DNA of 64,000 bases. Origin: Nitrospirota bacterium. Its GTDB lineage: Bacteria; Nitrospirota; Nitrospiria; Nitrospirales; Nitrospiraceae. The position numbers were made by a program, and so were the translations under genes. The stretch is from the NCBI GenBank assembly GCA_040755395.1, contig JBFMAX010000007.1, forward strand, positions 1 through 64,000. The letters run 5' to 3'. The notes below the pieces were generated by a model. It was not told where the DNA came from and made no database searches. It was given only the letters and a program-made list of their open reading frames with translations. Below are positions 1-64,000 of the stretch, one piece after another (within the stretch, counting starts at the first letter, position 1; every line of letters starts with the position of its first letter).

Positions 1-126
1 GGCCTAGGACCAACGATCTCGGGTCGACCCGACCCAGAGGTCGGACAAAACATCAACCACTTAGCCCCAGGAGGGGGGGGAATTTCAGATGAAAGAAAAG
101 GGTCCCTTTTCAGATGAAAGTTGACA
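1..126. mobile_element. Terminal region of an IS21-like insertion sequence
   Basis: The stretch carries two exact copies of TTTCAGATGAAAG (83-95 and 108-120) separated by AAAAGGGTCCC, and ends in TTGACA at 126. Read on the minus strand this gives TGTCAACTTTCATCTGAAAAG, the layout of IS21-family ends (TG start, GGGACC-containing repeated terminal boxes). No transposase frame is visible, so the istAB genes, if present, lie to the left of the window. The run of eight G at 73-80 is also notable. The family call is by resemblance of the end only. Confidence 0.5.
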
Positions 127-199
127 AATGTGCCGGCGACCAAAGCCGGCCCTCGAAAGCGGGGCGCGCTAGCGCCTGTGTTGCGGCGCATGTCAGTTT

Positions 200-379
200 C
201 CCCTCGGGCGCGGTCGGGTGTCACGGTGACCAGGCGCCATGGCGTGACCCAGCCGCGGGGCATGCGCGGACTCGACCCGCTGCCATCCGCAGTTGATGCA
301 TCGCCATCCGTTCGAAGGGCCGTAGTATTTAAAGAGTCGTTCGGTAATCATCAGGCCGCGGCATTTTGGACCGAGTCAT
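200..379 (-). pseudogene. Degraded small zinc-ribbon protein gene
   Basis: On the minus strand an ATG at 379 opens MTRSK and the reading then moves by one base into GLMITERLFKYYG...WRCINCGW. This resembles small zinc-ribbon proteins of the form CPxCxGLM...WRCxNCG. One CxxC pair (RCINCG) is intact. The first pair has collapsed to a single Cys, and the reading frame is shifted between the start and the conserved part. Neighbouring transposon debris on both sides fits a decayed locus. The family match is from memory of the pattern; the 3' end is not defined. Confidence 0.35.
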
Positions 380-574
380 ACAACATTATTTCAGATACTT
401 GGTGTTGTAGTTGAAATCTTTTCTCAATATCATTTACAGGATACAGGAAGGCATCACCGGAAAGGAATGTTCATTTTCCGGAAAAGGATGTTCAATCGCC
501 GAATGGAATAACAGCCACCAGCGGTGCTGACAAGTCGATCAGGCCGCGCTCCTGTTGGATGACTGGACGGAACC

Positions 575-1914
575 CTAGCAAACTGTTGAAAAACCCCTTG
601 ACTCTGGCCTGACTAGGTATTATCACCATGCAGCCGTTCACACGACCAGGAGGGAGAACGATGCGCGGTGAGGTGGATCCCCAGCAGGCCCTCTTCAGCT
701 ATGTGTCCCCAGAAGCCCGAGTGCCAGCCACCCATCCGTTGCGAGCGATCAAGGCCAAAGCCGACGACGTCTTGGCAACCCTGGAGCGGACCTTTGACAA
801 GATGGATAGCTCGACCGGGCGGCCATCGATTCCGCCGGAACGGTTGCTGAAGAGCGAGTTGTTGATCGCGCTGTTCTCCATCCGCGGGCACCGGCTCTTC
901 TGCGAGGAGCTCACCGACAACAGGCTGTACCGCTGGTTTCTGGATAGGAGTCTCGATGACCCGGGGTTCGATCACAGCACGTTCAGCCAGTACAGTGAGC
1001 GACTGCTCCGGCACGAGGTGGCCCAGCGGTTCTTTGATGCGGTGGTCACCGCCGCCCGCCGCGAGGGGCTGCTCTCGGATGAGCATTTCACGGTGGATGG
1101 CACGCTGATTGAGGCCTGGGCCTCGCTCAAGAGCGTGAACCCCAAAGCGGCCCCCGCCGCGACGCTGCCCCCAGACGATCCGGGCAATCCCACGGTAGCC
1201 TTCCAGGGGGAACGGCGCACGAATGCGACGCATCAGAGTACGACCGACCCGGAAGCCCGCCTGGCCCGCAAGGAAGGGCCAAGGCAAGGAAGCCACGCGC
1301 TGTTTCTCCGGCCATGTCGTGATGGAGAATCGGCACGGCCTGTGCGTGGAGGGGCCGATCGCGCCGGCCACGGGGACGGTCGAACGGGAGATGGCGCTGG
1401 CCAGGCTGCGCCGCCAAGCCCGCGGGGGATTCGCCCTCGCACGCTTGGGGCGGACAAGGGCTATCATGGCACGGACTTCGTGCGCCAGTTGCGCCGGCGC
1501 CACATTCGTCCGCATCTGGCGCAGGTGGCGGGACGGCGCACGCCGGGCCTTGATGGCCGGACCACCCGCACGGCGGGCTACGCGCTGAGCCAACGGATCC
1601 GCCAGCGCGTGGAGGCAAGCTTCGGCGGGTGCAAAACGCTCGGTGGCTTGCGCAGCACCCGCTTTCGGGGCCTCGCCCGGACGCAGCATGCGGCCTCTCT
1701 CGTCGGCGCCGCGTACCACCTGCTCCGCATCAGCAAGTTGCGGGCGGCAGCGCCGGTGACCTGATCTCCCCAAAGGGGAACGATCATGGTTGGTGATCAC
1801 CAACAAGCCACAAGACGACAGCCAGGCTCCCTCGGCCGACGTGAAGCCGTTGCCAGTTCATCGTGAAGAGGGAAAATTGTCGTCGTGCAAGGGGGTTTTT
1901 CAACATCCTGCTAG
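575..1914 (+). mobile_element. IS1182/IS5-type insertion sequence with inverted repeats and CTAG flanks
   Basis: The left end reads CAAACTGTTGAAAAACCCC from 579 and the right end, on the other strand, reads CAGGATGTTGAAAAACCCC ending at 1910. These imperfect terminal inverted repeats share TGTTGAAAAACCCC. Both ends are flanked by CTAG (575-578 and 1911-1914), a palindromic target or target duplication. The element is about 1.33 kb and holds a single transposase frame that is shifted twice. Its end sequence also matches the short element at 31345-31468, which looks like a non-autonomous derivative. Confidence 0.8.
661..1764 (+). pseudogene. Transposase of the IS1182/IS5 group, double frameshift
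   Basis: The start at ATG 661 follows AGGAGGGAG and opens MRGEVDPQQALFSYVSPEAR, typical of this transposase group. The N-terminal part continues to DEHFTVDGTLIEAWASLKS, which holds the first catalytic Asp. Near 1270-1277 the conserved sequence moves to the +2 frame (GKEATRCFSGHVVMENRHG, ending around REMALARLRRQARG), and near 1425-1450 it returns to the first frame at TLGADKGYHGTDFVRQLRR, which holds the second Asp region. The first frame stays open throughout, giving an apparent 367-residue protein whose centre, about 55 residues, is nonsense. The enzyme is therefore probably inactive unless the shifts are sequencing errors. Confidence 0.8.
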
Positions 1915-2511
1915 TAGTACTCAAGTTTGATCCATGGGATAAAAAGGTACCGGGGATAGAAAGGTACCGGGAGTCGTTTCTAGCGGGGACCGCAGAAACG
2001 GCCGCAACGCGGATACGCTGATATTGGGCGACGGGCTTGTCATGGGCGCGTTCCACGCACTAGGGAGCACAGCTTAGCTGAACCTCTGGGACGCAGGGGA
2101 GATAGGGAGACTCGCTGAGGGGCGCCTCGCGGCTGCCGCGATCTCTTGGAATGGCCGAAAACAGCTCAAGGAGCCGATTTTAGCGATAGGGACCTGAGGC
2201 AAGGCGCGGCCCAACACGGGGATCTCGGCTGCGAGCGGTCGACGAGCATCGGGACTGCTCAAGGCCGTGTTCTTTTCCGTCACCGGCATGAAGGAAAATC
2301 CATGCGGCAAGCCGATGCCGATTTTTGTCCTAGAAGCCGGTTGCGTTCGCCAGCCGGATGGCTGTGCCCTTCCGATTTTCGTATCAAGACCGAGCATTTG
2401 ACCACTGGTTCCCTCGAGTGGTCTATTCTTGCCGACACGTCCGGGCCCGCCTCTTGCCCTTTCCCCTACCGAACCGAGCTTCGTTTCCGCAGGGAGAGCG
2501 AGGTTGGAACC
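1915..2511. other. Gene-free stretch with a tandem KpnI-like repeat
   Basis: No convincing gene lies between the IS right end and the PilZ gene. AAAGGTACCGGG occurs twice with a 17-base period (1943-1954 and 1960-1971). The remainder shows no recognised family in any frame; the frame upstream of and continuous with the PilZ gene is open from 2146 but lacks any conserved sequence before 2512. Confidence 0.6.
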
Positions 2512-2823
2512 ATGGAGCGGCGTCAATTGGAGCGGCGCCAATTTCCGCGGGTGCCGGTTTGCTACCTTGGGCACATCTTTACGGGCGACAAGGCGGCACT
2601 CGATGCCGTCGTGCTGGACCTCTCGGTCGGCGGGTGTCGCATGCACAGCACGTCGCCGGTTCTCCCAGGGGCGCGTCTGGATCTGCAGATCGCGCTGCCG
2701 AATCAAATCGCGCCGTTTGTCGTGAAGGGTGCGACAGTCCGATGGTCGCGGCAACCGGAATTCGGAGTCTCCTTCACGGGGTTGCGTCCGGAGGACCAAG
2801 CGCGTCTGTGTCGGCTGATGTGA
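2512..2823 (+). CDS. PilZ domain protein (predicted cyclic-di-GMP receptor)
   Basis: A 103-residue protein that is essentially one PilZ domain. It opens MERRQLERRQFPRVPV, giving the RRxFxR arginine motif at about residues 8-12. The second signature, DLSVGGCRM (D/NxSxxG), sits near residues 38-46. Both bind c-di-GMP in characterised PilZ proteins. The frame is open further upstream, but the ATG at 2512 is preceded by GGGAGAGCGAGG and immediately precedes the domain, so this start is preferred. Diguanylate cyclases encoded elsewhere in the window could supply the ligand. It is probably a cytoplasmic adaptor; the output partner cannot be inferred. Confidence 0.85.
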   Translation: MERRQLERRQFPRVPVCYLGHIFTGDKAALDAVVLDLSVGGCRMHSTSPVLPGARLDLQIALPNQIAPFVVKGATVRWSRQPEFGVSFTGLRPEDQARLCRLM

Positions 2824-2984
2824 TCGACACGAGTCCGCCCCGGGCTGTATCCTGCCGGCCGCCCGGCCGCCCGGAGGACGGCTGCGCAGGTTGGGCCGGA
2901 GCCTGAGCATGCGAACCAGCCGACGCTCGTTTGTGCGTGGAGAACAAGTCTCGTTCCGACAAGGAAACAAGAGAGGTGTCAGAC

Positions 2985-3401
2985 ATGCACTCGAAACAAG
3001 CCACATCAACGATCTGTTCGCCGCCCCGAGTCGGCACCATTCTCCTCGTCGAAGACCACAAGACCCTGCGCGACCTTACGCGGAACGCGCTGCTCAAACT
3101 TGGCTATACGGTGCTGTTCGCGGCGGACAGCGACTCCGCCATCAAAGTCTCGCAGATGCATCGCGACCCTATCGATCTGCTCATCGCCGACGTGGTCCTG
3201 CCCGGAATGAACGGGTCTCGATTGGCCGAACGACTCCGGACTCTCCGACCGGACATGCGGGTTCTGTTCATGTCCGGGATGGTGCCGGAAGGCAGCGTTC
3301 GGATCGCCGCGATATCGGGATCGGGATTTCTCCAGAAACCGTTCGGTCCCGACGTCCTGGCCGCCAAAGTACGGGAGATGCTGGCGGATACATGCTCGTG
3401 A
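2985..3401 (+). CDS. Single-domain response regulator (receiver only)
   Basis: A 138-residue protein with one CheY-like receiver domain from about residue 16. Visible are the acidic pocket (LLVEDH), the phospho-acceptor Asp in LLIADVVLPGMNG, the switch Ser in FMSGM and the conserved Lys in LQKPF. There is no output domain. Sequence and order match the receiver domains at the C-termini of the hybrid kinases at 21659 and 56488, so it may be a stand-alone partner of such a kinase. ATG 2985 lies nine bases after GAGAGG; an in-frame upstream ATG/GTG region is less likely. It follows the PilZ gene by 161 bases, possibly in the same transcript. Confidence 0.85.
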   Translation: MHSKQATSTICSPPRVGTILLVEDHKTLRDLTRNALLKLGYTVLFAADSDSAIKVSQMHRDPIDLLIADVVLPGMNGSRLAERLRTLRPDMRVLFMSGMVPEGSVRIAAISGSGFLQKPFGPDVLAAKVREMLADTCS

Positions 3402-3484
3402 CCAGGGGGAAGGACGAGACAAGGGCGAGGACCTTCCCTGAGAAACGCGTCGCCGGACGCGCGGCGGGACGCCGCCCCGGCTCA

Positions 3485-3886
3485 CTACTTCTTGAAGAGA
3501 TTCTGGAACGCGCGCCGCGCGGCTTCAGGGTCCGTTGAGCCTGACGACGTTTCCCGCTCGACCGTGACGCGCAGCGAAAAGAAGGTGCACTCGTTGCGCG
3601 CGCGCTTGTCGGCGATGCGCTCCGGGATCGGCTGGGTGCATTCGAACCGCTGGCCCGGAGCGAAGTGGGCGCATTGCTGGCAGGCATGCAGCTCTGCTTT
3701 GCACTTGGGACATTGGCCCAGCGCATCGGTCAACGAGGGGAGTTGCGTTCCGCAGTCTGCGCAGCGGACGACGGTTCGACTCGGAAGCATCGCGGGCGTC
3801 CGCGACGTAGATGGCCCCTCGGGCTTTCCTCTTCCCTCCTTTTCGGATTCCCGATACCCTCGCTGGCCGTATTTTCTGTCCGCCAT
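3485..3886 (-). CDS. Zinc-ribbon hypothetical protein
   Basis: A 133-residue protein whose central part carries three CxxC pairs (CADC, CPKC, CQQC) plus a further Cys (FECTQP) and Cys in NECTF, consistent with one or two structural zinc sites. The first about 35 residues are basic and low in complexity and the C-terminus (RRAFQNLFKK) is short and charged. There is no signal peptide or membrane segment, so it is probably cytoplasmic. Comparable cysteine-rich proteins of unknown role are widespread in environmental bacteria. It is convergent with the receiver gene. Function unknown. Confidence 0.65.
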   Translation of the reverse strand: MADRKYGQRGYRESEKEGRGKPEGPSTSRTPAMLPSRTVVRCADCGTQLPSLTDALGQCPKCKAELHACQQCAHFAPGQRFECTQPIPERIADKRARNECTFFSLRVTVERETSSGSTDPEAARRAFQNLFKK

Positions 3887-4201
3887 CGCGATCCCCCTAG
3901 GATTCCGGCTTCAGTCTACTCCAAGCGGCTATTGGTGTCACCCAGCACGCGCCGTGGTTTGCCCAATCCAGCAGAGCGCACTCCTCTCACGGGGCGCGAC
4001 CTGCGTTGTTTGAACAGAGTGTCGCGGCCGCCGCCTGCCAAGGCTCCGCCCCACTTCACTGACCTTCTCGGCGAATTGTTGCCATCCGCCTCAGACTCCC
4101 CCGAACGCTCCTTCTTCGGTCGTTCACTTCAGAACGTGGAGGTGTAGAATACCCCTTGCGGCCTTGCTTTGGCGAGGAGTCCTTCGTCGAAGGAGGAGAA
4201 C

Positions 4202-5419
4202 ATGAAGCAGATCGCACAGAACCACAATCGGGAACACGGTGATAATGTCGGCCCTTGGATCAGACATACAGCCCTTCCAGCCTTGGTGTTAGGGTGGGTG
4301 GCCTTGGTCGCACTGCCGACGCACGCCAGCCATCAGGGCCATATGGGTCATGCGGAGGAAGAAACCCATGAGCCAACCGGGCCGGGATATGCGATCCCGG
4401 GCGCGTCCTTTCGGGTCTTCCTGGATACGGGAAACGCGACGCCGGCGGGCGGGAGGCTTGACCAGACCCACGTCGAGGCGGCCGTCCGGACCGTCGTCGA
4501 GGCCTTCACCGTCATGCTGCAACATCGGAGCGACTATGCGCGATTCGATGAAGCCTTGAAGAAAGACGCGCTCGACAAAGTCGTCGTGGAACCCGCCGTG
4601 GTGAATCGGGACGGAAAGGAATTTGCGTTTTTGGTCGCCCGCACGAAAGATCCAGGCCGGGTCAAGCTGTTGATCAGCGCGTCGTCATTGAAGGAGAAGG
4701 GCTATCTGGGGCATCCCGACGAACTGGTTCCGGTCCTGGCCAGGGAGTTCCAATGGGTCGTCAGCAAAGCGGATACCGCTCCCAAGCCCAAAACCGTCTC
4801 GGTCGAACGCGACCTCCGACATGCTCCGATCCGCACGGACAATGAGATTCGGGAGATGTCGGGGGAAGAGCGGGAACGCCTCCTTCGCCGACTGTTCGAC
4901 ACGTATCTGAGAACCGTGGACGACTTGAAGAGCTTGCAGGGGCAACCGTTTTACGAAGTCGGCACTACCACGCTGGTTCCGCCGAGCAATCCCGACTCCA
5001 CGATCAAGCTGTATGACATTCGGGTCCGTGAGGCCCTGCAGAAGATCGTGCGGGACCCGTATTTTGCGGAACACACGCCGAAGGCGGTCCGCAGCCTGCT
5101 AAATGGCAAAGTTTGGAACGTCGCGTTCGTCAAAATCGATCAGCGGGATTGGGCGACGCGCACCCGGGTGCTTCCGGAAGAGAAGGCCGTGTTGGTGGGG
5201 AACAGCGAACATCCGATTCAACCGGCTGCGGTGTTGATCAACACCTACCGGACGGCGGCTCCGGACGACCCGTTTTATGCGGACACCAAGGGCCTGCCGA
5301 TGGGGGCCCTCTCGGCGGATCAGCTTGCCCGCGTCATCGCTCTCGAAATTCAGCACAACATTGTCGAGAAGTCCATGCGAGGGCACGTGGTCCAGGACGC
5401 GAGCACCGCGCCAAAGTGA
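4202..5419 (+). CDS. Exported hypothetical protein
   Basis: A 405-residue protein starting at ATG 4202 behind GAAGGAGGAGAA. An unusually long N-terminal region (about 25 residues) precedes a hydrophobic stretch (LPALVLGWVALVALPTHA), consistent with a signal peptide cleaved after THA. A His-rich segment follows (HQGHMGHAEEETHE, about residues 44-57), which could bind metal. The rest is soluble alpha/beta-like sequence with no family I recognise. It is convergent with the gene at 5532 and separated from it by a strong hairpin. A periplasmic location is inferred; function unknown. Confidence 0.65.
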   Translation: MKQIAQNHNREHGDNVGPWIRHTALPALVLGWVALVALPTHASHQGHMGHAEEETHEPTGPGYAIPGASFRVFLDTGNATPAGGRLDQTHVEAAVRTVVEAFTVMLQHRSDYARFDEALKKDALDKVVVEPAVVNRDGKEFAFLVARTKDPGRVKLLISASSLKEKGYLGHPDELVPVLAREFQWVVSKADTAPKPKTVSVERDLRHAPIRTDNEIREMSGEERERLLRRLFDTYLRTVDDLKSLQGQPFYEVGTTTLVPPSNPDSTIKLYDIRVREALQKIVRDPYFAEHTPKAVRSLLNGKVWNVAFVKIDQRDWATRTRVLPEEKAVLVGNSEHPIQPAAVLINTYRTAAPDDPFYADTKGLPMGALSADQLARVIALEIQHNIVEKSMRGHVVQDASTAPK

Positions 5420-5452
5420 GGGGGATAGCGGCGCGCGGCAGAGTACGGGAAA

Positions 5453-5517
5453 GGCGCCGGGCCGATTGCGCAGGACCTGGCCTCACGCAATCGGCCCGAT
5501 GCGCCGGGCGCGGCGCC
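5453..5517. terminator. Probable bidirectional terminator hairpin
   Basis: GGGCCGATTGCG (5459-5470) pairs perfectly with CGCAATCGGCCC (5486-5497), nested inside GGCGCC arms at 5453-5458 and 5512-5517. The hairpin lies between two convergent genes (ends at 5419 and 5532). There is no long T run, so termination strength is uncertain. Confidence 0.55.
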
Positions 5518-5531
5518 TTGCTCAACTCCAC

Positions 5532-6098
5532 TTATTGTTTCTGCCCGGTCTCCTTGCTCCGGGCGGGTGCGCTCTGCGTGGCCTCGGGGAAAACGGCATG
5601 CTGTCTCTCGCCCGCGGTATCCGTCAGGCCGAGGCGCTGACGGTCCGTATAGCCGGTCCAGCGCGGGTTCGTCACGCCGGATAAGGCTTTCCCTTCCAAC
5701 GCCGCCTGCGCCCTCTGCACGATCATCGCCTTCACCGGCTCGACATCGCCGGGGCTGTACCAGCCCTTGACGACGCCGCGATCCAGAATCCGGATGGCGT
5801 CGGCGATGAAGGCTTTGGCGTATTCTTGGTTATTGTCGGCCAGCGCCTGGCTCGCTTGGTTGAGCAGGTGCAGAATCGCCGGCACCGGCGGATCTGCCGG
5901 AATGCCCATGAACAAGTCTCTGAACCGCTCGCCTGCAAGCTCCGTCTGGATCTGCTTGACCCAATCGGCGGTCACGCGGTCGGCTGACGCCGGCGCAAGC
6001 CATTGCGCGGCATACGATCCGGTGGAACCCATGGCAACCGTCGCGATCGAGAACACGATCGCGAACAGGAAGATTGATCGGTCCATCGTTTTCGGCAT
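5532..6098 (-). CDS. Exported hypothetical protein
   Basis: A 188-residue protein starting at 6098 behind a strong GGAGAAAGGAGG site. The N-terminus has a signal peptide (SIFLFAIVFSIATVAMG, cleavage probably after SYAA). The mature part is rich in Ala and contains helical segments (LLNQASQALADNNQEYAKAF). The tail is polar (QSAPARSKETGQKQ). No known domain is recognised. Probably periplasmic; the function is not inferable from the neighbours. Confidence 0.6.
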   Translation of the reverse strand: MPKTMDRSIFLFAIVFSIATVAMGSTGSYAAQWLAPASADRVTADWVKQIQTELAGERFRDLFMGIPADPPVPAILHLLNQASQALADNNQEYAKAFIADAIRILDRGVVKGWYSPGDVEPVKAMIVQRAQAALEGKALSGVTNPRWTGYTDRQRLGLTDTAGERQHAVFPEATQSAPARSKETGQKQ

Positions 6099-6417
6099 GG
6101 GGAGTCCTCCTTTCTCCTACCATTGCGACAGGGTCGGCATCGTCTATCATTTTATCTTCGACTTTGCCGGAGTGCGTGGCGCCGCGCCATTGCGTATCCG
6201 TCGTGCGTGCCTCGTCAAGGAGGGCTGTGGGCAAAACCCGTGGTCACCGAGATGACGAATGCGAAAACGCATCACCCTTTCACCTTATCGAGCACTCCGT
6301 GGCTAAACAACCCCAACGCGGCCGAAACGTGTAAGCGGCTGATTATTGGGACATTTGGACTATAGCTTGGAAGGGAGAGAACGGATGGAGACGCGGAGCG
6401 TCGCTCTTCGCAGAGCT

Positions 6418-6741
6418 TCAACCTTCCTTCTCCGAGAGCTCGAACGCCACGTCGGTCTCCAGGGCGAAGCGGCCGCGGCCGCGCGGGACGAGCCGCACAT
6501 CCGGACACTTCTGTTCCATTCGTTTGCGCAGCAGGATCAGCCGGCTTTCCAAGTTGTCCTTGATCTCGGGCAGGCCGAGCCACGAATCCATCCGGAGCTC
6601 GCGGTTGGTGAACTCGGATCGGCCTTCCTGGCGGTATTGCGTAAGCAGGCGCCACAGAATGCGGCCCGGCACGTTGCGAATCAGATATTCGCCGTCCACG
6701 AAGACGCAGTCGTCGCGGCGGAAGAAGCAGAACTGCCGCAC
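6418..6741 (-). CDS. Small protein resembling a winged-helix DNA-binding domain
   Basis: A 107-residue protein from a GTG at 6741, the only start in a frame closed by TGA at 6784-6786. It opens with a short beta-like segment ([21 protein letters not shown]), then a helical region ([21 protein letters not shown]), then a possible recognition helix ([18 protein letters not shown]) and a C-terminal beta-wing ([14 protein letters not shown]). This order resembles OmpR-type winged helices seen as C-terminal domains in GAF-containing regulators, here on its own. No strong ribosome site is visible. Role in transcription is inferred from predicted fold only. Confidence 0.5.
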
Positions 6742-6805
6742 GCGCGGCGATGCAGGCGAATCCGTCCCGGCTGACGAGTTGGATCAGCTTTGTCGTCGGG
6801 GGCTG

Positions 6806-7657
6806 CTATCGAATGGTAAAGTCCAGGACCATGCCTTTCCTGGCATGGGAATCCGGGATATGGGGATTCGGGAACAGGCAGATCAGGGCGTAGCGGCCGG
6901 GAGATAACGTGGCGGTGAAGACGCCCTCTGCGCCGGGCTCCAACTCCGTGATCCCTCCGACCAGCTTTCCCGGCAATGGAACGCCGTGGCCCAGCGTCCA
7001 TGCGGACACAATCTGATCGGGCGATGCGTCCGCCGCGAGCCGGAAGAGACTGACTTCATGCGGCTGACTTCCGCGATTGACGGTATAAAAGGTATGACGT
7101 CCCGGCCTGATGCGTTCCACGAGGCTGAAATCAAAATCGTGCATCGCCAGATGGTAGTGGCCGGAAAAGGCAGGCTTCGAAACCGCTCTCTCGATCACTT
7201 GCAACGACTTCCGCATGCCCAGTGCCGCATGCGGCATCCCATTGTGCGCCGGGATCGTGCAGATGAGCACATAAGAACCCGGGGCAAGATAGACCACAGC
7301 CTCACCCTCTTCCCCGGGTTCGACCCCGTTCGGTCCGCCCACTCGCTTGGCCCAGGAAGGGAGTGTAAGCACAGGCCCCAGAAATGCCGCGTTGAGGTCT
7401 TGCGGACGTTTGCCGTCCTCTAGGCGAAGCAGTTGAATGTGATGCGGTTCGCGGCCGTGATTGACGAGCCGGACGGCGGTCATGCCGGAAGGCAAGACCG
7501 CGGGGCCGTCGAACCCATAGTCTTCGGCCGTAAAGGTCGCGACGAAGGTTTCAGACGAGGAAGGCGACGGGGCCGAAGCGGCGAGACCGCAGAAACCGAT
7601 CGACATCCAGAGAAGGATGAAAAGCTGAGAATACCAACCGACGCCAACGGGTTTCAT
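6806..7657 (-). CDS. Exported protein with two tandem cupredoxin-like domains
   Basis: A 283-residue protein with a signal peptide (LFILLWMSIGFCGLAASA). Two homologous halves follow. Each has the pattern P-H...SLFRL/LLRL then a Cys-containing Y-V/A-LIC strand and a C-terminal loop: EPHHIQLLRL with YVLICTIPAHNGMPHAALGM in the first, QPHEVSLFRL with YALICLFPNPHIPDSHARKG in the second. His, Cys, His and Met in such positions bind type 1 copper in blue-copper proteins. In the second half the His spacing after Cys differs (C...NPHIPDSH), so copper binding there is less certain. It is probably a periplasmic electron carrier or copper-binding protein. Confidence 0.7.
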   Translation of the reverse strand: MKPVGVGWYSQLFILLWMSIGFCGLAASAPSPSSSETFVATFTAEDYGFDGPAVLPSGMTAVRLVNHGREPHHIQLLRLEDGKRPQDLNAAFLGPVLTLPSWAKRVGGPNGVEPGEEGEAVVYLAPGSYVLICTIPAHNGMPHAALGMRKSLQVIERAVSKPAFSGHYHLAMHDFDFSLVERIRPGRHTFYTVNRGSQPHEVSLFRLAADASPDQIVSAWTLGHGVPLPGKLVGGITELEPGAEGVFTATLSPGRYALICLFPNPHIPDSHARKGMVLDFTIR

Positions 7658-7773
7658 AGCGAATGTTTCATCTGCCCCGTCCCCCGGAGGCCGTCTGGGA
7701 AGTCGGACGGAGCAAAATGGTACTCACTCCTGCCGATTGCGTCAATGGGGAAGAAGGACGAGGTCGCGACGAG

Positions 7774-8106
7774 TCATTTGAAAAATTTGTCGGCGGAGGG
7801 ACGGAGATCTTTTTCCAGGTCAAGGGACCGCCCGCCCGATGGTGCCCCGAGGCCCTCGGGCGCGCCCCTGCCGAGATCCCTGTCGAGGCTTTTCAAAATC
7901 TCGTCGGGACGTTTGGCGCCGATGAAGTCGCGAAAGAGCGTCGGTCCCGGGGGCGGACTCGGCCCTCCCGGCGGTCCGACCATAGGGGCCGTTCCAGGCC
8001 GATCGTCGACCCGGAAGTCACCGGCAGGACCCAGTTGCGCCGGCTGCGCGAGCGCGGAGATGCTGATGACCAAACCAAGGAAGAGCAGAGGCGCGACCCA
8101 TCGCAT
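7774..8106 (-). CDS. Small exported proline-rich protein
   Basis: A 110-residue protein with a signal peptide (WVAPLLFLGLVISISALAQ). The mature part is proline/glycine rich (VGPPGGPSPPPGP) and then charged (EILKSLDRDLGRG, SLDLEKDLRPSADKFFK). An in-frame ATG exists 12 bases upstream (8118), but GGAGG lies six bases before ATG 8106, favouring this start. No family recognised. Confidence 0.5.
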   Translation of the reverse strand: MRWVAPLLFLGLVISISALAQPAQLGPAGDFRVDDRPGTAPMVGPPGGPSPPPGPTLFRDFIGAKRPDEILKSLDRDLGRGAPEGLGAPSGGRSLDLEKDLRPSADKFFK

Positions 8107-8363
8107 GGTGGCCTCCATCTATCTATGGGAGGGTGGGAACGAGACAGGCGGTTCACTATACCATGCTGGAGAACGCAGATACAGGGGATCCCATTCGAGA
8201 CGATCGAAGAGGCGAACGGGAACCGGCGAACCCGGCCGGCAAGGCAAGCTGTTGGTCGCGCGGGGGAATCCTTGCTCCAGCTCGCGTGACCGTCCCCGTC
8301 CAAACTCGATACAATAGGCCGCGAGTTCGCTCGCCGGATGAACGTGCTCAACGGAGGCCCATC

Positions 8364-8534
8364 ATGCAACTGGCTTTAGAACCGCAAGAGCAGGAGATCT
8401 TGGTGTGGGCGCTGAACGGCGCGGTTTCCGACCTTGGAGCCGAGATCGCCGATACAGAGAATCAGGAGTTTCGAGAAGACCTGAAGAAGCGAAAGGCGAT
8501 CTTGCTGGGGATTCTCGACCGTCTGAATAAATAG
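8364..8534 (+). CDS. Small helical hypothetical protein
   Basis: A 56-residue protein that starts at ATG 8364, seven bases after ACGGAGG. It is acidic and almost certainly all-helical (EPQEQEILVWALNGAVSDLG, DLKKRKAILLGILDRLNK) with no membrane segment. The frame is open further upstream but carries no good ribosome site. The 245-base gap before it holds nothing I recognise. Function unknown. Confidence 0.6.
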   Translation: MQLALEPQEQEILVWALNGAVSDLGAEIADTENQEFREDLKKRKAILLGILDRLNK

Positions 8535-8685
8535 ATGGGCGGTCTGCTCATCGCCTGACCGCGGCGAACCGGGCCGAACGGAACAGTTGATTGTCGCGGT
8601 ATGGGATGGGCGTGCATGATCCAAGGAGGGATGGTTGAACGCGAGGACAGGCGTACGTACAATGTCGCGGGGAGGGTTCATCGTC

Positions 8686-9636
8686 ATGGCTGACAAGAAA
8701 ATCATCGCGGTGGTAGGGGCGACGGGGATGCAGGGCGGCGGACTGGTCCGCGCGATCGTCAACGACAAGAACGGGGGTTTTGCGGCGCGGGCGCTCACGC
8801 GCAAGGTGGACTCGGACAAGGCCAAAGAGTTGGCAAAACTGGGCGCGGAGGTGGTCGCCGCCGATCTCGACGATGTCGAGAGTCTGAAGCGGGCGTTCTC
8901 CGGCGCCTACGGGGTGTTCTGCGTCACCAACTTCTGGGAGCATTTCTCTCCCGAGAAAGAATTCGCCCAGGCACGGAACATGGCGCAGGCAGCCAAGCAC
9001 GCGGGGGTCCAACACGCCATCTGGTCCACGCTTGAAGACACGCGGAAGTGGGTCCCGCTCACCGACACCCGCATGCCCACGCTCATGGGCAAATATAAGG
9101 TGCCGCACTTCGACGCCAAAGGCGAAGCCGATAAGGTCTTCACTGATCTCAGCCTGCCAACGACGTTCCTGTTGACTTCATTCTACTGGGACAATCTGAT
9201 TCACTTCGGCATGGGTCCCAAGAAAGGTCCGGACGGCACGTTGATGTTCACTCTCCCGATGGGCGACAAGAAATTACCGGGCATCGCCGCCGAAGACATC
9301 GGGAAGTGCGCCCTCGGCATCCTTAAACGAGGCCGGGAGTACGTCGGCAGGACGGTCGGCATCGCCGGCGAGCATCTGACCGGCGCGGAGATGGCCGCGA
9401 AGCTTACCAAGGCGCTGGGGCAGGAGGTGCGCTACAACGCCGTGACGCCCGAGGCGTATCGCGGATTCGGATTCCCCGGGGCCGAGGATCTCGGCAACAT
9501 GTTCCAATTCAAGCGCGATTTTAATGACGTCTTCTGCGGCGCGCGCGATCCCGCCGTCGCCCGCGTCCTCAATCCTGCCGTGCAAACCTTCGACCAGTGG
9601 TTGGCTCACAGCAAGACCCGCATTCCGCTTGGCTAG
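8686..9636 (+). CDS. NmrA-like NAD(P)-binding protein
   Basis: A 316-residue Rossmann-fold protein starting at ATG 8686 behind GGGGAGGG. Residues 5-20 hold the dinucleotide-binding loop VVGATGMQGGGL. The order of later blocks (ARALTRKVDS, VVAADLDDVESLKRAF, YGVFCVTNFWE, IWSTLEDTRKW) matches the NmrA/HSCARG family of atypical short-chain dehydrogenases. These often lack catalytic Tyr and sense NADP(H) redox state rather than turning over substrate. The protein is cytoplasmic, with no signal peptide. The gene stands alone; a regulatory or sensing role is inferred from the family. Confidence 0.8.
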   Translation: MADKKIIAVVGATGMQGGGLVRAIVNDKNGGFAARALTRKVDSDKAKELAKLGAEVVAADLDDVESLKRAFSGAYGVFCVTNFWEHFSPEKEFAQARNMAQAAKHAGVQHAIWSTLEDTRKWVPLTDTRMPTLMGKYKVPHFDAKGEADKVFTDLSLPTTFLLTSFYWDNLIHFGMGPKKGPDGTLMFTLPMGDKKLPGIAAEDIGKCALGILKRGREYVGRTVGIAGEHLTGAEMAAKLTKALGQEVRYNAVTPEAYRGFGFPGAEDLGNMFQFKRDFNDVFCGARDPAVARVLNPAVQTFDQWLAHSKTRIPLG

Positions 9637-10086
9637 GGAAGGGACCGACTCTTTTCCCATTTTGGGTGAATAACCGTCAATTCACCCCGGCGCTCCTTCC
9701 CTTGCCTCCGGTGGGAGAGGGCTGAGGTTTCTCCATCCGCGTGGGCGAGCCGAACCCTCGTGCAGTTCCTTCTTCAAGGACCGCTCGCGAAGTGCGATGT
9801 GCCACGACCGTGCGCGGGGACAATTTTGTAGCCCCGGCGACAAAATGCGTCAGGGAAAGACCGGACCGGTCGAGCAGCGATATCTCGATCTGGCTTCGGC
9901 TGAAAAACAAAAACCACTTGTTGTGTATGCAGTTCGTTGCAAGCGGCGACAGCCCCTTCCTTTGACGACCTTTTAACCCTCCTGCGGCACTACATTTGCC
10001 GTCTTTTCCCCAGGCCTGTCGTTTGGGACTATCCCTGAGTCTTGAGGCGCGGGACTGTCCATCCGCAACGATCAAGGAGCAATGCC
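9637..10086. other. Gene-free stretch with a hairpin
   Basis: No gene seen. GGGTGAA (9664-9670) pairs with TTCACCC (9681-9687) just after the NmrA-like gene and may terminate it. It runs into a G/C-word repeat (CCTCCGGTGGGAGAGGG) of the class described at 28239 and 53377. Confidence 0.55.
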
Positions 10087-10524
10087 ATGAAAAATATGAT
10101 CCTGGTAGCGACCGCGGGATTCCTGCTGGCGGGTTGCGCAGTGGACGACGGGCGGCGTCCGAACGTCAACGTCGGCGTCTCGATCGGCGGTGACGCTCCC
10201 GCTCGTGGCGGCGGACCTCCGCCCTGGGCCCCCGCGCATGGGCGGCGCGCCAAGGAGGCGGCCTATCGATACTATTACTACCCGGCCGCGGGTGTGTACC
10301 TCAACGTCAGTACCGGAACCTATTTTTACATGAGCGGCGGGACGTGGCAGGTTTCCGCACAGTTGCCGTCTTCCGTGGTGATCGACACGGGCGATTACGT
10401 GAGCCTCGAACTGGAGACGGACAAGCCATATCTCTTCTACGACGAGCACAAGGTCAAATTTAAAGGCAAGAAAGGCCATCCCAAAGGCAAAGGGAAGTGG
10501 AAAAACGGCGGACCGCCTTTCTGA
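10087..10524 (+). CDS. Predicted lipoprotein with basic glycine/lysine tail
   Basis: A 145-residue protein starting at ATG 10087 just after AAGGAGC. The signal peptide ends in a lipobox (LLAGC, Cys about residue 17), so it is likely a lipoprotein of the inner or outer membrane. The mature part has a Gly/Pro-rich linker, a Tyr-rich strand region (AYRYYYYPAAGVYLNVSTG) and a Lys/Gly tail (KFKGKKGHPKGKGKWKNGG) that would be strongly basic. No known domain. The frame is open upstream without a good ribosome site. Confidence 0.65.
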   Translation: MKNMILVATAGFLLAGCAVDDGRRPNVNVGVSIGGDAPARGGGPPPWAPAHGRRAKEAAYRYYYYPAAGVYLNVSTGTYFYMSGGTWQVSAQLPSSVVIDTGDYVSLELETDKPYLFYDEHKVKFKGKKGHPKGKGKWKNGGPPF

Positions 10525-10622
10525 CGCCGTGAGGTCCCATTCCGGTATGCCATCCTTCGATTGATCACGCGGGTGATCCGCGGTGATCCTTGCGGCTGCC
10601 ATCCTCTACTCACGGTCCCCAT

Positions 10623-10681
10623 GAGCCTTCGGCCGCGACCCGTTGCAATCGGAAAAGAGCAACGGGTACCCGGCTGGTCGG
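10623..10681. repeat. REP-like palindrome (copy 1)
   Basis: ACCCGTTGC (10638-10646) pairs with GCAACGGGT (10659-10667) and is followed by ACCCGGC. The left flank GAGCCTTCGGCCGCG recurs exactly at 35794. It lies between convergent genes and could also act as a terminator. A GATCACGCGGGTGATC hairpin precedes it (10563-10578). Confidence 0.6.
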
Positions 10682-10698
10682 TGACAGACTCCGCATTT

Positions 10699-11163
10699 TC
10701 ATGCCAAGGCCTCGATCAGCCGGGTGAGGCAACCCGTCCAGCCGGACCGATGTCTGTCTCGTTCTTCGGCGGTCGGGAAAAACTCGTGCGTCAGCGTCAG
10801 CTCGGTGCCCGCCGGGACCGTCCGCAGCTCAACGGTGACGAGCGTTTCATAGAATTCCTTGAGCCCACGCCAGCCCGAGCCTTCCCAAGACCAGGAGAAC
10901 ACCAGCCGTTCCGTCGGTTGCACGTCCTTGTAGGTGCCCTTGACCGCATAGATCGCCCCGTCGGGCGCCTTCATCTGGATGCGGTACGTTCCGCCGGCGC
11001 GGAGGTCCACTTCTGCTTGCCAAGTGGAGTAGTCGTCCGACGGCGCGAACCAGCGCTTCAGCGTTTCCGGGTCCGTCCACGCGTGGAAGACCTTGGCGCG
11101 CGGCGCCGCGAGCCGGCGGGTGATCCGGAGCGCGGTGTTGGAGGCGAAGGGCTGGTCGGCCAT
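10699..11163 (-). CDS. SRPBCC/AHSA1 family protein
   Basis: A 154-residue protein with the AHSA1 (activator of Hsp90 ATPase homologue 1-like) START-type fold. Typical blocks are ITRRLAAPRAKVFHAWTDPETLKRWFAP near the N-terminus, the beta-rich centre (GGTYRIQMKAPDG) and the C-terminal helix (SGWTGCLTRLIEAL). Length and architecture are normal. Members bind hydrophobic ligands in a central cavity; the ligand is unknown. Cytoplasmic. It is divergent in orientation from the lipoprotein at 10087 (convergent ends) and stands just downstream of the HtrA gene on the same strand. Confidence 0.85.
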   Translation of the reverse strand: MADQPFASNTALRITRRLAAPRAKVFHAWTDPETLKRWFAPSDDYSTWQAEVDLRAGGTYRIQMKAPDGAIYAVKGTYKDVQPTERLVFSWSWEGSGWRGLKEFYETLVTVELRTVPAGTELTLTHEFFPTAEERDRHRSGWTGCLTRLIEALA

Positions 11164-11210
11164 CTCGATTCCTCCAACGGATAGGCGAGGGCCGAGACGC
11201 TCTCCTTATC

Positions 11211-12746
<1,536 letters not shown>

Positions 12747-12861
12747 GCGCTTGTTCCTCCTCACTCGAACATGCGGCCGGTCTAAGTCAGTTTATTAACC
12801 TTCCGGGCTTCTTAGTCAAGATGCGAGAAACATCTCGCTCGCGAAGGACGGCGCATCGCGC

Positions 12862-13467
12862 TCATCGGCGCGGCAGATCCGGGCGCGGGTCGGGAACGAA
12901 CCCATGCCGGTTCGGCATCTGTATGGCGGGTAGCGTGCGCGCGTCGAGCACGGCGTGCTCGTCCACGATGCCGTTGCGATAGAGCAGCCAGGCGACCACG
13001 GAATACACCTCATCGGGTGTCAGCGATTGCGGGGCGGAAAAGGGCATGGTGCGACGGATGTAGTCGAACAGCGTCGTCGCATAAGGCCAGTAACTGCCGA
13101 TCGTCTTGATCGGATGCGACGTGGTCAACGTGCCCTGCCCGCCGACCAACCGATCGCGCGGTCCTTCGACGCCGGTCGGGCCGTGGCAGGCGGCGCACTT
13201 CTTGGCAAAGACCGCGGCGCCTTGTTTCACAGTGCCGCGGCCGGGCGGGAGGCCGTCGCCGCTCGGCGAGACATCGATGTCCCAGGCGCGAATCTCCGCT
13301 TCCGTGGCCGGGCGGCCGAGGCCATAGGAGGACGGGTCGTCCGGAAAAGAAGCGCCGACCCAGGCCGAGACCGTCGCGGCGGCTGCCGCGATGAGGCAGG
13401 CTCCTCGCAGCACGACGCGTGGCGAGTTGTTCTTCCTCCGACAGGAGCGAGGAGAGCGCTTAGACAT
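12862..13467 (-). CDS. Monohaem cytochrome c, partner of the SoxC-like enzyme
   Basis: A 201-residue exported cytochrome with a signal or anchor segment (ACLIAAAAATVSAWVGA) and one haem-binding motif CAACH (residues 91-95). A probable axial Met lies in RRTMPFSAPQSL. The start overlaps the end of the soxC-like gene by eight bases, so the two are almost certainly co-translated. In sulfite dehydrogenases (SorAB, SoxCD) the molybdenum subunit passes electrons to just such a cytochrome, so this is the probable electron acceptor subunit. Periplasmic. Confidence 0.85.
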   Translation of the reverse strand: MSKRSPRSCRRKNNSPRVVLRGACLIAAAAATVSAWVGASFPDDPSSYGLGRPATEAEIRAWDIDVSPSGDGLPPGRGTVKQGAAVFAKKCAACHGPTGVEGPRDRLVGGQGTLTTSHPIKTIGSYWPYATTLFDYIRRTMPFSAPQSLTPDEVYSVVAWLLYRNGIVDEHAVLDARTLPAIQMPNRHGFVPDPRPDLPRR

Positions 13468-14710
13468 GGATATTCGTCACCGTGCCGTCGCGAGACACGC
13501 GCCAACTTTGAACGGCATGGTAATGGTACACGGAGTTCACGCCGCGCACCGCGATCAGGTCGGCGCGGGCCGGTTGCACATAGCCGGTCTCGTCCGTGCA
13601 CCGGCTCTGCAGAATCGTTTCCTGCCCCTGCCAGCGCCAGGGAAACCGAAAGCGCGTACAACACTTGGGCAACACCGGTTCCTGCAATTGCGCCGGCCGC
13701 CACGAGCGCCCGCCGTCCGTGCTCACGTCCACCGACGTGATGCGTCCTCGTCCGCTCCAGGCCAACCCGCGGATCTCCACGAAACCCGGCCGAATCCGCT
13801 GCCCGCCCGACGGGCTGGTGATCACCGACTTGGCCTCCATGACGAAGGTAAACTGCCGCGCGGTCCCGTCCGGCATGAGGTCCGTATAGTGCGATGTCTC
13901 TTCACGGGTCATGAACGGCGCGGTGCCCAGTTTCAGGCGCCGCAGCCACTTGATACAGGTGTTGCCCTCCCAGCCGGGAATGACCAGCCGGAGCGGATAG
14001 CCCTGCTCGGGCCGCAGCGCCTCGCCGTTCTGTGCGTAGCACAACAGGGTTTCTTCCAGGATCTCGTGGAGCGGCAGACTGCGCGTCATGGCCGCGGCGT
14101 CGCCGCCCTCGGCGAGCACCCACGTTGCGTCCGGCTTGACACCCGCCTCGGCCAACACGGTCGCCAGCGGCACGCCGGTCCATTCGCCGGCGCTCAGGAG
14201 GCCGTGGGTTTCCTGGACGGTGCGGCCGACGGGCGCGATCCATTCTCCGGCCGAGTTCCCCGAGCATTCGATGAACACGACTCTCGACGCGGACGGAAAG
14301 CGCACGAGATCGTCCATGGTGAAGACCAGCGGCCGCTCCACCAGGCCGTGCACGAGCAGCCGGTGTTTGGCCGGATCGATCGTGGGCACGCCGTTATGGT
14401 GCCGTTCGAAATGCAAAGAGTTGGGTGTGATGATCCCGTGCAGCGACTGGTGCGGCGTCAGGGACACGGCGGATCTGACCAGCCGCCTCGCCTGCTCGAA
14501 CGCGGAGCGTCGGCCATACGCGCTGGGCGGGGCGCCCGGCACCTTCGTCGGGTCCTCCGGAGCCGCGGGTTTCGCGTGCGCCGATGGCAGAAGGGAGCGG
14601 GCGGCCGTCAATCCCGCAAAGGTCGCCGCGCCGGCGATGAAGGCCCGGCGGCTGAGCGGCCGAGCGGAGCTATCGGCATGCGGAACATCCTCATCCAGGA
14701 AGCGCCCCAT
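13460..14710 (-). CDS. soxC: SoxC-like sulfite dehydrogenase, molybdopterin subunit
   Basis: A 416-residue member of the sulfite oxidase family. A twin-arginine signal is visible (SRRAFIAGAATFAG, residues 20-33), as expected for a folded molybdoenzyme exported by Tat. The molybdenum-ligating Cys is in FIECSGNSAG (Cys about 149). The dimerisation-domain signature is present (ITSVDVSTDGGRSW), and the C-terminus ends NSVYHYHAVQSWRV. Members oxidise sulfite or enzyme-bound sulfur in the periplasm. The downstream cytochrome gene overlaps it. No other sox gene is visible, so it may act alone as a sulfite dehydrogenase (SorA-like) rather than in the full Sox system. Confidence 0.85.
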   Translation of the reverse strand: MGRFLDEDVPHADSSARPLSRRAFIAGAATFAGLTAARSLLPSAHAKPAAPEDPTKVPGAPPSAYGRRSAFEQARRLVRSAVSLTPHQSLHGIITPNSLHFERHHNGVPTIDPAKHRLLVHGLVERPLVFTMDDLVRFPSASRVVFIECSGNSAGEWIAPVGRTVQETHGLLSAGEWTGVPLATVLAEAGVKPDATWVLAEGGDAAAMTRSLPLHEILEETLLCYAQNGEALRPEQGYPLRLVIPGWEGNTCIKWLRRLKLGTAPFMTREETSHYTDLMPDGTARQFTFVMEAKSVITSPSGGQRIRPGFVEIRGLAWSGRGRITSVDVSTDGGRSWRPAQLQEPVLPKCCTRFRFPWRWQGQETILQSRCTDETGYVQPARADLIAVRGVNSVYHYHAVQSWRVSRDGTVTNIHV

Positions 14711-14766
14711 CGATCACCTCGCATCGGTTGATGGAGACCGATTATGGATTGCCGCGGAGGAGCGGG

Positions 14767-15146
14767 TCAATCGTTCGTTCCGAGATCGACGCCGATCCCG
14801 TACCGTTCGAGGAGGGCAGGTGAGGAGGGTATGATCGTCGCGATGAGCGTCGTGCCGACTTTCCGGATGAGCGCTTGATGGTCTGCGAAAACCCGGCCCA
14901 TGAGACTGGCCGACGCTCCGAGCGCGACGAACACGGCTGAAAAGCCGCGATGAAGAGGGGCGAGTTGACGATGATCGCCGTGCGGCGCCGGTGTCGCTCC
15001 TCGGAGTCCGTCAGTTCATGGAGCGACAAGCCGGTGATCGACATGAGATAAGACGGCACCAGCGGTAGCACGCAGTGGGAGAGAAAGGACAGCAGACCGG
15101 CCAGAAACGCGGGCGCGAGCGAGGTGTGCGGCAGCGAATCGATCAT
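14767..15146 (-). pseudogene. Truncated, frameshifted ccdA-like cytochrome c biogenesis gene
   Basis: The first about 67 residues match the start of CcdA/DsbD-type membrane proteins (LAPAFLAGLLSFLSHCVLPLVPSYL...). The Pro of the usual SPCVLPL motif is replaced by His. At IAAF the conserved reading shifts by one base into SAVFVALGASASLMGRVFAD. It then stops at 14767 after about 55 more residues, so the rest of the membrane protein is missing. Between soxC and tlpA genes this would have delivered reductant across the membrane. It now looks non-functional; a functional copy may exist elsewhere. Confidence 0.75.
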
Positions 15147-15198
15147 GAGGGAGGCGCTGATGGAGACGGGGGCCGGGTCCGCGCGACCCCCGCGGTCT

Positions 15199-15720
15199 TC
15201 ACTCGGTCAACGCGGACAGGAACTCCCGAAACTTGGCGTTCTGGAGAATGCCGGCGCCGCGATACACGAGCACGATGTGCCCCTGAGCATCGACCAGCAC
15301 GGAGGTCGGCGTGGCGTTGACGTTGAAGGCCTGCGCCGTCCATCGATCTTCGTCATAGGCCGTGGGAAACACGAACGTATCGGGCCTGGCTTTCACGAAC
15401 GCCTCGACGTTGGTTCTCGTATCGGCGAACCCGATCGAGATCACACGGAGCCGCGCCGGTTTCCTCCGCTGATAGAAGTCGCCCAGGCTCGGCAGCTCGC
15501 GTCGGCAGACCTTGCACCACGGCGCCCAGAACACCAACAACGTCGGCCGGCCTATGATCGTTTCGTGGCTGTACACCTCGCCGGCCAACGTCACCAGCTC
15601 GAACGGCGGGACGGCCGAAGGCGCCGCTTCGGCCATGCCTGCTCCGTTTCCGATCAGGCCTCCGCCGAGGCCGGACCACAGGATCGTCAGACCAAGGAGA
15701 CCGATCCTGATCCGTCGCAT
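15199..15720 (-). CDS. TlpA-like periplasmic thioredoxin
   Basis: A 173-residue thioredoxin-fold protein with a hydrophobic N-terminal export signal. The redox motif is WCKVC (Cys69, Cys72) in the family context FWAPWCKVCRRELP. The cis-Pro loop (NATPTSVLVD) is present. Such proteins reduce disulfides in the periplasm, often in cytochrome c maturation, and are kept reduced by CcdA. The decayed ccdA gene directly downstream on the same strand makes the electron source uncertain here. It lies 16 bases from the DsrE-like gene, so they probably share a transcript. Confidence 0.85.
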   Translation of the reverse strand: MRRIRIGLLGLTILWSGLGGGLIGNGAGMAEAAPSAVPPFELVTLAGEVYSHETIIGRPTLLVFWAPWCKVCRRELPSLGDFYQRRKPARLRVISIGFADTRTNVEAFVKARPDTFVFPTAYDEDRWTAQAFNVNATPTSVLVDAQGHIVLVYRGAGILQNAKFREFLSALTE

Positions 15721-15736
15721 GCTCTCCCCCTCCTCC

Positions 15737-16210
15737 TTACGGCTTGATGTAGAGGTAGCCCTGTCGCTGCAGATCCGCGATACGTTTCACCGCCACGGGA
15801 TGCAAGGTGGCGACGAATCCCTTGGCCAGATTGTCCAGCGTCTTGCCGAAGACCTTCATCGACAGCTGGCACATCTCCGCGTGCACGCCTTTCTCGATGA
15901 TCTGGTCGAATCGCTTCTGCATTTCTGGGTCCATCTTGTCCTTCTCGAACAGTTCCAACGCCGGTCCGTGCACGACCAACTCCACGTCGATGTTCTCCGG
16001 CCCGCCCTCCGCGTCGATGTGCTTGTTGATGAGGGCGAGCGCGTACTTGGCGACCTCCGGGTCCTTCCCGTCCACGTGGTACAGGACTTTGACTTTCTCC
16101 TTCTTGGGGTTGTCCGCCGCCTGCGCCGGGTCGGGGACCGCGGTGAGGGCGAATAAGGCGACCGACAGCATTGACGCGAGCGCCAGCTTGCAGGGGAACG
16201 TGGCGATCAT
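15737..16210 (-). CDS. Exported DsrE/DsrF-like protein
   Basis: A 157-residue protein with a signal peptide (LALASMLSVALFALTAVPDPAQA) and a DsrE-like fold: VKVLYHVDGKD at the start, VELVVHGPALELF in the middle, and a single Cys (HAEMCQLSMKVFGK) near residue 112 where related proteins carry the sulfur-transfer Cys. Family members of this exported type occur beside sulfur-oxidation genes. The neighbouring soxC and tlpA genes support a sulfur-carrier or sulfur-responsive role. Upstream sequence GGAGGAAGCC fits a ribosome site. Confidence 0.75.
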   Translation of the reverse strand: MIATFPCKLALASMLSVALFALTAVPDPAQAADNPKKEKVKVLYHVDGKDPEVAKYALALINKHIDAEGGPENIDVELVVHGPALELFEKDKMDPEMQKRFDQIIEKGVHAEMCQLSMKVFGKTLDNLAKGFVATLHPVAVKRIADLQRQGYLYIKP

Positions 16211-16353
16211 GGCTTCCTCCTTTGGGTGATGATCCGTGAAGAGCGACGACTCGTGCGCGCATCGTACTCATGCGCAACGGAAGGAGGGTAGAGGAGGGTA
16301 CCCCGGCGGGCGGAACAATTATACCCCTGGCGGGTAGGGGAGAACTCCTCTGG

Positions 16354-17016
16354 TCAGATCTTCGGACGGCGTTGGGTGTAGTAGACGGCCGCCTGGGCGC
16401 GGCGCGTGACGTGGAGCTTCTGAAAGACGTTACCCAGGTAATTACCGACCGTTTTCTCGCTGAGGTTGAGCGCGACCGCGATCTCCTTGTTGGTCTTGCC
16501 TTCGGCCACCAGCGCGAGTACGCGTTCCTCCTGCGGCGAGAGCGCGTCGCGCTTCTCGCCGTGCGACGTGGCCGGAACGGATTTCAGACGCGCGAGCACG
16601 CGTTCCGTCACGGCCGGATCGAGGATCGATTGTCCGTCGGCCACGGTCCTCGCCGCGCGAAGCAGTTCCTCGCCGCCGATTTCTTTGAGCAGGAACCCGT
16701 CGGCGCCGGCAAGAATCGTGGCCAGGACCGCGTCATCGTCGGCGTAGGAGGTGAGAAAGAGCACCCGCGTCTCAGGGCGCGCCGCCCGGATCTCGCGACA
16801 GGCTTCGATTCCGCTGCCGTCGGGGAGCCGGACGTCCATCAACACGACATCGGGCTTGAGGCGCGCCGCTTCGGTCACGGCGGCCGCTTTCGTGCCGGCT
16901 TCACCGACCACCTGGAATCCGCCGGCTTCGGCGAACAACGTGCGCAGCCCCAGCCGGAGCACCTGGTGGTCGTCCACCAACAGCAGCCGGATCGGCTTCG
17001 TGTCAGGTCGAGGCAT
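16354..17016 (-). CDS. NarL/FixJ-type response regulator
   Basis: A 220-residue regulator with an N-terminal receiver (LLLVDDH; phospho-acceptor Asp in VVLMDVRLPDGSG; switch Thr in FLTSY; Lys in FLLKE) and a C-terminal LuxR-type helix-turn-helix (LSPQEERVLALVAEGKTNKEIAVALNLSEKTV region). It binds DNA when phosphorylated, presumably by the kinase encoded directly upstream on the same strand (gap of 10 bases). Targets are unknown; the adjacent sulfur cluster is a reasonable candidate by position only. Confidence 0.9.
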   Translation of the reverse strand: MPRPDTKPIRLLLVDDHQVLRLGLRTLFAEAGGFQVVGEAGTKAAAVTEAARLKPDVVLMDVRLPDGSGIEACREIRAARPETRVLFLTSYADDDAVLATILAGADGFLLKEIGGEELLRAARTVADGQSILDPAVTERVLARLKSVPATSHGEKRDALSPQEERVLALVAEGKTNKEIAVALNLSEKTVGNYLGNVFQKLHVTRRAQAAVYYTQRRPKI

Positions 17017-17026
17017 GGGACACCTC

Positions 17027-18520
17027 CTAAGGCACGTCGCAGACGATCCGCGTTCCGCGCCCCGGCTCGGAATGCACCGCCAGCCGGCCGCCGAGTTTCC
17101 TGGCGCGGGCGTCCATGTTCCGCAAGCCGTGCCCTTGTTTGTGGGCCGCGCCCGTCTGAAACCCCGCGCCGTCGTCCTCCACGATCAGCCTCACGTTCCC
17201 GTCATGCAGGTGCAGCGACACCGTCCCGGTGCGGGCGGCCGAATGCCGCAGGCAGTTGCTCATCGCTTCCCGCGCGATCGCGAGCAGATGGGCGGCCTGT
17301 TCCGGCGTCACCCTGTCCGCGGCGGCCGGGTCGATCCGCACATCGAAATGGATCCGGTGCGGCCCTTCCATCGTCGCGACCAGGGCATTCAATGCCGTTT
17401 CGAACTCGCGTCCGCCGGAGAGCGGCGGCTCGGGTCCGACCAGGTACCCGCGGAGGTCACGAATCACCGATTTGAGATCGGCAATGGCTGAATCCAGTTG
17501 GCGGACCGATTCGGTCGGATCGATCGCCGCCTGCCGCCGGGACCGTTCCAGGCTGAGCGTGGTCGCAAAGAGCGATTGGATGGCTCCATCGTGCAGGTCC
17601 TGGGCCATCCGCTCCCGGTCGTCCAGCGCCTGCCGAAGCTGCCGCTCGCTCCGGCGCAGGGTCTCTTCGGCGCGTTTCGTCCGGACCAGGGAGGCTTCCA
17701 AATCGGAGATCGTGCGAAGATACCGGCGAGCGACATAGCCCAACGCCAGAACACAGGCGCTCAGGCGCAACAGGTGCCAGAACCACCAACGGGCGTCCCA
17801 GGGCACCGAATACATGAAGACCAACTCGGCCAGAGCGAACAAGAGCGCGAGGCAGCCAAACAGATAGTCTTCCGGTTCGCCGGAGCGCCGGTAATCGTGG
17901 AGGAGACGCAGGGTCGCCGCGAAGAAGAACAGGCACGCCAGGCTCTGGGGCGCGACCGCCGTCGGAGTAAACTCGCCGTGGCGGATCATGTCCGGAATCC
18001 GGTCGGGCCAGACCAGAACCGAGACGCCCAGGATCAGCGCGCCGACTGCGACGGCCCACGGCAGCCATGGGCGCCGCACCCGGAGGCGCTCGGAGGTCTG
18101 AGCCCAGACGAACGCGAATCCGGCGCCGCCGAGCAGGCTGGCCATGTTCCGCAGGAGCACGAACGCATTTCCCGGCCGGACCATGGCATGAAACGTGTCC
18201 AGAATCCCCATTCCCAGGAAGCCGATTGCCAAGGCTTGGAATTTTACGCCGCCCCGCTCCTCGCGTCGTCGCAACAGGACCGTCGCCATCGCCATCGCGG
18301 CCAATCCTCCCAACGCTTCCATCGTCGAGTGCAGCGGCTCGTGATGCCAACGCCAATCCGGCCGGAGCGCGGACAGGACCGCGCTTGCCAGCACCGCAGC
18401 GATGGCGCCGAATCCAAGGATCGCCTGCGAGAGGATCGGGTGACCGGTCACGGGGATTAAGGATTTCTGTGCCAGGGAACGCGCCCAGCGTATGCCGATC
18501 ACTATACGATCTCTTGCCAT
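17027..18520 (-). CDS. NarX-type membrane sensor kinase with seven or eight transmembrane segments
   Basis: A 497-residue kinase. The first about 255 residues are a multi-spanning membrane module with the signatures WHHEPLHSTMEALGG and DTFHAMVRPGNAF, which resemble MASE3-like sensor modules and carry conserved His residues. A short coiled coil leads to a HisKA_3 domain with phospho-acceptor His310 in MAQDLHDGAIQSLF, followed by a HATPase domain (NCLRHSAARTG, EDDGAGFQTG, GHGLRNMDARA). The paired NarL-type regulator lies 10 bases downstream. The signal is unknown; His-rich membrane modules often sense redox or metals. Confidence 0.9.
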   Translation of the reverse strand: MARDRIVIGIRWARSLAQKSLIPVTGHPILSQAILGFGAIAAVLASAVLSALRPDWRWHHEPLHSTMEALGGLAAMAMATVLLRRREERGGVKFQALAIGFLGMGILDTFHAMVRPGNAFVLLRNMASLLGGAGFAFVWAQTSERLRVRRPWLPWAVAVGALILGVSVLVWPDRIPDMIRHGEFTPTAVAPQSLACLFFFAATLRLLHDYRRSGEPEDYLFGCLALLFALAELVFMYSVPWDARWWFWHLLRLSACVLALGYVARRYLRTISDLEASLVRTKRAEETLRRSERQLRQALDDRERMAQDLHDGAIQSLFATTLSLERSRRQAAIDPTESVRQLDSAIADLKSVIRDLRGYLVGPEPPLSGGREFETALNALVATMEGPHRIHFDVRIDPAAADRVTPEQAAHLLAIAREAMSNCLRHSAARTGTVSLHLHDGNVRLIVEDDGAGFQTGAAHKQGHGLRNMDARARKLGGRLAVHSEPGRGTRIVCDVP

Positions 18521-18639
18521 GGACTGGAAGGCCTTCCGCCTCTGCGGCGAGGGCCCTGTGTGGGTACGTTGAGACGGGCAAGGAGCACCCGTTGCTTGGC
18601 CTCATGCAAAGGCTGATGGGAACAAAGTCAGGAGCTTTT

Positions 18640-19002
18640 TTAGTCGCAGCCGATGCGGCGGCCGGCGGTAATGATCCCTTCGCGGTTGGAAACGAACACG
18701 AGTTGGCAGTTCACGCCGCTATAGAGCGGTAGAGTGTGATATTCATCCGCCTGCCCGGGCATCCGATCGATCGTCATATCCCACACCATCTCGGTCGTTC
18801 CGTCGTCCAGCTCCTTCGGATGGAGATTCGGAGGCCCGAGTTCGTAGTACAAATCAGTCTTCTGCTTCCCGATCCATCGATCGATCACATCGTCCCAGGT
18901 CTGATAGATTCCGGCCACGCCGGGATCGCGGCTCTCCGCGCAGCCGACCAAACCCGCCAGCACTTCCAGGATCAGCAGGACCGATATGATCGTCGTCCTC
19001 AT
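18640..19002 (-). CDS. Small lipoprotein
   Basis: A 120-residue protein starting at ATG 19002 behind GGAAGGAGAG. The signal peptide ends LAGLVGC, so Cys is probably lipidated. The mature part includes YQTWDDVIDRWIGKQKTDLY and ELGPPNLHPKELDDGTTEMV, a pattern like small outer-membrane lipoproteins with a BamE/SmpA-like fold. The frame is open for 59 residues upstream without a signal or ribosome site, so the longer start is rejected. Function not known. Confidence 0.7.
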   Translation of the reverse strand: MRTTIISVLLILEVLAGLVGCAESRDPGVAGIYQTWDDVIDRWIGKQKTDLYYELGPPNLHPKELDDGTTEMVWDMTIDRMPGQADEYHTLPLYSGVNCQLVFVSNREGIITAGRRIGCD

Positions 19003-19214
19003 GGTCTCTCCTTCCGTGATTTTCGACGGCGTTTGGCGTATCCTGTCGATCGAGCCGACCCGCCGCGCGCGGACCTGCGGAGTGTAGCAGTTTCCGGGAT
19101 GGAGACAAGGGGCGGGGAGGCGGTCACGGTCGAGAGCGATAAGCGTCAGGGCTGAGATCACGGATGCGGGACGCGCCATGCAGCCGCCGGGTATCGTGAG
19201 GCCGTGAGAGGTTG

Positions 19215-21515
19215 ATGAAGTTGACCAACCTGGTGCATTGGATGAAACGCGGGATCGCGCTGCTGGTGTGGAGCGGCGTCTCGGCGTTTCTGGGCTTCGG
19301 CCTCTATGGATTTTATCTGTCGACCAGCCTGAGCCTCCCCAAAAGCGAAGATCACCCGCCGCTGCTCATCTACGGCGCCCCGTTTCTCCTGAAGCCCGAT
19401 CAGGATATCGACGCAGTCCGGCTGGTCGAACGCCTCCACCGGCTCGGCTACCGTCCGGCCTCCTCGGAGGTCCTCGCGCCCGGCGAGTATCGCGTCACCG
19501 AGCAGACCCTCGACATCCACCTCCACGAACAGCCTGACACGCATGCCCCAGCCCTCCCTATCCGTCTGACGCTGGACGGCCGCCGCGTGGTCGAGATCCT
19601 GTCGCTGGTCGACGGGGGGCCGATCTTCCCGGTCTCGCTCGAGCCGCAACTCATCAGCGGCGTCCGCGGCGAGTCGCGCCAGGTGCGCGAATGGCTTCCG
19701 CTCGCTTCGATCCCGAAACCGGTGATCGATACGGTGCTGGCCGTCGAGGACCACCGCTTCTACTCGCATCCCGGCATCGACCCAGTGGCGGTAGGGCGGG
19801 CCGTCTGGGCTAATCTCGTGAAGGGGGAGGTCGTGCAGGGCGGCAGCACCATCACCCAGCAACTCGCCAAGAACCTCTTCTACACGCCGCAGCGGACCTT
19901 CGTGCGGAAGATCAAGGAGTCGATCGCCGCCCTGGTCCTGGAGGCCAAGTATCGGAAAGATGAGATTCTCGAGAGCTACCTGAATGAAATTTACCTGGGG
20001 CAGGCCGGATCCGTCGCCATCTACGGCGTGGGCGAGGCGGCGCATCGGTACTTCGGAAAATCGGTCCACGATCTGACGATCGAGGAAACGGCACTGATCG
20101 CCGGCATGATCAAGGGCCCCAACACCTATTCGCCGGTGCGGGACCTGCGGCTGGCCAAACAACGGCGCGATGTGGTGCTGCGCCGACTGCGGGAGGCGGG
20201 CCGGATCACCGAGGAGCAGTGGAAGGTCGCCGTCAATACGCCGGTGCGCGTGTCGCCTCCGCAGGACAGTCTGGCCGACGCGCCGTACTTCGTCGATTAT
20301 GTGCTCCGACAGTCCGAGGAAACGGCCGACGCGGCGCTGCCCGACGGGACGAGAGTCTATACCACGCTCGATCCCATCCTGCAGCGGATCGCCGGCGAGG
20401 TCCTCCAGAACGGACTCGCGCGACTGGAGAAGGTCCATCCCAAGTTGAAACGCGCGGACCTGCCGCTGCAGGGCGCGTTGGTGGCGCTGGATCCCAGGAC
20501 CGGCGGCATCCTGGCGATGGTCGGCGGGCGGGAGTATCGGGCCAGCCAGTTCAATCGGTCCGTGCAGGCCAAACGGCAACCCGGATCGCTCTTCAAGCCG
20601 CTCGTGTATCTGGCCGCGTTCGAGACGACGAAGGACGCCGGGCCGAGCGCCGTCACGCCGGCCAGCCTCATCCTCGATGCGCCGGTGACGTTCGAGTCGC
20701 CGGCCGGACCGTGGTCGCCCCAGAACTACGACCGCCAGTTCCACGGCACGGTGACGATCCGGGCCGCGCTGGAACAATCCCTCAATGTGCCGGCGGTGCG
20801 GGTCGCTCAGACGGTCGGCGCCAAGCGCATCATTCGCACGGCGCATGATCTGGGGATCAAGAGCCCGCTGGACGACAATCTGTCGCTCGCGTTGGGCAGT
20901 TCCGCGGTCTCGTTGCTGGAAATCACCGCGGCCTTCGGCGTGCTGGCGCACAACGGGCTGGCGGCGCCGCCGTCGGCGATCAGGTCCGTCGCGGCGCCGA
21001 ACGGCGACCCGCTGTGGCACGCGCTGCCCGATCGGCGCCAGGCCGTGTCGCCGCAGGCGGCCTATGTGGTCACTTCGCTGCTGAAAGGCGTCCTCGATCG
21101 CGGCACCGCGGCCAGGGCGAGGGCGATGGGACTGCAGAGCGTCGTGGCCGGCAAAACCGGCACAACCGACGGGTACCGCGACGCCTGGTTCGTCGGTTAC
21201 ACGCCGGACATCGTGATCGGGGTGTGGGTCGGGTTCGACGATGAGCAGCCGCTCGGCCTCACGGGAGCGCAGGCCGCGCTGCCGATCTGGACGGAGTTCG
21301 CCCGCCAGGTGATTCCGTCCAATTCTCCCGACTTCACCGCGCCGTCCGGCGTGGTGACCCGCGAAATCGATCCGCAGACCGGCCAGCTCGCCACCTCGAA
21401 GTGTCCGGAGCGGACGCCGGAGGTCTTCATCGAAGGCACCGAGCCGACGGTCTACTGCGAAGTGCACGGCGAAGGTTTTTGGGACCGGATCAAACGGACC
21501 TTCAGCTTCTTCTGA
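19215..21515 (+). CDS. Class A penicillin-binding protein (PBP1B-like)
   Basis: A 766-residue bifunctional peptidoglycan synthase. It has one N-terminal membrane anchor (ALLVWSGVSAFLGFGLYGFYL), a UB2H-like region, the glycosyltransferase 51 domain (EDHRFYSHPGIDP near residue 178, GGSTITQQLAKNL, YLNEIYLG) and the transpeptidase domain with SxxK Ser458 (GSLFKPL), a SLN motif (QSLNVPAV) and KTG (AGKTGTTDGYRDAW). The UB2H-like region and overall order match Escherichia coli MrcB. The start is taken as ATG 19215 after GAGAGG, next to an alternative TTG. It polymerises and crosslinks cell wall on the periplasmic face. Confidence 0.9.
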   Translation: MKLTNLVHWMKRGIALLVWSGVSAFLGFGLYGFYLSTSLSLPKSEDHPPLLIYGAPFLLKPDQDIDAVRLVERLHRLGYRPASSEVLAPGEYRVTEQTLDIHLHEQPDTHAPALPIRLTLDGRRVVEILSLVDGGPIFPVSLEPQLISGVRGESRQVREWLPLASIPKPVIDTVLAVEDHRFYSHPGIDPVAVGRAVWANLVKGEVVQGGSTITQQLAKNLFYTPQRTFVRKIKESIAALVLEAKYRKDEILESYLNEIYLGQAGSVAIYGVGEAAHRYFGKSVHDLTIEETALIAGMIKGPNTYSPVRDLRLAKQRRDVVLRRLREAGRITEEQWKVAVNTPVRVSPPQDSLADAPYFVDYVLRQSEETADAALPDGTRVYTTLDPILQRIAGEVLQNGLARLEKVHPKLKRADLPLQGALVALDPRTGGILAMVGGREYRASQFNRSVQAKRQPGSLFKPLVYLAAFETTKDAGPSAVTPASLILDAPVTFESPAGPWSPQNYDRQFHGTVTIRAALEQSLNVPAVRVAQTVGAKRIIRTAHDLGIKSPLDDNLSLALGSSAVSLLEITAAFGVLAHNGLAAPPSAIRSVAAPNGDPLWHALPDRRQAVSPQAAYVVTSLLKGVLDRGTAARARAMGLQSVVAGKTGTTDGYRDAWFVGYTPDIVIGVWVGFDDEQPLGLTGAQAALPIWTEFARQVIPSNSPDFTAPSGVVTREIDPQTGQLATSKCPERTPEVFIEGTEPTVYCEVHGEGFWDRIKRTFSFF

Positions 21516-21658
21516 TCCTTCAGCCGCCCGCGCGCTTCTCGCCTTTCTCGCATGCGACGCCGCGCAAAGACTGTCGGAAAACGACTGAATCGTTGACGAA
21601 TGGGCTAGGTTGTCGCATCTTCGTGGACATTTGAACGGGAAAGTTCCGTGAGATCCGC

Positions 21659-24600
21659 ATGATTCCTCCGCCGATTCCTCCTGATGAAGCGCAGCGCCTG
21701 GCCGCGCTGCACGCGCTCCACATCCTCGACACTCCGCCGGAGGAACGGTTCGATCGCATCACGCGTCTCGCGCAACGCCTCTTCGACGTGCCGATCGCCT
21801 TGATCTCGTTGGTGGATGCTTCACGGCAGTGGTTCAAATCCCGCGCCGGCCTCGATGTCGCGCAGACTCCCCGGGAGATTTCGTTTTGCGGCCACGCGAT
21901 CCTCGGCCACGAGGCGTTCGTGGTCCGGGACGCCCGGGTCGATCCCCGCTTCTCCGACAATCCGCTGGTGACCGGCGAGCCCGCGATTCGTTTCTACGCG
22001 GGATGGCCGCTTGCCGATCCCGCCGGCCGTACACTGGGTACGCTTTGCCTCATCGATCGCCGGCCTCGACAGTTGAGCGAAGCCGATCTGCGGGTCTTGC
22101 GCGATCTGGCCTCATTGGCGGAGCAGGAGCTGACCAACCGGGAACTCCTCGCGGCCTGTGCCGGCCTGAGAGAAAGCGAAGAGCGGTTCCGGGTGCTGGT
22201 GGAATCTTCTCCGAGCGGCATGGTCATCGTGGATGAAACCGGCACGATCCGACTGGTGAACGCCGAGTTGGAGCGCCAGTTCGGATACAGCCGCACCGAG
22301 CTGGTCGGGCGGCCGATCGACATGCTGGTGCCCGTTGATGCCCGCGGAACGCATGCCGACTTTCGCGCTGAGTACTTCGCCGCACCGTCCACGCGGCTGA
22401 TGAGTCCTGGGCGCGAGCTGTCAGGTCTTCGGAAAGACGGGACCGTTTTCCCCGTCGAGATCGGGCTGGCCCCGCTGGAGACCTCCACAGGCCGCCAGGT
22501 CCTCGCATCTATCATCGACATTTCGGCTCGCCGGCAAGCGGAGCAGGAGCAACGGCGTCTGGCCGCCATCCTCGAAGCTACGTCGGACTTCGTCGGCACA
22601 GCCGACCTGGAAGGACGAGCACTGTACGTGAATGCGGCCGGTCGAAGAATGTGCGGGATCAGCGATGACGAGGATATCACGAAGACGGTCATCCCCGACT
22701 TTCACCCGGCTTGGGCGGCCAGGCTCGTCCTCGAAGAAGGCGTTCCGGCGGCGATGCGCGACGGAATCTGGCGCGGGGAGACGGCGCTGCGACGTCCGGA
22801 CGGAACCGAGATCCCCGTGTCGCAAGTGATCATCGCGCACAAGGATCGCCAGGGCCGGCTCGAATATCTCTCGACGATCATGCACGATATCAGTGAGCGG
22901 AAACGGGCCGAGGAAACGCTGCGGGCGAGCGAGGAACGGTACGCGTTGGCGGTGCGCGGCACCTCCGACGGCCTGTGGGACCGCGACATCCTGACGAACA
23001 CCGAATACTGGTCGCCACGGTTCAGGGAGTTGGTGGGCTATCACGAGTCCGAGCTACGGAGCACCTTCGAGTCGTTTGTCACCCTGTTGCATCCCGACGA
23101 TGTGGACCGGGTCACCTTGGCCCTCCGCGCGCATCTGGAACGCCGCAAACCGTACGACATCGAATATCGCCTGCGGACGAAGAGCGGCACGTACCGGTGG
23201 TTTCGGTCGCGCGGCCAAGCGGTGTGGAACGAAGCGGGCTGGCCGGTCCGCATGGCCGGCGCGATCACCGATATCACGGATCGGAAGTCGGTCGAAGAGG
23301 AACTGCGCGCGACCAAGAAGCTGCTGCGGGCGATGCTGGATCATACGCCGGCCGTCGTCTACGCGAAGGATCTGAACGGCCGGTATCTCTTCGTCAACCG
23401 CCGTCATGAGCAGGTATTCGGCCGGACGCACGAAGAAACGGTCGGCAGGAGCGACGACGAGTTGTTTCCCGGCCGGCAGGTCGAGGTCTATCGGGCGCAC
23501 GACCGCGAAGTGCTCTCGACCCTCAAGGCGATCGAATACGAGGAAACCGCCGTCCAGGAGGGGCAGCTCCATACCTACCTGTCGGTGAAGTTCCCTCTGC
23601 TGGACTCATCCGGCCGGCCGTTCGGCGTCTGCGGCATTTCCACCGATATCACCGATCGCAAGGAAGCGGAGGAGGAACTCCGAGAACTCACGGATCGGCT
23701 CCAGGCGATTGTGCAGGCCTCGCCGGTGGCCGTCATCGCTATCGATCCCGGTGGAATCGTGACCATGTGGAATCCGGCCGCGGAGCGCATCTTCGGCTGG
23801 AGCGAAGCCGAAGTCGTCGGCCGCCTGGTCCCCTTTGTGCCAGACGACAAGCGGGAGGAATTCCGGACTCTGCTCGAGCGGGTGCTGCGCGGCGAATCGC
23901 TGTTCCAATTGGAGTTGGAACGGCGGAGAAAAGACGGCACGCTGATCCAGGTGAACCTGTCCGCCGCGCCCTTGCGGGATTCAAGGGGGAAGATTTACGG
24001 CATTATGGCGGTCTTGGGAAACGTCACGGAGCGGAAGCAATTGGAAGAGCAATTGCGGCAGGCGACGAAAATGGAGGCGATCGGACGGTTGGCGGGCGGG
24101 GTGGCGCACGACTTCAACAACATGCTGACCGCGATCCGTGGCTACAGCGAGCTGCTGGTCACGGACTTGCCGGAGAACGATCGGAAGCGGCACCAGGCGG
24201 AGGAGATTCTCAAGGCGGCGGAGCGGGCGGCGTCGCTGACGCAGCAGTTGCTGGCGTTCAGCCGGCGACAGGTCATTCAACCGAAAACAGTGGACCTCAA
24301 TGCGCTGCTTACGGATCTGATGGGCATGCTGCGACGGGTGATCGGAGAAGACATCCGGTTGGTCGCCCGACTGGAGCCTGGGTTGTGGCCGGTCACGGCT
24401 GATCCTGGACAACTGGAACAGGTGGTGCTGAACCTGGCGGTGAACGCGCGGGACGCGATGCCTCAGGGCGGCGTCCTCACGATCGAGACGGCGAACGCCC
24501 GGGAAGAACGGCCGAAAGGCGACGGGCCGGACGGCGGAAGCATCGGCGCCGTCCAGCTCACGGTCCACGACACCGGGTCCGGCATGGACGCCGGGACCTT

Positions 24601-25192
24601 GGCCCGCATCTTCGAACCGTTCTTCACGACAAAAGAGTTGGGAAGGGGCACCGGCTTGGGACTTGCCACGGTGTATGGGATCGTGCAGCAGAGCGGCGGC
24701 ACGATCACCGCGGACAGTACGCCGGGCCAGGGCACAACCTTCACCATCCGGTTTCCGCGCGCGCAGTCGCCGGTCGCGGACGTGCGGGCGCTCGACGGCC
24801 CGGCCGAGGTCCTCACCGGATCCGAGACGATCCTGGTGGTGGAGGATGAGCCCTTCGTCCGCCAGTTTCTGAAGGAGTTGTTGGCGGGCCGTGGGTATCA
24901 AGTGCTCGAAGCCGCGTCGGGCGCCGAAGCCTTGGCCCGCTGCGAGGCGTACCACCGGCCGATCCATCTGTTGTTGACCGACGTGGTGATGCCGGAGATG
25001 AACGGGCGGCAACTGGCGCAGATGGTCGTCGCCAAGCGGCCGGAAATCCGAGTCCTCTTCATGTCCGGCTACACGGATGACGCGGTCCTGCGGCACGGCG
25101 TGCAGAACCGCAGCGACGCGTTCATCCAGAAACCCTATGCGCCGGAAGCGCTGCTGAGAAAAATCCGAGAAGTGCTGTCGGCCGAGGGCTAA
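21659..25192 (+). CDS. Hybrid histidine kinase: GAF, five PAS, HisKA, HATPase, receiver
   Basis: An 1177-residue soluble hybrid kinase with no membrane segments. A GAF domain occupies about 25-160 (LFDVPIALISLVD, HAILG, AGWPLAD). Five PAS-type domains follow at about 170-290, 300-415, 420-540, 548-675 and 678-800. The HisKA box has His817 ([13 protein letters not shown]), then an ATPase domain ([29 protein letters not shown]) and a C-terminal receiver with Asp1108 (LLLTDVVMPEMNG). The many PAS domains suggest several cytoplasmic inputs, such as redox or small ligands. No partner regulator is adjacent. It follows the PBP gene by 143 bases. Confidence 0.9.
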   Translation: MIPPPIPPDEAQRLAALHALHILDTPPEERFDRITRLAQRLFDVPIALISLVDASRQWFKSRAGLDVAQTPREISFCGHAILGHEAFVVRDARVDPRFSDNPLVTGEPAIRFYAGWPLADPAGRTLGTLCLIDRRPRQLSEADLRVLRDLASLAEQELTNRELLAACAGLRESEERFRVLVESSPSGMVIVDETGTIRLVNAELERQFGYSRTELVGRPIDMLVPVDARGTHADFRAEYFAAPSTRLMSPGRELSGLRKDGTVFPVEIGLAPLETSTGRQVLASIIDISARRQAEQEQRRLAAILEATSDFVGTADLEGRALYVNAAGRRMCGISDDEDITKTVIPDFHPAWAARLVLEEGVPAAMRDGIWRGETALRRPDGTEIPVSQVIIAHKDRQGRLEYLSTIMHDISERKRAEETLRASEERYALAVRGTSDGLWDRDILTNTEYWSPRFRELVGYHESELRSTFESFVTLLHPDDVDRVTLALRAHLERRKPYDIEYRLRTKSGTYRWFRSRGQAVWNEAGWPVRMAGAITDITDRKSVEEELRATKKLLRAMLDHTPAVVYAKDLNGRYLFVNRRHEQVFGRTHEETVGRSDDELFPGRQVEVYRAHDREVLSTLKAIEYEETAVQEGQLHTYLSVKFPLLDSSGRPFGVCGISTDITDRKEAEEELRELTDRLQAIVQASPVAVIAIDPGGIVTMWNPAAERIFGWSEAEVVGRLVPFVPDDKREEFRTLLERVLRGESLFQLELERRRKDGTLIQVNLSAAPLRDSRGKIYGIMAVLGNVTERKQLEEQLRQATKMEAIGRLAGGVAHDFNNMLTAIRGYSELLVTDLPENDRKRHQAEEILKAAERAASLTQQLLAFSRRQVIQPKTVDLNALLTDLMGMLRRVIGEDIRLVARLEPGLWPVTADPGQLEQVVLNLAVNARDAMPQGGVLTIETANAREERPKGDGPDGGSIGAVQLTVHDTGSGMDAGTLARIFEPFFTTKELGRGTGLGLATVYGIVQQSGGTITADSTPGQGTTFTIRFPRAQSPVADVRALDGPAEVLTGSETILVVEDEPFVRQFLKELLAGRGYQVLEAASGAEALARCEAYHRPIHLLLTDVVMPEMNGRQLAQMVVAKRPEIRVLFMSGYTDDAVLRHGVQNRSDAFIQKPYAPEALLRKIREVLSAEG

Positions 25193-25337
25193 GGCTCCGG
25201 TCCCTCCTCCGTTCCTTTCTGCCTCCGGTAGCCCGTCGAAATTTCTGGTTTTCGTCGATTTCTCAGGCGAGTACGGGTATTTTCGGCAGTAGCGCGCCGT
25301 CGATCTCTTCGCCGGGCGCTCTCTCCGGACGGGGCTG

Positions 25338-28181
25338 ATGATCGCCGAGATTTTCGATCCCGCCAACTACATCCTGAGCCTGTATGCGCTCCCGACCTTC
25401 ATCAGCTCGACGGCGCTGGCGTCGCTCGGTCTGCTGGTCCTCCTGCGGGAGCGCGCGTCCCGGGAAAGCGTCTTGTACTGCTTGATGACCCTGACCGTTA
25501 CGGTGTGGCTCTTCGCCTTTTCGTGGATGTACTGCGCCGAGGAGAAAGCGGTCGCGCTCTGGTGGGCGCGGACGGCCTACCTAGGCATCCCCTTCGTCTG
25601 TTCGGCCGTCTATCACTTTACCGTCTCGGTTCTACGCCTCTACCAACGACGCAAGGGATTCGTGTGGGCCGGGTGGGTGCTGTCCGCTGGCTTCTCGGCG
25701 ACGGCGCTTTGGACGGAAGACCTGATCAGCGGCGTCGATCGGTACTGGTGGGGCTATTACCCGAAGTACGGCCGGCTCGGCGCACCATTCACCGCGTTCT
25801 TCGCGCTGATGTCGCTGATCAGCCTGCGGTACTACTGGAACGAATATCGCAAGGCGAAGCCGGGCGTTCACCGTAACCGGGTGCAATGGTTTCTGATCGC
25901 GTTCGCCATCGCCTCGTTGTCCTGGGTGGATTACCTGCCTAAATACGGCGTCGAGTTGTATCCCTTCGGGTATGCGGCGCTCGTCGGCTGGCTGCTCTTC
26001 GTCGAGCGCGCCATCTGGCGCTACCAACTCGTCGATCTCACGCCGGCTTTCGCTGCGGATCAGATCATCCGAACGGTGGCGGATCCGTTGTTAGTGCTCG
26101 ATCAGGAGGGCGTGGTGCAGGTGGTCAATCAGGCGGCGTGCCGCCTGTTCGGTCGCACGGAAGCGCAGATCGTGGGCGCGCCCGTCGCCGCGATCAGCGC
26201 CGACTTCCTTCCGGCAGAACGTCTCCAGATGCTGCTCCGCACCGGCCAGAACATGAACTACGAAGTCGCCTATCGCGACGGGCGGGATGAGCCGGTGGCC
26301 CTCGACGTGTCCGCATCCGTCAAGCGCGGCCGGTCCGGCCGCGCCGTCGGCATCGTCTGCGTCGCCCGGGACATCACGGCGCGCAAGCGCGCCGAGGATG
26401 CCCTGCGGGCGAGCGAAGAGCGGTTCTACTCGGTCGCGCAATCGGCCTCCGACGCCATCATCTCGGCCGACGGCCGCGGCCGAATCCAATTCTGGAACAA
26501 GGGCGCCGAGGCCATCTTCGGGTATACCGAAGACGAAGTGATGGGACGTCCGTTGACGATGCTGATGCCGGAGCGGTATCGGGAGGCCCATCAGAAGGGG
26601 CTCGAACGGGCTTACGCGACCGGAGAGCGCCGGGCCGCCGGAAAGACGATCGAGCTCAACGGCTTGCGGAAAAACGGGCGGGAGTTTCCCTTGGAACTTT
26701 CGCTGTCGATGTGGAAAGCGGGCGGCGACACGTGTTTCAGCGGGATCATCCGCGACATCACTGAGCGGAAACAGGCGGAAGCCCGGCTCACGGAGGCCGC
26801 GTACTACGATTTTCTCACCGGTCTGCCGAACCGGCGCCTGTTCATGGAACTGCTTGCGCAGGCGATCGCGCGCGCCCGCCGCATCGAAAAATCGGTCGCG
26901 GTGCTGTTCCTGGACCTCGACAACTTCAAGCTGATCAACGACACGCTGGGCCACGTGGAAGGCGACGCGGTCTTGAAGATCGTCGCCAACCGGCTCACCG
27001 GCTGCGTGCGCGAAACCGACGCCGTCGCGCGTGTCGGCGGCGAGGACGCCGGCGACACCTCCGCGCCGTCGGCGTCCGACCGCGATGGCAACGTCGTCGC
27101 CCGCCTGGGCGGAGACGAGTTCACGTTTCTTCTGGAGGGCATCCACTCCGCGCGGGACGTGGAGCGGATCGCGCAACGGATTCTCGACGCCGTCGCCAAG
27201 CCGATCCGGCTCAAAGGACACGAGTTGGTGCTGACAGCGAGTATCGGGATCGTGCTGTATCCGGGCGACGGGACCGACCGGGAGAGTCTGATCAAGAACG
27301 CGGATGTCGCGATGTACTCGGCCAAGCGGCAGAAAAACACCTTCCGGTACTATTCGCCGGACATGAACGCCCGCGCGGTCGAGCGGCTCAATCTGGAAGC
27401 CGACCTGCGGCATGCGTTGGACCACGGAGAATTCGAACTGTATTACCAGCCCTTCGTCGACGCCCGCACCGGCCTGATCAGCGGGGTGGAGGCGCTGGTC
27501 CGGTGGCACCACCACGAGCGCGGACCGATCGGACCGGACACGTTCATCCCGCTGGCCGAGGAATCGGGCCTGATCGTCCCCTTGAGCCAGTGGGCCTTGC
27601 GAACCGCCTGCGTTCAGGTCGGCGCCTGGCGCGCCGGCGGATTCCCGTACCTGCGGGTGGCGGTCAACTTGTCGCGCAGCCTCTGCCAGCACCATAACCT
27701 GATCGATCTGATCGAGCCGGTGCTCAAGGACACCGGCCTGGCGCCGGAAGGGCTGGAACTGGAGCTGACGGAAAGCGTCCTGATCCAGGACCGGGAGCGC
27801 GCCGTATCGATGCTGCGCGCGCTCTCCGCCTGGGGGATCCGCATTTCCATCGACGATTTCGGCGTGGAGTATTCGTCCCTCAGCTATCTGCGTCAGTTGC
27901 CGATCACCACGTTGAAGATCGATCAATCCTTCGTGCGCGAGGTCACGACGAACCGAAGCGATGCGGCGATCGTGCAGACGATCATCACGCTGGCCCGCTG
28001 CCTGAAACTGACGGTGATCGCCGAAGGCGTGGAGACGGAGGCGCAGGCGGCGTTCTTGCGCGACCAGCAGTGCGACGAATTGCAGGGCTATTACTTCTAC
28101 CGGCCGATCCCGGCGGAGGCGATGACGGGGATTCTGAGGGCCGAAGGCGGAGCGGAAAAGAGCGCTAGCCCGCATTATTAA
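25338..28181 (+). CDS. Membrane GGDEF-EAL protein with two PAS domains
   Basis: A 947-residue cyclic-di-GMP enzyme. An N-terminal membrane module of about 230 residues (seven-TM type, as in some kinases) is followed by two PAS domains (about 232-350 and 355-475). The GGDEF domain has the motif GGDEF at 591-595 and the EAL domain carries EALVRW at about 718. Its N-terminal GGDEF signature (LTGLPNRRLF) is normal. A 24-residue insert between a first, imperfect copy (VARVGGED, 566 region) and the true ARLGGDEF separates the RxxD inhibitory site (RETD) from the active site. Both activities could be intact; which dominates cannot be said. Confidence 0.9.
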   Translation: MIAEIFDPANYILSLYALPTFISSTALASLGLLVLLRERASRESVLYCLMTLTVTVWLFAFSWMYCAEEKAVALWWARTAYLGIPFVCSAVYHFTVSVLRLYQRRKGFVWAGWVLSAGFSATALWTEDLISGVDRYWWGYYPKYGRLGAPFTAFFALMSLISLRYYWNEYRKAKPGVHRNRVQWFLIAFAIASLSWVDYLPKYGVELYPFGYAALVGWLLFVERAIWRYQLVDLTPAFAADQIIRTVADPLLVLDQEGVVQVVNQAACRLFGRTEAQIVGAPVAAISADFLPAERLQMLLRTGQNMNYEVAYRDGRDEPVALDVSASVKRGRSGRAVGIVCVARDITARKRAEDALRASEERFYSVAQSASDAIISADGRGRIQFWNKGAEAIFGYTEDEVMGRPLTMLMPERYREAHQKGLERAYATGERRAAGKTIELNGLRKNGREFPLELSLSMWKAGGDTCFSGIIRDITERKQAEARLTEAAYYDFLTGLPNRRLFMELLAQAIARARRIEKSVAVLFLDLDNFKLINDTLGHVEGDAVLKIVANRLTGCVRETDAVARVGGEDAGDTSAPSASDRDGNVVARLGGDEFTFLLEGIHSARDVERIAQRILDAVAKPIRLKGHELVLTASIGIVLYPGDGTDRESLIKNADVAMYSAKRQKNTFRYYSPDMNARAVERLNLEADLRHALDHGEFELYYQPFVDARTGLISGVEALVRWHHHERGPIGPDTFIPLAEESGLIVPLSQWALRTACVQVGAWRAGGFPYLRVAVNLSRSLCQHHNLIDLIEPVLKDTGLAPEGLELELTESVLIQDRERAVSMLRALSAWGIRISIDDFGVEYSSLSYLRQLPITTLKIDQSFVREVTTNRSDAAIVQTIITLARCLKLTVIAEGVETEAQAAFLRDQQCDELQGYYFYRPIPAEAMTGILRAEGGAEKSASPHY

Positions 28182-28197
28182 CCCTGCTCTGAAAATA

Positions 28198-28405
28198 ACC
28201 GTCAGCCGTCAGCTATCAGCCGTCGGCTTTCCCCTTATCTGGCTCCTTTCCCCCGGTGAAAGGGGGCTGAGGTGAGGGGGAATAGGCAGGGCTTGAATGC
28301 GATCAGCGTAGTGGTCGGACCGCCTGAAAATATAACGGTTATCCCTATCTCCCGCACCAGGACCGGGTCATCCACCCTCACCCTCTCCCATTATGGGAGA
28401 GGGTG
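28198..28405. repeat. Three hairpin-type repeat loci in one intergenic gap
   Basis: Within the 344-base gap between 28181 and 28526: first, the ~7-base repeat GTCAGCCGTCAGCTATCAGC (28201-28220). Second, a GGCTCCTTTCCCCC / GAAAGGGGGCTGAGG hairpin (28239-28281). Third, CACCCTCTCCCA (28379-28390) paired perfectly with TGGGAGAGGGTG (28394-28405) around a TTA loop, which may act as a terminator. No gene is seen in the gap. Confidence 0.7.
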
Positions 28406-28525
28406 AAGAACAACCCACACCATTGCCCGAAGAGCCCAAGAAGGCAAGGGCGTCAACCGTTCATCCATCTGTGCGTTCCCAACCTCACGAAGGACGGTGT
28501 GGTCACCCTATCACTGGAGGTAGCC

Positions 28526-28852
28526 ATGGGAGGCATCGTTGTTGGAGCAGCGCTAGGGATTGTCATGGTTGCGTCCGTCGTCCTCGCGCAGAGCGACACA
28601 CCGGGGATCGATCGGCGGCAGGCTAATCAGGAGCGGCGGGTTGATCAGGGCATTGCCGGCGGGCAATTGACGGAGCGGGAAGCGGCGAGACTGGAGCGGC
28701 GGCAGGAGCAGATCAATAGGATGGAAGATCGTGCGAAGGCCGACGGTGTGGTGACGAAGCGAGAGCGGGCTCGCATCCATGGGGCGCAAGACCGAGCGTC
28801 GAAGAACATCTTTCGGGAAAAGCATGATCGGCAGGGGGCGCGGCATCGGTAG
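28526..28852 (+). CDS. Small exported helical protein
   Basis: A 108-residue protein starting at ATG 28526 behind CTGGAGG. It has a signal peptide (GIVVGAALGIVMVASVVLAQ), then a charged, helical region rich in Arg/Gln/Glu (DRRQANQERRVDQGIAGGQL, TEREAARLERRQEQINRME). The pattern GIAGGQLTEREAARLE with RVDQ-like repeats recurs in a family of small bacterial exported proteins of unknown role. Periplasmic. Likely coexpressed with the following beta-barrel-type gene at 28930. Confidence 0.65.
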   Translation: MGGIVVGAALGIVMVASVVLAQSDTPGIDRRQANQERRVDQGIAGGQLTEREAARLERRQEQINRMEDRAKADGVVTKRERARIHGAQDRASKNIFREKHDRQGARHR

Positions 28853-28929
28853 ACGGGCGAGTGGGCGAGATGAGCGGTTCCTGTACGTTCACCGAGGGGA
28901 GCGCCGATGAAGAAGGTTGAGTCAGCCGG

Positions 28930-29778
28930 ATGATGAAGGCGCGCGTTGCCGGACTCCCGGCGCTGCTTTTTGTGCTGACGGCGGCGCAATGGCTTGTTTG
29001 TCCGGTGAGTCGCGGCGAAGAGCAAGACTGGATGACGAGTCTCTCCATAGGTTATTCGACGGGAACCTACGGTACGGATTCGCCGACGAGCATCCTCTCC
29101 GTGCCGATGACCATCCGACGGTTGTTCGCCGACGGCGATCTCTCGCTGACGGTTCCCTTCGTGAGCGTCACGGGCGACTGCCGAGTCACGCTGGTGAACG
29201 GTCTGCCCAATCGGACGGGGGGAACCTGTCCTAGGCGAACCGTCACCATTTTGGGCCGGAGCAGAACCTTCACGTTGCCCGCCGTCGTCAACAATCAAGG
29301 GCTTGGGGATATCGTGCTCCAAGGACGCTACTACGTTCTGGAAGAAGACGAGCTGGCACCCATGGTGGCCATCACCGCGCGAGTCAAATTCCCGACGGCG
29401 AACAACGAGATCGGGTTGGGCACAGGAGAGTTCGACGAAGGGGGTGGGATCGAGATGTCGAAAGAAATCTTGCCCGACTGGCTCGTCTTTGCCGACGCAG
29501 GCTTCACGGTGATCGGACAACCGGAAGGCGTCACGCTCAGAAACCAATGGATCTACGATCTCGGGCTGGGATACTACGTCACGGATGCGTTCTTTGTGAG
29601 CGTGTCGTATGAAGAGTGGCGCGCGATCATCTCCGGCTTGCCCAACCCCCGAGATGTCTTGGTGGGAGCGAACTATCGCGTCGCCTCGGCGTTCCGCGTC
29701 AACGTCTCGACGACGGTCGGGCTCTCCGACGGCGCGCCCGACTACGGGCTGACCGGCGGCGTCTCCATCCGCTTCTGA
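28930..29778 (+). CDS. Outer-membrane beta-barrel protein, transporter-like
   Basis: A 282-residue protein with a signal peptide (LPALLFVLTAAQWLVCPVSRG) and a series of amphipathic beta strands (WMTSLSIGYSTGTYG, DLSLTVPFVSV, DIVLQGRYYVL) ending in the aromatic SIRF typical of barrel proteins. The pattern fits the family once described as 'MetA-pathway of phenol degradation' or putative transporter, whose substrates are undefined. It starts at ATG 28930 with a weak ribosome site. Confidence 0.65.
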   Translation: MMKARVAGLPALLFVLTAAQWLVCPVSRGEEQDWMTSLSIGYSTGTYGTDSPTSILSVPMTIRRLFADGDLSLTVPFVSVTGDCRVTLVNGLPNRTGGTCPRRTVTILGRSRTFTLPAVVNNQGLGDIVLQGRYYVLEEDELAPMVAITARVKFPTANNEIGLGTGEFDEGGGIEMSKEILPDWLVFADAGFTVIGQPEGVTLRNQWIYDLGLGYYVTDAFFVSVSYEEWRAIISGLPNPRDVLVGANYRVASAFRVNVSTTVGLSDGAPDYGLTGGVSIRF

Positions 29779-29875
29779 CGGTGTGCGTCAACCCTTCAGC
29801 GGGTGATGCGTTCTTCTTGGGCAAGAAGGAGGTTTCCGATTCATCTTCACCACGACTACACAGGAGGTACTGAAC

Positions 29876-30328
29876 ATGCGCACGGAGGGATGGGGAATGG
29901 TCATGATCGTGGCGGCGGTAGCGGCGGTGCCGTACCTGGCGTATGCCGACGCGACCGATCTGGGAGACCGCATCAATGAGCGCCTGGATCGCCGGGGAGA
30001 TCGGATCAACGAACGGCTCGACCGGCGGGGGGATGCCGTCAATGAGCGATTGGACCGCCGAGGGGATGCCGTGAACGACCGTCTCGATCGGGCGGCGGAA
30101 CGGGCCCGAGCAGCGGGGAACGAGCAACGAGCCGAGCGGTTGGACCGGAAGGGCAATCGGGTGGAAACCCGGCTGGATCGTCGAGGCGATCGGATCGAAA
30201 ACCGGCTTGACCGGAAGGGGGATCGGATCGAGAATCGGCTGGATCGTCTCGGGGACCGGATCGACCGCCGGTTTGATCGGCGCATCGATCGTGTCCCGGG
30301 AGCCGGTCGTCCGGCGAGGGTGCGGTAA
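29876..30328 (+). CDS. Exported repeat protein with 11-residue repeats
   Basis: A 150-residue protein with a short signal peptide (GMVMIVAAVAAVPYLAYADA) followed by tandem 11-residue units such as RINERLDRRGD, RINERLDRRGD, AVNERLDRRGD, AVNDRLDRAAE, then a second set (RVETRLDRRGD, RIENRLDRKGD, RIENRLDRLGD). The units are strongly charged and helical; an 11-residue period is a hendecad, consistent with a right-handed coiled coil or long surface helix. Start ATG 29876 is nine bases after CAGGAGG. No enzymatic motif. It may be a periplasmic structural protein. It precedes the ECF sigma gene by 28 bases. Confidence 0.7.
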   Translation: MRTEGWGMVMIVAAVAAVPYLAYADATDLGDRINERLDRRGDRINERLDRRGDAVNERLDRRGDAVNDRLDRAAERARAAGNEQRAERLDRKGNRVETRLDRRGDRIENRLDRKGDRIENRLDRLGDRIDRRFDRRIDRVPGAGRPARVR

Positions 30329-30356
30329 AACGGCGTGGGGTGGCTGGAAGGGATCG

Positions 30357-30956
30357 ATGATCGGCCACCCCGCGATACGTCCCGGCCTGCAGTGTCTGGG
30401 CGGGAGGGGGTCGTCTCTGGATCACACCCAGGCATTGGAACAGTTTCTGGCTGGGATCGAACGACGCGCGTTCCGCATCGCGGAGATTGCGACGGGCGAT
30501 GTGGACGAGGCGATGGACCTGGTCCAAGACGCGATGTTCAAGCTCGTCCAGCGGTATAGGAGGCGCGATGCGTCGGAATGGGGACCGCTGTTCCACCGGA
30601 TCTTGCAGAGCCGTATCCGCGATTGGTATCGACGGACACAGGTGCGCAAGCGGTGGCGACGCTGGTTCTGGCCATCCGATGACGATGCGCAGGAGGATCC
30701 GATCGAAGCGATCCCGGACGGCTCGACCGGGCCGCTCGACGAGCAGGTCCAGCAGAAGCGGGCCTATGCCGCGCTTGAAACGGCGATCCGGCAGCTTCCT
30801 TTGCGGCAACAACAAGCGTTTCTCCTGCGGGCGTGGGAAGAACTCGACGTCAAACAGACCGCGGCGGCGATGGGTTGCTCGGAAGGCAGCGTCAAGACGC
30901 ACTATTCCCGCGCCGTGCATAGCTTGAGAAAAAACCTGGGTGACCATTGGCCATGA
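30357..30956 (+). CDS. ECF-type RNA polymerase sigma factor
   Basis: A 199-residue group 4 sigma factor. The sigma2 region is visible (AMDLVQDAMFKLVQRYRR, WGPLFHRILQSRIRDWYRR) and the sigma4 region (QLPLRQQQAFLLRAWEELDV, ETAIRQLPL, AMGCSEGSVKTHYSRAVHSL) completes the layout. The frame is open far upstream into the repeat-protein gene; ATG 30357 has GGAAGGG five bases before it and is preferred. The stop overlaps the next start as ATGA, so the downstream membrane protein is translationally coupled and is a candidate anti-sigma factor. Confidence 0.85.
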   Translation: MIGHPAIRPGLQCLGGRGSSLDHTQALEQFLAGIERRAFRIAEIATGDVDEAMDLVQDAMFKLVQRYRRRDASEWGPLFHRILQSRIRDWYRRTQVRKRWRRWFWPSDDDAQEDPIEAIPDGSTGPLDEQVQQKRAYAALETAIRQLPLRQQQAFLLRAWEELDVKQTAAAMGCSEGSVKTHYSRAVHSLRKNLGDHWP

Positions 30957-31324
30957 AGCCCGAGAACGAGCAGCCGGACACCCGGCTCGTGGCGCAGGCG
31001 AAGCAGGTGCTGGAGCGAAGTCTCGCGGATCTCCATCCGGATACGTGCTCCCGGCTCCGGCTGGCTCGCCGGCGCGCGCTTGAGGAAGGCGGGGGTCCGT
31101 CCGATCGATTCCCGATCGCCTCTCTACGATGGGCCGGCGGGTTCGCGATGGCGTCGCTGGCCGTGCTGGCCGTTGCGCTATGGATGGGAAGGTCGGGTGC
31201 GCCGAATCCCAACCCTCTGCCCCCTCTCGAAGATCTGGAGTTGGTCACTTCAGGGGAGAACTTCGAACTGTCTGAAGACTTGGACTTTTATGGCTGGTTG
31301 GCCGAAACCGCGACCGCTGGATAA
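30953..31324 (+). CDS. Membrane protein, candidate anti-sigma factor
   Basis: A 123-residue protein that overlaps the sigma factor gene by four bases (ATGA). The N-terminal half is charged (NEQPDTRLVAQAKQVLERSL), followed by one membrane segment (GGFAMASLAVLAVALWMG), then a short acidic tail (LPPLEDLELVTSGENFEL, FYGWLAE). This is the layout of small anti-sigma partners: a cytoplasmic binding region, one helix and a periplasmic sensor end. Direct evidence is only position and topology. The stop codon is followed at once by the GTG of the next gene. Confidence 0.7.
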   Translation: MKPENEQPDTRLVAQAKQVLERSLADLHPDTCSRLRLARRRALEEGGGPSDRFPIASLRWAGGFAMASLAVLAVALWMGRSGAPNPNPLPPLEDLELVTSGENFELSEDLDFYGWLAETATAG

Positions 31325-31753
31325 GTGGCTCTGGCTCTGCCTGTCAGGATGTTCAAAAAGGTCAACCAACAAGGCCGCAGGAGCGCGGCGACTGAGGTGT
31401 GCTCTTTGCCGTACGTCGCAGGGAGACGCGCAACGAGAACGCAGTTGGGGGCCTTTTTCAACATTCTGCTGGTGGTCGCGGTTCAGGTCTCCGACGCAGC
31501 ACCTCGGGAGGCTGATTCCCTTCCTGAGGCCGATTTTCTGGAGTTTCTCGGTTCTTGGCGGACGGAAGACGGCACATGGGTGGATCCGTTTCAACAGGAC
31601 GAGGAACTGCCCGCCTTCTTGATGGAAGACCGGCCGGACACCTCGCGGGAACGGGAATTTCGCGATCGACGCAGGAAGAAACGAATCGAGCCGGGCTCGC
31701 CGGCCGGCGCCTCGACCGAGCCTCGGTTGCACGGCGAGAACAACGAACCATGA
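31325..31753 (+). CDS. Exported hypothetical protein whose signal region is interrupted by a MITE
   Basis: The frame runs from a GTG at 31325 through a 124-base palindromic element (31345-31468) to a TGA at 31753, with no stop inside. After the element the sequence reads ILLVVAVQVSDAAP, which looks like the end of a signal peptide with a cleavage site. The mature part (DSLPEADFLEFLGSW, WVDPFQQDEELPAF) is acidic, then basic (RRKKRIEPGS). The original export signal was probably MALALP joined to ILLVVAVQ, so the gene is likely damaged in its targeting region though the frame is preserved. Overlaps the DUF3106 gene by four bases. Confidence 0.6.
   Translation: MALALPVRMFKKVNQQGRRSAATEVCSLPYVAGRRATRTQLGAFFNILLVVAVQVSDAAPREADSLPEADFLEFLGSWRTEDGTWVDPFQQDEELPAFLMEDRPDTSREREFRDRRRKKRIEPGSPAGASTEPRLHGENNEP
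31345..31468. mobile_element. MITE-like element with ends matching the left-edge IS
   Basis: A 124-base element begins CAGGATGTTCAAAAAGG and on the other strand CAGAATGTTGAAAAAGGCC. These ends match the right end of the IS at 575-1914 (CAGGATGTTGAAAAACCCC), suggesting it can be mobilised by that transposase. It sits between MALALP and ILLVV of a small exported protein. The flanks read CTGT and CTGG, close to but not an exact duplicate. Confidence 0.75.
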
Positions 31754-32301
31754 CACGCGGCCTGAGATTCTTGCTCCTTCTGCTCTTGTTGGCGCTGCCG
31801 GCCGTGGCGCAATCCGAAGAAACGGCCGTTCCCTGGGACGGGTTGGCGCCCGATGAGCAACAGATCCTCCAACGGTTCCGCGGGACATGGGACCAATTGC
31901 CACCTGAACGGCAGAACCGTTTGCTGAACGGCGCGCGGCAATGGATGAACATGAGTCAGTCGGAGCGCGAGGAGGCGCGGCTGCGGTTCCAGCAATGGCG
32001 GCAATTGCCGCCGGACGAGCAACAGCGCCGGCGGGAACGCTTCGAGCGGTTCCGGCGCTTGCCGCCGCAGCAGCGGGAAGCGATCCGTGAGGCGAAGCGT
32101 TGGTTTCAATCCCTCCCGCCCGAACGGCGCCGGGCGCTGCGCGAGCAGTGGCGCACCATGTCACCGGACGAGCGGCGCGAATTGCGCCGACAACTCCGTC
32201 GGGAGTTCGGCGGCGGACGTGCTCCTTCGTCCGACACTCGACCCCTTCTTCCCCGGCCCGAGCGGCCGATGCATCCACGTCCCTCTCGTCCGGTACGCTA
32301 G
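31750..32301 (+). CDS. DUF3106 protein, exported
   Basis: A 183-residue protein starting at the ATG within ATGA at 31750. It has a clear signal peptide (LRFLLLLLLLALPAVAQS) and then repeated short helical units ending in L-P-P-E/D (WDQLPPERQNRLLNG, WRQLPPDEQQRRRERF, FRRLPPQQREAIREAK, FQSLPPERRRALRE). This tandem pattern defines DUF3106; the role is unknown but periplasmic. The tail (PLLPRPERPMHPRP) is Pro/Arg rich. It ends a four-gene coupled operon of sigma factor, membrane protein, exported protein and DUF3106, a frequent set in Nitrospira-type genomes. Confidence 0.8.
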   Translation: MTRGLRFLLLLLLLALPAVAQSEETAVPWDGLAPDEQQILQRFRGTWDQLPPERQNRLLNGARQWMNMSQSEREEARLRFQQWRQLPPDEQQRRRERFERFRRLPPQQREAIREAKRWFQSLPPERRRALREQWRTMSPDERRELRRQLRREFGGGRAPSSDTRPLLPRPERPMHPRPSRPVR

Positions 32302-32333
32302 CCCGCATGAAGAACGAGGATTCGTGACGTTCC

Positions 32334-32367
32334 ACCCGTTGCGACGGGAAGCGCAATGGGTACCCGG
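32334..32367. repeat. REP-like palindrome (copy 2)
   Basis: ACCCGTTGC (32334-32342) faces GCAATGGGT (32353-32361), followed by ACCCGGC, the same tail as copy 1. One G:T mismatch lies in the stem. Confidence 0.55.
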
Positions 32368-32451
32368 CGGACGCGTTGTGTGAGACCTTCGAGGGGTGGA
32401 ATCCCAAGGACTTGCGTCAAACCTCCTGGCCGGCGCCCACTTGCGCGGGGC

Positions 32452-32485
32452 ACCCATTGCATTCCGGAAGCAATGGGTCCCGGCG
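32452..32485. repeat. REP-like palindrome (copy 3)
   Basis: ACCCATTGC (32452-32460) pairs perfectly with GCAATGGGT (32470-32478) around a 9-base loop, followed by CCCGGC. The stem carries the compensated change CGTTGC to CATTGC relative to copy 1. Confidence 0.55.
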
Positions 32486-32833
32486 ACGGATCCTCGGCGA
32501 AAGCCGGGGCGAACCGGTTGGCCAGGATCACGCTGATCCGAACCGGCAATCCGACAGTGAAGGAAAGTCCCTGTGCGGCCGGTCAGACACACGGTGTGTG
32601 CGGCCGGCGCGGAGGGTCGGAGAAGCGTCTCAACTGAGGATGGCTCGTGGCATGCCTGACGGTGTTCATTGCCCGAGGGGTCGAAGAGCCGGAGAGGGAG
32701 GCGGGGCGCTGAGGCACAGCCGAGATGACGCGCCGAGGCCCCGTGAGAACGGGGCGGAGCAAAGGGGACCCACCCGAGTGCGCGGGGAAGCGGTGCACCG
32801 GAGTACGGTGAAGGAGGAAAGGAAAGTTTCCGG

Positions 32834-33253
32834 TCAGGAACGGCGGCCGTCCGGGTCGCTTGTTGCGACCGGATGAGCGTGGCGCGGACGAAGATGGCCG
32901 TTCCGATGAGGGCGGACCGGGCGGTCGCAGCGGACCGGCTCCCGGCTCGGATCGTGATCCGGATGCAGGTGTGTCGCGGGCGCTCGGTCCGTGTGATCGG
33001 CCGGACGCGACGCCGAGCCGACCTCGGCCGCCTGTCGCTCGGTCAGCGTTCTCAGACGGGCGGTATTCCTGGCCAGCCCGACGATGAGGAACGCCAGCGA
33101 GACGAAGAACAGCATGCGCCATGGCGAGGGATCTTCCCACAGGTCCAGCAACGTGATCGTGAGCTCGCGATCCATGAGCATCGATACCATGACGCAGGGA
33201 AAGACCACGCCCAGACTCCGCTGCCAGAACGTCTCCTGATTCCATCGCGCCAC
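32834..33253 (-). CDS. Small membrane protein, hypothetical
   Basis: A candidate 139-residue protein starting at GTG 33253, eight bases after GGGAGG on the minus strand. Two membrane helices are visible (SLGVVFPCVMVSMLM and WRMLFFVSLAFLIVGLA). The rest is a basic, low-complexity tail (PADHTDRAPATHLHPDHDPS, PHRNGHLRPRHAHPV). The frame extends upstream without a better start. It resembles small two-TM proteins in the length and layout of its first 65 residues; the tail may read through into an adjacent untranslated region. Existence and 3' end are uncertain. Confidence 0.4.
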   Translation of the reverse strand: MARWNQETFWQRSLGVVFPCVMVSMLMDRELTITLLDLWEDPSPWRMLFFVSLAFLIVGLARNTARLRTLTERQAAEVGSASRPADHTDRAPATHLHPDHDPSREPVRCDRPVRPHRNGHLRPRHAHPVATSDPDGRRS

Positions 33254-33712
33254 CGCGCCACCTCCCGGTTCTCGATCGCAAGGCAAAATGAGTCGCGACG
33301 ATACCAGAAACGAAGCGGCGGTGTCACGCGATTTTTCTCGCCGACCGCTCCGGCGCCGCATGGAGGCGCGCGTGTCCGCCTATATTATATTGTGGTGGGG
33401 CGGAGGAAGCCGTCGAGGACTGTGTCACGAAGCTGACAGGTGTAGAGGCGATTTCATACAGTCGTCGCCGTGGCGCCGCCGCGATGCGTGCCTTCACGAC
33501 GCAGAATCCGTCTTACGACGGACCGTGAAACCTCTTGTCCTGCGAGGCCGGAGGCGGCGTATGCTCATGGAGTTTTCCCGCGAAGATGGGGAGGTGACGT
33601 GGGTGGCATCCACCTTGCTGCGTGGTACGTACGGCCCGTCGTCGCGACCGGAGGCGGGCCCCGGCGTTGTGGCATCTATTTTCTATGTATCGGTCTCGCA
33701 AGGAGGTCTCCC
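33254..33712. other. Gene-free stretch between divergent genes
   Basis: No gene with a recognisable product is seen. An AT-rich patch (CTATATTATATTGT at 33379-33392) inside otherwise GC-rich sequence is the best promoter candidate, but no clear -35 box is placed with confidence. Inverted short words around 33470-33540 (GTCTTACGAC) may be an operator. Confidence 0.4.
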
Positions 33713-34393
33713 ATGCAAGCGAACCGAGTCGGTCTTGTCCTCCTCATCGCGCTGGCGACGCTCATACCTGTCACGGCTTCCTCGCCCGCGTCGGCCGAGC
33801 TGTACGTCGGCGGACAGTTGGGGTTCACGATTCCGGAGGATTTGGGCGGAGTCAGGGAAGTTGGAGGAAATATCCGTCTCACCGACCTCGATCTCAACAA
33901 CTCGTTCACTTACGGCGCCAAGGTCGGCTATTTCCTGGAACAGACCAAGTGGCTGGGATTTGAAGCCGACCTCTACACGACGACGCCGCATCTCGAAGGG
34001 CAGGATGCGACCCGGACGAACGCGGCCGGAGTCTCCTCGAATTCCCGAGTCGTCGGGGCGCTGACCAGAGTGACGACCCTGGCCTTCAGCATTATCGGTC
34101 GCTACCCGGGCGAACGCTTCCAGCCCTATGCCGGTCTGGGCATGGGCGTGTACTTCGCCAAAGCGACCCAGGCCTTCGCCCGCGACACGGATTCGGCTCC
34201 GGGTTTCCATCTGCTCGGCGGGGCGCGGTTGTTCGTGAGCAAGGAAGTCGCGTTATTCGGCGAATACAAGTACGACCGCGCGACGTTCCGATTCCGCGAT
34301 CTGGATACGAACGGGCCGGGATCTGCAAACGGACTGATCAGCGATTACCAGGCGCACACCCTCGTGATCGGGATTTCCTATCACTTCTTCTAA
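33713..34393 (+). CDS. Outer-membrane beta-barrel protein (OmpA/OmpW-like porin fold)
   Basis: A 226-residue protein starting at ATG 33713, seven bases after AAGGAGG. A signal peptide (VGLVLLIALATLIPVTASSPASA) leads to alternating strands (ELYVGGQLGFTIPEDL, FTYGAKVGYFLEQTKWLGFE, PYAGLGMGVYFAKAT, ALFGEYKYDRATF) and ends with ISYHFF, the aromatic C-terminus recognised by the barrel assembly machinery. The predicted eight-strand barrel is of the OmpW/outer-membrane-protein beta-barrel type; ligand unknown. Confidence 0.8.
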   Translation: MQANRVGLVLLIALATLIPVTASSPASAELYVGGQLGFTIPEDLGGVREVGGNIRLTDLDLNNSFTYGAKVGYFLEQTKWLGFEADLYTTTPHLEGQDATRTNAAGVSSNSRVVGALTRVTTLAFSIIGRYPGERFQPYAGLGMGVYFAKATQAFARDTDSAPGFHLLGGARLFVSKEVALFGEYKYDRATFRFRDLDTNGPGSANGLISDYQAHTLVIGISYHFF

Positions 34394-34462
34394 GAAATCG
34401 TGCTAGGATAGGCCCGTCGGCGGCCGGTCAGGGGCGAGCCGGAAGCACGGGGAGCGTTGGCG

Positions 34463-34921
34463 GTGGACCTTATCAGGAAGAAGAACGGACCTCCTCCGTC
34501 CGAAGAAAACATCACGTTCCTGGCGCGCGGCGTGGAGCTGAGAGGCGCAATCCGCGTCGACGGCACGGTGCGGATCGACGGGCTCCTCGAAGGCGAGATT
34601 CACACCAAGGGCACGGTGGTGGTCGGCGACGAGGGCATCGTGCGGGGCACCGTCAACACCGGCACCTTCGTGAGCAGCGGCAAGGTCAAGGCGAACGTGA
34701 ACGCGACGGAGAAGGTGCAACTGCTGAAGCCGGGCGTGTTGATCGGCGAAGTGCGCGCGCCGATCTTCTCGATCGAGGAGGGCGCCTATTTCCAAGGGCT
34801 CTCGGACATGGGGCCCTGTCCCTGGACCGACCAGTCGCCGCAAGCCTCCGGCAACGTGCACGACCTCACCGCCCACCGCAGCAAAGCTCCGGCCGTCTCC
34901 GAGAAGCGGTCCGATCTCTGA
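34463..34921 (+). CDS. Bactofilin (polymer-forming cytoskeletal protein)
   Basis: A 152-residue protein with the bactofilin beta-helix core: ITFLARGVELRGAIRVDG, TVRIDGLLEGEIHTKG, TVVVGDEGIVRGTVNTG, VKANVNATEKVQLLKPG. These turns form right-handed parallel beta-helices that polymerise without nucleotide. The C-terminal about 40 residues are polar and unordered. The start is uncertain between TTG 34457 and GTG 34463; the latter has better spacing to GGGGAG. Bactofilins act in cell shape and protein positioning at the inner membrane; its neighbours here are outer-membrane and PBP-type genes. Confidence 0.85.
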   Translation: MDLIRKKNGPPPSEENITFLARGVELRGAIRVDGTVRIDGLLEGEIHTKGTVVVGDEGIVRGTVNTGTFVSSGKVKANVNATEKVQLLKPGVLIGEVRAPIFSIEEGAYFQGLSDMGPCPWTDQSPQASGNVHDLTAHRSKAPAVSEKRSDL

Positions 34922-34936
34922 CGCGCGCCCCCCGTC

Positions 34937-35770
34937 TTATCGTCGTTTCTTTCGACCGGCATTCGTGCGGCCACGGCCGCTCCGTCCGGCCCAAAGCGTG
35001 CGCGACGCCAGTCCGGTGGAAAACAGAGTCGGCTGGATTCTCTTCAAACGGCGAAGGTCCTCCAGGATCGGCATGTCCTCGAAGTCGTTCTCGGTCAACC
35101 GGCCCCACGCGATGCCTGCGGGCGGAGGCGGCGGGTCCGTGACGGTAATCGTCTGCGTCGGGGTAACGATGACCGAGAGCGGAAGATCGGTCTCGTTCCG
35201 GGGAAACTCGTCGACGAGCTGCAGGTCATGAACGGTGGTCGCGACCGGCACCGGCGGATGGCCGAGTTCGCGGAGGATCGCGTATTCCAAGTCGCTGTAG
35301 CCTTCGCCTTTGCCGCAACGCCGCCCCTCGCGCGTGACGGCGACCGATCCGCACACGATCGCATCCAGCCTGGGCAGGTCTGTCAGCGGCACCTCTTCCG
35401 CCCATGCCCGGCTGGTCGAGAGCGCCGCCGCCTCGGCGATCTTGTCTTCCGGGATCTCAGCGGGATCGAGCCGCGTGAAGCCGGCCCGCAGGCGCGGCGT
35501 CGGTACGAACACGACGATCCCCCGGCGAAGCGCTTCTTCGCGGACGTACCGCTGCGGCGCGTCCGGGTTCACCTTGATCCGCTTGGCCGTCTTCCACGGC
35601 TCCAGCTCGAACAGGCGCCGCGCCGCTTCTTTTGCGCCGGCGAAATTGGGAATGCGCCCGTGCGGAGGAAACGGGAAGCGGGCCGCCCCGTTCTGCTGCA
35701 ACCGATCCCAGACTGCCTGCCGCGCGTCGGCTTTCGTCGCAAATCGCTGCGCACCCAAGGTTCGTGACAA
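34937..35770 (-). CDS. 5-formyltetrahydrofolate cyclo-ligase family protein
   Basis: A 277-residue protein of the MTHFS family. The family's glycine loop is present as GRRCGKGEGYSDLEYAILRE, and the C-terminal block VPVATTVHDLQLVDEFP fits. The enzyme class converts 5-formyl-THF to 5,10-methenyl-THF with ATP. At 277 residues it is longer than the usual about 190, with a C-terminal extension ending in a basic tail (GRTNAGRKKRR), so it may belong to the MTHFSD-like subgroup. It may lack full activity; the family call is sure, the exact reaction less so. Confidence 0.75.
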   Translation of the reverse strand: MSRTLGAQRFATKADARQAVWDRLQQNGAARFPFPPHGRIPNFAGAKEAARRLFELEPWKTAKRIKVNPDAPQRYVREEALRRGIVVFVPTPRLRAGFTRLDPAEIPEDKIAEAAALSTSRAWAEEVPLTDLPRLDAIVCGSVAVTREGRRCGKGEGYSDLEYAILRELGHPPVPVATTVHDLQLVDEFPRNETDLPLSVIVTPTQTITVTDPPPPPAGIAWGRLTENDFEDMPILEDLRRLKRIQPTLFSTGLASRTLWAGRSGRGRTNAGRKKRR

Positions 35771-35793
35771 GGCCTGACCGTTCTGCTATCTAG

Positions 35794-35848
35794 GAGCCTT
35801 CGGCCGCGACCCGTTGCTCCGGTGAGGACGAGCGGGACTCGCGCGACC
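35794..35848. repeat. REP-like palindrome (copy 4, half)
   Basis: GAGCCTTCGGCCGCG followed by ACCCGTTGC repeats the left part of copy 1 (10623-10646) exactly. The right arm is degenerate (GAGCGGGACTCGCGCGACCGG). It lies between the divergent folate and transporter genes. Confidence 0.5.
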
Positions 35849-35910
35849 GGCGCGAAATGCGACTCGCGCTTGTCTCGCCAGTCACGCCCGTCCCGCAATA
35901 CGATTGCCCC

Positions 35911-36981
35911 ATGACCCGACAACAACTCTTTTCGCTCGCCTTTTTCGCCGTGCTGGTGCTGTTGCTGTACCAGATCGCGCTGATGTTCCGCCCGTTCCTC
36001 TTTCCCATCCTGTGGGCGATCATTCTGGCACACCTGACCTTTCCGATTCACGCGAGGCTGTCATCCTGGATGCGAGGCAGGGAGACCCTCTCCGCGGTGC
36101 TGCTGACGCTGGCCATCATCGCGCTCGTCGTGGTGCCGCTGCTGCTCCTGGGCGTGATGCTGGTCAAGGAAGCGCGCGGCGCGGAACAGGCGGTGCGGGG
36201 CTGGATCGTGTCCGGCGGCATCGAACGGCTGCCCGACCAGTTGGCGCGGCTGCCGATCGGAGGGGACCTGCTCAGGGAGGCGATCAGGCAGGCCGAAACG
36301 AAGCAGGGGAACCTGGAGTCGTTCTTCCTCTCCAGCGCGAGGACGGTGAGCGAGTTTCTCGTGAATGAGGTCAGTGACCTCATCCGGAACGTGTTCCTTC
36401 TCGTCGCGGATTTTCTGGTCATGGTCGTCACCCTGTTTTTCTTCTTCAAGGACGGCAGACGATGGCTGTCTTCCGCGTACGAACTCATTCCACTCGACGC
36501 CGCGCACAAGCAGAAAATCTTCCTGCGGTTGGATCAAACGGTTCGGGCGGTGGTGAAGGGGTTGTTGCTGACCGCCGTCGCTCAGGGGCTCCTGGCCGGC
36601 GCGGCGTATTGGGCGCTCAACGTGCCGTTTCCGGTCGTGCTCACGGCATTGACGATGCTGCTTGCGCCGTTGCCGTTCGGGGGAACGGCGTTGGTGTGGG
36701 TGCCCGTCGCGCTGTATCTCTTCTGGGTCGGGCCGGTCGGGAAGGCGCTGGTGATGCTGGCCTGGGGCGCCGGCGTCGTCACCATGGTGGATAACATCCT
36801 CAAGCCCGTGTTGATCGGGCAGGGAGCGCAGATTCCGGTCTTTCTCTTGATGTTCAGCGTGCTCGGCGGGCTCGCGTTGTACGGCGTGATCGGCATCTTT
36901 CTCGGCCCGATCCTGGCTGGCCTGCTGATCACGACCCTCCAGATCTACCGCGAGGAATACCATTCTCTGGAACATTCGTGA
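35911..36981 (+). CDS. AI-2E/PerM family transporter
   Basis: A 356-residue integral membrane protein. Hydrophobic segments alternate with loops: FSLAFFAVLVLLLYQI, FLFPILWAIILAHL, VLLTLAIIALVVVPLLLL, VFLLVADFLVMVVTLFFFF and four more near the C-terminus including YGVIGIFLGPILAGLLI. The family signature near the end (GQGAQIPVFLLMFSVLGG) is clear. Family members export small molecules or act as antiporters; the substrate is unknown and not necessarily autoinducer-2. ATG 35911 is preferred because it directly precedes the family-typical start RQQLFSLAFF. Confidence 0.85.
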   Translation: MTRQQLFSLAFFAVLVLLLYQIALMFRPFLFPILWAIILAHLTFPIHARLSSWMRGRETLSAVLLTLAIIALVVVPLLLLGVMLVKEARGAEQAVRGWIVSGGIERLPDQLARLPIGGDLLREAIRQAETKQGNLESFFLSSARTVSEFLVNEVSDLIRNVFLLVADFLVMVVTLFFFFKDGRRWLSSAYELIPLDAAHKQKIFLRLDQTVRAVVKGLLLTAVAQGLLAGAAYWALNVPFPVVLTALTMLLAPLPFGGTALVWVPVALYLFWVGPVGKALVMLAWGAGVVTMVDNILKPVLIGQGAQIPVFLLMFSVLGGLALYGVIGIFLGPILAGLLITTLQIYREEYHSLEHS

Positions 36982-37090
36982 GGCGTAAGGGGTGAGGCGT
37001 GAGCCGTTATGCAGAGCAACGGACGTGCTCGTGCATTGACCGCACGTTCTGTTAGCGACAGCGTCTCACGCCTGACGTTTCACGCCTCAC
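36978..37090. repeat. Heptad-type inverted repeat between convergent genes
   Basis: GTGAGGCGTAAGGGGTGAG... (36978-37003) pairs over about 26 bases with CTCACGCCTGACGTTTCACG... (37065-37090). The arms are variations of one 7-8 base word (GTGAGGC). It sits between the ends of the transporter and DUF3365 genes and could act as a terminator for both. Confidence 0.7.
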
Positions 37091-37100
37091 GATTCCGAAA

Positions 37101-37700
37101 CTACTCCAGCGGGATCGTGATCGCAATGCCGCCCATCACGTCGTTCAGCTTGAAGTCGCGCTTGGGGCTCAACGGGTGGCTGTTGTGACAGCTCACGCAG
37201 ACCTTCGAGACGGCGCGGTCGGCGTACACGGCCTGAAAATATCGTTTGCGGCCGCTCGTGACGATGCCGGTGAACGGGCGGTCCGGTTGGGCGCTGACCG
37301 TTTCCAACGCCTTGCGTTCCAGCGGGGTCGCCGGCGCGTTCCGTTGGTAGATCGGCCACAGGCTGATCAACCGGTAGCGGATTCCGCCGCCGCCTTCGGC
37401 GACCAGCTTGCCGGAATGCTGGAGGAACTGAGCGGGCAAGGGAAGCGCGTTGTTCTGCTCCCAATGTTCTTCGGCGTTCACGATGCCCTTCTCCTGCATC
37501 CGATTGACGACCATCGTCGTGTAAATGGTGCGATCCGCCTGGATCACCGAGTGGACGTAATCGGCGACTTTTTCCGGCGGGATGCCGGCCGGAAGGCTGC
37601 CGGCGTCTTTGGCGTGCAACGCGACGGCGGCGACACCGAGACCTGCTGCGACGACGGCGGCGAGCGCGCAGCCGTCGCCCGCTCTCCTGAACCCGTTCAT
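37101..37700 (-). CDS. Haem-binding Tll0287-like (DUF3365) exported protein
   Basis: A 199-residue protein with a signal or anchor segment (ALAAVVAAGLGVAAVALHA) and the DUF3365 fold. One covalent haem motif is present as CVSCH (168-172) in the context KVCVSCHNSHPLSPKRDF. The last block VMGGIAITIPL is the family end. The start overlaps the stop of the upstream kinase gene as ATGA, so it is translationally coupled. Such proteins sense redox state or bind small gases; here it probably provides the periplasmic haem input of the kinase pathway encoded upstream. The same domain is fused to a cyclase at 47952. Confidence 0.85.
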   Translation of the reverse strand: MNGFRRAGDGCALAAVVAAGLGVAAVALHAKDAGSLPAGIPPEKVADYVHSVIQADRTIYTTMVVNRMQEKGIVNAEEHWEQNNALPLPAQFLQHSGKLVAEGGGGIRYRLISLWPIYQRNAPATPLERKALETVSAQPDRPFTGIVTSGRKRYFQAVYADRAVSKVCVSCHNSHPLSPKRDFKLNDVMGGIAITIPLE

Positions 37701-40168
37701 GGCGTCCGTTCCTCCTTCTGCGAGGGGGCGTCGACGGCGGGAAGGGTGATCCAGCAGGTGACGCCCTGCCCTTCCACGCTTTCCAGGCGGATGTCGCCGC
37801 CGAACTTGACGACGATGCGCTTCGCGATCGTGAGGCCGAGCCCGGACCCTTCGCCCTGCGGTTTGGTGGTAAAGAAAGGATCGAAGACCTTGGTCAGGTG
37901 CTCGTGCGGGATACCCGGGCCGGTGTCGCGGATCATGATGGTGATCGCCGACGCGTCGCGTTCCGTGCGCAGCACCAGCGAGCCCTTGCCGCGCATGGCC
38001 TGGACGGCGTTGGCCAGGACGTTGACGAACGCCTGGCGGAGCTCGTCGGGCAGGGCGCTGACGAGCAGGTGCGGCTGATAGTATTTCTGAGTCTCGACGC
38101 CGAGGGTCTCGGACCCGCTCTGCACGATCGCCCAGGCCTGATCGAGCTGCGCGTTCACGTCCACGGGCACGCGCTGGTCCTTGGCCTCGCGGATCGTCTG
38201 GCCGGCGAAATCGCGGATGACGGCGGCCATCCGGCGCCCGTGCTCGACGATGTCTCTGGCGTAGGCTTTGATCCGGCCCAGGTCCGTCTCTTCCTGGATG
38301 GCCTCGCCGAGTCCGAGAATGCCGAACAACGGGTTGTTCAATTCGTGTCCGATGCCGGCCGTGAGCACGCCGAGGCTGCCGGATTTCTCCGCCTGAATGA
38401 GCTGATCCTGAAGGCGGCTCTCTTCGGTCGCATCCCGCAGGACGAGGCCGATCCGCCGGCCCTCGCCGGGACGGCCGCCCAGACTGAACCATTCGTACCG
38501 GTAGAGGTGCCGGCCGAGTTGGAGTTCGCGCCGCCCGCCTCGCGCCGAATGGGCCAGCGCGGGCGCAAGCGGGTCGCGGGCCTCGCCCAACGGGCCAATG
38601 TCCGGCGCGCCGGTCTTCTGCAACGACCCGTTGCCGGCGCTCAGGAGTTCCTGGCGCAGCCGTTGTTGCACGGACGGGTTGACGCGCAGCAGGTCGAACA
38701 GGGTGGTCGGGCGCGGTTCGTCGTCTTCCGCAAGCGTGAACGCGTCCTTACAGGCTCGATTCATGTATTGGACCTGCTCGGCCTGGTCGACCATGATGAT
38801 GGGGGTCGGCACGGCGTCGAGGATCTGATCCGTCGATTTCTGCAGGTACTGGACTTCCTGGCTTTTCAATTCCACCTGGGTGGTCAATCCGGCGAAGGCG
38901 GCTTCCAGTTGGGCGTTCATCCGATTGATCTCTTCGGCCAAATCTTCAAGCTCGTCGCCGGTCCGGATGGTGAGCCGATCGCGCAATTCGCCCCGACCGA
39001 TCGACCGCGCCGCTTCCTGTAATTGGCGAACCGGGGTGACGATCCGGCCGGCGGCGAAAGAGCCCAGCATGATCAGCAGCCCGACGGCGACCAGACCGAA
39101 TACGGAAAGCCAGGTGAAGAGATGGCGGATGGGCGCGAACAGCTCGCTCGAGGATTGCCAGACGAATGTATGCCAGGCGGTGTCGGAGGAGCCGTTGGTG
39201 GCCCGGCTCGTTTCCGGCAGCGGCGCGAAGCCGATGATGGACGACGTCCGGCCGCCGTGCCCGTCGCTGGGCGCGTTCACCCAGCCGGGCGAAAGCGGCG
39301 TGACGAGCGGGATCAGCGCGGTGTCCGCCAGACGCACGCCGGTGGGTAGGATCGGACAGTTCATCACGATGCCCCGGCTGTCGATCAGCATCACGTGGCC
39401 GGTCTTGCCGAACCGGATCGGCGAGACGGAGGGCGAGAAGAATTCCTTCGCGTCCAGGACGCGGTGCAGGACGCCGATCGCTTCGTAGCGGATGCTGTCC
39501 ATCACCGGCACCGACAGGGTGAAGACGTAGGTCCCGATGCGGTCGTCAAACGCGACGTCTTCGATGTAGGTGGTGCCGACGCCTTTGTTGAAGGCGCCCT
39601 GCCACCACGCGGCCTCGCCGTTCGCATACGGGGCGTCCGCGTTCAGGCTTGCCACCAGGGCGCCCATCTTGTCCGTGAGGAACAGGGCCTTGGTGGCCGA
39701 ACGCACGGCTTCGGGCAAGGGTTGGCCGGGATCGCTGTTCGAGCCGGTGTAGTGCTGGCGCAGGAGTCGCGCGAGCTTGTTGTCGGTGATGTCTTTGATC
39801 AAAGCCGGGTCGCGGGCACGCCACCGGGCGGCCTGCGCCTCAAGCGCCGCGCGCGCCTGGTCTTCCGAAAGGGACTCGATCCGGTCCCGCCGCCGTTCCA
39901 ATTCGGCCACAATGACGGGATCGATCGCGATGCGCGAGGTGCGGGCGATCTCCTCGCCGACGACGAGATCGAGCTTCCGGGCCGTCTCGGTGGCGAGGGC
40001 CTTGAAGCTTTCGCCGCTGACTTCGCGGATCTCGCGGGAACCCTGCAGGAAGGCCATGAGGAGGCCGGCGAAGAGGGGCACCACGCCCACCAACAGCATG
40101 GAGAGGATGAGCTTGCCCTTCAACCCCCAGCGGAGGCGGCGTCCTGTGAGCGGTCCGTCACGGATCAT
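37697..40168 (-). CDS. Membrane sensor histidine kinase with Cache domain
   Basis: An 823-residue kinase. N-terminal helix (LILSMLLVGVVPLFAGLLMAF), a large extracytoplasmic Cache-type domain (about 45-345), a second membrane helix (LSVFGLVAVGLLIMLGSFAAG), HAMP (QLQEAARSIGRGELRDRL), a PAS domain (DQILDAVPTPIIMVDQAEQV), then HisKA with His608 (LTAGIGHELNNPL) and the ATPase domain (NVLANAVQAM, DTGPGIP, GEGSGLGLTIAKRI). Start and stop overlap both neighbours by four bases. With the upstream response regulator and kinase and the downstream haem protein, this looks like a single signalling pathway. A small extracytoplasmic ligand is expected. Confidence 0.9.
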   Translation of the reverse strand: MIRDGPLTGRRLRWGLKGKLILSMLLVGVVPLFAGLLMAFLQGSREIREVSGESFKALATETARKLDLVVGEEIARTSRIAIDPVIVAELERRRDRIESLSEDQARAALEAQAARWRARDPALIKDITDNKLARLLRQHYTGSNSDPGQPLPEAVRSATKALFLTDKMGALVASLNADAPYANGEAAWWQGAFNKGVGTTYIEDVAFDDRIGTYVFTLSVPVMDSIRYEAIGVLHRVLDAKEFFSPSVSPIRFGKTGHVMLIDSRGIVMNCPILPTGVRLADTALIPLVTPLSPGWVNAPSDGHGGRTSSIIGFAPLPETSRATNGSSDTAWHTFVWQSSSELFAPIRHLFTWLSVFGLVAVGLLIMLGSFAAGRIVTPVRQLQEAARSIGRGELRDRLTIRTGDELEDLAEEINRMNAQLEAAFAGLTTQVELKSQEVQYLQKSTDQILDAVPTPIIMVDQAEQVQYMNRACKDAFTLAEDDEPRPTTLFDLLRVNPSVQQRLRQELLSAGNGSLQKTGAPDIGPLGEARDPLAPALAHSARGGRRELQLGRHLYRYEWFSLGGRPGEGRRIGLVLRDATEESRLQDQLIQAEKSGSLGVLTAGIGHELNNPLFGILGLGEAIQEETDLGRIKAYARDIVEHGRRMAAVIRDFAGQTIREAKDQRVPVDVNAQLDQAWAIVQSGSETLGVETQKYYQPHLLVSALPDELRQAFVNVLANAVQAMRGKGSLVLRTERDASAITIMIRDTGPGIPHEHLTKVFDPFFTTKPQGEGSGLGLTIAKRIVVKFGGDIRLESVEGQGVTCWITLPAVDAPSQKEERTP

Positions 40169-41223
40169 GGTCCGTTCTCCGGCGGAACCGGTTCGGCCGG
40201 CGGGAGCTCGATGCGGAACGTCGAGCCGGCACCCACGCGGCTGTCCACGTGGATCTTGCCGTGCAACCTGGTCACGACGGCCTTCGCATTGTACAGGCCC
40301 AAGCCTGTGCCTTTCCCCGGCGGCTTCGTCGTGAAAAACGGCTCGAAAATCCGCCCGATCAAGTCCTGCGGGATGCCGCAGCCGGTGTCCGACACGCTGG
40401 CGGTCACGACTCCGTTCTCGCGGCCGGTCCGGAGCGTGAGCGTGCCGCCCCGCTCCATGGCCTGGACGGCGTTGGAGATCAGGTTCACGAAGACGTGCAA
40501 CAGCTCGTCCGGGTTCCCCGTCACGATCGGCTCGGGCGCATAGCGCCGAACCACCGTGATGTCCTGAAAGGCGACGGCATGGCGGGCGATCTTCAGCGCC
40601 TCGTCCAGCTTGGCGTTCAGATCGACGCGCGCGGATTCTTCGCCGACGGATCGCCTTGCGTAGCGCGTGAGATCGCGGCAGATCGCGCTGGTGCGGTTGA
40701 CGGCCTGGATGATGTCCCGCGCATGCTCCCGCACGACCGCCGGGTCCTGTTCTTCGAGTAGATTCTCGGCGAGGCCCAGGATCAGTTGCAAGGGATTGTT
40801 GATGTCGTGCGCGATGCCGGCGGCGAACGAGCCCACTCCGGCCAGCTTCTCGGCATGGAAAAGCTCGGTCTGCAGTTTGGTCTGGTGTTGAATCAGAGTC
40901 CAGAGCAGTCGGGCGACCGCGCCGCTCAGCACTTCGGCGCCGGGACCCTTGTGGGCGAGGACGAACCGCTCCATCTCGGGGTCCCCCGTGACGTCCAGGA
41001 TGAGACCGACGCCGTGATTCGCGATGAGATCACGGACTCCGTCGGTGACCGGAATGTTCAGGTCCCTCGCCCGTTGCAGGCCGGGCGCCAGAGGATTTTT
41101 GTCCGTGATCCCGACGATGACGATGCCCGGAACCTGGTGCAACAGATCCAGGAGGGCGGTCCCGCCCTTGCCGGCGCCCAATATGGCCACCTTCGTGGTG
41201 TGGGATGGAGCCATCGCGCGCAC
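40165..41223 (-). CDS. Histidine kinase with N-terminal Rossmann (dinucleotide-binding) domain
   Basis: A 352-residue kinase with no membrane segment. The first about 105 residues are an NAD(P)-binding-like Rossmann domain (VAILGAGKGGTALLDLLHQV; IVIVGITDKNPLAPG; LILDVTGDPEMERF), as in dehydrogenase N-termini. A HisKA domain with His139 (FAAGIAHDINNPLQLILGLA) and an ATPase domain (NLISNAVQAME, DTGCGIP, GKGTGLGLYNAKAV) follow. This architecture suggests that a dinucleotide or a metabolite controls the kinase. An alternative start is ATG 41214. Overlap by four bases with the downstream kinase indicates coupling. Confidence 0.85.
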   Translation of the reverse strand: MRAMAPSHTTKVAILGAGKGGTALLDLLHQVPGIVIVGITDKNPLAPGLQRARDLNIPVTDGVRDLIANHGVGLILDVTGDPEMERFVLAHKGPGAEVLSGAVARLLWTLIQHQTKLQTELFHAEKLAGVGSFAAGIAHDINNPLQLILGLAENLLEEQDPAVVREHARDIIQAVNRTSAICRDLTRYARRSVGEESARVDLNAKLDEALKIARHAVAFQDITVVRRYAPEPIVTGNPDELLHVFVNLISNAVQAMERGGTLTLRTGRENGVVTASVSDTGCGIPQDLIGRIFEPFFTTKPPGKGTGLGLYNAKAVVTRLHGKIHVDSRVGAGSTFRIELPPAEPVPPENGP

Positions 41224-41342
41224 GCTTGTTCGCCGACCCGGAGACGTGCCGAAGGCCGGGACTTCCTGCGCCGCCCCGTCGCCTTCCGAAGGAGAAACCG
41301 TCTCTCCTCCGGAAGGGGAGGGATCAGGGAGAGAGCGACTCG

Positions 41343-41777
41343 TCAGAGATGCGCGATCTCCCGCTGTTCCATGGCGCGGGCGACGGCGGCCTTCAGTTTG
41401 TCGCCTTCCACCGGTTTGACCAGGTAGTCCACCACGCCGTCTCTCATCAGTGACGTCGCCATGTCGGTGTCGGGGAAGCCGGTCAGGACGATCAGGGGAA
41501 CGCGCGGGTATTCTCTCCGGAAGTACGCGATGGCTTCCACGCCGTTGATCTTGGGCATGCGGATGTCGCAGATCACGACGTCCAACATCACGCGATTTTC
41601 GCCCGTGTTGATGATTTCGATGGCCTTCTCGCCGTTCTCCGCTTCGAGCACGTCGTAGCCGGCCTTCTGCAAGGTCATGCGCACCACTTTTCGGATGTCC
41701 GGTTCGTCATCGACCACGAGGATGCGGCCGTTGCCGGTTGAGGAACCGAAAAGAAGATCCGTTTTGTACTCCGTCAT
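41343..41777 (-). CDS. Receiver-only response regulator
   Basis: A 144-residue receiver (RILVVDDEPDIRKVVRMTLQ; phospho-acceptor Asp in VVICDIRMPKINGVE; switch Thr in LTGF; Lys in LVKPVEG). No output domain, so it probably works by protein contact or in a phosphorelay. ATG 41777 has AAGGAGG nine bases upstream; the frame is open further up without a good start. First gene of the set leading to the two kinases and the haem protein. The 119-base gap to the next gene contains a G/C repeat hairpin (GGAGAAACCGTCTCTCC). Confidence 0.9.
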   Translation of the reverse strand: MTEYKTDLLFGSSTGNGRILVVDDEPDIRKVVRMTLQKAGYDVLEAENGEKAIEIINTGENRVMLDVVICDIRMPKINGVEAIAYFRREYPRVPLIVLTGFPDTDMATSLMRDGVVDYLVKPVEGDKLKAAVARAMEQREIAHL

Positions 41778-42028
41778 GTGATCCTCCTTGTCTATTGAGG
41801 TGCACTGCGCCGCTGCCCGACCCGACTCGAGCGTCGTCGTCTTACGTCGCAACATCGATGCCGTCGCACATCCGGGCGGATGGATTCAGATTTTCCGCAA
41901 CTTACAGCGAGACGTTGGATCACTGGCCTGGGCCGCTGGTTGAGATCAGCCATGCGCGCGCGAAAAGCACCATCGCCCACGCGCGCCCGAGGCACCGTGA
42001 CGACCGATCCGCCGGCGTAGTCGCGTGG

Positions 42029-42109
42029 CTACCGTGACCAGATGCTTCGGATAACCAACACCATTCCGACCGCGATGAGCGCGATCGCCGTCACGATCGT
42101 GAGCGTCAT
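42029..42109 (-). CDS. Single-helix membrane microprotein
   Basis: A 26-residue peptide from ATG 42109, preceded by GCGGGAGG at good spacing. It consists of one hydrophobic helix (TLTIVTAIALIAVGMVLVI) with a short basic end (RSIWSR). No homologue can be named. Similar single-helix peptides are common and easily missed. Existence is inferred from the ribosome site and composition; the flanking sequence carries nothing else recognisable. Confidence 0.45.
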   Translation of the reverse strand: MTLTIVTAIALIAVGMVLVIRSIWSR

Positions 42110-42536
42110 GGTCCAACCTCCCGCCGGCCTGTCATGACCTTGTTGCAGCTCGACACGCGCAACATCCGTACCAGCACCAGGCCTGATGACGGTCATGACC
42201 GGGGCGCGCCGGAAAGCTGAAGATTTTCGAGAAGGTTCGAACGGGTGCGACGATCGCCTTCTCTGCGCGCAGTCTTCCGGAGTGCGCGGCGAGGCGTATC
42301 GAAATCGATACCCCGGCGTATACGATTCGATAACAGTCCTGAGGGCCTTTCGGACGATCGGCAGCATGAAACTAGCCAATAGCTAGCAGCGAATAGCTCG
42401 TCATAGATCAGAGCTATTTGCTACCCGCTACTCGCTATTTCAGAGCTGTTCGCTACTGGCTGCTGGCTATTTCCAGAGCGGGGAATTGCGTTTGCCGAGG
42501 GGAGTGGAGTATTTTTACGTCGTTCCTTCGGGCTCG
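42110..42536. other. Gene-free stretch containing a heptad-type hairpin
   Basis: No gene is visible. From 42376 to 42476 the word GAATAGCT and its complement recur (CAATAGCTAGCAGCGAATAG, then CTATTTGCTACCCGCTACTC), forming an inverted repeat with mismatched arms about 25 bases long. It lies upstream of the BolA-like gene and may affect its expression. Confidence 0.6.
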
Positions 42537-42776
42537 ATGATCACGCAGGACGCGCTGACCAACTATATTCGGCAGATCATGCCGGATGCGATGGTGTCGG
42601 TGACCGATCGCACCGGGACGATGGACCATCTCGTCATCACGGTGGTGTCGGATCACTTTAAGGGCAAGAACCTGCTGGACCGGCATCGCATGGTGTACCA
42701 GGCCCTGGCGGCGCCGATGAAGGACGGCCGGATCCATGCGTTGGAGATCACCGCTCGGACGACGGATGAAACGTGA
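42537..42776 (+). CDS. BolA/IbaG family protein
   Basis: A 79-residue protein with the BolA class II-K fold: N-terminal helix (QDALTNYIRQIMPDAMVSVT), the strand-loop block DHLVITVVSDHFKGKNLLDR and the C-terminal helix with HRMVYQALAAPMKDGRIHAL. In characterised systems BolA binds a [2Fe-2S] cluster jointly with a monothiol glutaredoxin through a conserved His; H is present in HRMVYQAL and in DHF. A Grx4-type gene lies 104 bases downstream, supporting this pairing. The start is taken as ATG 42537; the frame is open upstream. Confidence 0.85.
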   Translation: MITQDALTNYIRQIMPDAMVSVTDRTGTMDHLVITVVSDHFKGKNLLDRHRMVYQALAAPMKDGRIHALEITARTTDET

Positions 42777-42865
42777 GTTATAGCTGGTAGCCGATAGCTA
42801 ATAGCTGACAGCCGACGGCTGATAGCTGATCACGGTACGTTGACGGCTGCACGCTGTCGGCTGAT
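42777..42865. repeat. Heptad-type repeat hairpin between bolA- and grx4-like genes
   Basis: Runs of the word AGCTGATAGC and variants (GGTAGCCGATAGCTAATAGC, then GACGGCTGATAGCTGATCAC) over about 85 bases with self-complementary arms. The same word class appears at 42376 and 54462. Confidence 0.65.
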
Positions 42866-42880
42866 TGATGGAGGGTGAAC

Positions 42881-43204
42881 ATGCGCGACCCGATCGAAGA
42901 GGAAATCCAGCGCGAGATCAAAACCCACAAGATTCTGATCTATGGCAAAGGGACGAAGACGATGCCCATGTGCGGGTTCACCCGCGAGACGATGCAATTT
43001 TTCGACAAGTACGGCTATCCCTACGAAGTCATCGACGTGCTGTCGAATCCCGCCAAGCGCGAGGCCTTGACCAAGATGACCAATTGGCCGACGCTCCCCA
43101 AGGTCTTCATCGACGGCCAGTTCTACGGCGATACCGACATTCTCGATCCCATGGAGAAGAAGGGGGAGGTCGAGCCGCTGCTCAAGAAAGCGTTCGGCCG
43201 TTAA
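42881..43204 (+). CDS. Monothiol glutaredoxin (Grx4 family)
   Basis: A 107-residue glutaredoxin. The active-site Cys31 is in the family block KGTKTMPMCGFTRETMQFF, matching the CGFS type with T replacing S. Other conserved blocks are LPKVFIDGQFYGDTDIL and EKKGEVEPLLKKAF. The start is ATG 42881 behind GGAGGG; a GTG two codons earlier is less well spaced. Such proteins hold a [2Fe-2S] cluster with BolA and move clusters or sense iron; the bolA-like gene lies just upstream. Confidence 0.9.
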   Translation: MRDPIEEEIQREIKTHKILIYGKGTKTMPMCGFTRETMQFFDKYGYPYEVIDVLSNPAKREALTKMTNWPTLPKVFIDGQFYGDTDILDPMEKKGEVEPLLKKAFGR

Positions 43205-43290
43205 AATCCTCAACGCTGAAGTCTGAATAGACCGCATGGCGCGTTCAGCACTCCCAGTTCTGCACTCAGCCTTCGCGCTCAGCATCGGCT
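43205..43290. repeat. Heptad-type repeat region downstream of the glutaredoxin
   Basis: Variants of CTCAACGCTGAAG and its complement (GTTCAGCACTCCCAGTTCTG, GCGCTCAGCATCGGCTGAGC) form inverted repeats between this gene and the next. Confidence 0.6.
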
Positions 43291-43428
43291 GAGCGCTTCC
43301 CGCGCCGACCGTTCGCGTTTCATCAAACAGGATTGTTCTACGGCGTGTTCCGCTGCGCTGTTATCATTGCAGCGGAACGGCTGTTGCTTGGCACTGTTTC
43401 CACTGAGAGAAGCGGTGAAGGAGAACCC

Positions 43429-44403
43429 GTGTTGAAAAGGCGTCTCTTGGATCGACGGCTCGGGCTTCTGATGCTGGGAGTCGGGCTGCTCGCGAGCGCC
43501 GCCGCGGCTCAGGCCGAAACGGGAGCCCCCGCCGTGCATTGGGGCGCGCTGGCCTATCCGGACCAGTCGCCGACGCTGGCGCTCACGGGGAATTTCAATC
43601 GGTTCACCGAATTTAACGGCGAAGGGCGACGCTTCAACAATATCAGGGAGACGATGGGGTTCAACTTCGCTTCCATCAGTTGGACCGAACACTGGAGGCG
43701 CTGGGAGCACTGGAGCACCAATCTGACCGTCGGCGCCGGCCCGACGGGAAACCAGCCGACCGGTTATCTACAGAACGAGTTCATTCATGACACGGTCTGG
43801 GGAATTCCTAAGGTGCCGATCGGCCGGCTCCGGGAAGAAACCGATTTCATGATCGACGGCTCCCTCACGCGCTGGATCGATCTGGGAGCGTGGCGGAAGG
43901 GACTCTTTGCCGGCGCCGGGGTCTCGACCGGCAGCCTCTATCATGAAGGATTCGCGCGCGCCGGGTTCCGCCGCGCGCCGATCGGGTCGTGGGCGCTGCC
44001 CACGTCATGGGAACAGGCAATTCCGGTTCTCGGCTGGCTGAAGGGGTTTCATCTGTCCGGGATGGTGCGGTACGGACGACTGTATTCAGGCGCCGCCTTT
44101 CGCCAGGTCTCGCCGGAATCCTACCTAGCTCAGGGGTCGATCAGTTGGGGCATCTACGATGGCGCCGACGGGTCTCCGTTCTTCGAGATCGAAATCGGCG
44201 CGACCATCGATTCCGGCCTCTTCGCTGACTTGAAAGGCAACGCGTTGGAAGAGCGCTTCTGGACCGCCGCGGTGCGGATCAGGCGGTTCACGTTTGAAAC
44301 CTGGAACGACCAGTTGAATCGTCAGGATTACGGACCGACCTACGGCTTCGCGATCTCCTACGACATCTATTCGGCCTTGCCGGCATCGCTGCAATGGCGG
44401 TAG
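43429..44403 (+). CDS. Outer-membrane beta-barrel protein
   Basis: A 324-residue protein starting at GTG 43429 behind GAAGGAG. It has a signal peptide (LLMLGVGLLASAAAAQAETG) and beta-strand rich sequence with aromatic blocks (TLALTGNFNRFTEFNGEG, FNFASISWTEHWRRWEHWST, FHLSGMVRYGRLYSGAAF, TYGFAISYDIYSALPASLQW). It resembles lipid A deacylase-like or other outer-membrane barrel proteins in length and pattern; no catalytic site is clear. The role is unknown, location probably the outer membrane. Confidence 0.65.
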   Translation: MLKRRLLDRRLGLLMLGVGLLASAAAAQAETGAPAVHWGALAYPDQSPTLALTGNFNRFTEFNGEGRRFNNIRETMGFNFASISWTEHWRRWEHWSTNLTVGAGPTGNQPTGYLQNEFIHDTVWGIPKVPIGRLREETDFMIDGSLTRWIDLGAWRKGLFAGAGVSTGSLYHEGFARAGFRRAPIGSWALPTSWEQAIPVLGWLKGFHLSGMVRYGRLYSGAAFRQVSPESYLAQGSISWGIYDGADGSPFFEIEIGATIDSGLFADLKGNALEERFWTAAVRIRRFTFETWNDQLNRQDYGPTYGFAISYDIYSALPASLQWR

Positions 44404-44830
44404 GGACAGGCCGGGCTGGACTGCCTTTGCTTGAGGCCAGAGCCGTTTTGGTCCGCCGTAAGCCTCAGCTCCACTTGGTTGCGGAACTTGTTCCGTTCCG
44501 ACTATCCGTCGAACGGAACTTCGCACGACACCGGCCGCCTCACCGACTCGGCGGCGCGCACAGGCTTGGCGCTCTTTATTCATCGCGCCGTGCGCCCTCA
44601 CCACCCGCTTGGAGCGGGCCGTTTCGCTTCGGCAACGGTCGGAGCACAAATCGGCTCTGATGCCCGCTCCAGCAGTCCAGCCCGGCTGAGGTGAAGTAAG
44701 GAAGATCTGAGGTTGTGGCTTCGCCGTGCGTTCGTTCCATCCGAGACATGAATGATGAGCGTTTGTTGTTTGCGGGGCTTCGTTGGGAGCCGCTGTTTGG
44801 CCGGTGGGTGGAGCTGAGGGATAATAGTTC
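44404..44830. other. Gene-free stretch with a 14-base inverted repeat pair
   Basis: CCGGGCTGGACTGC (44411-44424) pairs perfectly with GCAGTCCAGCCCGG (44672-44685), enclosing about 247 bases that themselves contain stems, for example GTTCCGTTCCGAC against GTCGAACGGAAC and GCCCGCTCC-type words. There is no coding signature. It may be a non-autonomous mobile element or a structured RNA; see findings. Confidence 0.5.
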
Positions 44831-45688
44831 ATGGCCGCTAAGTCACGTTCGCATGCCGGCAGAGCTGTTTCTCTCAGAAGGCGCATACGCCGGGTTCGCC
44901 TTGCGGCCAAGCGCGTTACGCGGTCGTGCCGGCGGGTCATGCGGGCGTTCCGGGCCGCGCCGATTGCGGTCCGAGTTCTCGTGGGCGCGGCCGTTATCCT
45001 GGTGGCATGCCTGGCCGTCAATTGGGTGTATCAGGTGATCCGCAAGCCGACCGAACTGTTCTTTCCGATGGATGCCGCGCTGACCAAGAGCCCGGCCGAG
45101 ACGTGGCGGGAATACGGGCCGCTCTTCCGCGAACATTCCACCGCCGTCATCACGCCGGAGCTGCTGGCCGCGCTCGCCCAGGTGGAAGGCGGGGGCAACC
45201 CTGTCGCGCGGACGTACTGGCGGGCGCGGCCGGCGCAAAATCCCTTCGAAGTCTACAAACCTGCATCGAGCGCGGTCGGCATGTATCAGATCACCGACGC
45301 GACGTTTCGCGAGGCGAAGCGCTACTGCATTCACAATCACGTGGTGGTCGAGGACGGCCCCTGGCACGACATGAGATCGTGCTGGTTCAACAGCCTTTAC
45401 ACCCGCGTCCTGCCGAGCCATGCCATCGAGCTGACCGCGGCCCTGCTGGACCGCGCTGTCGCGAATGCGACGGCGCACCGGCGGAAGGCCGCTGCGCTCC
45501 AGCAGAAGCAGGATCTGGCGGCGATCATTCACCTCTGCGGGGCCGGGGCGGGCGAAGCCTATGGCAAGCGCGGCTTCCGGTTGACCCCCAAGCAGCAATG
45601 CGGCGACCACGACGTCCGCCGCTACCTCACCCGAGTCAACGCAATGAAACGCCAGTTCGCCCGCCTGGCGGCCGGCGAAAAGGAATGA
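44831..45688 (+). CDS. Lytic transglycosylase-like protein (SLT domain)
   Basis: A 285-residue protein with a basic N-terminus, one membrane anchor (VRVLVGAAVILVACLAVNWVYQ) and a periplasmic lysozyme-like domain. The block LLAALAQVEGGGNPVARTYW contains the probable catalytic Glu (VEGGGN), followed by SSAVGMYQITDATFREAKRY, the SLT signature. A Cys-containing block (DMRSCWFNSLYTRVLPSHAIE) follows. Probably cleaves peptidoglycan glycan strands from the inner membrane. Flanked on the right by the IS1380 element. Confidence 0.8.
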   Translation: MAAKSRSHAGRAVSLRRRIRRVRLAAKRVTRSCRRVMRAFRAAPIAVRVLVGAAVILVACLAVNWVYQVIRKPTELFFPMDAALTKSPAETWREYGPLFREHSTAVITPELLAALAQVEGGGNPVARTYWRARPAQNPFEVYKPASSAVGMYQITDATFREAKRYCIHNHVVVEDGPWHDMRSCWFNSLYTRVLPSHAIELTAALLDRAVANATAHRRKAAALQQKQDLAAIIHLCGAGAGEAYGKRGFRLTPKQQCGDHDVRRYLTRVNAMKRQFARLAAGEKE

Positions 45689-45710
45689 ATTGCTCCTCTC
45701 GCCCGCCGTG

Positions 45711-45732
45711 TAGCCATATGACCGTATGGCTA
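45711..45732. terminator. Possible terminator hairpin after the transglycosylase gene
   Basis: TAGCCATA pairs with TATGGCTA around a 6-base loop 23 bases after the stop codon, without a following T run. It is adjacent to the IS1380 left end. Confidence 0.35.
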
Positions 45733-45737
45733 TTCAA

Positions 45738-47181
45738 CCTGCATCCTGCGTGAAAAGTGCTGCCTTTAGAGTTTGAGTCTCTCGATCTGGTGTAGGGCAT
45801 ATTGCCAGGCAGTTTCCCGAGCGCCACTGGCGGGTAAGGCCAAGCAGGGTCGATTGTCCGTTCGACGACGCACAGCCGGCATCAACAGGATGTGGTGCCG
45901 AAGGGTCTGCAACGTGGCATTCTGAAACTCGGGCGGCAGGCAGAGCCGCTTGAACCAATTCATCAGGTTGTAGGCTAACAGAAGCAGATGGAAATACGTC
46001 TCGTTGGCCATGAAGTGGCGGGTGGGGATGCTGCCTAGGGCGTCATCCCCTTTGAGCTGTTTGATGAGCAACTCCACCCCGGTGCGATCGTTGGAGAAGC
46101 GCCAGAGGTTCAGCGGTTGCAACGGCAGATTCGTGACCAAGACTTGGTCGTGATACTTGCCAAGCTTGACCAGTGTCAGTTGCTCGCTCGGTTCTTCGGA
46201 CTGGGGTCGGCGGGCGACGACAACGCGAGAGGGCCGCGGCCACCGAATGGGCTGATAGCGGAACTCGGCCACCTCGATGCCACGGCTGGGGCTCACATAC
46301 CGCAGATGCACCAGCTTGCGTTTGAGCGGGGCCGTCAGACGGGCGACAATCACGAACCGGGCCCGCTGCGCTTCGAGCCACTCGACCAGCGTGTGGGCGT
46401 AACACCCGTTGTCTGCGCGGACAATCACCAACCGGACCCCCGCCAGAATCTTCCCGAAGCACGCCGCCAGCAAGTCGCGGGTTCCACTGGCGGTATGGGC
46501 ATCGCCCGGCCGCAACTCGCCATGCCAGAAGTCCTTGGTCCGCCCCTCGAAGCAGAGCAGCGGGTGGTACGACGGCCGGCCGCGCTTGATCAGGTTGTAG
46601 CCGACCCGGGCGTGCTCCTGGTTGCCATAGACCACCAAGACGGTGGAGTCGATATCGAAGATCAGCCGCGTCGGCCGGTTGGGTCGTGCCATCATGCGCG
46701 CCAGGAAGCGATCGTGCACCGCGCGCAGTTGGAGCAGGGCTGTCGGGGCGATGCGCAGCAAGAATCGCCGCAACGTGGACGGGTTCGGATAGGCGTGCAG
46801 CCCCGTGAGGTACTGGAACACGCCGTTCTGCCGCAGCAACTGGGTCGTCTCGATGCGTTCCAGCCCGAGGATCATCGGATAGAGCAACGCCAGCAGCATT
46901 TGGCCGACGCTGTAACGATTGTTCCGCTGCGTCACTCGGAGTTGGCGGGCGATCGCGTCCTTGAAGCCGATGCGCGACAAGAACCGGTGCAAGAGATACA
47001 CGCCGCCATAATGCGTCAGCGTCGTCGTGCCAAACCTGATCGTCAGCTTTCGAGGTCCCCGGGGCATGGGAGTGACAGCGACTGAAAAAGTAGCTTTCAC
47101 TCAATCCCCTAGTACCGGGCTCTGACAGCATAGACGGTGGCTGAGAAAACGGTCTGTTCATCAATTGACGCAGGATTCAGG
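45738..47181 (-). mobile_element. Intact IS1380-family insertion sequence
   Basis: The ends are CCTGCATCCTGCGTGAAAA (from 45738) and, on the other strand, CCTGAATCCTGCGTCAATT (ending 47181), imperfect inverted repeats sharing CCTGnATCCTGCGT. They flank one complete transposase frame. The element is about 1.44 kb. I see no convincing target duplication, so the exact ends may be a base or two off. Confidence 0.85.
45766..47100 (-). CDS. IS1380-family transposase
   Basis: A 444-residue DDE transposase of normal length without visible frameshift. Blocks include LTHYGGVYLLHRFLSRIGF near the N-terminus, FDIDSTVLVVYGNQE (first catalytic Asp), IVRADNGCYAHTLVEWL (second Asp) and the C-terminal GVELLIKQLKGDDALG region with the catalytic Glu. 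Sequence shows no decay, so the element could be active. It sits between the transglycosylase and SDR genes without interrupting either. Confidence 0.9.
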   Translation of the reverse strand: MKATFSVAVTPMPRGPRKLTIRFGTTTLTHYGGVYLLHRFLSRIGFKDAIARQLRVTQRNNRYSVGQMLLALLYPMILGLERIETTQLLRQNGVFQYLTGLHAYPNPSTLRRFLLRIAPTALLQLRAVHDRFLARMMARPNRPTRLIFDIDSTVLVVYGNQEHARVGYNLIKRGRPSYHPLLCFEGRTKDFWHGELRPGDAHTASGTRDLLAACFGKILAGVRLVIVRADNGCYAHTLVEWLEAQRARFVIVARLTAPLKRKLVHLRYVSPSRGIEVAEFRYQPIRWPRPSRVVVARRPQSEEPSEQLTLVKLGKYHDQVLVTNLPLQPLNLWRFSNDRTGVELLIKQLKGDDALGSIPTRHFMANETYFHLLLLAYNLMNWFKRLCLPPEFQNATLQTLRHHILLMPAVRRRTDNRPCLALPASGARETAWQYALHQIERLKL

Positions 47182-47220
47182 ATAATTCCACATTCATCAT
47201 TCGCCGCGTCCCACGCGGCG

Positions 47221-47955
47221 TCAGATTCCCCAGCCTCCGCTCACCTGAATATTCGCCCCGTTCACGTAGCGTGCGTCGTCCGATAAGAGAAATCGCACGA
47301 TCGCTACGGTATCGGAGACAGTGCCGACGTAGCCGGCGGGGATGCGCTTGACCATGCCGGCCAGTTCTTCCGGCGGGGCGCTGCCGGAGTCGATGAAGCC
47401 CGGCGAGATCGCGTTGACGGTAACGCCGTGCGGGGCCAGTAACTTGGCCAGGGTCCTGGTCAGAATGAGGACGCCCGCCTTCGCGATGTAATGCGCCGTC
47501 ACGTCCGGCTGAGCCGCCATCTGGTCGGCGTTCGCCATGCTGAAATTGATGATGCGGCCGGATTTTCTCGCCTTCATGCCCGGCGCCACCGCTTGAGCCA
47601 GATAAAAGATCGGATGCAGGTTGCCGCTGAACATCTCTTCCCACCCCGCCGGAGTTTCCTCGAACAGGTTCACGCGATGGTACGGGCCGGCGCAGTTGAT
47701 CAATGCGTCGATCCGTCCCCAGTGCTGCTCGACCTGGGCGGCGAAGTTCTTGGCGGCGGTCGGGTCCGACACATCGCACCGGACGGCTAACGCCTGGCCG
47801 CCGCGTTCGACGATGCCGGCGCGGGTCTTGTCGGCCTCGGCTTCGCTGGTCCGGTAGCAGAGGGCGACGGCCCAGTGTTGGGCGGCCAGGTCCAGGGCGA
47901 TGGCTCGGCCGATGCCCTTCGCGCCTCCGGTAATCAGTGCGACGCGGGTGTTCAT
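47221..47955 (-). CDS. Short-chain dehydrogenase with altered YxxxK site
   Basis: A 244-residue SDR. The cofactor loop TGGAKGIG (residues 9-16), the NxxG-type block LINCAGPYHRV and the Ser region (INFSMAN) are normal for FabG-like proteins, as is the end block (YVNGANIQVSGGWGI). The usual YxxxK site reads HYIAKAGV: the Lys is present but the residue four before it is His, with Tyr three before it. This is either a lost codon or a real change. ATG 47955 overlaps the upstream stop as ATGA and follows GGGAGG, so translation is coupled to the cyclase gene. Substrate unknown. Confidence 0.8.
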   Translation of the reverse strand: MNTRVALITGGAKGIGRAIALDLAAQHWAVALCYRTSEAEADKTRAGIVERGGQALAVRCDVSDPTAAKNFAAQVEQHWGRIDALINCAGPYHRVNLFEETPAGWEEMFSGNLHPIFYLAQAVAPGMKARKSGRIINFSMANADQMAAQPDVTAHYIAKAGVLILTRTLAKLLAPHGVTVNAISPGFIDSGSAPPEELAGMVKRIPAGYVGTVSDTVAIVRFLLSDDARYVNGANIQVSGGWGI

Positions 47956-49994
47956 GACACATCCTCCCTTCGTGATCCGGGCTTGTCGGGGACGGCGCGG
48001 AGTCCGGCCGTCGCGCACACAACCCGGTTCCGTCCTGTTGCCTTTGCTTGATAGAGCATCTCGTCGGCCGCGCGGATCAAGTCCGGCACCGAACGCGCGT
48101 GCGTCGGATAGGTGGCGACGCCGACGCTGACGGTGATGTGATCGGGAGCCGCCGGCGCCAGTTGGCGGAGCGACAAACCGGCGACCGCGATCCGCAAGCG
48201 CTCGGCTACGGCCGCGGCGCCCTGGGTGTCCGTCTGGGGCAGGACCACCGTGAATTCCTCGCCGCCGTATCGGGCCAATACGTCGCTTTCCTTGAGCGCA
48301 CGGTTGAGCGTAGCCGCGACGGACTTCAACACCAGGTCGCCGACCTGATGCCCATAGGTGTCGTTCACCTGCTTGAAATGGTCGAGGTCCAGCATCAGCA
48401 GGCTCACGATCTGCCCTTTGCGGCGTTCGTCCGGCAGGATCATTTTGGCCAGAAATTCTTCCAGGAACCGCCGGTTATAGGCGCCGGTGAGTTCGTCGAT
48501 CAACGCCCGCCGCTTGGCGCGCTCCAGGTGTTGGATATGTCCGATCATCGGCGCCGCAACGCTCACCAGCGCCTCGACCCACTGGCGGGTCTCGTCCGTC
48601 CAACAGCGTGGGACCGAACCGGCTAGATGCACGACGCCGATGGTGTGGCCGCCCATGACCAGCGGGATGCACCAATAGGAGCCCGGCCCGTCGTTCGAGA
48701 GACTGAAGGAACAGGTCAGGCCCTGCGTCACGTCCTCGACCTTGTACTCACGCCCCGCCCGAATGACCGGACAGTGCGATGGGCGGTCCCACACGGGATA
48801 CGAATCCACGCGCAGGTCCTCCCGCTTGGGCGACGACCACACCAGTTCCAGATGGGCCTCCGATCGATTCAGCCGGAGAATCAGAATTTGGCGCAGCGGC
48901 AGCGCCTGGTGCAAGGTGTGGCTGAGTGTCCGGTAGACCTCTTCCTCCGAAATGGCCTGCTGAATCACCTGCGTTTTTTCGTGGAGTTCCATCAAGCGGC
49001 GGTTCAGCAACGTCAACGCGTCCGCCTGGCGCTGGAGCTCCTGCGCGCGCTCACGTTGGTTCATGCTGATAGTTTCGTGCATGCGCCGGAACTCGCGCCA
49101 GACGGTCCGTACCTCTTCTCCCATGGCGGTGTCGGTCCATTCCGTCAGAGGCGAAGGCTCGCGGACATCGCCTCGGCCCCCGGCGATGTCCCGCATGCGG
49201 GCGCCCAGGTGCTTGAGGGGCGTCGTCACCACGTGACGCGTGGCGAACATCACGAGGCCGAGGATGAGGACGCCGGCGCCAAGACCGGCGCCGAGCAGGA
49301 TCCACTGGTCGCGCTTCACCGCCCGCAGCGGCGCATCGATGGGAATGATCAGTTCGATCCCGCCGATCACGCCGTTCAGGCGGAAGTCGCGTTTGGAACT
49401 GGCCTCATGGCTGTTGTGGCAGCTCACGCAGTTCGGGAGGATGGCCCGGTCGGCCGCAAGGAACCGGATGACTTCCGTGCCGCCCAGGGTGTCGCGCCGG
49501 CTGTAGATGCGGTCGCCGTGCTCGGCCAGGAACCGGAATCCCTCCTGGTGAAACAGGTCGGTCGCGGCGTGCTCTTTGTTGATCGGCCAGGGGCTGATCA
49601 GTCGGAGGCGGTAGGACTGGGGGGTCAGGACCATCATGTCGGTGACATCCTGCATCAGTGCGGAGGGGAGCGGCGGCGCGGAGGCCAGCCGGTGATAGTC
49701 GGCCGGGACCAGTGCGCCGGCCTTGAGCAGGCGCGGGAGGACGCCGGTCAGGTAGGCGTGACGCTCCGTCCGTACCTGTGCGAGCAGCGCCTCTCCGGCC
49801 GTCGTGACCTGCTGTTCCAACAACCGGACCTTCTGCCGTCCCGGCAGATACCAGGCGACGATCACCAGCAACAGCATCAAGACCGGGGCAAGGAGCAGGA
49901 GCAGTTTGGCGGTGACCGACCAGTGGCGCGAACCGAGGAGATCCGGCGCGGCGGGTGTCGCGAGAGGCTCGGAAGGAGAGGGCAACGGCGTCAT
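47952..49994 (-). CDS. Haem-sensor diguanylate cyclase (DUF3365-HAMP-GAF-GGDEF)
   Basis: A 680-residue membrane cyclase. Helix 1 (AKLLLLLAPVLMLLLVIVAWYL) and helix 2 (WILLGAGLGAGVLILGLVMFA) flank a periplasmic Tll0287-like domain with the haem motif CVSCH (189-193) in PNCVSCHNSHEASSKRDF. A HAMP, a helical linker, a GAF domain and a GGDEF domain (GGEEF at 577-581) follow; the inhibitory site position reads KESD rather than RxxD, so feedback inhibition may be lost. The sensor block is closely similar to the stand-alone protein at 37101. The gene overlaps both neighbours by four bases. It probably links a redox or gas signal to c-di-GMP. Confidence 0.9.
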   Translation of the reverse strand: MTPLPSPSEPLATPAAPDLLGSRHWSVTAKLLLLLAPVLMLLLVIVAWYLPGRQKVRLLEQQVTTAGEALLAQVRTERHAYLTGVLPRLLKAGALVPADYHRLASAPPLPSALMQDVTDMMVLTPQSYRLRLISPWPINKEHAATDLFHQEGFRFLAEHGDRIYSRRDTLGGTEVIRFLAADRAILPNCVSCHNSHEASSKRDFRLNGVIGGIELIIPIDAPLRAVKRDQWILLGAGLGAGVLILGLVMFATRHVVTTPLKHLGARMRDIAGGRGDVREPSPLTEWTDTAMGEEVRTVWREFRRMHETISMNQRERAQELQRQADALTLLNRRLMELHEKTQVIQQAISEEEVYRTLSHTLHQALPLRQILILRLNRSEAHLELVWSSPKREDLRVDSYPVWDRPSHCPVIRAGREYKVEDVTQGLTCSFSLSNDGPGSYWCIPLVMGGHTIGVVHLAGSVPRCWTDETRQWVEALVSVAAPMIGHIQHLERAKRRALIDELTGAYNRRFLEEFLAKMILPDERRKGQIVSLLMLDLDHFKQVNDTYGHQVGDLVLKSVAATLNRALKESDVLARYGGEEFTVVLPQTDTQGAAAVAERLRIAVAGLSLRQLAPAAPDHITVSVGVATYPTHARSVPDLIRAADEMLYQAKATGRNRVVCATAGLRAVPDKPGSRREDVS

Positions 49995-50887
49995 GGCGGG
50001 TTCCCCATCGACCGGGTGCCGGCTTTCCCTTGCGACTGAGGCAGACGGGACCGAAGACGTTGCGCAATGAGCTCCAGGGCGTCTCTCGTGCGAGGCGACA
50101 GGCTCGTGGCGAGAGGCGAGGGGCGAGGGGTAATGCCTCGTACCTCTCGCCCCATGCCGGCTTCTTCGATCAGAGCCAGCAGGTCATCGATCGTGTCGAT
50201 GTCGCGCTGGGCGGGCAACAGCCCGGTCTTGAATCCGAGCCGATCGGCCTTCTGCCGCGTGAGGTCGAGCACCCGATCGGTGGACCAGGGAATATCCGCG
50301 AACAGCTCGGGCGCGGGTCGCTTTAACCCGATCAGATAATAGCCTCCGTCGCAGGCCGGCCCCAGCACCAGATCGTGGTCTGCAAGCAGCGTCAGCGCGT
50401 CACGGTAGGTGTCTAATAGAAGCGATGGCACGTCCGTCCCGACGAGCAGCACCTGCTTGTATCCCGATGAAAACACCGTCGAGCACGCGTGGGTCATGCG
50501 GGCGCCGAGGTCCTCGCCCACCTGATCCAACAGCTTCACTCCGTGCCGTTCCTCCAGAATCTTAAAGAAGACGTGCCGGGCGGACGGCGCGCAGGCCAGG
50601 GAGCGGTCCAGCGGGAGGCGGTGTTTGGCGATCGCGGTCTTGCTGCGCTCCAAGGCGTCGAGGACGAAGCTCCCGTGCAGGCTGGCGGCTTCGTCGGGCG
50701 TCAACGGCGGGCAGAGGCGTGTCTTGACCTGGCCCGCAATCGGAGCCTTGGCGAAGATGATCAGGGCGCTGTCGGCGCGCGTGACACGTGACGCGTGATG
50801 CGTGACGGGTGAGGGATGCGGCGAATTTTCTCTCTCGTGACGCGTGACGCGTGACTCGTCACGAGACGGTTTACCTGACCGCGACAT
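49991..50887 (-). CDS. TIGR04282-type glycosyltransferase (arsenosugar family) with repeat-derived ends
   Basis: A 298-residue protein with the TIGR04282 core: SALIIFAKAPIAGQVKTRLCP, VLLVGTDVPSLLLDTYRDAL, LGPACDGGYYLIGL. The family is named for a proposed role in arsenosugar synthesis; the reaction is not established for this protein. The first about 38 residues (DESRVTRHERENSPHPS...) come from a CGTGACG-type heptad repeat at 50776-50875, and residues about 247-268 come from a GGCGAGAG repeat at 50089-50153. Both are in frame and probably tolerated. The start overlaps the upstream glycosyltransferase stop by 17 bases. Confidence 0.8.
   Translation of the reverse strand: MSRSGKPSRDESRVTRHERENSPHPSPVTHHASRVTRADSALIIFAKAPIAGQVKTRLCPPLTPDEAASLHGSFVLDALERSKTAIAKHRLPLDRSLACAPSARHVFFKILEERHGVKLLDQVGEDLGARMTHACSTVFSSGYKQVLLVGTDVPSLLLDTYRDALTLLADHDLVLGPACDGGYYLIGLKRPAPELFADIPWSTDRVLDLTRQKADRLGFKTGLLPAQRDIDTIDDLLALIEEAGMGREVRGITPRPSPLATSLSPRTRDALELIAQRLRSRLPQSQGKAGTRSMGNPP
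50089..50153. repeat. GGCGAGAG-type heptad repeat near the end of a glycosyltransferase gene
   Basis: GGCGAGAGGCGAGGGGCGAG on one side and CCTCGTACCTCTCGCCCC on the other form complementary arms. It encodes GITPRPSPLATSLSPRT of the TIGR04282-type protein. Confidence 0.7.
50776..50875. repeat. CGTGACG-type heptad repeats, translated
   Basis: CGTGACACGTGACGCGTGATGCGTGACGGGTGAG and, after a spacer, CGTGACGCGTGACGCGTGAC. They are the N-terminal coding part of the gene starting at 50887. Confidence 0.7.
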
Positions 50888-51602
50888 AGAAATCCTTGAG
50901 GCGATGAGGGTTGACCCCGAGCCAATAGAGCAACCGCAGCGTCCACATCAGCAGAATCGTACGAAGGGGACCACAGGCGTCCCAGCGCCGATAGGACGTC
51001 ACGACCGTCGCGGACAACGCCGCGACCCGGCCCATGCGCCTGAGCCGGTCGGTGAAGTCGATGTCCTCCATGAGCGGAATGTCCGCATACCCGCCCAACC
51101 GATCGAAGACCGTCCTGCGGACGAAGATCGCCTGATCGCCCGTCGCAATGCCGGTGAGACGGGACCGCAGATTCATCATTGTGCCGATGGCGCGACCGAG
51201 GCGCGAGTCGCGGTCGAACCGGACGTCGAACCGGCCGCCGATGCAGGCCGGGTCGCGCAGCGCGTCGAGGATCGCGTCTTTGGCTTCGCGCGGCAACAGG
51301 GTGTCGGCGTGCAGGAACAGCAGGACGTCGCTTTTTGCTTCCGCCGCTCCGCGGTTCATCTGCCGCGCGCGACCCGGAGGCGAGGTCAACAGCAGGACCT
51401 GCGTTCGAGATTCGAGGTTCGACGTTGCGACCTGAAACTTCGAACTTCGAACTTCGAACTGATTGGCGATCTCCCGCGTGCGGTCGCCGCTGCCGCCGTC
51501 GACCACGATGATTTCGTCAAACCCGAGTCCGATGGTGTGGGAGAGCGTGCGGGGAAGCGCCTGTTCTTCGTTCAAGGTCGGAATGACGACGGCGATCGTC
51601 AT
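50871..51602 (-). CDS. TIGR04283-type family 2 glycosyltransferase
   Basis: A 243-residue glycosyltransferase: IAVVIPTLNEEQALPRTL, IIVVDGGSGDRTREI, LFLHADTLLPREAKDAIL, TGDQAIFVRRTVFDRLGG and LMEDIDFTDRLRRMGRV. The C-terminus ends in one or two membrane-associated helices (LRTILLMWTLRLLYWLG). Residues about 48-67 (NQFEVRSSKFQVATSNLE...) are encoded by TTCGAAC-type repeats (51402-51462) and are absent from the normal family pattern. Start ATG 51602; weak ribosome site. The family name is inherited from a proposed arsenosugar pathway; the substrate is unproven. Confidence 0.85.
   Translation of the reverse strand: MTIAVVIPTLNEEQALPRTLSHTIGLGFDEIIVVDGGSGDRTREIANQFEVRSSKFQVATSNLESRTQVLLLTSPPGRARQMNRGAAEAKSDVLLFLHADTLLPREAKDAILDALRDPACIGGRFDVRFDRDSRLGRAIGTMMNLRSRLTGIATGDQAIFVRRTVFDRLGGYADIPLMEDIDFTDRLRRMGRVAALSATVVTSYRRWDACGPLRTILLMWTLRLLYWLGVNPHRLKDFYVAVR
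51402..51462. repeat. TTCGAAC heptad repeats inside a glycosyltransferase gene
   Basis: GTTCGAGATTCGAGGTTCGA and CTTCGAACTTCGAACTTCGA form complementary arms within the coding frame. Confidence 0.75.
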
Positions 51603-51629
51603 CGGCTGCCTGGCTGGAGGCCGGGAGGT

Positions 51630-51713
51630 CAATGGTCAATCGTCAACGGTGATCAACGTGGCTCCTCCGGCATCCGTCGCCATTGACCCCTTGACCAATG
51701 ACCGTTGACCCGT
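51630..51713. repeat. GTCAATG heptad repeat hairpin
   Basis: GTCAATGGTCAATCGTCAAC and CCATTGACCCCTTGACCAAT with GACCGTTGAC on the right form an inverted repeat between two same-strand genes. Confidence 0.7.
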
Positions 51714-51714
51714 G

Positions 51715-52125
51715 TCACCGCTTATCCGGCGGAGCGGTCTTGAACATGAAGAAGGTGACGATGGCGACGGTGGACCAAAAGACGACCTGCTTGTGCCAAA
51801 ACAGCACTTCGCCATAGTGGAGGAACGCCAAGCCGACCGCGACAGCCGCGGTCACGATGCTGTAGCGGAACGTCGGATTCTCGATGACGGAGCCGGCCCA
51901 GATGGCGAGGCCGCCGAAGTAGATGATCATCGGCACGACGTTGATCTCGAACCCTCCGCTGATGGAGAGGAACACGTTCAGGAACCCGATGAACATGAGG
52001 ACGGTGCCGGTCATCATACCGGCCACGTGGGTCGGATGCTCGCCCTCGGATTCCTTCTCGGGATCGCGCCGCGGCTGAGTCGGAGTCGTGGAGGGACGCT
52101 CGTCGGGGCGGTGCTCGGAGGTCAT
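51715..52125 (-). CDS. Four-helix membrane protein, hypothetical
   Basis: A 136-residue protein. The first about 35 residues are polar (EHRPDERPSTTPTQPRRDPE), then four hydrophobic helices: GMMTGTVLMFIGFLNVFLSI, NVVPMIIYFGGLAIWAG, YSIVTAAVAVGLAFLHYG and FWSTVAIVTFFMF. There is no known domain. It starts 11 bases after the deaminase stop (an alternative TTG overlaps it), so it is probably in the same transcript. Inner-membrane; function unknown. Confidence 0.65.
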   Translation of the reverse strand: MTSEHRPDERPSTTPTQPRRDPEKESEGEHPTHVAGMMTGTVLMFIGFLNVFLSISGGFEINVVPMIIYFGGLAIWAGSVIENPTFRYSIVTAAVAVGLAFLHYGEVLFWHKQVVFWSTVAIVTFFMFKTAPPDKR

Positions 52126-52136
52126 GGACGCCGCCT

Positions 52137-53287
52137 TCAAGATTTGAAGTGCTTGCTCAACGTGAGGCCTTGTCGCTGGTACGACGAGCCAAGGGCCGAC
52201 CCATAGACCTGCGCCGGGGTCTCCAGCATCCTGTCATATACAACCTTGAAGAAGGTTTGTCCATCGTGGATCAGGAAGGGCACATCGTGCGGGCGCACTT
52301 CCAATACCACCTGGGTCCCGTGCAATTCACCCCGGCCATACCCGAATCCCGGATCGAAGAACCCGGCGTAATGGGTGCGGAGTTCGCCGCAGGCGGCTTC
52401 ATAGGCCACCATCTCCGCCGCGTAGCCGGGCGGAACCCGGATCCGTTCTTTGGACGCCAGGATGTAGAACTCTTCCGGTTCGAGCAATAGACTGTCCTGC
52501 CGGTGCCTATGGATCGGCTCCCAAAAGTCGAGCGCGGCGTAGTAGCCGATCCTGGACAAGTCGATGACGTGGCTGTTTTTCTTGGCTCGGTAGCCGATGA
52601 TCGCGTCTTCGCCGCGGTCCGCGCCCTTCAGATCGATGCGGAGGAAGAGGCCCCGATCGGTCCGCAGGTCGCGGCCGGCGACAGGTTTGCCGGTCGGCTG
52701 GTTGTGATAGAGCAGCGGCTCGGATTTGTGGAGCGTTTTCAGCGCCGCATCCGAGACCGCTGCTTGCCCGCGAACGAACCGGATCTGGTTGAGGGAATAG
52801 CCCGTCCTGACCTTGATGGCGAAGGAACGCGGCACGACCTCCAGATAGAGCGGCCCGTGGTACCCCGGGCGGACCTCGTCGAAGCCGGCGGTCAGGTCGG
52901 TCACGACGCGGGTGAAGACGTCCAGCCGGCCGGTTGTGCTCTTGGGATTGGCCCTGGCTCTGAGGTCCTTCGGCAACTTCAGACTTTCCAGCAGGGGGAC
53001 CAGGTAAACGTGACCCTTTTCGAGAATGGCGCTGCCCGTCAGGTCCATCTCGTACATCACGAGATCGGACTGGTAGAAGTCCAGGACGTTGAGCCGGCTG
53101 GTGATCTCGGACAACTCCGGCAGGAAACTGCTGATGAGCCGGTACGCCTTGCGTCCCAGCCGCAGGTCCAGGCTGGCCGGCTGAATCTGCCGGTCCTCGA
53201 TCGGCGTCTCTGATCGGATCGCTCGGCTCGCGATCAACTGCTTGATCTGTTGATAGGGCAGAATGCCGTTCAGACGGGCCGGCCGTT

Positions 53288-53291
<4 letters not shown>
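52137..53291 (-). CDS. dCTP deaminase family protein (two-domain type)
   Basis: A 384-residue protein of the dCTP deaminase/dUTPase superfamily, with the family blocks QIQPASLDLRLGRKAYRL, LRARANPKSTTGRLDVFTR and, in the second half, GYYAALDFWEP and THYAGFFDPGFGYG. The length fits a duplicated two-domain form in which both halves contribute. The reaction is deamination of dCTP to dUTP for thymidylate supply, with the usual active-site blocks RANPKST. The start is GTG 53291, overlapping the lysine aminomutase stop as GTGA, so translation is coupled. Confidence 0.85.
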
Positions 53292-54448
<1,157 letters not shown>

Positions 54449-54461
54449 CGATGACCCCATG

Positions 54462-54548
54462 AGCAAATAGCAAATAGCCGATAGCGAATCGCGCACGGAT
54501 CGGAGCGAGAGCTGATCCGCTGTCAGCTACCGGCTATCCGCTGCTTGC
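54462..54548. repeat. AATAGC/GCTATT-type heptad repeat hairpin
   Basis: AGCAAATAGCAAATAGCCGA on the left and CAGCTACCGGCTATCCGCTG on the right are complementary arms. The end of the glutaredoxin-like gene at 54523 reads into the right arm. Confidence 0.7.
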
Positions 54549-54771
54549 TGTAGTTGGCCTCCAGATATGCCAGGATGTCCCCGGTCTCGGTCAAGACCGT
54601 GTCGCCGTCTTTGAGAACCGGCACATAATATTGGCCGGAGACTTCGTAGACCTGTTTGCGCATCGGCCGAAAATCCGGCACCACCACATCTTCGTAGGCC
54701 ACGCCCAACTCGTCCAGCTTCCGCCGGACCACCGCGCATTCCGGACACCAGTGAACGTGGTATAGGGTCAT
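54523..54771 (-). CDS. Glutaredoxin/GST N-terminal domain protein
   Basis: An 82-residue protein with the thioredoxin-like N-terminal domain of glutathione S-transferases or glutaredoxins: YHVHWCPECAVVRRKLDELG with CPEC (Cys9, Cys12), followed by VVVPDFRPMRKQV, VPVLKDGDTVLTETGDIL and AYLEANY. It lacks a GST C-terminal domain, so it is a small single-domain redox protein. Its last about 5 residues fall in the repeat region. Cytoplasmic; dithiol/disulfide exchange is expected from the family. Confidence 0.85.
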   Translation of the reverse strand: MTLYHVHWCPECAVVRRKLDELGVAYEDVVVPDFRPMRKQVYEVSGQYYVPVLKDGDTVLTETGDILAYLEANYSKQRIAGS

Positions 54772-54772
54772 A

Positions 54773-54836
54773 ATTATGAATTAGGAATTATGAATGATGA
54801 ATTGTGGGCGTCGAATTTCGTTTATCATTCAGAATT
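54773..54836. repeat. ATTATGAAT-type heptad repeat hairpin
   Basis: ATTATGAATTAGGAATTATG with GAATGATGAATT faces AATTTCGTTTATCATTCAGA on the right. AT-rich within GC-rich sequence; overlaps the 3' end of the gene at 54825. Confidence 0.7.
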
Positions 54837-56360
54837 GCTCCCGCGCGCCATCGCGCACGGCAGCATGATCGCGTCCCTCATGCCGTGGATCAATTTTTTG
54901 TCGGGTGGGCACACGGTCGCCAGGATGCCGGCCAGTTCCGCCTCCTCGCCGGTGACGAAATAATACGGCGACAACCGCACGCGTCCCGACACGGGGACAA
55001 CGTCGTCCGTGGCGGGATCGAGATACGACGACTCGAACAGCCGCCCTTTGTGAAATTCCTGCAGGACATAGGGCGTCGTCGGGAACGCGGCGAGCGCGCG
55101 ATCCAGCGCCGCCGCCCATTCCGACTGCGGCAGGTCGTGGCCCACGAACACGCCGCGACTGCCCCAGGCCAGTTCCGAGAAACCGGACGGCTTGACGACA
55201 TACTGCCGATCTTTCTGGCCCGCGGCGGCGAGCTCGCGCCAGTCGTTCACCGCCCGACCGTTGAGCGCAAGGCCGGGGATGACCGCGGTCGGCGGCACGG
55301 GCGCCGGGTCCAGAATCCAGGTGCGCGGCATCAGCGCCGACAGGGAGGCGAAGGTCTCTTCGCCCAGTTCCCTCCGCCAGAACGGGGCGAGCACCGGATG
55401 GTGCAGGAGCGCGAAGGCCAGTTTCTCCTCCAGCGCAGGCTTGAACGGCGGCGTGACGATCACCCGGCGTTTCTTCGCGCTGTACATGATGAGTTCGACT
55501 TTCGGGATGTTCTTGAGGTCGAACAGTTCGAAGAACCGGTAGATCAGCGCGATCGGGTGTCCGCCGGCTTCATCGGCCAGCCGCAGGCCCTCTTCGGTGA
55601 ACCGCACCTGACGGGGCTCGATGCAAGAGATCTCGAAGCCTCGCTCGCGCAGGCGCGCGGCGATCCACTGCATCTCCGGCCGATACTCGCGCGCTTCTTC
55701 GGACACGACGATCGCGACCCAACCGGGTGTTTCTCCCTGCAGCGCCCGCAGCATCGACCCGAACCCGTCGAGCATCCCGTCTCGCCCGCCGACGATCTCC
55801 CAACGCTGGTCGCTGAGGGCTAACGGCTGATGGCGGATCGCTGATGGCTGGTTGGGGGACCGATCGACATCGGCGTACACCCGGGACAAGCACGCGGTCA
55901 GCCCGATTCCCCCGGGCACGGAATCCAATTCGGTGATGATCATGCCGTCCTGAGTCGGAATGATGTCGGGACGGATCACCGCTGGCAACGCATCGCGAAA
56001 CCGCTTCATACGGCCATAGGCGATCAGGGACTCCGGCTTGCCCTGGTCGAGGTATCTGGCCACCCAGGCCGGTTGCGTGCCGCGGGCGCTTTCGAGGTAC
56101 AGCCGGTTCAATGTGCGCAAAAACGCGAGCAAGTGATCGCCCAGCGATCGAAAGAAGACGACTTGCTCGGGGGAAAGAAGAAATGGCTCCGGGGCGATGC
56201 GCCAGGTGTTCGCGACGGCTGGTGTTCGGCCAAAGTCGTGGACGGCGCTGTCTGGCGAGACGCTGTACAAGCCTTCACGGATCAAGGTGTTGCGGATAAC
56301 AATGCAGCGAGAATGGGCGATGTCGGAGACGGAATGGGACAGGTTCCGAGTTGGCGCCAA
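54825..56360 (-). CDS. ATP-grasp-like hypothetical protein
   Basis: A protein of about 511 residues with blocks suggesting an ATP-grasp fold: ELDSVPGGIGLTACLSRVY, DLKNIPKVELIMYSAKKRRVIVTPP, QYVVKPSGFSELAWGSRGVF and TPYVLQEFHKGRLFESSYL near the C-terminus. The last block contains Lys and Glu of the type that bind Mg-ATP. Residues about 168-187 (SPNQPSAIRHQPLALSDQ) come from a GGCTGATGGC heptad repeat (55813-55860). No substrate can be named. The start is uncertain (TTG 56360, or later near LIREGLYS); the C-terminus lies in the AT-rich repeat. Confidence 0.6.
   Translation of the reverse strand: MAPTRNLSHSVSDIAHSRCIVIRNTLIREGLYSVSPDSAVHDFGRTPAVANTWRIAPEPFLLSPEQVVFFRSLGDHLLAFLRTLNRLYLESARGTQPAWVARYLDQGKPESLIAYGRMKRFRDALPAVIRPDIIPTQDGMIITELDSVPGGIGLTACLSRVYADVDRSPNQPSAIRHQPLALSDQRWEIVGGRDGMLDGFGSMLRALQGETPGWVAIVVSEEAREYRPEMQWIAARLRERGFEISCIEPRQVRFTEEGLRLADEAGGHPIALIYRFFELFDLKNIPKVELIMYSAKKRRVIVTPPFKPALEEKLAFALLHHPVLAPFWRRELGEETFASLSALMPRTWILDPAPVPPTAVIPGLALNGRAVNDWRELAAAGQKDRQYVVKPSGFSELAWGSRGVFVGHDLPQSEWAAALDRALAAFPTTPYVLQEFHKGRLFESSYLDPATDDVVPVSGRVRLSPYYFVTGEEAELAGILATVCPPDKKLIHGMRDAIMLPCAMARGSNSE
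55813..55860. repeat. GGCTGATGGC-type heptad repeats inside a coding region
   Basis: GAGGGCTAACGGCTGATGGC followed by GGATCGCTGATGGCTGG. In frame on the minus strand it is translated as SAIRHQPLALSDQ within the ATP-grasp-like protein. Confidence 0.65.
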
Positions 56361-56487
56361 CGATCTTTCCCTCGGTCACACGATCTGACTATTCCGGCAA
56401 GCCTTCCCGGCGCCGGAAAAGACCGGAGGGATCGTACCATGCGCGCTTTGACTCGCACAAGAGCGGCGGCGCCTGTGAGCTGGAGAT

Positions 56488-58755
56488 TCAGGGGCCAAGC
56501 GCAGCGCGGATTGTGGCGAGCAGCGCGTTCGGGGAAAACGGCTTGGCGAGCGTTTGCACGGCGCCCAAATGATGGGCGAGAGCCAAATAGAACTCCGGAT
56601 CGATCTGTCCGCCTCCAGAGATGGCGACTATTTTCGGCTGCGGCTCGACCCGCCTCAACTGCTGAATCGTTTCCAGTCCGTCCAATTCCGGCATGTCCAT
56701 GTCGGTGAGAATCAGATCGAAGGTTCGGTCTTGCGCGAGGGCAAGCCCCTCCCGTCCGTTGCGGGCGACTGTCACCGTAAAGCTGGCTCCTTCCAGCGTG
56801 GCTCGGAGCATCTCGCGTATCTGTTCGTCGTCGTCGATCACGAGAATTCGAGGTGCGAGGCCGGTCCGTGTGAGCACGCGCGCCGGAACGTCCCGCTCCA
56901 CATCCAGGATTTGGCGCACCTTGCAGATGAGTTCCCGGGGGTTAAACGGTTTCGAGAGGAACGCGACGTCGGCGCTTGCGATACCGCGAGTGCGGACAGT
57001 GTCGTCCAGATAACCAGACATGTAGAGGACCTTGAGGCCAGGCCTGAGCGCGGCGAGGCGCTCGGCAAGGCGCCGTCCGTTCATGCCCCGTAGCACGACG
57101 TCGGTCAGGAGCAGATGAATCGGAGACGGGTTCCGTTCGCAGAGATGGAGCGCCTCAGCAGCATCCTGCGCCTCCAGCACCCGGTATCCCTCGGCACGCA
57201 GAGTCGTTCCGATTACCTCGCGGACCGTTTCTTCGTCTTCCACCAGCAACAGGGTCTCGCTCCCGCCTCGTAGTCCGTCGACTGGTACTATCGGAAATGC
57301 TGGATTTCCGGCCCGATCTGCGAGAGGCAGCGCAATGGTGAAGGTAGTGCCTTTTCCCGGTTCGCTTTCGACGGTGATGGACCCTCCGTGCTGGCGAACA
57401 ATGGCCTGCACCGTGGAGAGCCCCAGGCCGGTGCCTTTGTCTGGCCCCTTTGTTGTGAAGAAGGGCTCGAAAATGCGGGACTTGACCGATTCATCCATGC
57501 CGATCCCTGTATCGGACACCCGCAAGATGACCGAGGGAACCGGGCTGCTGTGGACGGTCAAGGGGAACCCTTCGGCACCACCATTGAGCGTCTCGATCAG
57601 CAGCCGCCCGCCTTCCGGCATGGCGTCGCGTGCGTTTACGACCAGGTTCATGAGCATCTGCTCGATCTGGCCCGGGTCGGCTTTTACCTGGCCCAGTGCG
57701 GGGTCCAGGTTTGTTGCCAGTTCGATATCCTCGCCGATGAGGCGTCGAAAGAGATTCTCCGCGTTGGCCACCACCTGGTTCAGGTTCACGATGACCGGCT
57801 GGTCCAACCGTTTCCGGCTAAATGTCAGGAGTTGCTTGGTCAGTTGAGATCCGCGGACGCTGGCTTTCCTGATCTCTTCGGCGTATTTCCTCACAGGATC
57901 GTGCTGAGGCAACTTGCTCAAGGTCAGTTCGCTGTACCCGATGATGGCGGTTAAGAGATTATTGAAGTCGTGCGCGATTCCTCCGGCCAGATGGCCGATG
58001 GCTTCCATCTTCTGGGATTGGCGGAACTGGGCCTCGAGGTGATGGCGGTCCGTCACATCGACATACACGCAAACGATTCGATAGGGGGAACCCGATCCGT
58101 CGCTCGCGGCAAGGCCTCGGGCCTGAATCCACCGAAAGGAACCGTCCTCTTGCCGGATTCGGAACTCATCCTCATAGCGGGTGGATCGACCGGTTAAGTG
58201 GCTGTCCAGAATCTCCAACGCTCGGAGACTGTCATCTGGATGCAAACGAGACTTCCATTCGGAGTGCCAATTGGCGCACGTTCGATGGCCGTCGATGCCT
58301 AACAGATGTTCGCAGGAGGGAGAAATAGAAACCTGGTTTGTGCGCAAATCCCAATCCAAGATGCCGAAATTGGTTCCTTCCGAAATTAACCGGAAGCGCT
58401 CCTCGCTCGCCTCAAGCGCCTGTTGGATGTGCGCCCGTTCCGAACGCTCTTCGGCAAGCTTTTGGTTGACAGCGACCAATTCCGCACGCTGCTCCTGCAC
58501 CCTTTTCTCCAATTCCTCCAGTCCGTTCCGGAGCCGCTCCAGGGATTGAACGCGCTCGCTGGCCTGCCGTTTGACACGAAGAACCAAGCGGAAGGCGAAG
58601 GCCGCGGTTGCAAGGGCGAGCAGCCCCGCGGATGCGACAAGGAGCGAGGACATGTCAAGTGCACTTGACCACGCCGGCCGCCGCAACATCCCACCAAGCT
58701 GAGTGAGGTCAATCGCGACTCGCGAGGGAACAAGGCTCCAAAGCGAAACGAACAT
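56488..58755 (-). CDS. Hybrid histidine kinase with two receiver domains
   Basis: A 755-residue kinase. One membrane helix ([21 protein letters not shown]) and a coiled coil (about 65-115) lead to a PAS_3 domain ([27 protein letters not shown]) at about 120-240. HisKA has His262 ([13 protein letters not shown]), then the ATPase domain ([36 protein letters not shown]). Two receivers follow (phospho-acceptors in [13 protein letters not shown] and [13 protein letters not shown]). Between the two receivers lies a short linker. The second receiver opens [14 protein letters not shown], as in stand-alone regulators. No membrane sensor domain beyond the helix; it may act as a phosphorelay node. Confidence 0.9.
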
Positions 58756-59535
58756 GAGGCGTTCTCTCCCTTCTCTCGCACCCTGATTCCTTGAAGTTCA
58801 TACTGCGCGTGGCCTCGGGAAGAGCCCGAACAAGAGAGCGATTTCCACTGAGGGAACCGGAACCATTCTTTCAAGCGGCTGAGACGGACTCGAAGGGACA
58901 CGGGCGGGACTACTCCAGAAGGAACGCGACTCGGATGGGCATTCTTGTTCCTGCCGCCGGGGGAAGCCGGACCCGTCCACGAAGTCGCACCCCGCGCCCC
59001 TGCAGGTTCGGTAAGTCCGTACGGCCGTCGAGAACGGCGCGCGGTAGGACAACGGCATGTCGAATCTGATCCCGTTGTCGTGGGCGAGAAGCTCCGGGCG
59101 AGACAGCAGGCTGTCCAGAATCACGAACGGACCAGATTGCAGGATGGCCCACGTGCGGAATGAGATATCCCAGGAAGGCTCACAACCAGAGAGGTGAAGC
59201 GCGCCTGAACTGCTGGCGGGCGACTTCCATTGAGATGTGCGGGGCGCGACAGCCAGCACGCGACTCTGGAAGGCGAGAAGGCCGAAGCCGTCGCCTCCCT
59301 CCCCCGGATCGGCACCCGGGACCTGGCCGTGATATCGGCGCAGCCCGTAGAGCAGGACCGGTTGACATTCCGGCGACTTCAGAGGTCGCAACGAATGATT
59401 CCTTCAAGAACAGTGGACGCTGGGCGTGGTCTACTGTCGCATCCCGTGGGACATCTGGGAAGGGCTACATGGACTTAGAACTGCGACGTAGGTGATATGA
59501 TGGAATAATCAGCGCGGCAACGCCCAAGCAGGGGA
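58756..59535. other. 780-base gap, no gene recognised
   Basis: Frames on both strands exist (for example 58798-59391 minus), but none shows a signal peptide, a domain or a good ribosome site. Composition is less GC-biased in places and the region precedes a decayed gene, so it may be a former coding region past recognition. No clear RNA or repeat is seen. Confidence 0.5.
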
Positions 59536-60010
59536 CTAATGTGAAAAGACTCGCACGCAGTTCTTGCCCGCGTTCTTTGCCGCGTACGCGGCTGAATCAG
59601 CGGCGGCAATCAATTCGGAAGGCATGGCGGCGTGGATTGGGAAACAGGCGACTCCGATGCTGCAGGTGAGAGTGAACGTGGGGCCGGCCAGCAACACCAG
59701 TTCAGGCAACAACTGCAACGTCGTGACGCGATGCCGCAGCCGCTCGGCCAGGAGACAGCGCCCTCTAGCGGAGTGTCCGGCAGGAGAACGGCGAACGCTT
59801 CGCCGCCGTATCGGGCGGCGAAGTGGCTCGCGCGGCCGCAGCGGCGACCGCGTTCCGCCTGCCGCTGGCTGTCGACGACCCACCCCTATTCACGCAGCAC
59901 CTGGTCACCTGCCGTGTGGCCGAACCGATCGTTGATGAGCTCAAAGTCATCGATGTCGAGAAAGAGCAGCGAGGGCGGCAAACCGGACCGAGCTCTGAGA
60001 CCGCTGTGGA
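59536..60010 (-). pseudogene. Decayed GGDEF (diguanylate cyclase) domain
   Basis: On the minus strand one frame reads [20 protein letters not shown] and AGDQVLRE, then an in-frame TAG, then continues as FAARYGGEAFAVLLPDTPLEG. The catalytic GGEEF has become GGEAF. A frameshift then moves the last part to another frame, which reads TLTCSIGVACFPIHAAMPSE and ends FSH with TAG at 59536. The N-terminal half of the domain and any sensor are missing. So the locus once encoded a cyclase and now contains a stop, a motif change and a shift. Confidence 0.75.
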
Positions 60011-60090
60011 AGGACCTACAAGATCGGCAGGTTCCTTGCGGCCATCAGATTCGCGTCGTATGATGACCGTAACTCACTTGGGTCTTGGTG

Positions 60091-61680
60091 ATGGGCCAGC
60101 ATCGCTCGCTTCCGATCATTTCCCTTCCCCAGTTTGTCCCGAGCCGGATTTGTTTGAGTTGCGAGGTCTGTTGCCGGTTCCCCGAACCAGACAGCGCTCT
60201 TCGGCCCTACTTCACGGACCAGGAGATCCGCCGGGCCGCCGAGAGAGGGATCGATCCTGCGCACTTTCCTGCAAAGGACGGATGTCAAGTCAACGTCGTG
60301 CCCAACCCTGCCGGCGAGGGCTACCTCTGCCCGGCCTTCGATCCGGCCACCTCGGAGTGCCGGATTTACGAGGCGCGTCCGTTGGATTGCCAGATCTATC
60401 CCCTGGCCGTTCTATGGGATGCGCACCATCGCGAGGTGGTGTTGGGATGGGATAGGAAGTGTCCCTTTTTATCAGGCGAGAGGCCAGAGGCAAGGGGAGT
60501 TGTTCGTGAAGCGTTCAACGTGAAGCGTGAGGCGGAACCCCTTACGTTGGAAGCCTATGCCGGCCGCATCGCGTCGTTGATCGAACGCGAGGACATCCTT
60601 GACACGTTCGCCCGACATCCTCGCCTGATCGGCCCCTTCCAGGAGGATGTCGTGATCCTTCGCCCGCTGCCGAGGCTGACGGCGCGCCTTCGCGAGCGGC
60701 ACGAGGCACGAGGCGTGAGGCTGGAGGCTAAGAGCGCCTTTTCCCCTCGCCCCTCGCCTCTTGCCCCTCGCCCTCTGACCCTTTCGGACCGTCAGCGCGT
60801 CGAGCAAGCCCTCGCGTCCTCGGAACTCTCGGCAGACGACGCCCCCCTGGCTGCGTGCTCATTCGCCTATCACTTTGTCTGGCGCGCCTTACTTCCCTGT
60901 CGATGGGCCGTGCTGGAGGGACATCTGTGCCTGTTCGCCGAATCGCCGGACGGAATCTTTCTCGCCTTGCCGCCGCTCGGCCCAGGCCCCCTCAAGCCGG
61001 CGTTGGATGCGGCCTTCGAGTTCATGCGGGAGCGCAACGGCGGATCGTCGGCGACACGCGTTGAAAATGTGCCGGCGCGTCTCGCGCCGCAACTGGAGTC
61101 CTGGGGTTATCGCCTGTGGGCGAAGCCTCCGGATTATCTCTACCGGACGTCGGACCTGGCGCGCTTGGCGGGTGATCGCTACAAGTCACAGCGGGCCGCC
61201 TGCAACCGCTTCGAACGCGAGCATCCGGGGCGCGTCAGCTTCGAGCCCTATCGCGCGGACGATCGAGAGGCCTGCGAGGCGCTGTTCCGCGACTGGAGCA
61301 AGCAAAAACAGCGTGCCGAGCGTGATTGGACGGCGACGCAGATGCTGGCCGATTCGGCGTCCGCCCATCGGGAGATGCTGGGCCATCCAGAGGCCTTGGG
61401 CTTGACCGGCGCAGTAGCGCGGATCGACGGCGCCGTTCGCGCCTATACGTTCGGTTATCGGCTCGCTCCGGCCGTCTTCTGCGTATGGGCCGAAGTGACC
61501 GATCGAACGGTTCCCGGGTTGGCGGCCTGGGTGTTCCGCGAGTTTTGCCGTCACGCGCTGCGGCAAGGATACGAGTTCGTCAACACGATGGACGATTCCG
61601 GTCTCTCCGGTCTGGCTCGATCCAAGCGTGCGTACCACCCCGATCGACTGCTCCCCAACTGGATTGCGAGCGTTCGATGA
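60091..61680 (+). CDS. YkgJ-type cysteine cluster fused to a DUF2156 (lysyltransferase-like) domain
   Basis: A 529-residue protein. The N-terminal about 125 residues carry the YkgJ cluster (Cys21, 24, 27, 28, 65, 80, 90, 100) in [15 protein letters not shown] and [16 protein letters not shown], which binds metal. The C-terminal about 290 residues resemble DUF2156/GNAT-like phosphatidylglycerol lysyltransferases ([50 protein letters not shown]). Two insertions, residues about 129-149 and 201-230, are translated heptad repeats. The stop overlaps the kinase start as ATGA. An aminoacyl transfer activity would be a guess; binding of tRNA is not shown. Confidence 0.7.
60473..60531. repeat. Heptad repeats inside the YkgJ fusion gene, site 1
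   Basis: AGGCGAGAGGCCAGAGGCAA and CGTGAAGCGTTCAACGTGAA lie in the coding frame (residues about 129-149). Confidence 0.65.
60709..60780. repeat. Heptad repeats inside the YkgJ fusion gene, site 2
   Basis: GCACGAGGCGTGAGGCTGGA is followed by CCCCTCGCCCCTCGCCTCTT and CCCCTCGCCC, complementary arms in the coding frame (residues about 201-230, read as [13 protein letters not shown]). Confidence 0.75.
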
Positions 61681-64000
61681 CATCCGCGCCGACGCATGCC
61701 GCCGGGACATCCAGACCTTATGCCTGGCTGCCCGCGCTCATTCTCGTCATGGTGGCGGTGGCGTTGGTGATCGCGGCGATAGCCCTGCATGTTCTGGAAG
61801 CGCGGCTGGTAACGGCGACCGGCGAGAGTTTGAGTCTGGCCGCCTCCGAGATCTCCGACAAATTGGATCGGTTGCTGTTTGAGCGGTCCGCGGACGTCGA
61901 AATGATGGCGCGCGCATTCAGCGAGCAGGCTCGGCGATCGGACTACATGGATCGGTATCTGCGCTGGATGAAGGCCAAATACCCCGCGTATCTCTGGTTG
62001 GGCGTCGCCGACGAGCATGGCCGGCTGGTGGCTTCGACGGAACCCGGCTTGGTCGGGCAGGAGCATGGACGGAGCGACTGGTTCCTCGACGCCCGGGATC
62101 GGCGCGGACCGGTGGTGGGCGATGCGGAGCCGTATGAATCGGTCGGCGGAGTCGAGGCGATCGCCTTCTCCGCTCCGATCCTCGGACCGTCCGGGGACTT
62201 TGGCGGCGTGGTGACGACGCGAGTCGGATTGGCGGCTCTCGAAGAAGTCGCGACCAAGACGGTGGTCGCCTTTCGAGCCGGGAATGGCGGGCGGGGTCCG
62301 ATCGAATATCAGTTCCTCAACGCCCGGGGCGAAGCCTTTCTCGATTCCGACCTCGCGCACAAGGGGCGGGTCAACATGCGGCGGCTCGGTCTGCCCTCCG
62401 CCCGGCTCAGCGAGTCCGGCCGCTCGGGGTATGTCGAAGAGGAGCATCTGCGGCGACACGTCCCGGTCGTCACCGGATATGCCCGGACGCGAGGGGATAA
62501 GGATGGAGCGGGACCGCAGTGGACGGTGTTGCTGCGCGTCGATCGGGACCGCATCCTGGGACCGATCCATGGACTGTTGTGGAAGTTGGGCGGCGCAGGA
62601 TTGGTCGTGTGGTTTCCGATGTTGGGGTTGTTGCTGTGGGCGACCCGCCGCCTGCGGACCGAATACGAACAGGCGCGGCAGGAGAGCGAGTGGGCGCGGG
62701 CGGCGGAGACGGCGTTGTTGCAAAGCCAGGAACGTAACCAGGTGATCGTCGACACGGCGCTCGACGCGGTGATCACCACGGACGCGGGCGGCGCCATCAC
62801 GGATTGGAACGCGCTGGCCTCGCATCTCTTCGGGTGGACACGGGAGGAAGTCATCGGCCGGCAGTTGTCCGCCGTGATTTTCCCCGAGCGGGATCGGGCG
62901 GCGCATGAGCAGAGGATGCAGCAGTTCCTTGCCACGGGAGAAAGTCGATTCCTCAACCAGCGGGTGGAGGTCATGGCGCGCCACCGCGACGGCCACGAGT
63001 TCCCGGTCGAATTGGCGATCGCGCCGGCGCGCGTAGGGGGAGCCACCATCTTCAGCGCCTTTGTGCGCGACATCGCGGCCCGAAAACGCGCGGAGAGCCG
63101 CCTGGCCTCGCAGTACACCGTGACGCGCGCGCTGTCCGAATGCCACACGCTGGCAGGCGCCGCCCCGAAGATCCTGCAGGCGCTCTGCGAAAGCCTGGAA
63201 TGGGAATTGGGGGTACTGTGGCAGGTCGACCGCTCCACCGACGAACTGCGCTGTCTCGATCTCTGGGTCTCGCCGGCCTTGCGGGCCGACGAGTTCGTGA
63301 CGGCCACCGCCCTGCAAACATTCAGGCGTGGTGTGGGGCTCCCTGGCCGGGTCTGGGCCGCCGGCAACCCGGCATGGATCGCGGACGTACTGGCCGACGC
63401 CAACTTTCCCCGCGCCGTGTCGGCCCGCACCGTCGGTCTGCACGGCGCGTTCGGTTTCCCCGTTCACGTCGGCGGCGACGTCGAGGCCGTCATCGAACTC
63501 TACAGCCGGCAGGTGCGGGAGCCCGACGAAGAACTGCTGAAGATGGCGGCCGATATCGGGCTGAAGATCGGCCAGTTCGTCGAGCGGTCCCGCGCGCAAG
63601 AGGCCCTTCGACAAACGGAAGCCCAATTGCGGCAGTCGCAGAAGATGGAGGCGATCGGCCGACTGGCCGGCGGCGTCGCGCATGATTTCAACAACCTGTT
63701 GACCGTCATCCGAGGCTACAGCGATCTGATTCTGACCCGCCTGAATCCGACGGATCCGCTGCGCAAGGACGTCGAGGAAGTCAAGAAGGCCGCCGATCGC
63801 GCCGCGAGCCTGACCGCCCAGTTGCTCACCTTCAGCCGGCGCCAGTTCGTCGCGCCGAAGCTGGTGGATCTCAACGTGGTCGTGTCGAGCATGGAAGCCA
63901 TGCTGCGACGGCTGATCGGCGAGGACCTCATCCAGCTCTGCACGGTGCTCGATCCGAACGTCGGCATGGTCAAGGCCGATCCCGGACAGATCGAGCAGGT
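61677..64000 (+). CDS. Membrane sensor histidine kinase, partial (runs off the window)
   Basis: From ATG 61677 (ATGA overlap with the previous stop), at least 774 residues. A helix ([21 protein letters not shown]), an extracytoplasmic Cache-type domain to about residue 290, a second helix ([18 protein letters not shown]), a PAS domain ([28 protein letters not shown]), a GAF domain (about 490-630) and then HisKA ([20 protein letters not shown]) and the start of the ATPase domain ([22 protein letters not shown]) at the right edge. A C-terminal receiver is probable, as in the two hybrid kinases here, but lies outside. Confidence 0.9.

Follow-up and report, generated by a model that had tools for sequence, protein, structure and literature searches.

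To our knowledge, few proteins sense the NAD(H) pool of bacteria directly. The textbook NAD(H) sensor is Rex, which reads NADH/NAD+ with a Rossmann sensing part and carries a winged-helix DNA-binding domain at its N terminus. Two-component systems usually receive their input through PAS, GAF, Cache, or HAMP domains. Important nitrifiers are found among the Nitrospira-type bacteria, and NADH production is expensive for them; we know of little on how these organisms sense redox state. Stand-alone c-heme Cache proteins of the sCache_heme family (PF11845, Tll0287-like, formerly DUF3365) are considered likely to be redox related rather than NO sensing in a 2026 preprint (PMC12889525).

In the 64,000-nucleotide stretch of Nitrospirota DNA analyzed here (the window), a soluble histidine kinase, HK1, has an N-terminal Rossmann domain, designated ROSS, instead of the usual input domains. 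It is encoded with a membrane histidine kinase, HK2, a response regulator, RR, and a stand-alone c-heme Cache protein. The kinase boxes and receiver active-site residues are present and conserved as in other two-component systems, but the pairing of a soluble and a membrane kinase, paralogous to each other, with one single-domain regulator is unlike the usual arrangement. ROSS resembles the Rossmann sensing part of Rex, yet Pfam detects no winged-helix DNA-binding domain in HK1, and the outputs of ROSS proteins are a kinase, cyclase, sigma-54 activator, chemoreceptor, or receiver, with a putative response to NADH. The best sequence and structure matches are to acetaldehyde dehydrogenase (DmpF/MhpF) and Gfo/Idh/MocA proteins, with which ROSS shares the NAD-binding half and its GxGxxG loop; however, the catalytic domain of those enzymes is missing, and the chain goes on as a signaling helix. 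In the literature searched, we found no description of a histidine kinase with a Rossmann input, and nothing relevant on NAD/Rossmann histidine kinases, Rossmann sensory domains in chemoreceptors or cyclases, or Nitrospira redox kinases. We give even odds to a reading of the operon as a redox relay with two inputs and one output, in which ROSS of HK1 would bind an adenine dinucleotide, HK2 and the heme protein would read the periplasm, and RR would be shared. If this is true, HK1 reads NAD(H) inside the cell and the heme/Cache pair reads the periplasm, which can be tested with one purified domain.

A four-gene signaling operon conserved in Nitrospirota

The four genes occupy positions 37101 to 41777 of the window, all on the minus strand and in the order given by the first-pass annotation. 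RR (41343 to 41777) is a CheY/Spo0F-like protein of 144 amino acids (Pfam Response_reg, 2.8e-29) that consists of a receiver domain only, with no output domain detected by Pfam, and its gene is preceded by an AGGAGG ribosome binding site. HK1 (40165 to 41223; 352 amino acids) begins at either a GTG at 41223 or an ATG at 41214, and its ROSS domain leads directly into the Pfam domains HisKA and HATPase_c. HK2 (37697 to 40168; 823 amino acids) has the Pfam architecture dCache_1-HAMP-PAS-HisKA-HATPase_c, and the c-heme Cache protein (37101 to 37700; 199 amino acids) matches PF11845 at 1.5e-18. The reported 4-base overlaps between the last three genes were likewise found, at 40165 to 40168 (HK1/HK2) and 37697 to 37700 (HK2/heme gene), with RR set off from HK1 by 119 nucleotides. 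On the plus strand, outside the operon count, lie a divergent gene for a BolA-like protein (42486 to 42776; Pfam BolA, 1.5e-17) and, adjoining it as part of a conserved flank, one for a glutaredoxin (42875 to 43204; Pfam Glutaredoxin, 2.5e-17). The BolA-like gene flanks the operon in all 23 loci of the family that were read, and these two neighbors are only suggestive as a hint to the role of the operon.

In a scan of contigs, no more than two close relatives from the Nitrospirae turned up. Orthologous loci with the same genes, order, and strand were present in 23 cases within the family and in further cases in other families, with proteins that are mostly 46 to 80% identical. The first-pass annotation had proposed a search for the same four-gene order in other genomes and had named unlinked genes in relatives as the outcome that would count against it; the linkage turned out to be kept. 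Close relatives of HK2 were encoded in 54 genomes. A ROSS-containing HK1 was encoded on the same strand within 3 kb of HK2 in 50 of these, the heme gene was within 4 kb of HK2 in 50, and all three genes were linked in 46. With each start codon chosen as the one closest to the stop of the preceding gene, the 4-nucleotide overlap of HK1 and HK2 was common but not universal (20 of 32 loci), and that of HK2 and the heme gene occurred in 11 of 30. The conserved synteny, together with the intact motifs described below, rules out chance or a frame artifact as the source of the four genes. Parts of the operon have been lost separately: HK1 is gone from beside HK2 and the heme gene in genome G098, and the heme gene is lost in G083 and G199. 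In another family of the class (locus L185), RR, HK1, and HK2 are kept with no heme gene, and in locus L065 that gene is broken, so the heme gene is not strictly required.

The heme Cache protein

The description of the last gene product as a heme DUF3365 protein was borne out by the PF11845 profile, which scored 68 bits against a Pfam cutoff of 24.1, and by a CXXCH motif in 30 of 30 orthologues. The protein in the window has a signal-peptide-like N terminus and a CVSCH heme motif. By both profile and motif, it belongs with the c-heme Cache family and putatively binds heme covalently, with Cys/His ligation. It is like described members of that family in its profile, its CXXCH motif, and its stand-alone architecture (PMC12889525), and it differs in being encoded together with a separate dCache kinase; a response to NO or redox state is putative. 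The same window encodes a heme-Cache-GAF-GGDEF protein (47952 to 49994, by Pfam), which shares the PF11845 domain but has it fused to a diguanylate cyclase, in contrast to the separate heme protein and kinase of the operon.

In the two-input relay, the periplasmic signal would enter HK2 through its dCache domain, aided by the coencoded heme protein, which may contact HK2 and would report either periplasmic redox conditions or a heme ligand. We judge it somewhat unlikely that the heme protein is instead a plain periplasmic electron carrier whose place in the operon is incidental, with dCache and ROSS doing all of the sensing. That role would suit the proposal that stand-alone PF11845 proteins are redox related and not NO sensing (PMC12889525), as well as the 13 PF11845-family matches in this genome, but the position of the heme gene right after HK2 is conserved, with stop and start codons overlapping in many genomes.

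Two paralogous kinases and a single regulator

The catalytic motifs are well preserved across the 32 loci compared. The H, N, G1, and G2 boxes of HK1 are intact in 32 of 32, and pattern searches of HK2 recovered the H and G2 boxes in all 32, the N box in 29, and the G1 box in 30. RR retains its acidic pair, phospho-Asp, Thr/Ser, and Lys in 32 of 32 loci, and the RR of the window has the acidic pair, phospho-Asp, Thr, and Lys. Judged by these kinase boxes and receiver residues, the three proteins would make up a two-component system. The kinase cores of HK1 and HK2 align without gaps at 41% identity and, from this sequence comparison, are paralogues, a point absent from the first-pass annotation. 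Close paralogy of kinase cores often accompanies shared partner specificity. Transfer of phosphate by HK1 and HK2 alike to the RR of the operon is no more than suggested by the gene linkage and the related cores.

The 119 nucleotides between RR and HK1, and the separate losses of HK1 and the heme gene, would also be compatible with two pathways that are merely cotranscribed, HK1 with RR and HK2 with the heme protein, with partner regulators elsewhere. We think this unlikely, given the 46 genomes in which HK1, HK2, and the heme gene are linked in order, the tight overlaps, the close paralogy of the cores, and the presence of one RR alone in the operon. Under the shared-regulator arrangement that we prefer, the related cores of HK1 and HK2 would phosphorylate the same single-domain RR, which could hand its state onward by protein contact or a phosphorelay.

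ROSS is a Rossmann domain without a catalytic half

ROSS (40882 to 41199, minus strand; supported by alignment A1, AlphaFold2, Foldseek, and HMM matches) begins at residue 9 of HK1 and is about 105 residues long. The Rossmann motif pointed out by the first-pass annotation, VAILGAGKGGTALLDLL, is genuine and conserved, and the domain was confirmed as an NAD(P)-type fold by profile and by predicted structure. Against PDB, the ROSS profile matched acetaldehyde dehydrogenase (E = 8e-6) and Rex (5e-4), the latter a weak but real similarity that recurs with the NCBIfam Rex model (2e-4). All 23 ROSS members matched GFO_IDH_MocA (best, 1.3e-6). The curated Pfam cutoff for that family (24 bits) was passed by a sigma-54 fusion (28.4), a HisKA_3 kinase (24.6), and a chemoreceptor (28.2), and ROSS of HK1 itself falls below it; neither Pfam nor NCBIfam was found to hold a ROSS-specific model. 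The AlphaFold2 model has a pLDDT of 90.4, and its nearest solved structures by Foldseek are NAD-dependent dehydrogenases (TM score, about 0.66 to 0.74). The features of the fold are a GAGKGG loop (GxGxGG), an acidic end to beta-2 (GITDK), and a DVTGDP loop. The glycine-rich loop is invariant in the 23 distant members of alignment A1 and in the aligned copies inserted in receivers (see below), and beta-2 terminates in D or E in 101 of the 106 unique ROSS segments; the segments were picked by the glycine motif, so the acidic residue alone is an independent count. With its glycine loop and acidic beta-2 end, ROSS has the predicted makeup of an NAD(P)-binding Rossmann domain. A real enzyme is ruled out, since the cofactor half alone is present (the NCBIfam match spans positions 2 to 73 of 285, with the catalytic/substrate domain missing) and the rest of HK1 is HisKA and HATPase_c. 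The nicotinamide half of the site appears shortened, and the C-terminal helix continues into the coiled coil of the kinase.

By an established rule, an acidic end to beta-2 favors NAD over NADP, and this residue usually makes the contact to the NAD ribose. We infer that ROSS may be half of a dehydrogenase, devoid of catalytic function, with an adenine dinucleotide as its ligand, in all likelihood NAD+/NADH. Binding would move the C-terminal helix and, through it, the dimerization helix of the kinase, and would thus set HK1 autophosphorylation in a direction that we likewise infer.

Rossmann domains may also hold coenzyme A (CoA), S-adenosylmethionine (SAM), FAD, or no ligand. ROSS might accordingly sense another small molecule, such as ATP/ADP/AMP, CoA, SAM, or an enzyme-related metabolite (e.g., an aldehyde or amino-acid semialdehyde). 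Besides GFO_IDH_MocA, subthreshold matches to CoA_binding, DapB_N, Semialdhyde_dh, and NAD_binding_3 point that way, and the gene for a HisKA_3 ROSS paralogue, which lies between nrdR and a NarL-type regulator and beside glyA, would fit nucleotide or one-carbon metabolism. Such a ligand is an unlikely one in our estimation, as NAD-dependent enzymes and Rex come out nearest by profile and by fold, and beta-2 ends in the acidic residue that usually contacts the NAD ribose. A ligand-free, degenerate Rossmann scaffold for dimer stability or partner docking would agree with the length of about 105 residues and the loss of the catalytic domain, but it is very improbable, as a scaffold needs neither the invariant glycine loop nor the almost always retained acidic residue.

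ROSS recurs on other signaling proteins

The whole-genome search for ROSS covered Nitrospirota, with plasmid records as a cross-phylum sample. ROSS matches occurred in 222 of 346 Nitrospirota genomes, where the fusion partners are HisKA and HisKA_3 kinases, GGDEF, GGDEF-EAL, hybrid kinases, and a sigma-54 activator. This recurrence, which the first-pass annotation missed along with the receiver insertion described below, rules out that ROSS is peculiar to the operon. The plasmid records yielded one sensor outside Nitrospirota, a chemoreceptor of Acetoanaerobium (Bacillota) with a ROSS-type N-terminal domain; a match on an Enterococcus plasmid is a true dehydrogenase and no ROSS sensor, and L183, a true Gfo/Idh-type enzyme, was set aside as an outgroup. 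A ROSS-type domain thus heads kinases of two types, GGDEF, GGDEF-EAL, hybrid, and sigma-54 proteins, and a chemoreceptor, which is the pattern of an input module. The distribution suggests that Nitrospira-type bacteria sense redox conditions inside the cell by an unrecognized route.

We tentatively propose, with somewhat less than even confidence, that ROSS is a general, undescribed NAD(H)-sensing input module found on nearly every output type across Nitrospirota. In one lineage, as part of the same proposal, it would sit at helix 4 of a receiver, giving a protein of about 264 residues (REC:ROSS) that joins phosphorylation to the cytoplasmic dinucleotide state. REC:ROSS would then be a natural allosteric domain insertion in the commonest bacterial signaling fold. 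In 13 genomes, ROSS interrupts a receiver domain, which speaks for coupling between ROSS and a receiver. The 14 copies, from several genera and two families, are 46 to 77% identical to the first copy and keep the phospho-Asp, Thr, Lys, and glycine loop, and the insert derives from HK1-type ROSS. An assembly error is ruled out by the occurrence of 14 copies across genera and families and by active-site residues that are invariant among the aligned copies. An extra copy, in genome G003, lacks the C-terminal match.

Operon organization and conservation

The four genes lie on the reverse strand at 37101-41777, exactly where the first-pass annotation had placed a redox operon, on a contig from a 4.1-Mb genome. 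A single-domain response regulator (RR, 41777-41343), in which Pfam finds a receiver only, comes first and is separated by 119 nt from a soluble kinase (HK1, 41223-40165; HisKA and HATPase_c), whose N-terminal ~115 residues, ahead of HisKA, have no curated Pfam match. A membrane kinase (HK2, 40168-37697; dCache_1-HAMP-PAS-HisKA-HATPase_c) and a stand-alone c-haem Cache protein (37700-37101; Tll0287-like, PF11845, formerly DUF3365, with a CVSCH motif) follow, each overlapping the preceding gene by 4 nt.

The N-terminal domain of HK1, here called ROSS, was present in 97 of 100 genomes of the same order. Among the 54 genomes in which HK2 has a close relative (a threshold chosen by eye, about E = 1e-88 or better, which excludes intermediate relatives of 42 to 51% identity in a few genera), HK1 lay within 3 kb of HK2 on the same strand in 50, the haem gene lay within 4 kb of HK2 in 50, and all three were linked in 46; several of the misses were located at or near contig ends. 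The first-pass annotation had named a lack of linkage in relatives as a finding that would count against its operon, and these counts therefore go against that refutation. Divergent BolA and glutaredoxin genes flanked the operon in all 23 family loci read, as did a convergent AI-2E-type transporter in nearly all. In another family of the class, one locus (L185) kept RR-HK1-HK2 and had no haem gene. A gene judged by eye to be transposase-like (45766-47100, reverse strand) lies between the conserved flank and an SDR gene.

In 32 of 32 loci HK1 had every kinase box intact and RR its receiver residues; 30 of 30 haem proteins kept the haem motif, and no output domain was found on RR in any locus read. 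The catalytic cores of HK1 and HK2 look like paralogues, since they share 41% identity over 225 residues without a gap; together with the lone RR, this suggests that two inputs converge on one regulator. Fused members of the haem-Cache family behave as NO sensors, and a redox-related role has been proposed for stand-alone members (PMC12889525). Our genome holds 13 PF11845 matches, and 6 kb from the operon a haem-Cache, GAF and GGDEF fusion (47952-49994, reverse strand) is a predicted haem-regulated diguanylate cyclase. Short open frames at G000:C1:783665-783835, at a contig end, and G000:C14:81229-81396 match the N terminus of the type II DMSO reductase alpha subunit; they may represent pieces of a molybdoenzyme gene that was split during assembly.

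A Rossmann domain as a proposed input module

A ROSS profile built from a 23-row alignment matched acetaldehyde dehydrogenases (8e-6) and Rex (5e-4) in the PDB. GFO_IDH_MocA matched all 23 members; the domain in the window falls under its curated cut-off, and fusions at other loci exceed it. The AlphaFold2 model (pLDDT 90.4) has the beta-alpha order of a Rossmann fold, and among solved structures it comes closest to NAD-dependent acetaldehyde dehydrogenases and to Gfo/Idh enzymes (TM ~0.66 to 0.74), with Rex ranked lower. ROSS lacks the catalytic half of these enzymes, and neither Pfam nor NCBIfam has a family dedicated to it. An acidic residue ending beta-2 is the usual mark of NAD binding, and Asp or Glu stands there in 101 of 106 unique segments; the glycine motif is not independent evidence, because the segments were gathered by it.

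The best reading of the operon is a two-sided redox relay, in which HK1 would sense a cytoplasmic dinucleotide, probably NAD(H), through ROSS, dCache-HK2, together with the haem protein, would sense the periplasm, and both kinases would act on RR. The genes and their linkage, the intact motifs, the class of fold and the recurrence of the module on other proteins are observed; we infer the ligand, the sign of the response, the partner contacts and the output.

Reuse of ROSS across signalling proteins

Of the 346 Nitrospirota genomes sampled, 222 had a ROSS match (E <= 1e-4); L183 is a true dehydrogenase, and the weakest matches may be so too. Besides the HisKA kinase, it was read on a HisKA_3 kinase with a NarL-type regulator, on GAF-GGDEF and GGDEF-EAL proteins, on a GAF-PAS-HisKA-HATPase-REC-REC-GGDEF hybrid (~1120 to 1230 residues), and on a sigma-54 activator. 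In that activator (L186:4853-6148) ROSS is the input domain, and the protein could be a one-component transcription factor that responds to NAD(H).

The HisKA_3 kinase, a second ROSS kinase, and then its regulator (L072:6979-8758; in our genome on contig C6, ~127.0 to 128.8 kb) belong to an rplI-glyA-nrdR-kinase-regulator cluster, its genes named by sequence recognition rather than database search, that was kept in 9 of 9 loci compared. The regulator's 91 to 96% identity within the family suggests that this regulatory system belongs to the core of the order. Outside Nitrospirota, a soluble chemoreceptor-like protein of Acetoanaerobium noterae (Bacillota; L203:3998-4777) carries an N-terminal Rossmann domain, above the Pfam cut-off, ahead of an MCP signalling domain; its membership in the ROSS family is likely but not certain, since identity is 26 to 28% and its branch in the tree is very long. 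The 2.6-Mb "plasmid" that encodes it is likely the chromosome.

The catalytic parts of the operon are each of known families. Within the scope of the search, which took in open-licence papers, libraries and Nitrospirota genomes and so does not prove priority, the Rossmann input module, its spread over outputs and its insertion into a receiver appear to be undescribed.

Insertion into a receiver

In at least 13 genomes of several genera and two families, ROSS is inserted at helix 4 of a receiver domain (REC:ROSS; L069, L071, L138-L151, L188-L191, L193, L194, L196 and L200), flanked by beta-4 and beta-5. The insert also takes in the opening residues of the kinase helix of HK1 (SEKLAG). The phosphoaccepting Asp, the Thr and the Lys of the receiver, as well as the ROSS glycine loop, were invariant in all 11 copies aligned. 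A moderate-confidence AlphaFold2 model (mean pLDDT 73.8) predicts the full set of receiver elements, divided between the two sides of the insert, with the Rossmann domain within it, and alignments to receiver structures span the insert (3jte; TM 0.76 on the target). Inserted copies cluster with the HK1 version in the tree (99/99), separate from those on HisKA_3 kinases and hybrids, and the receiver part is similar to RR; REC:ROSS therefore arose from this operon, and the simplest route is recombination of the RR gene with its neighbour HK1. In one genus (g24, nine genomes read) REC:ROSS stands alone, replacing the operon, and the close HK2 is gone; in genome G098, HK1 has decayed beside HK2 and two REC:ROSS copies are present.
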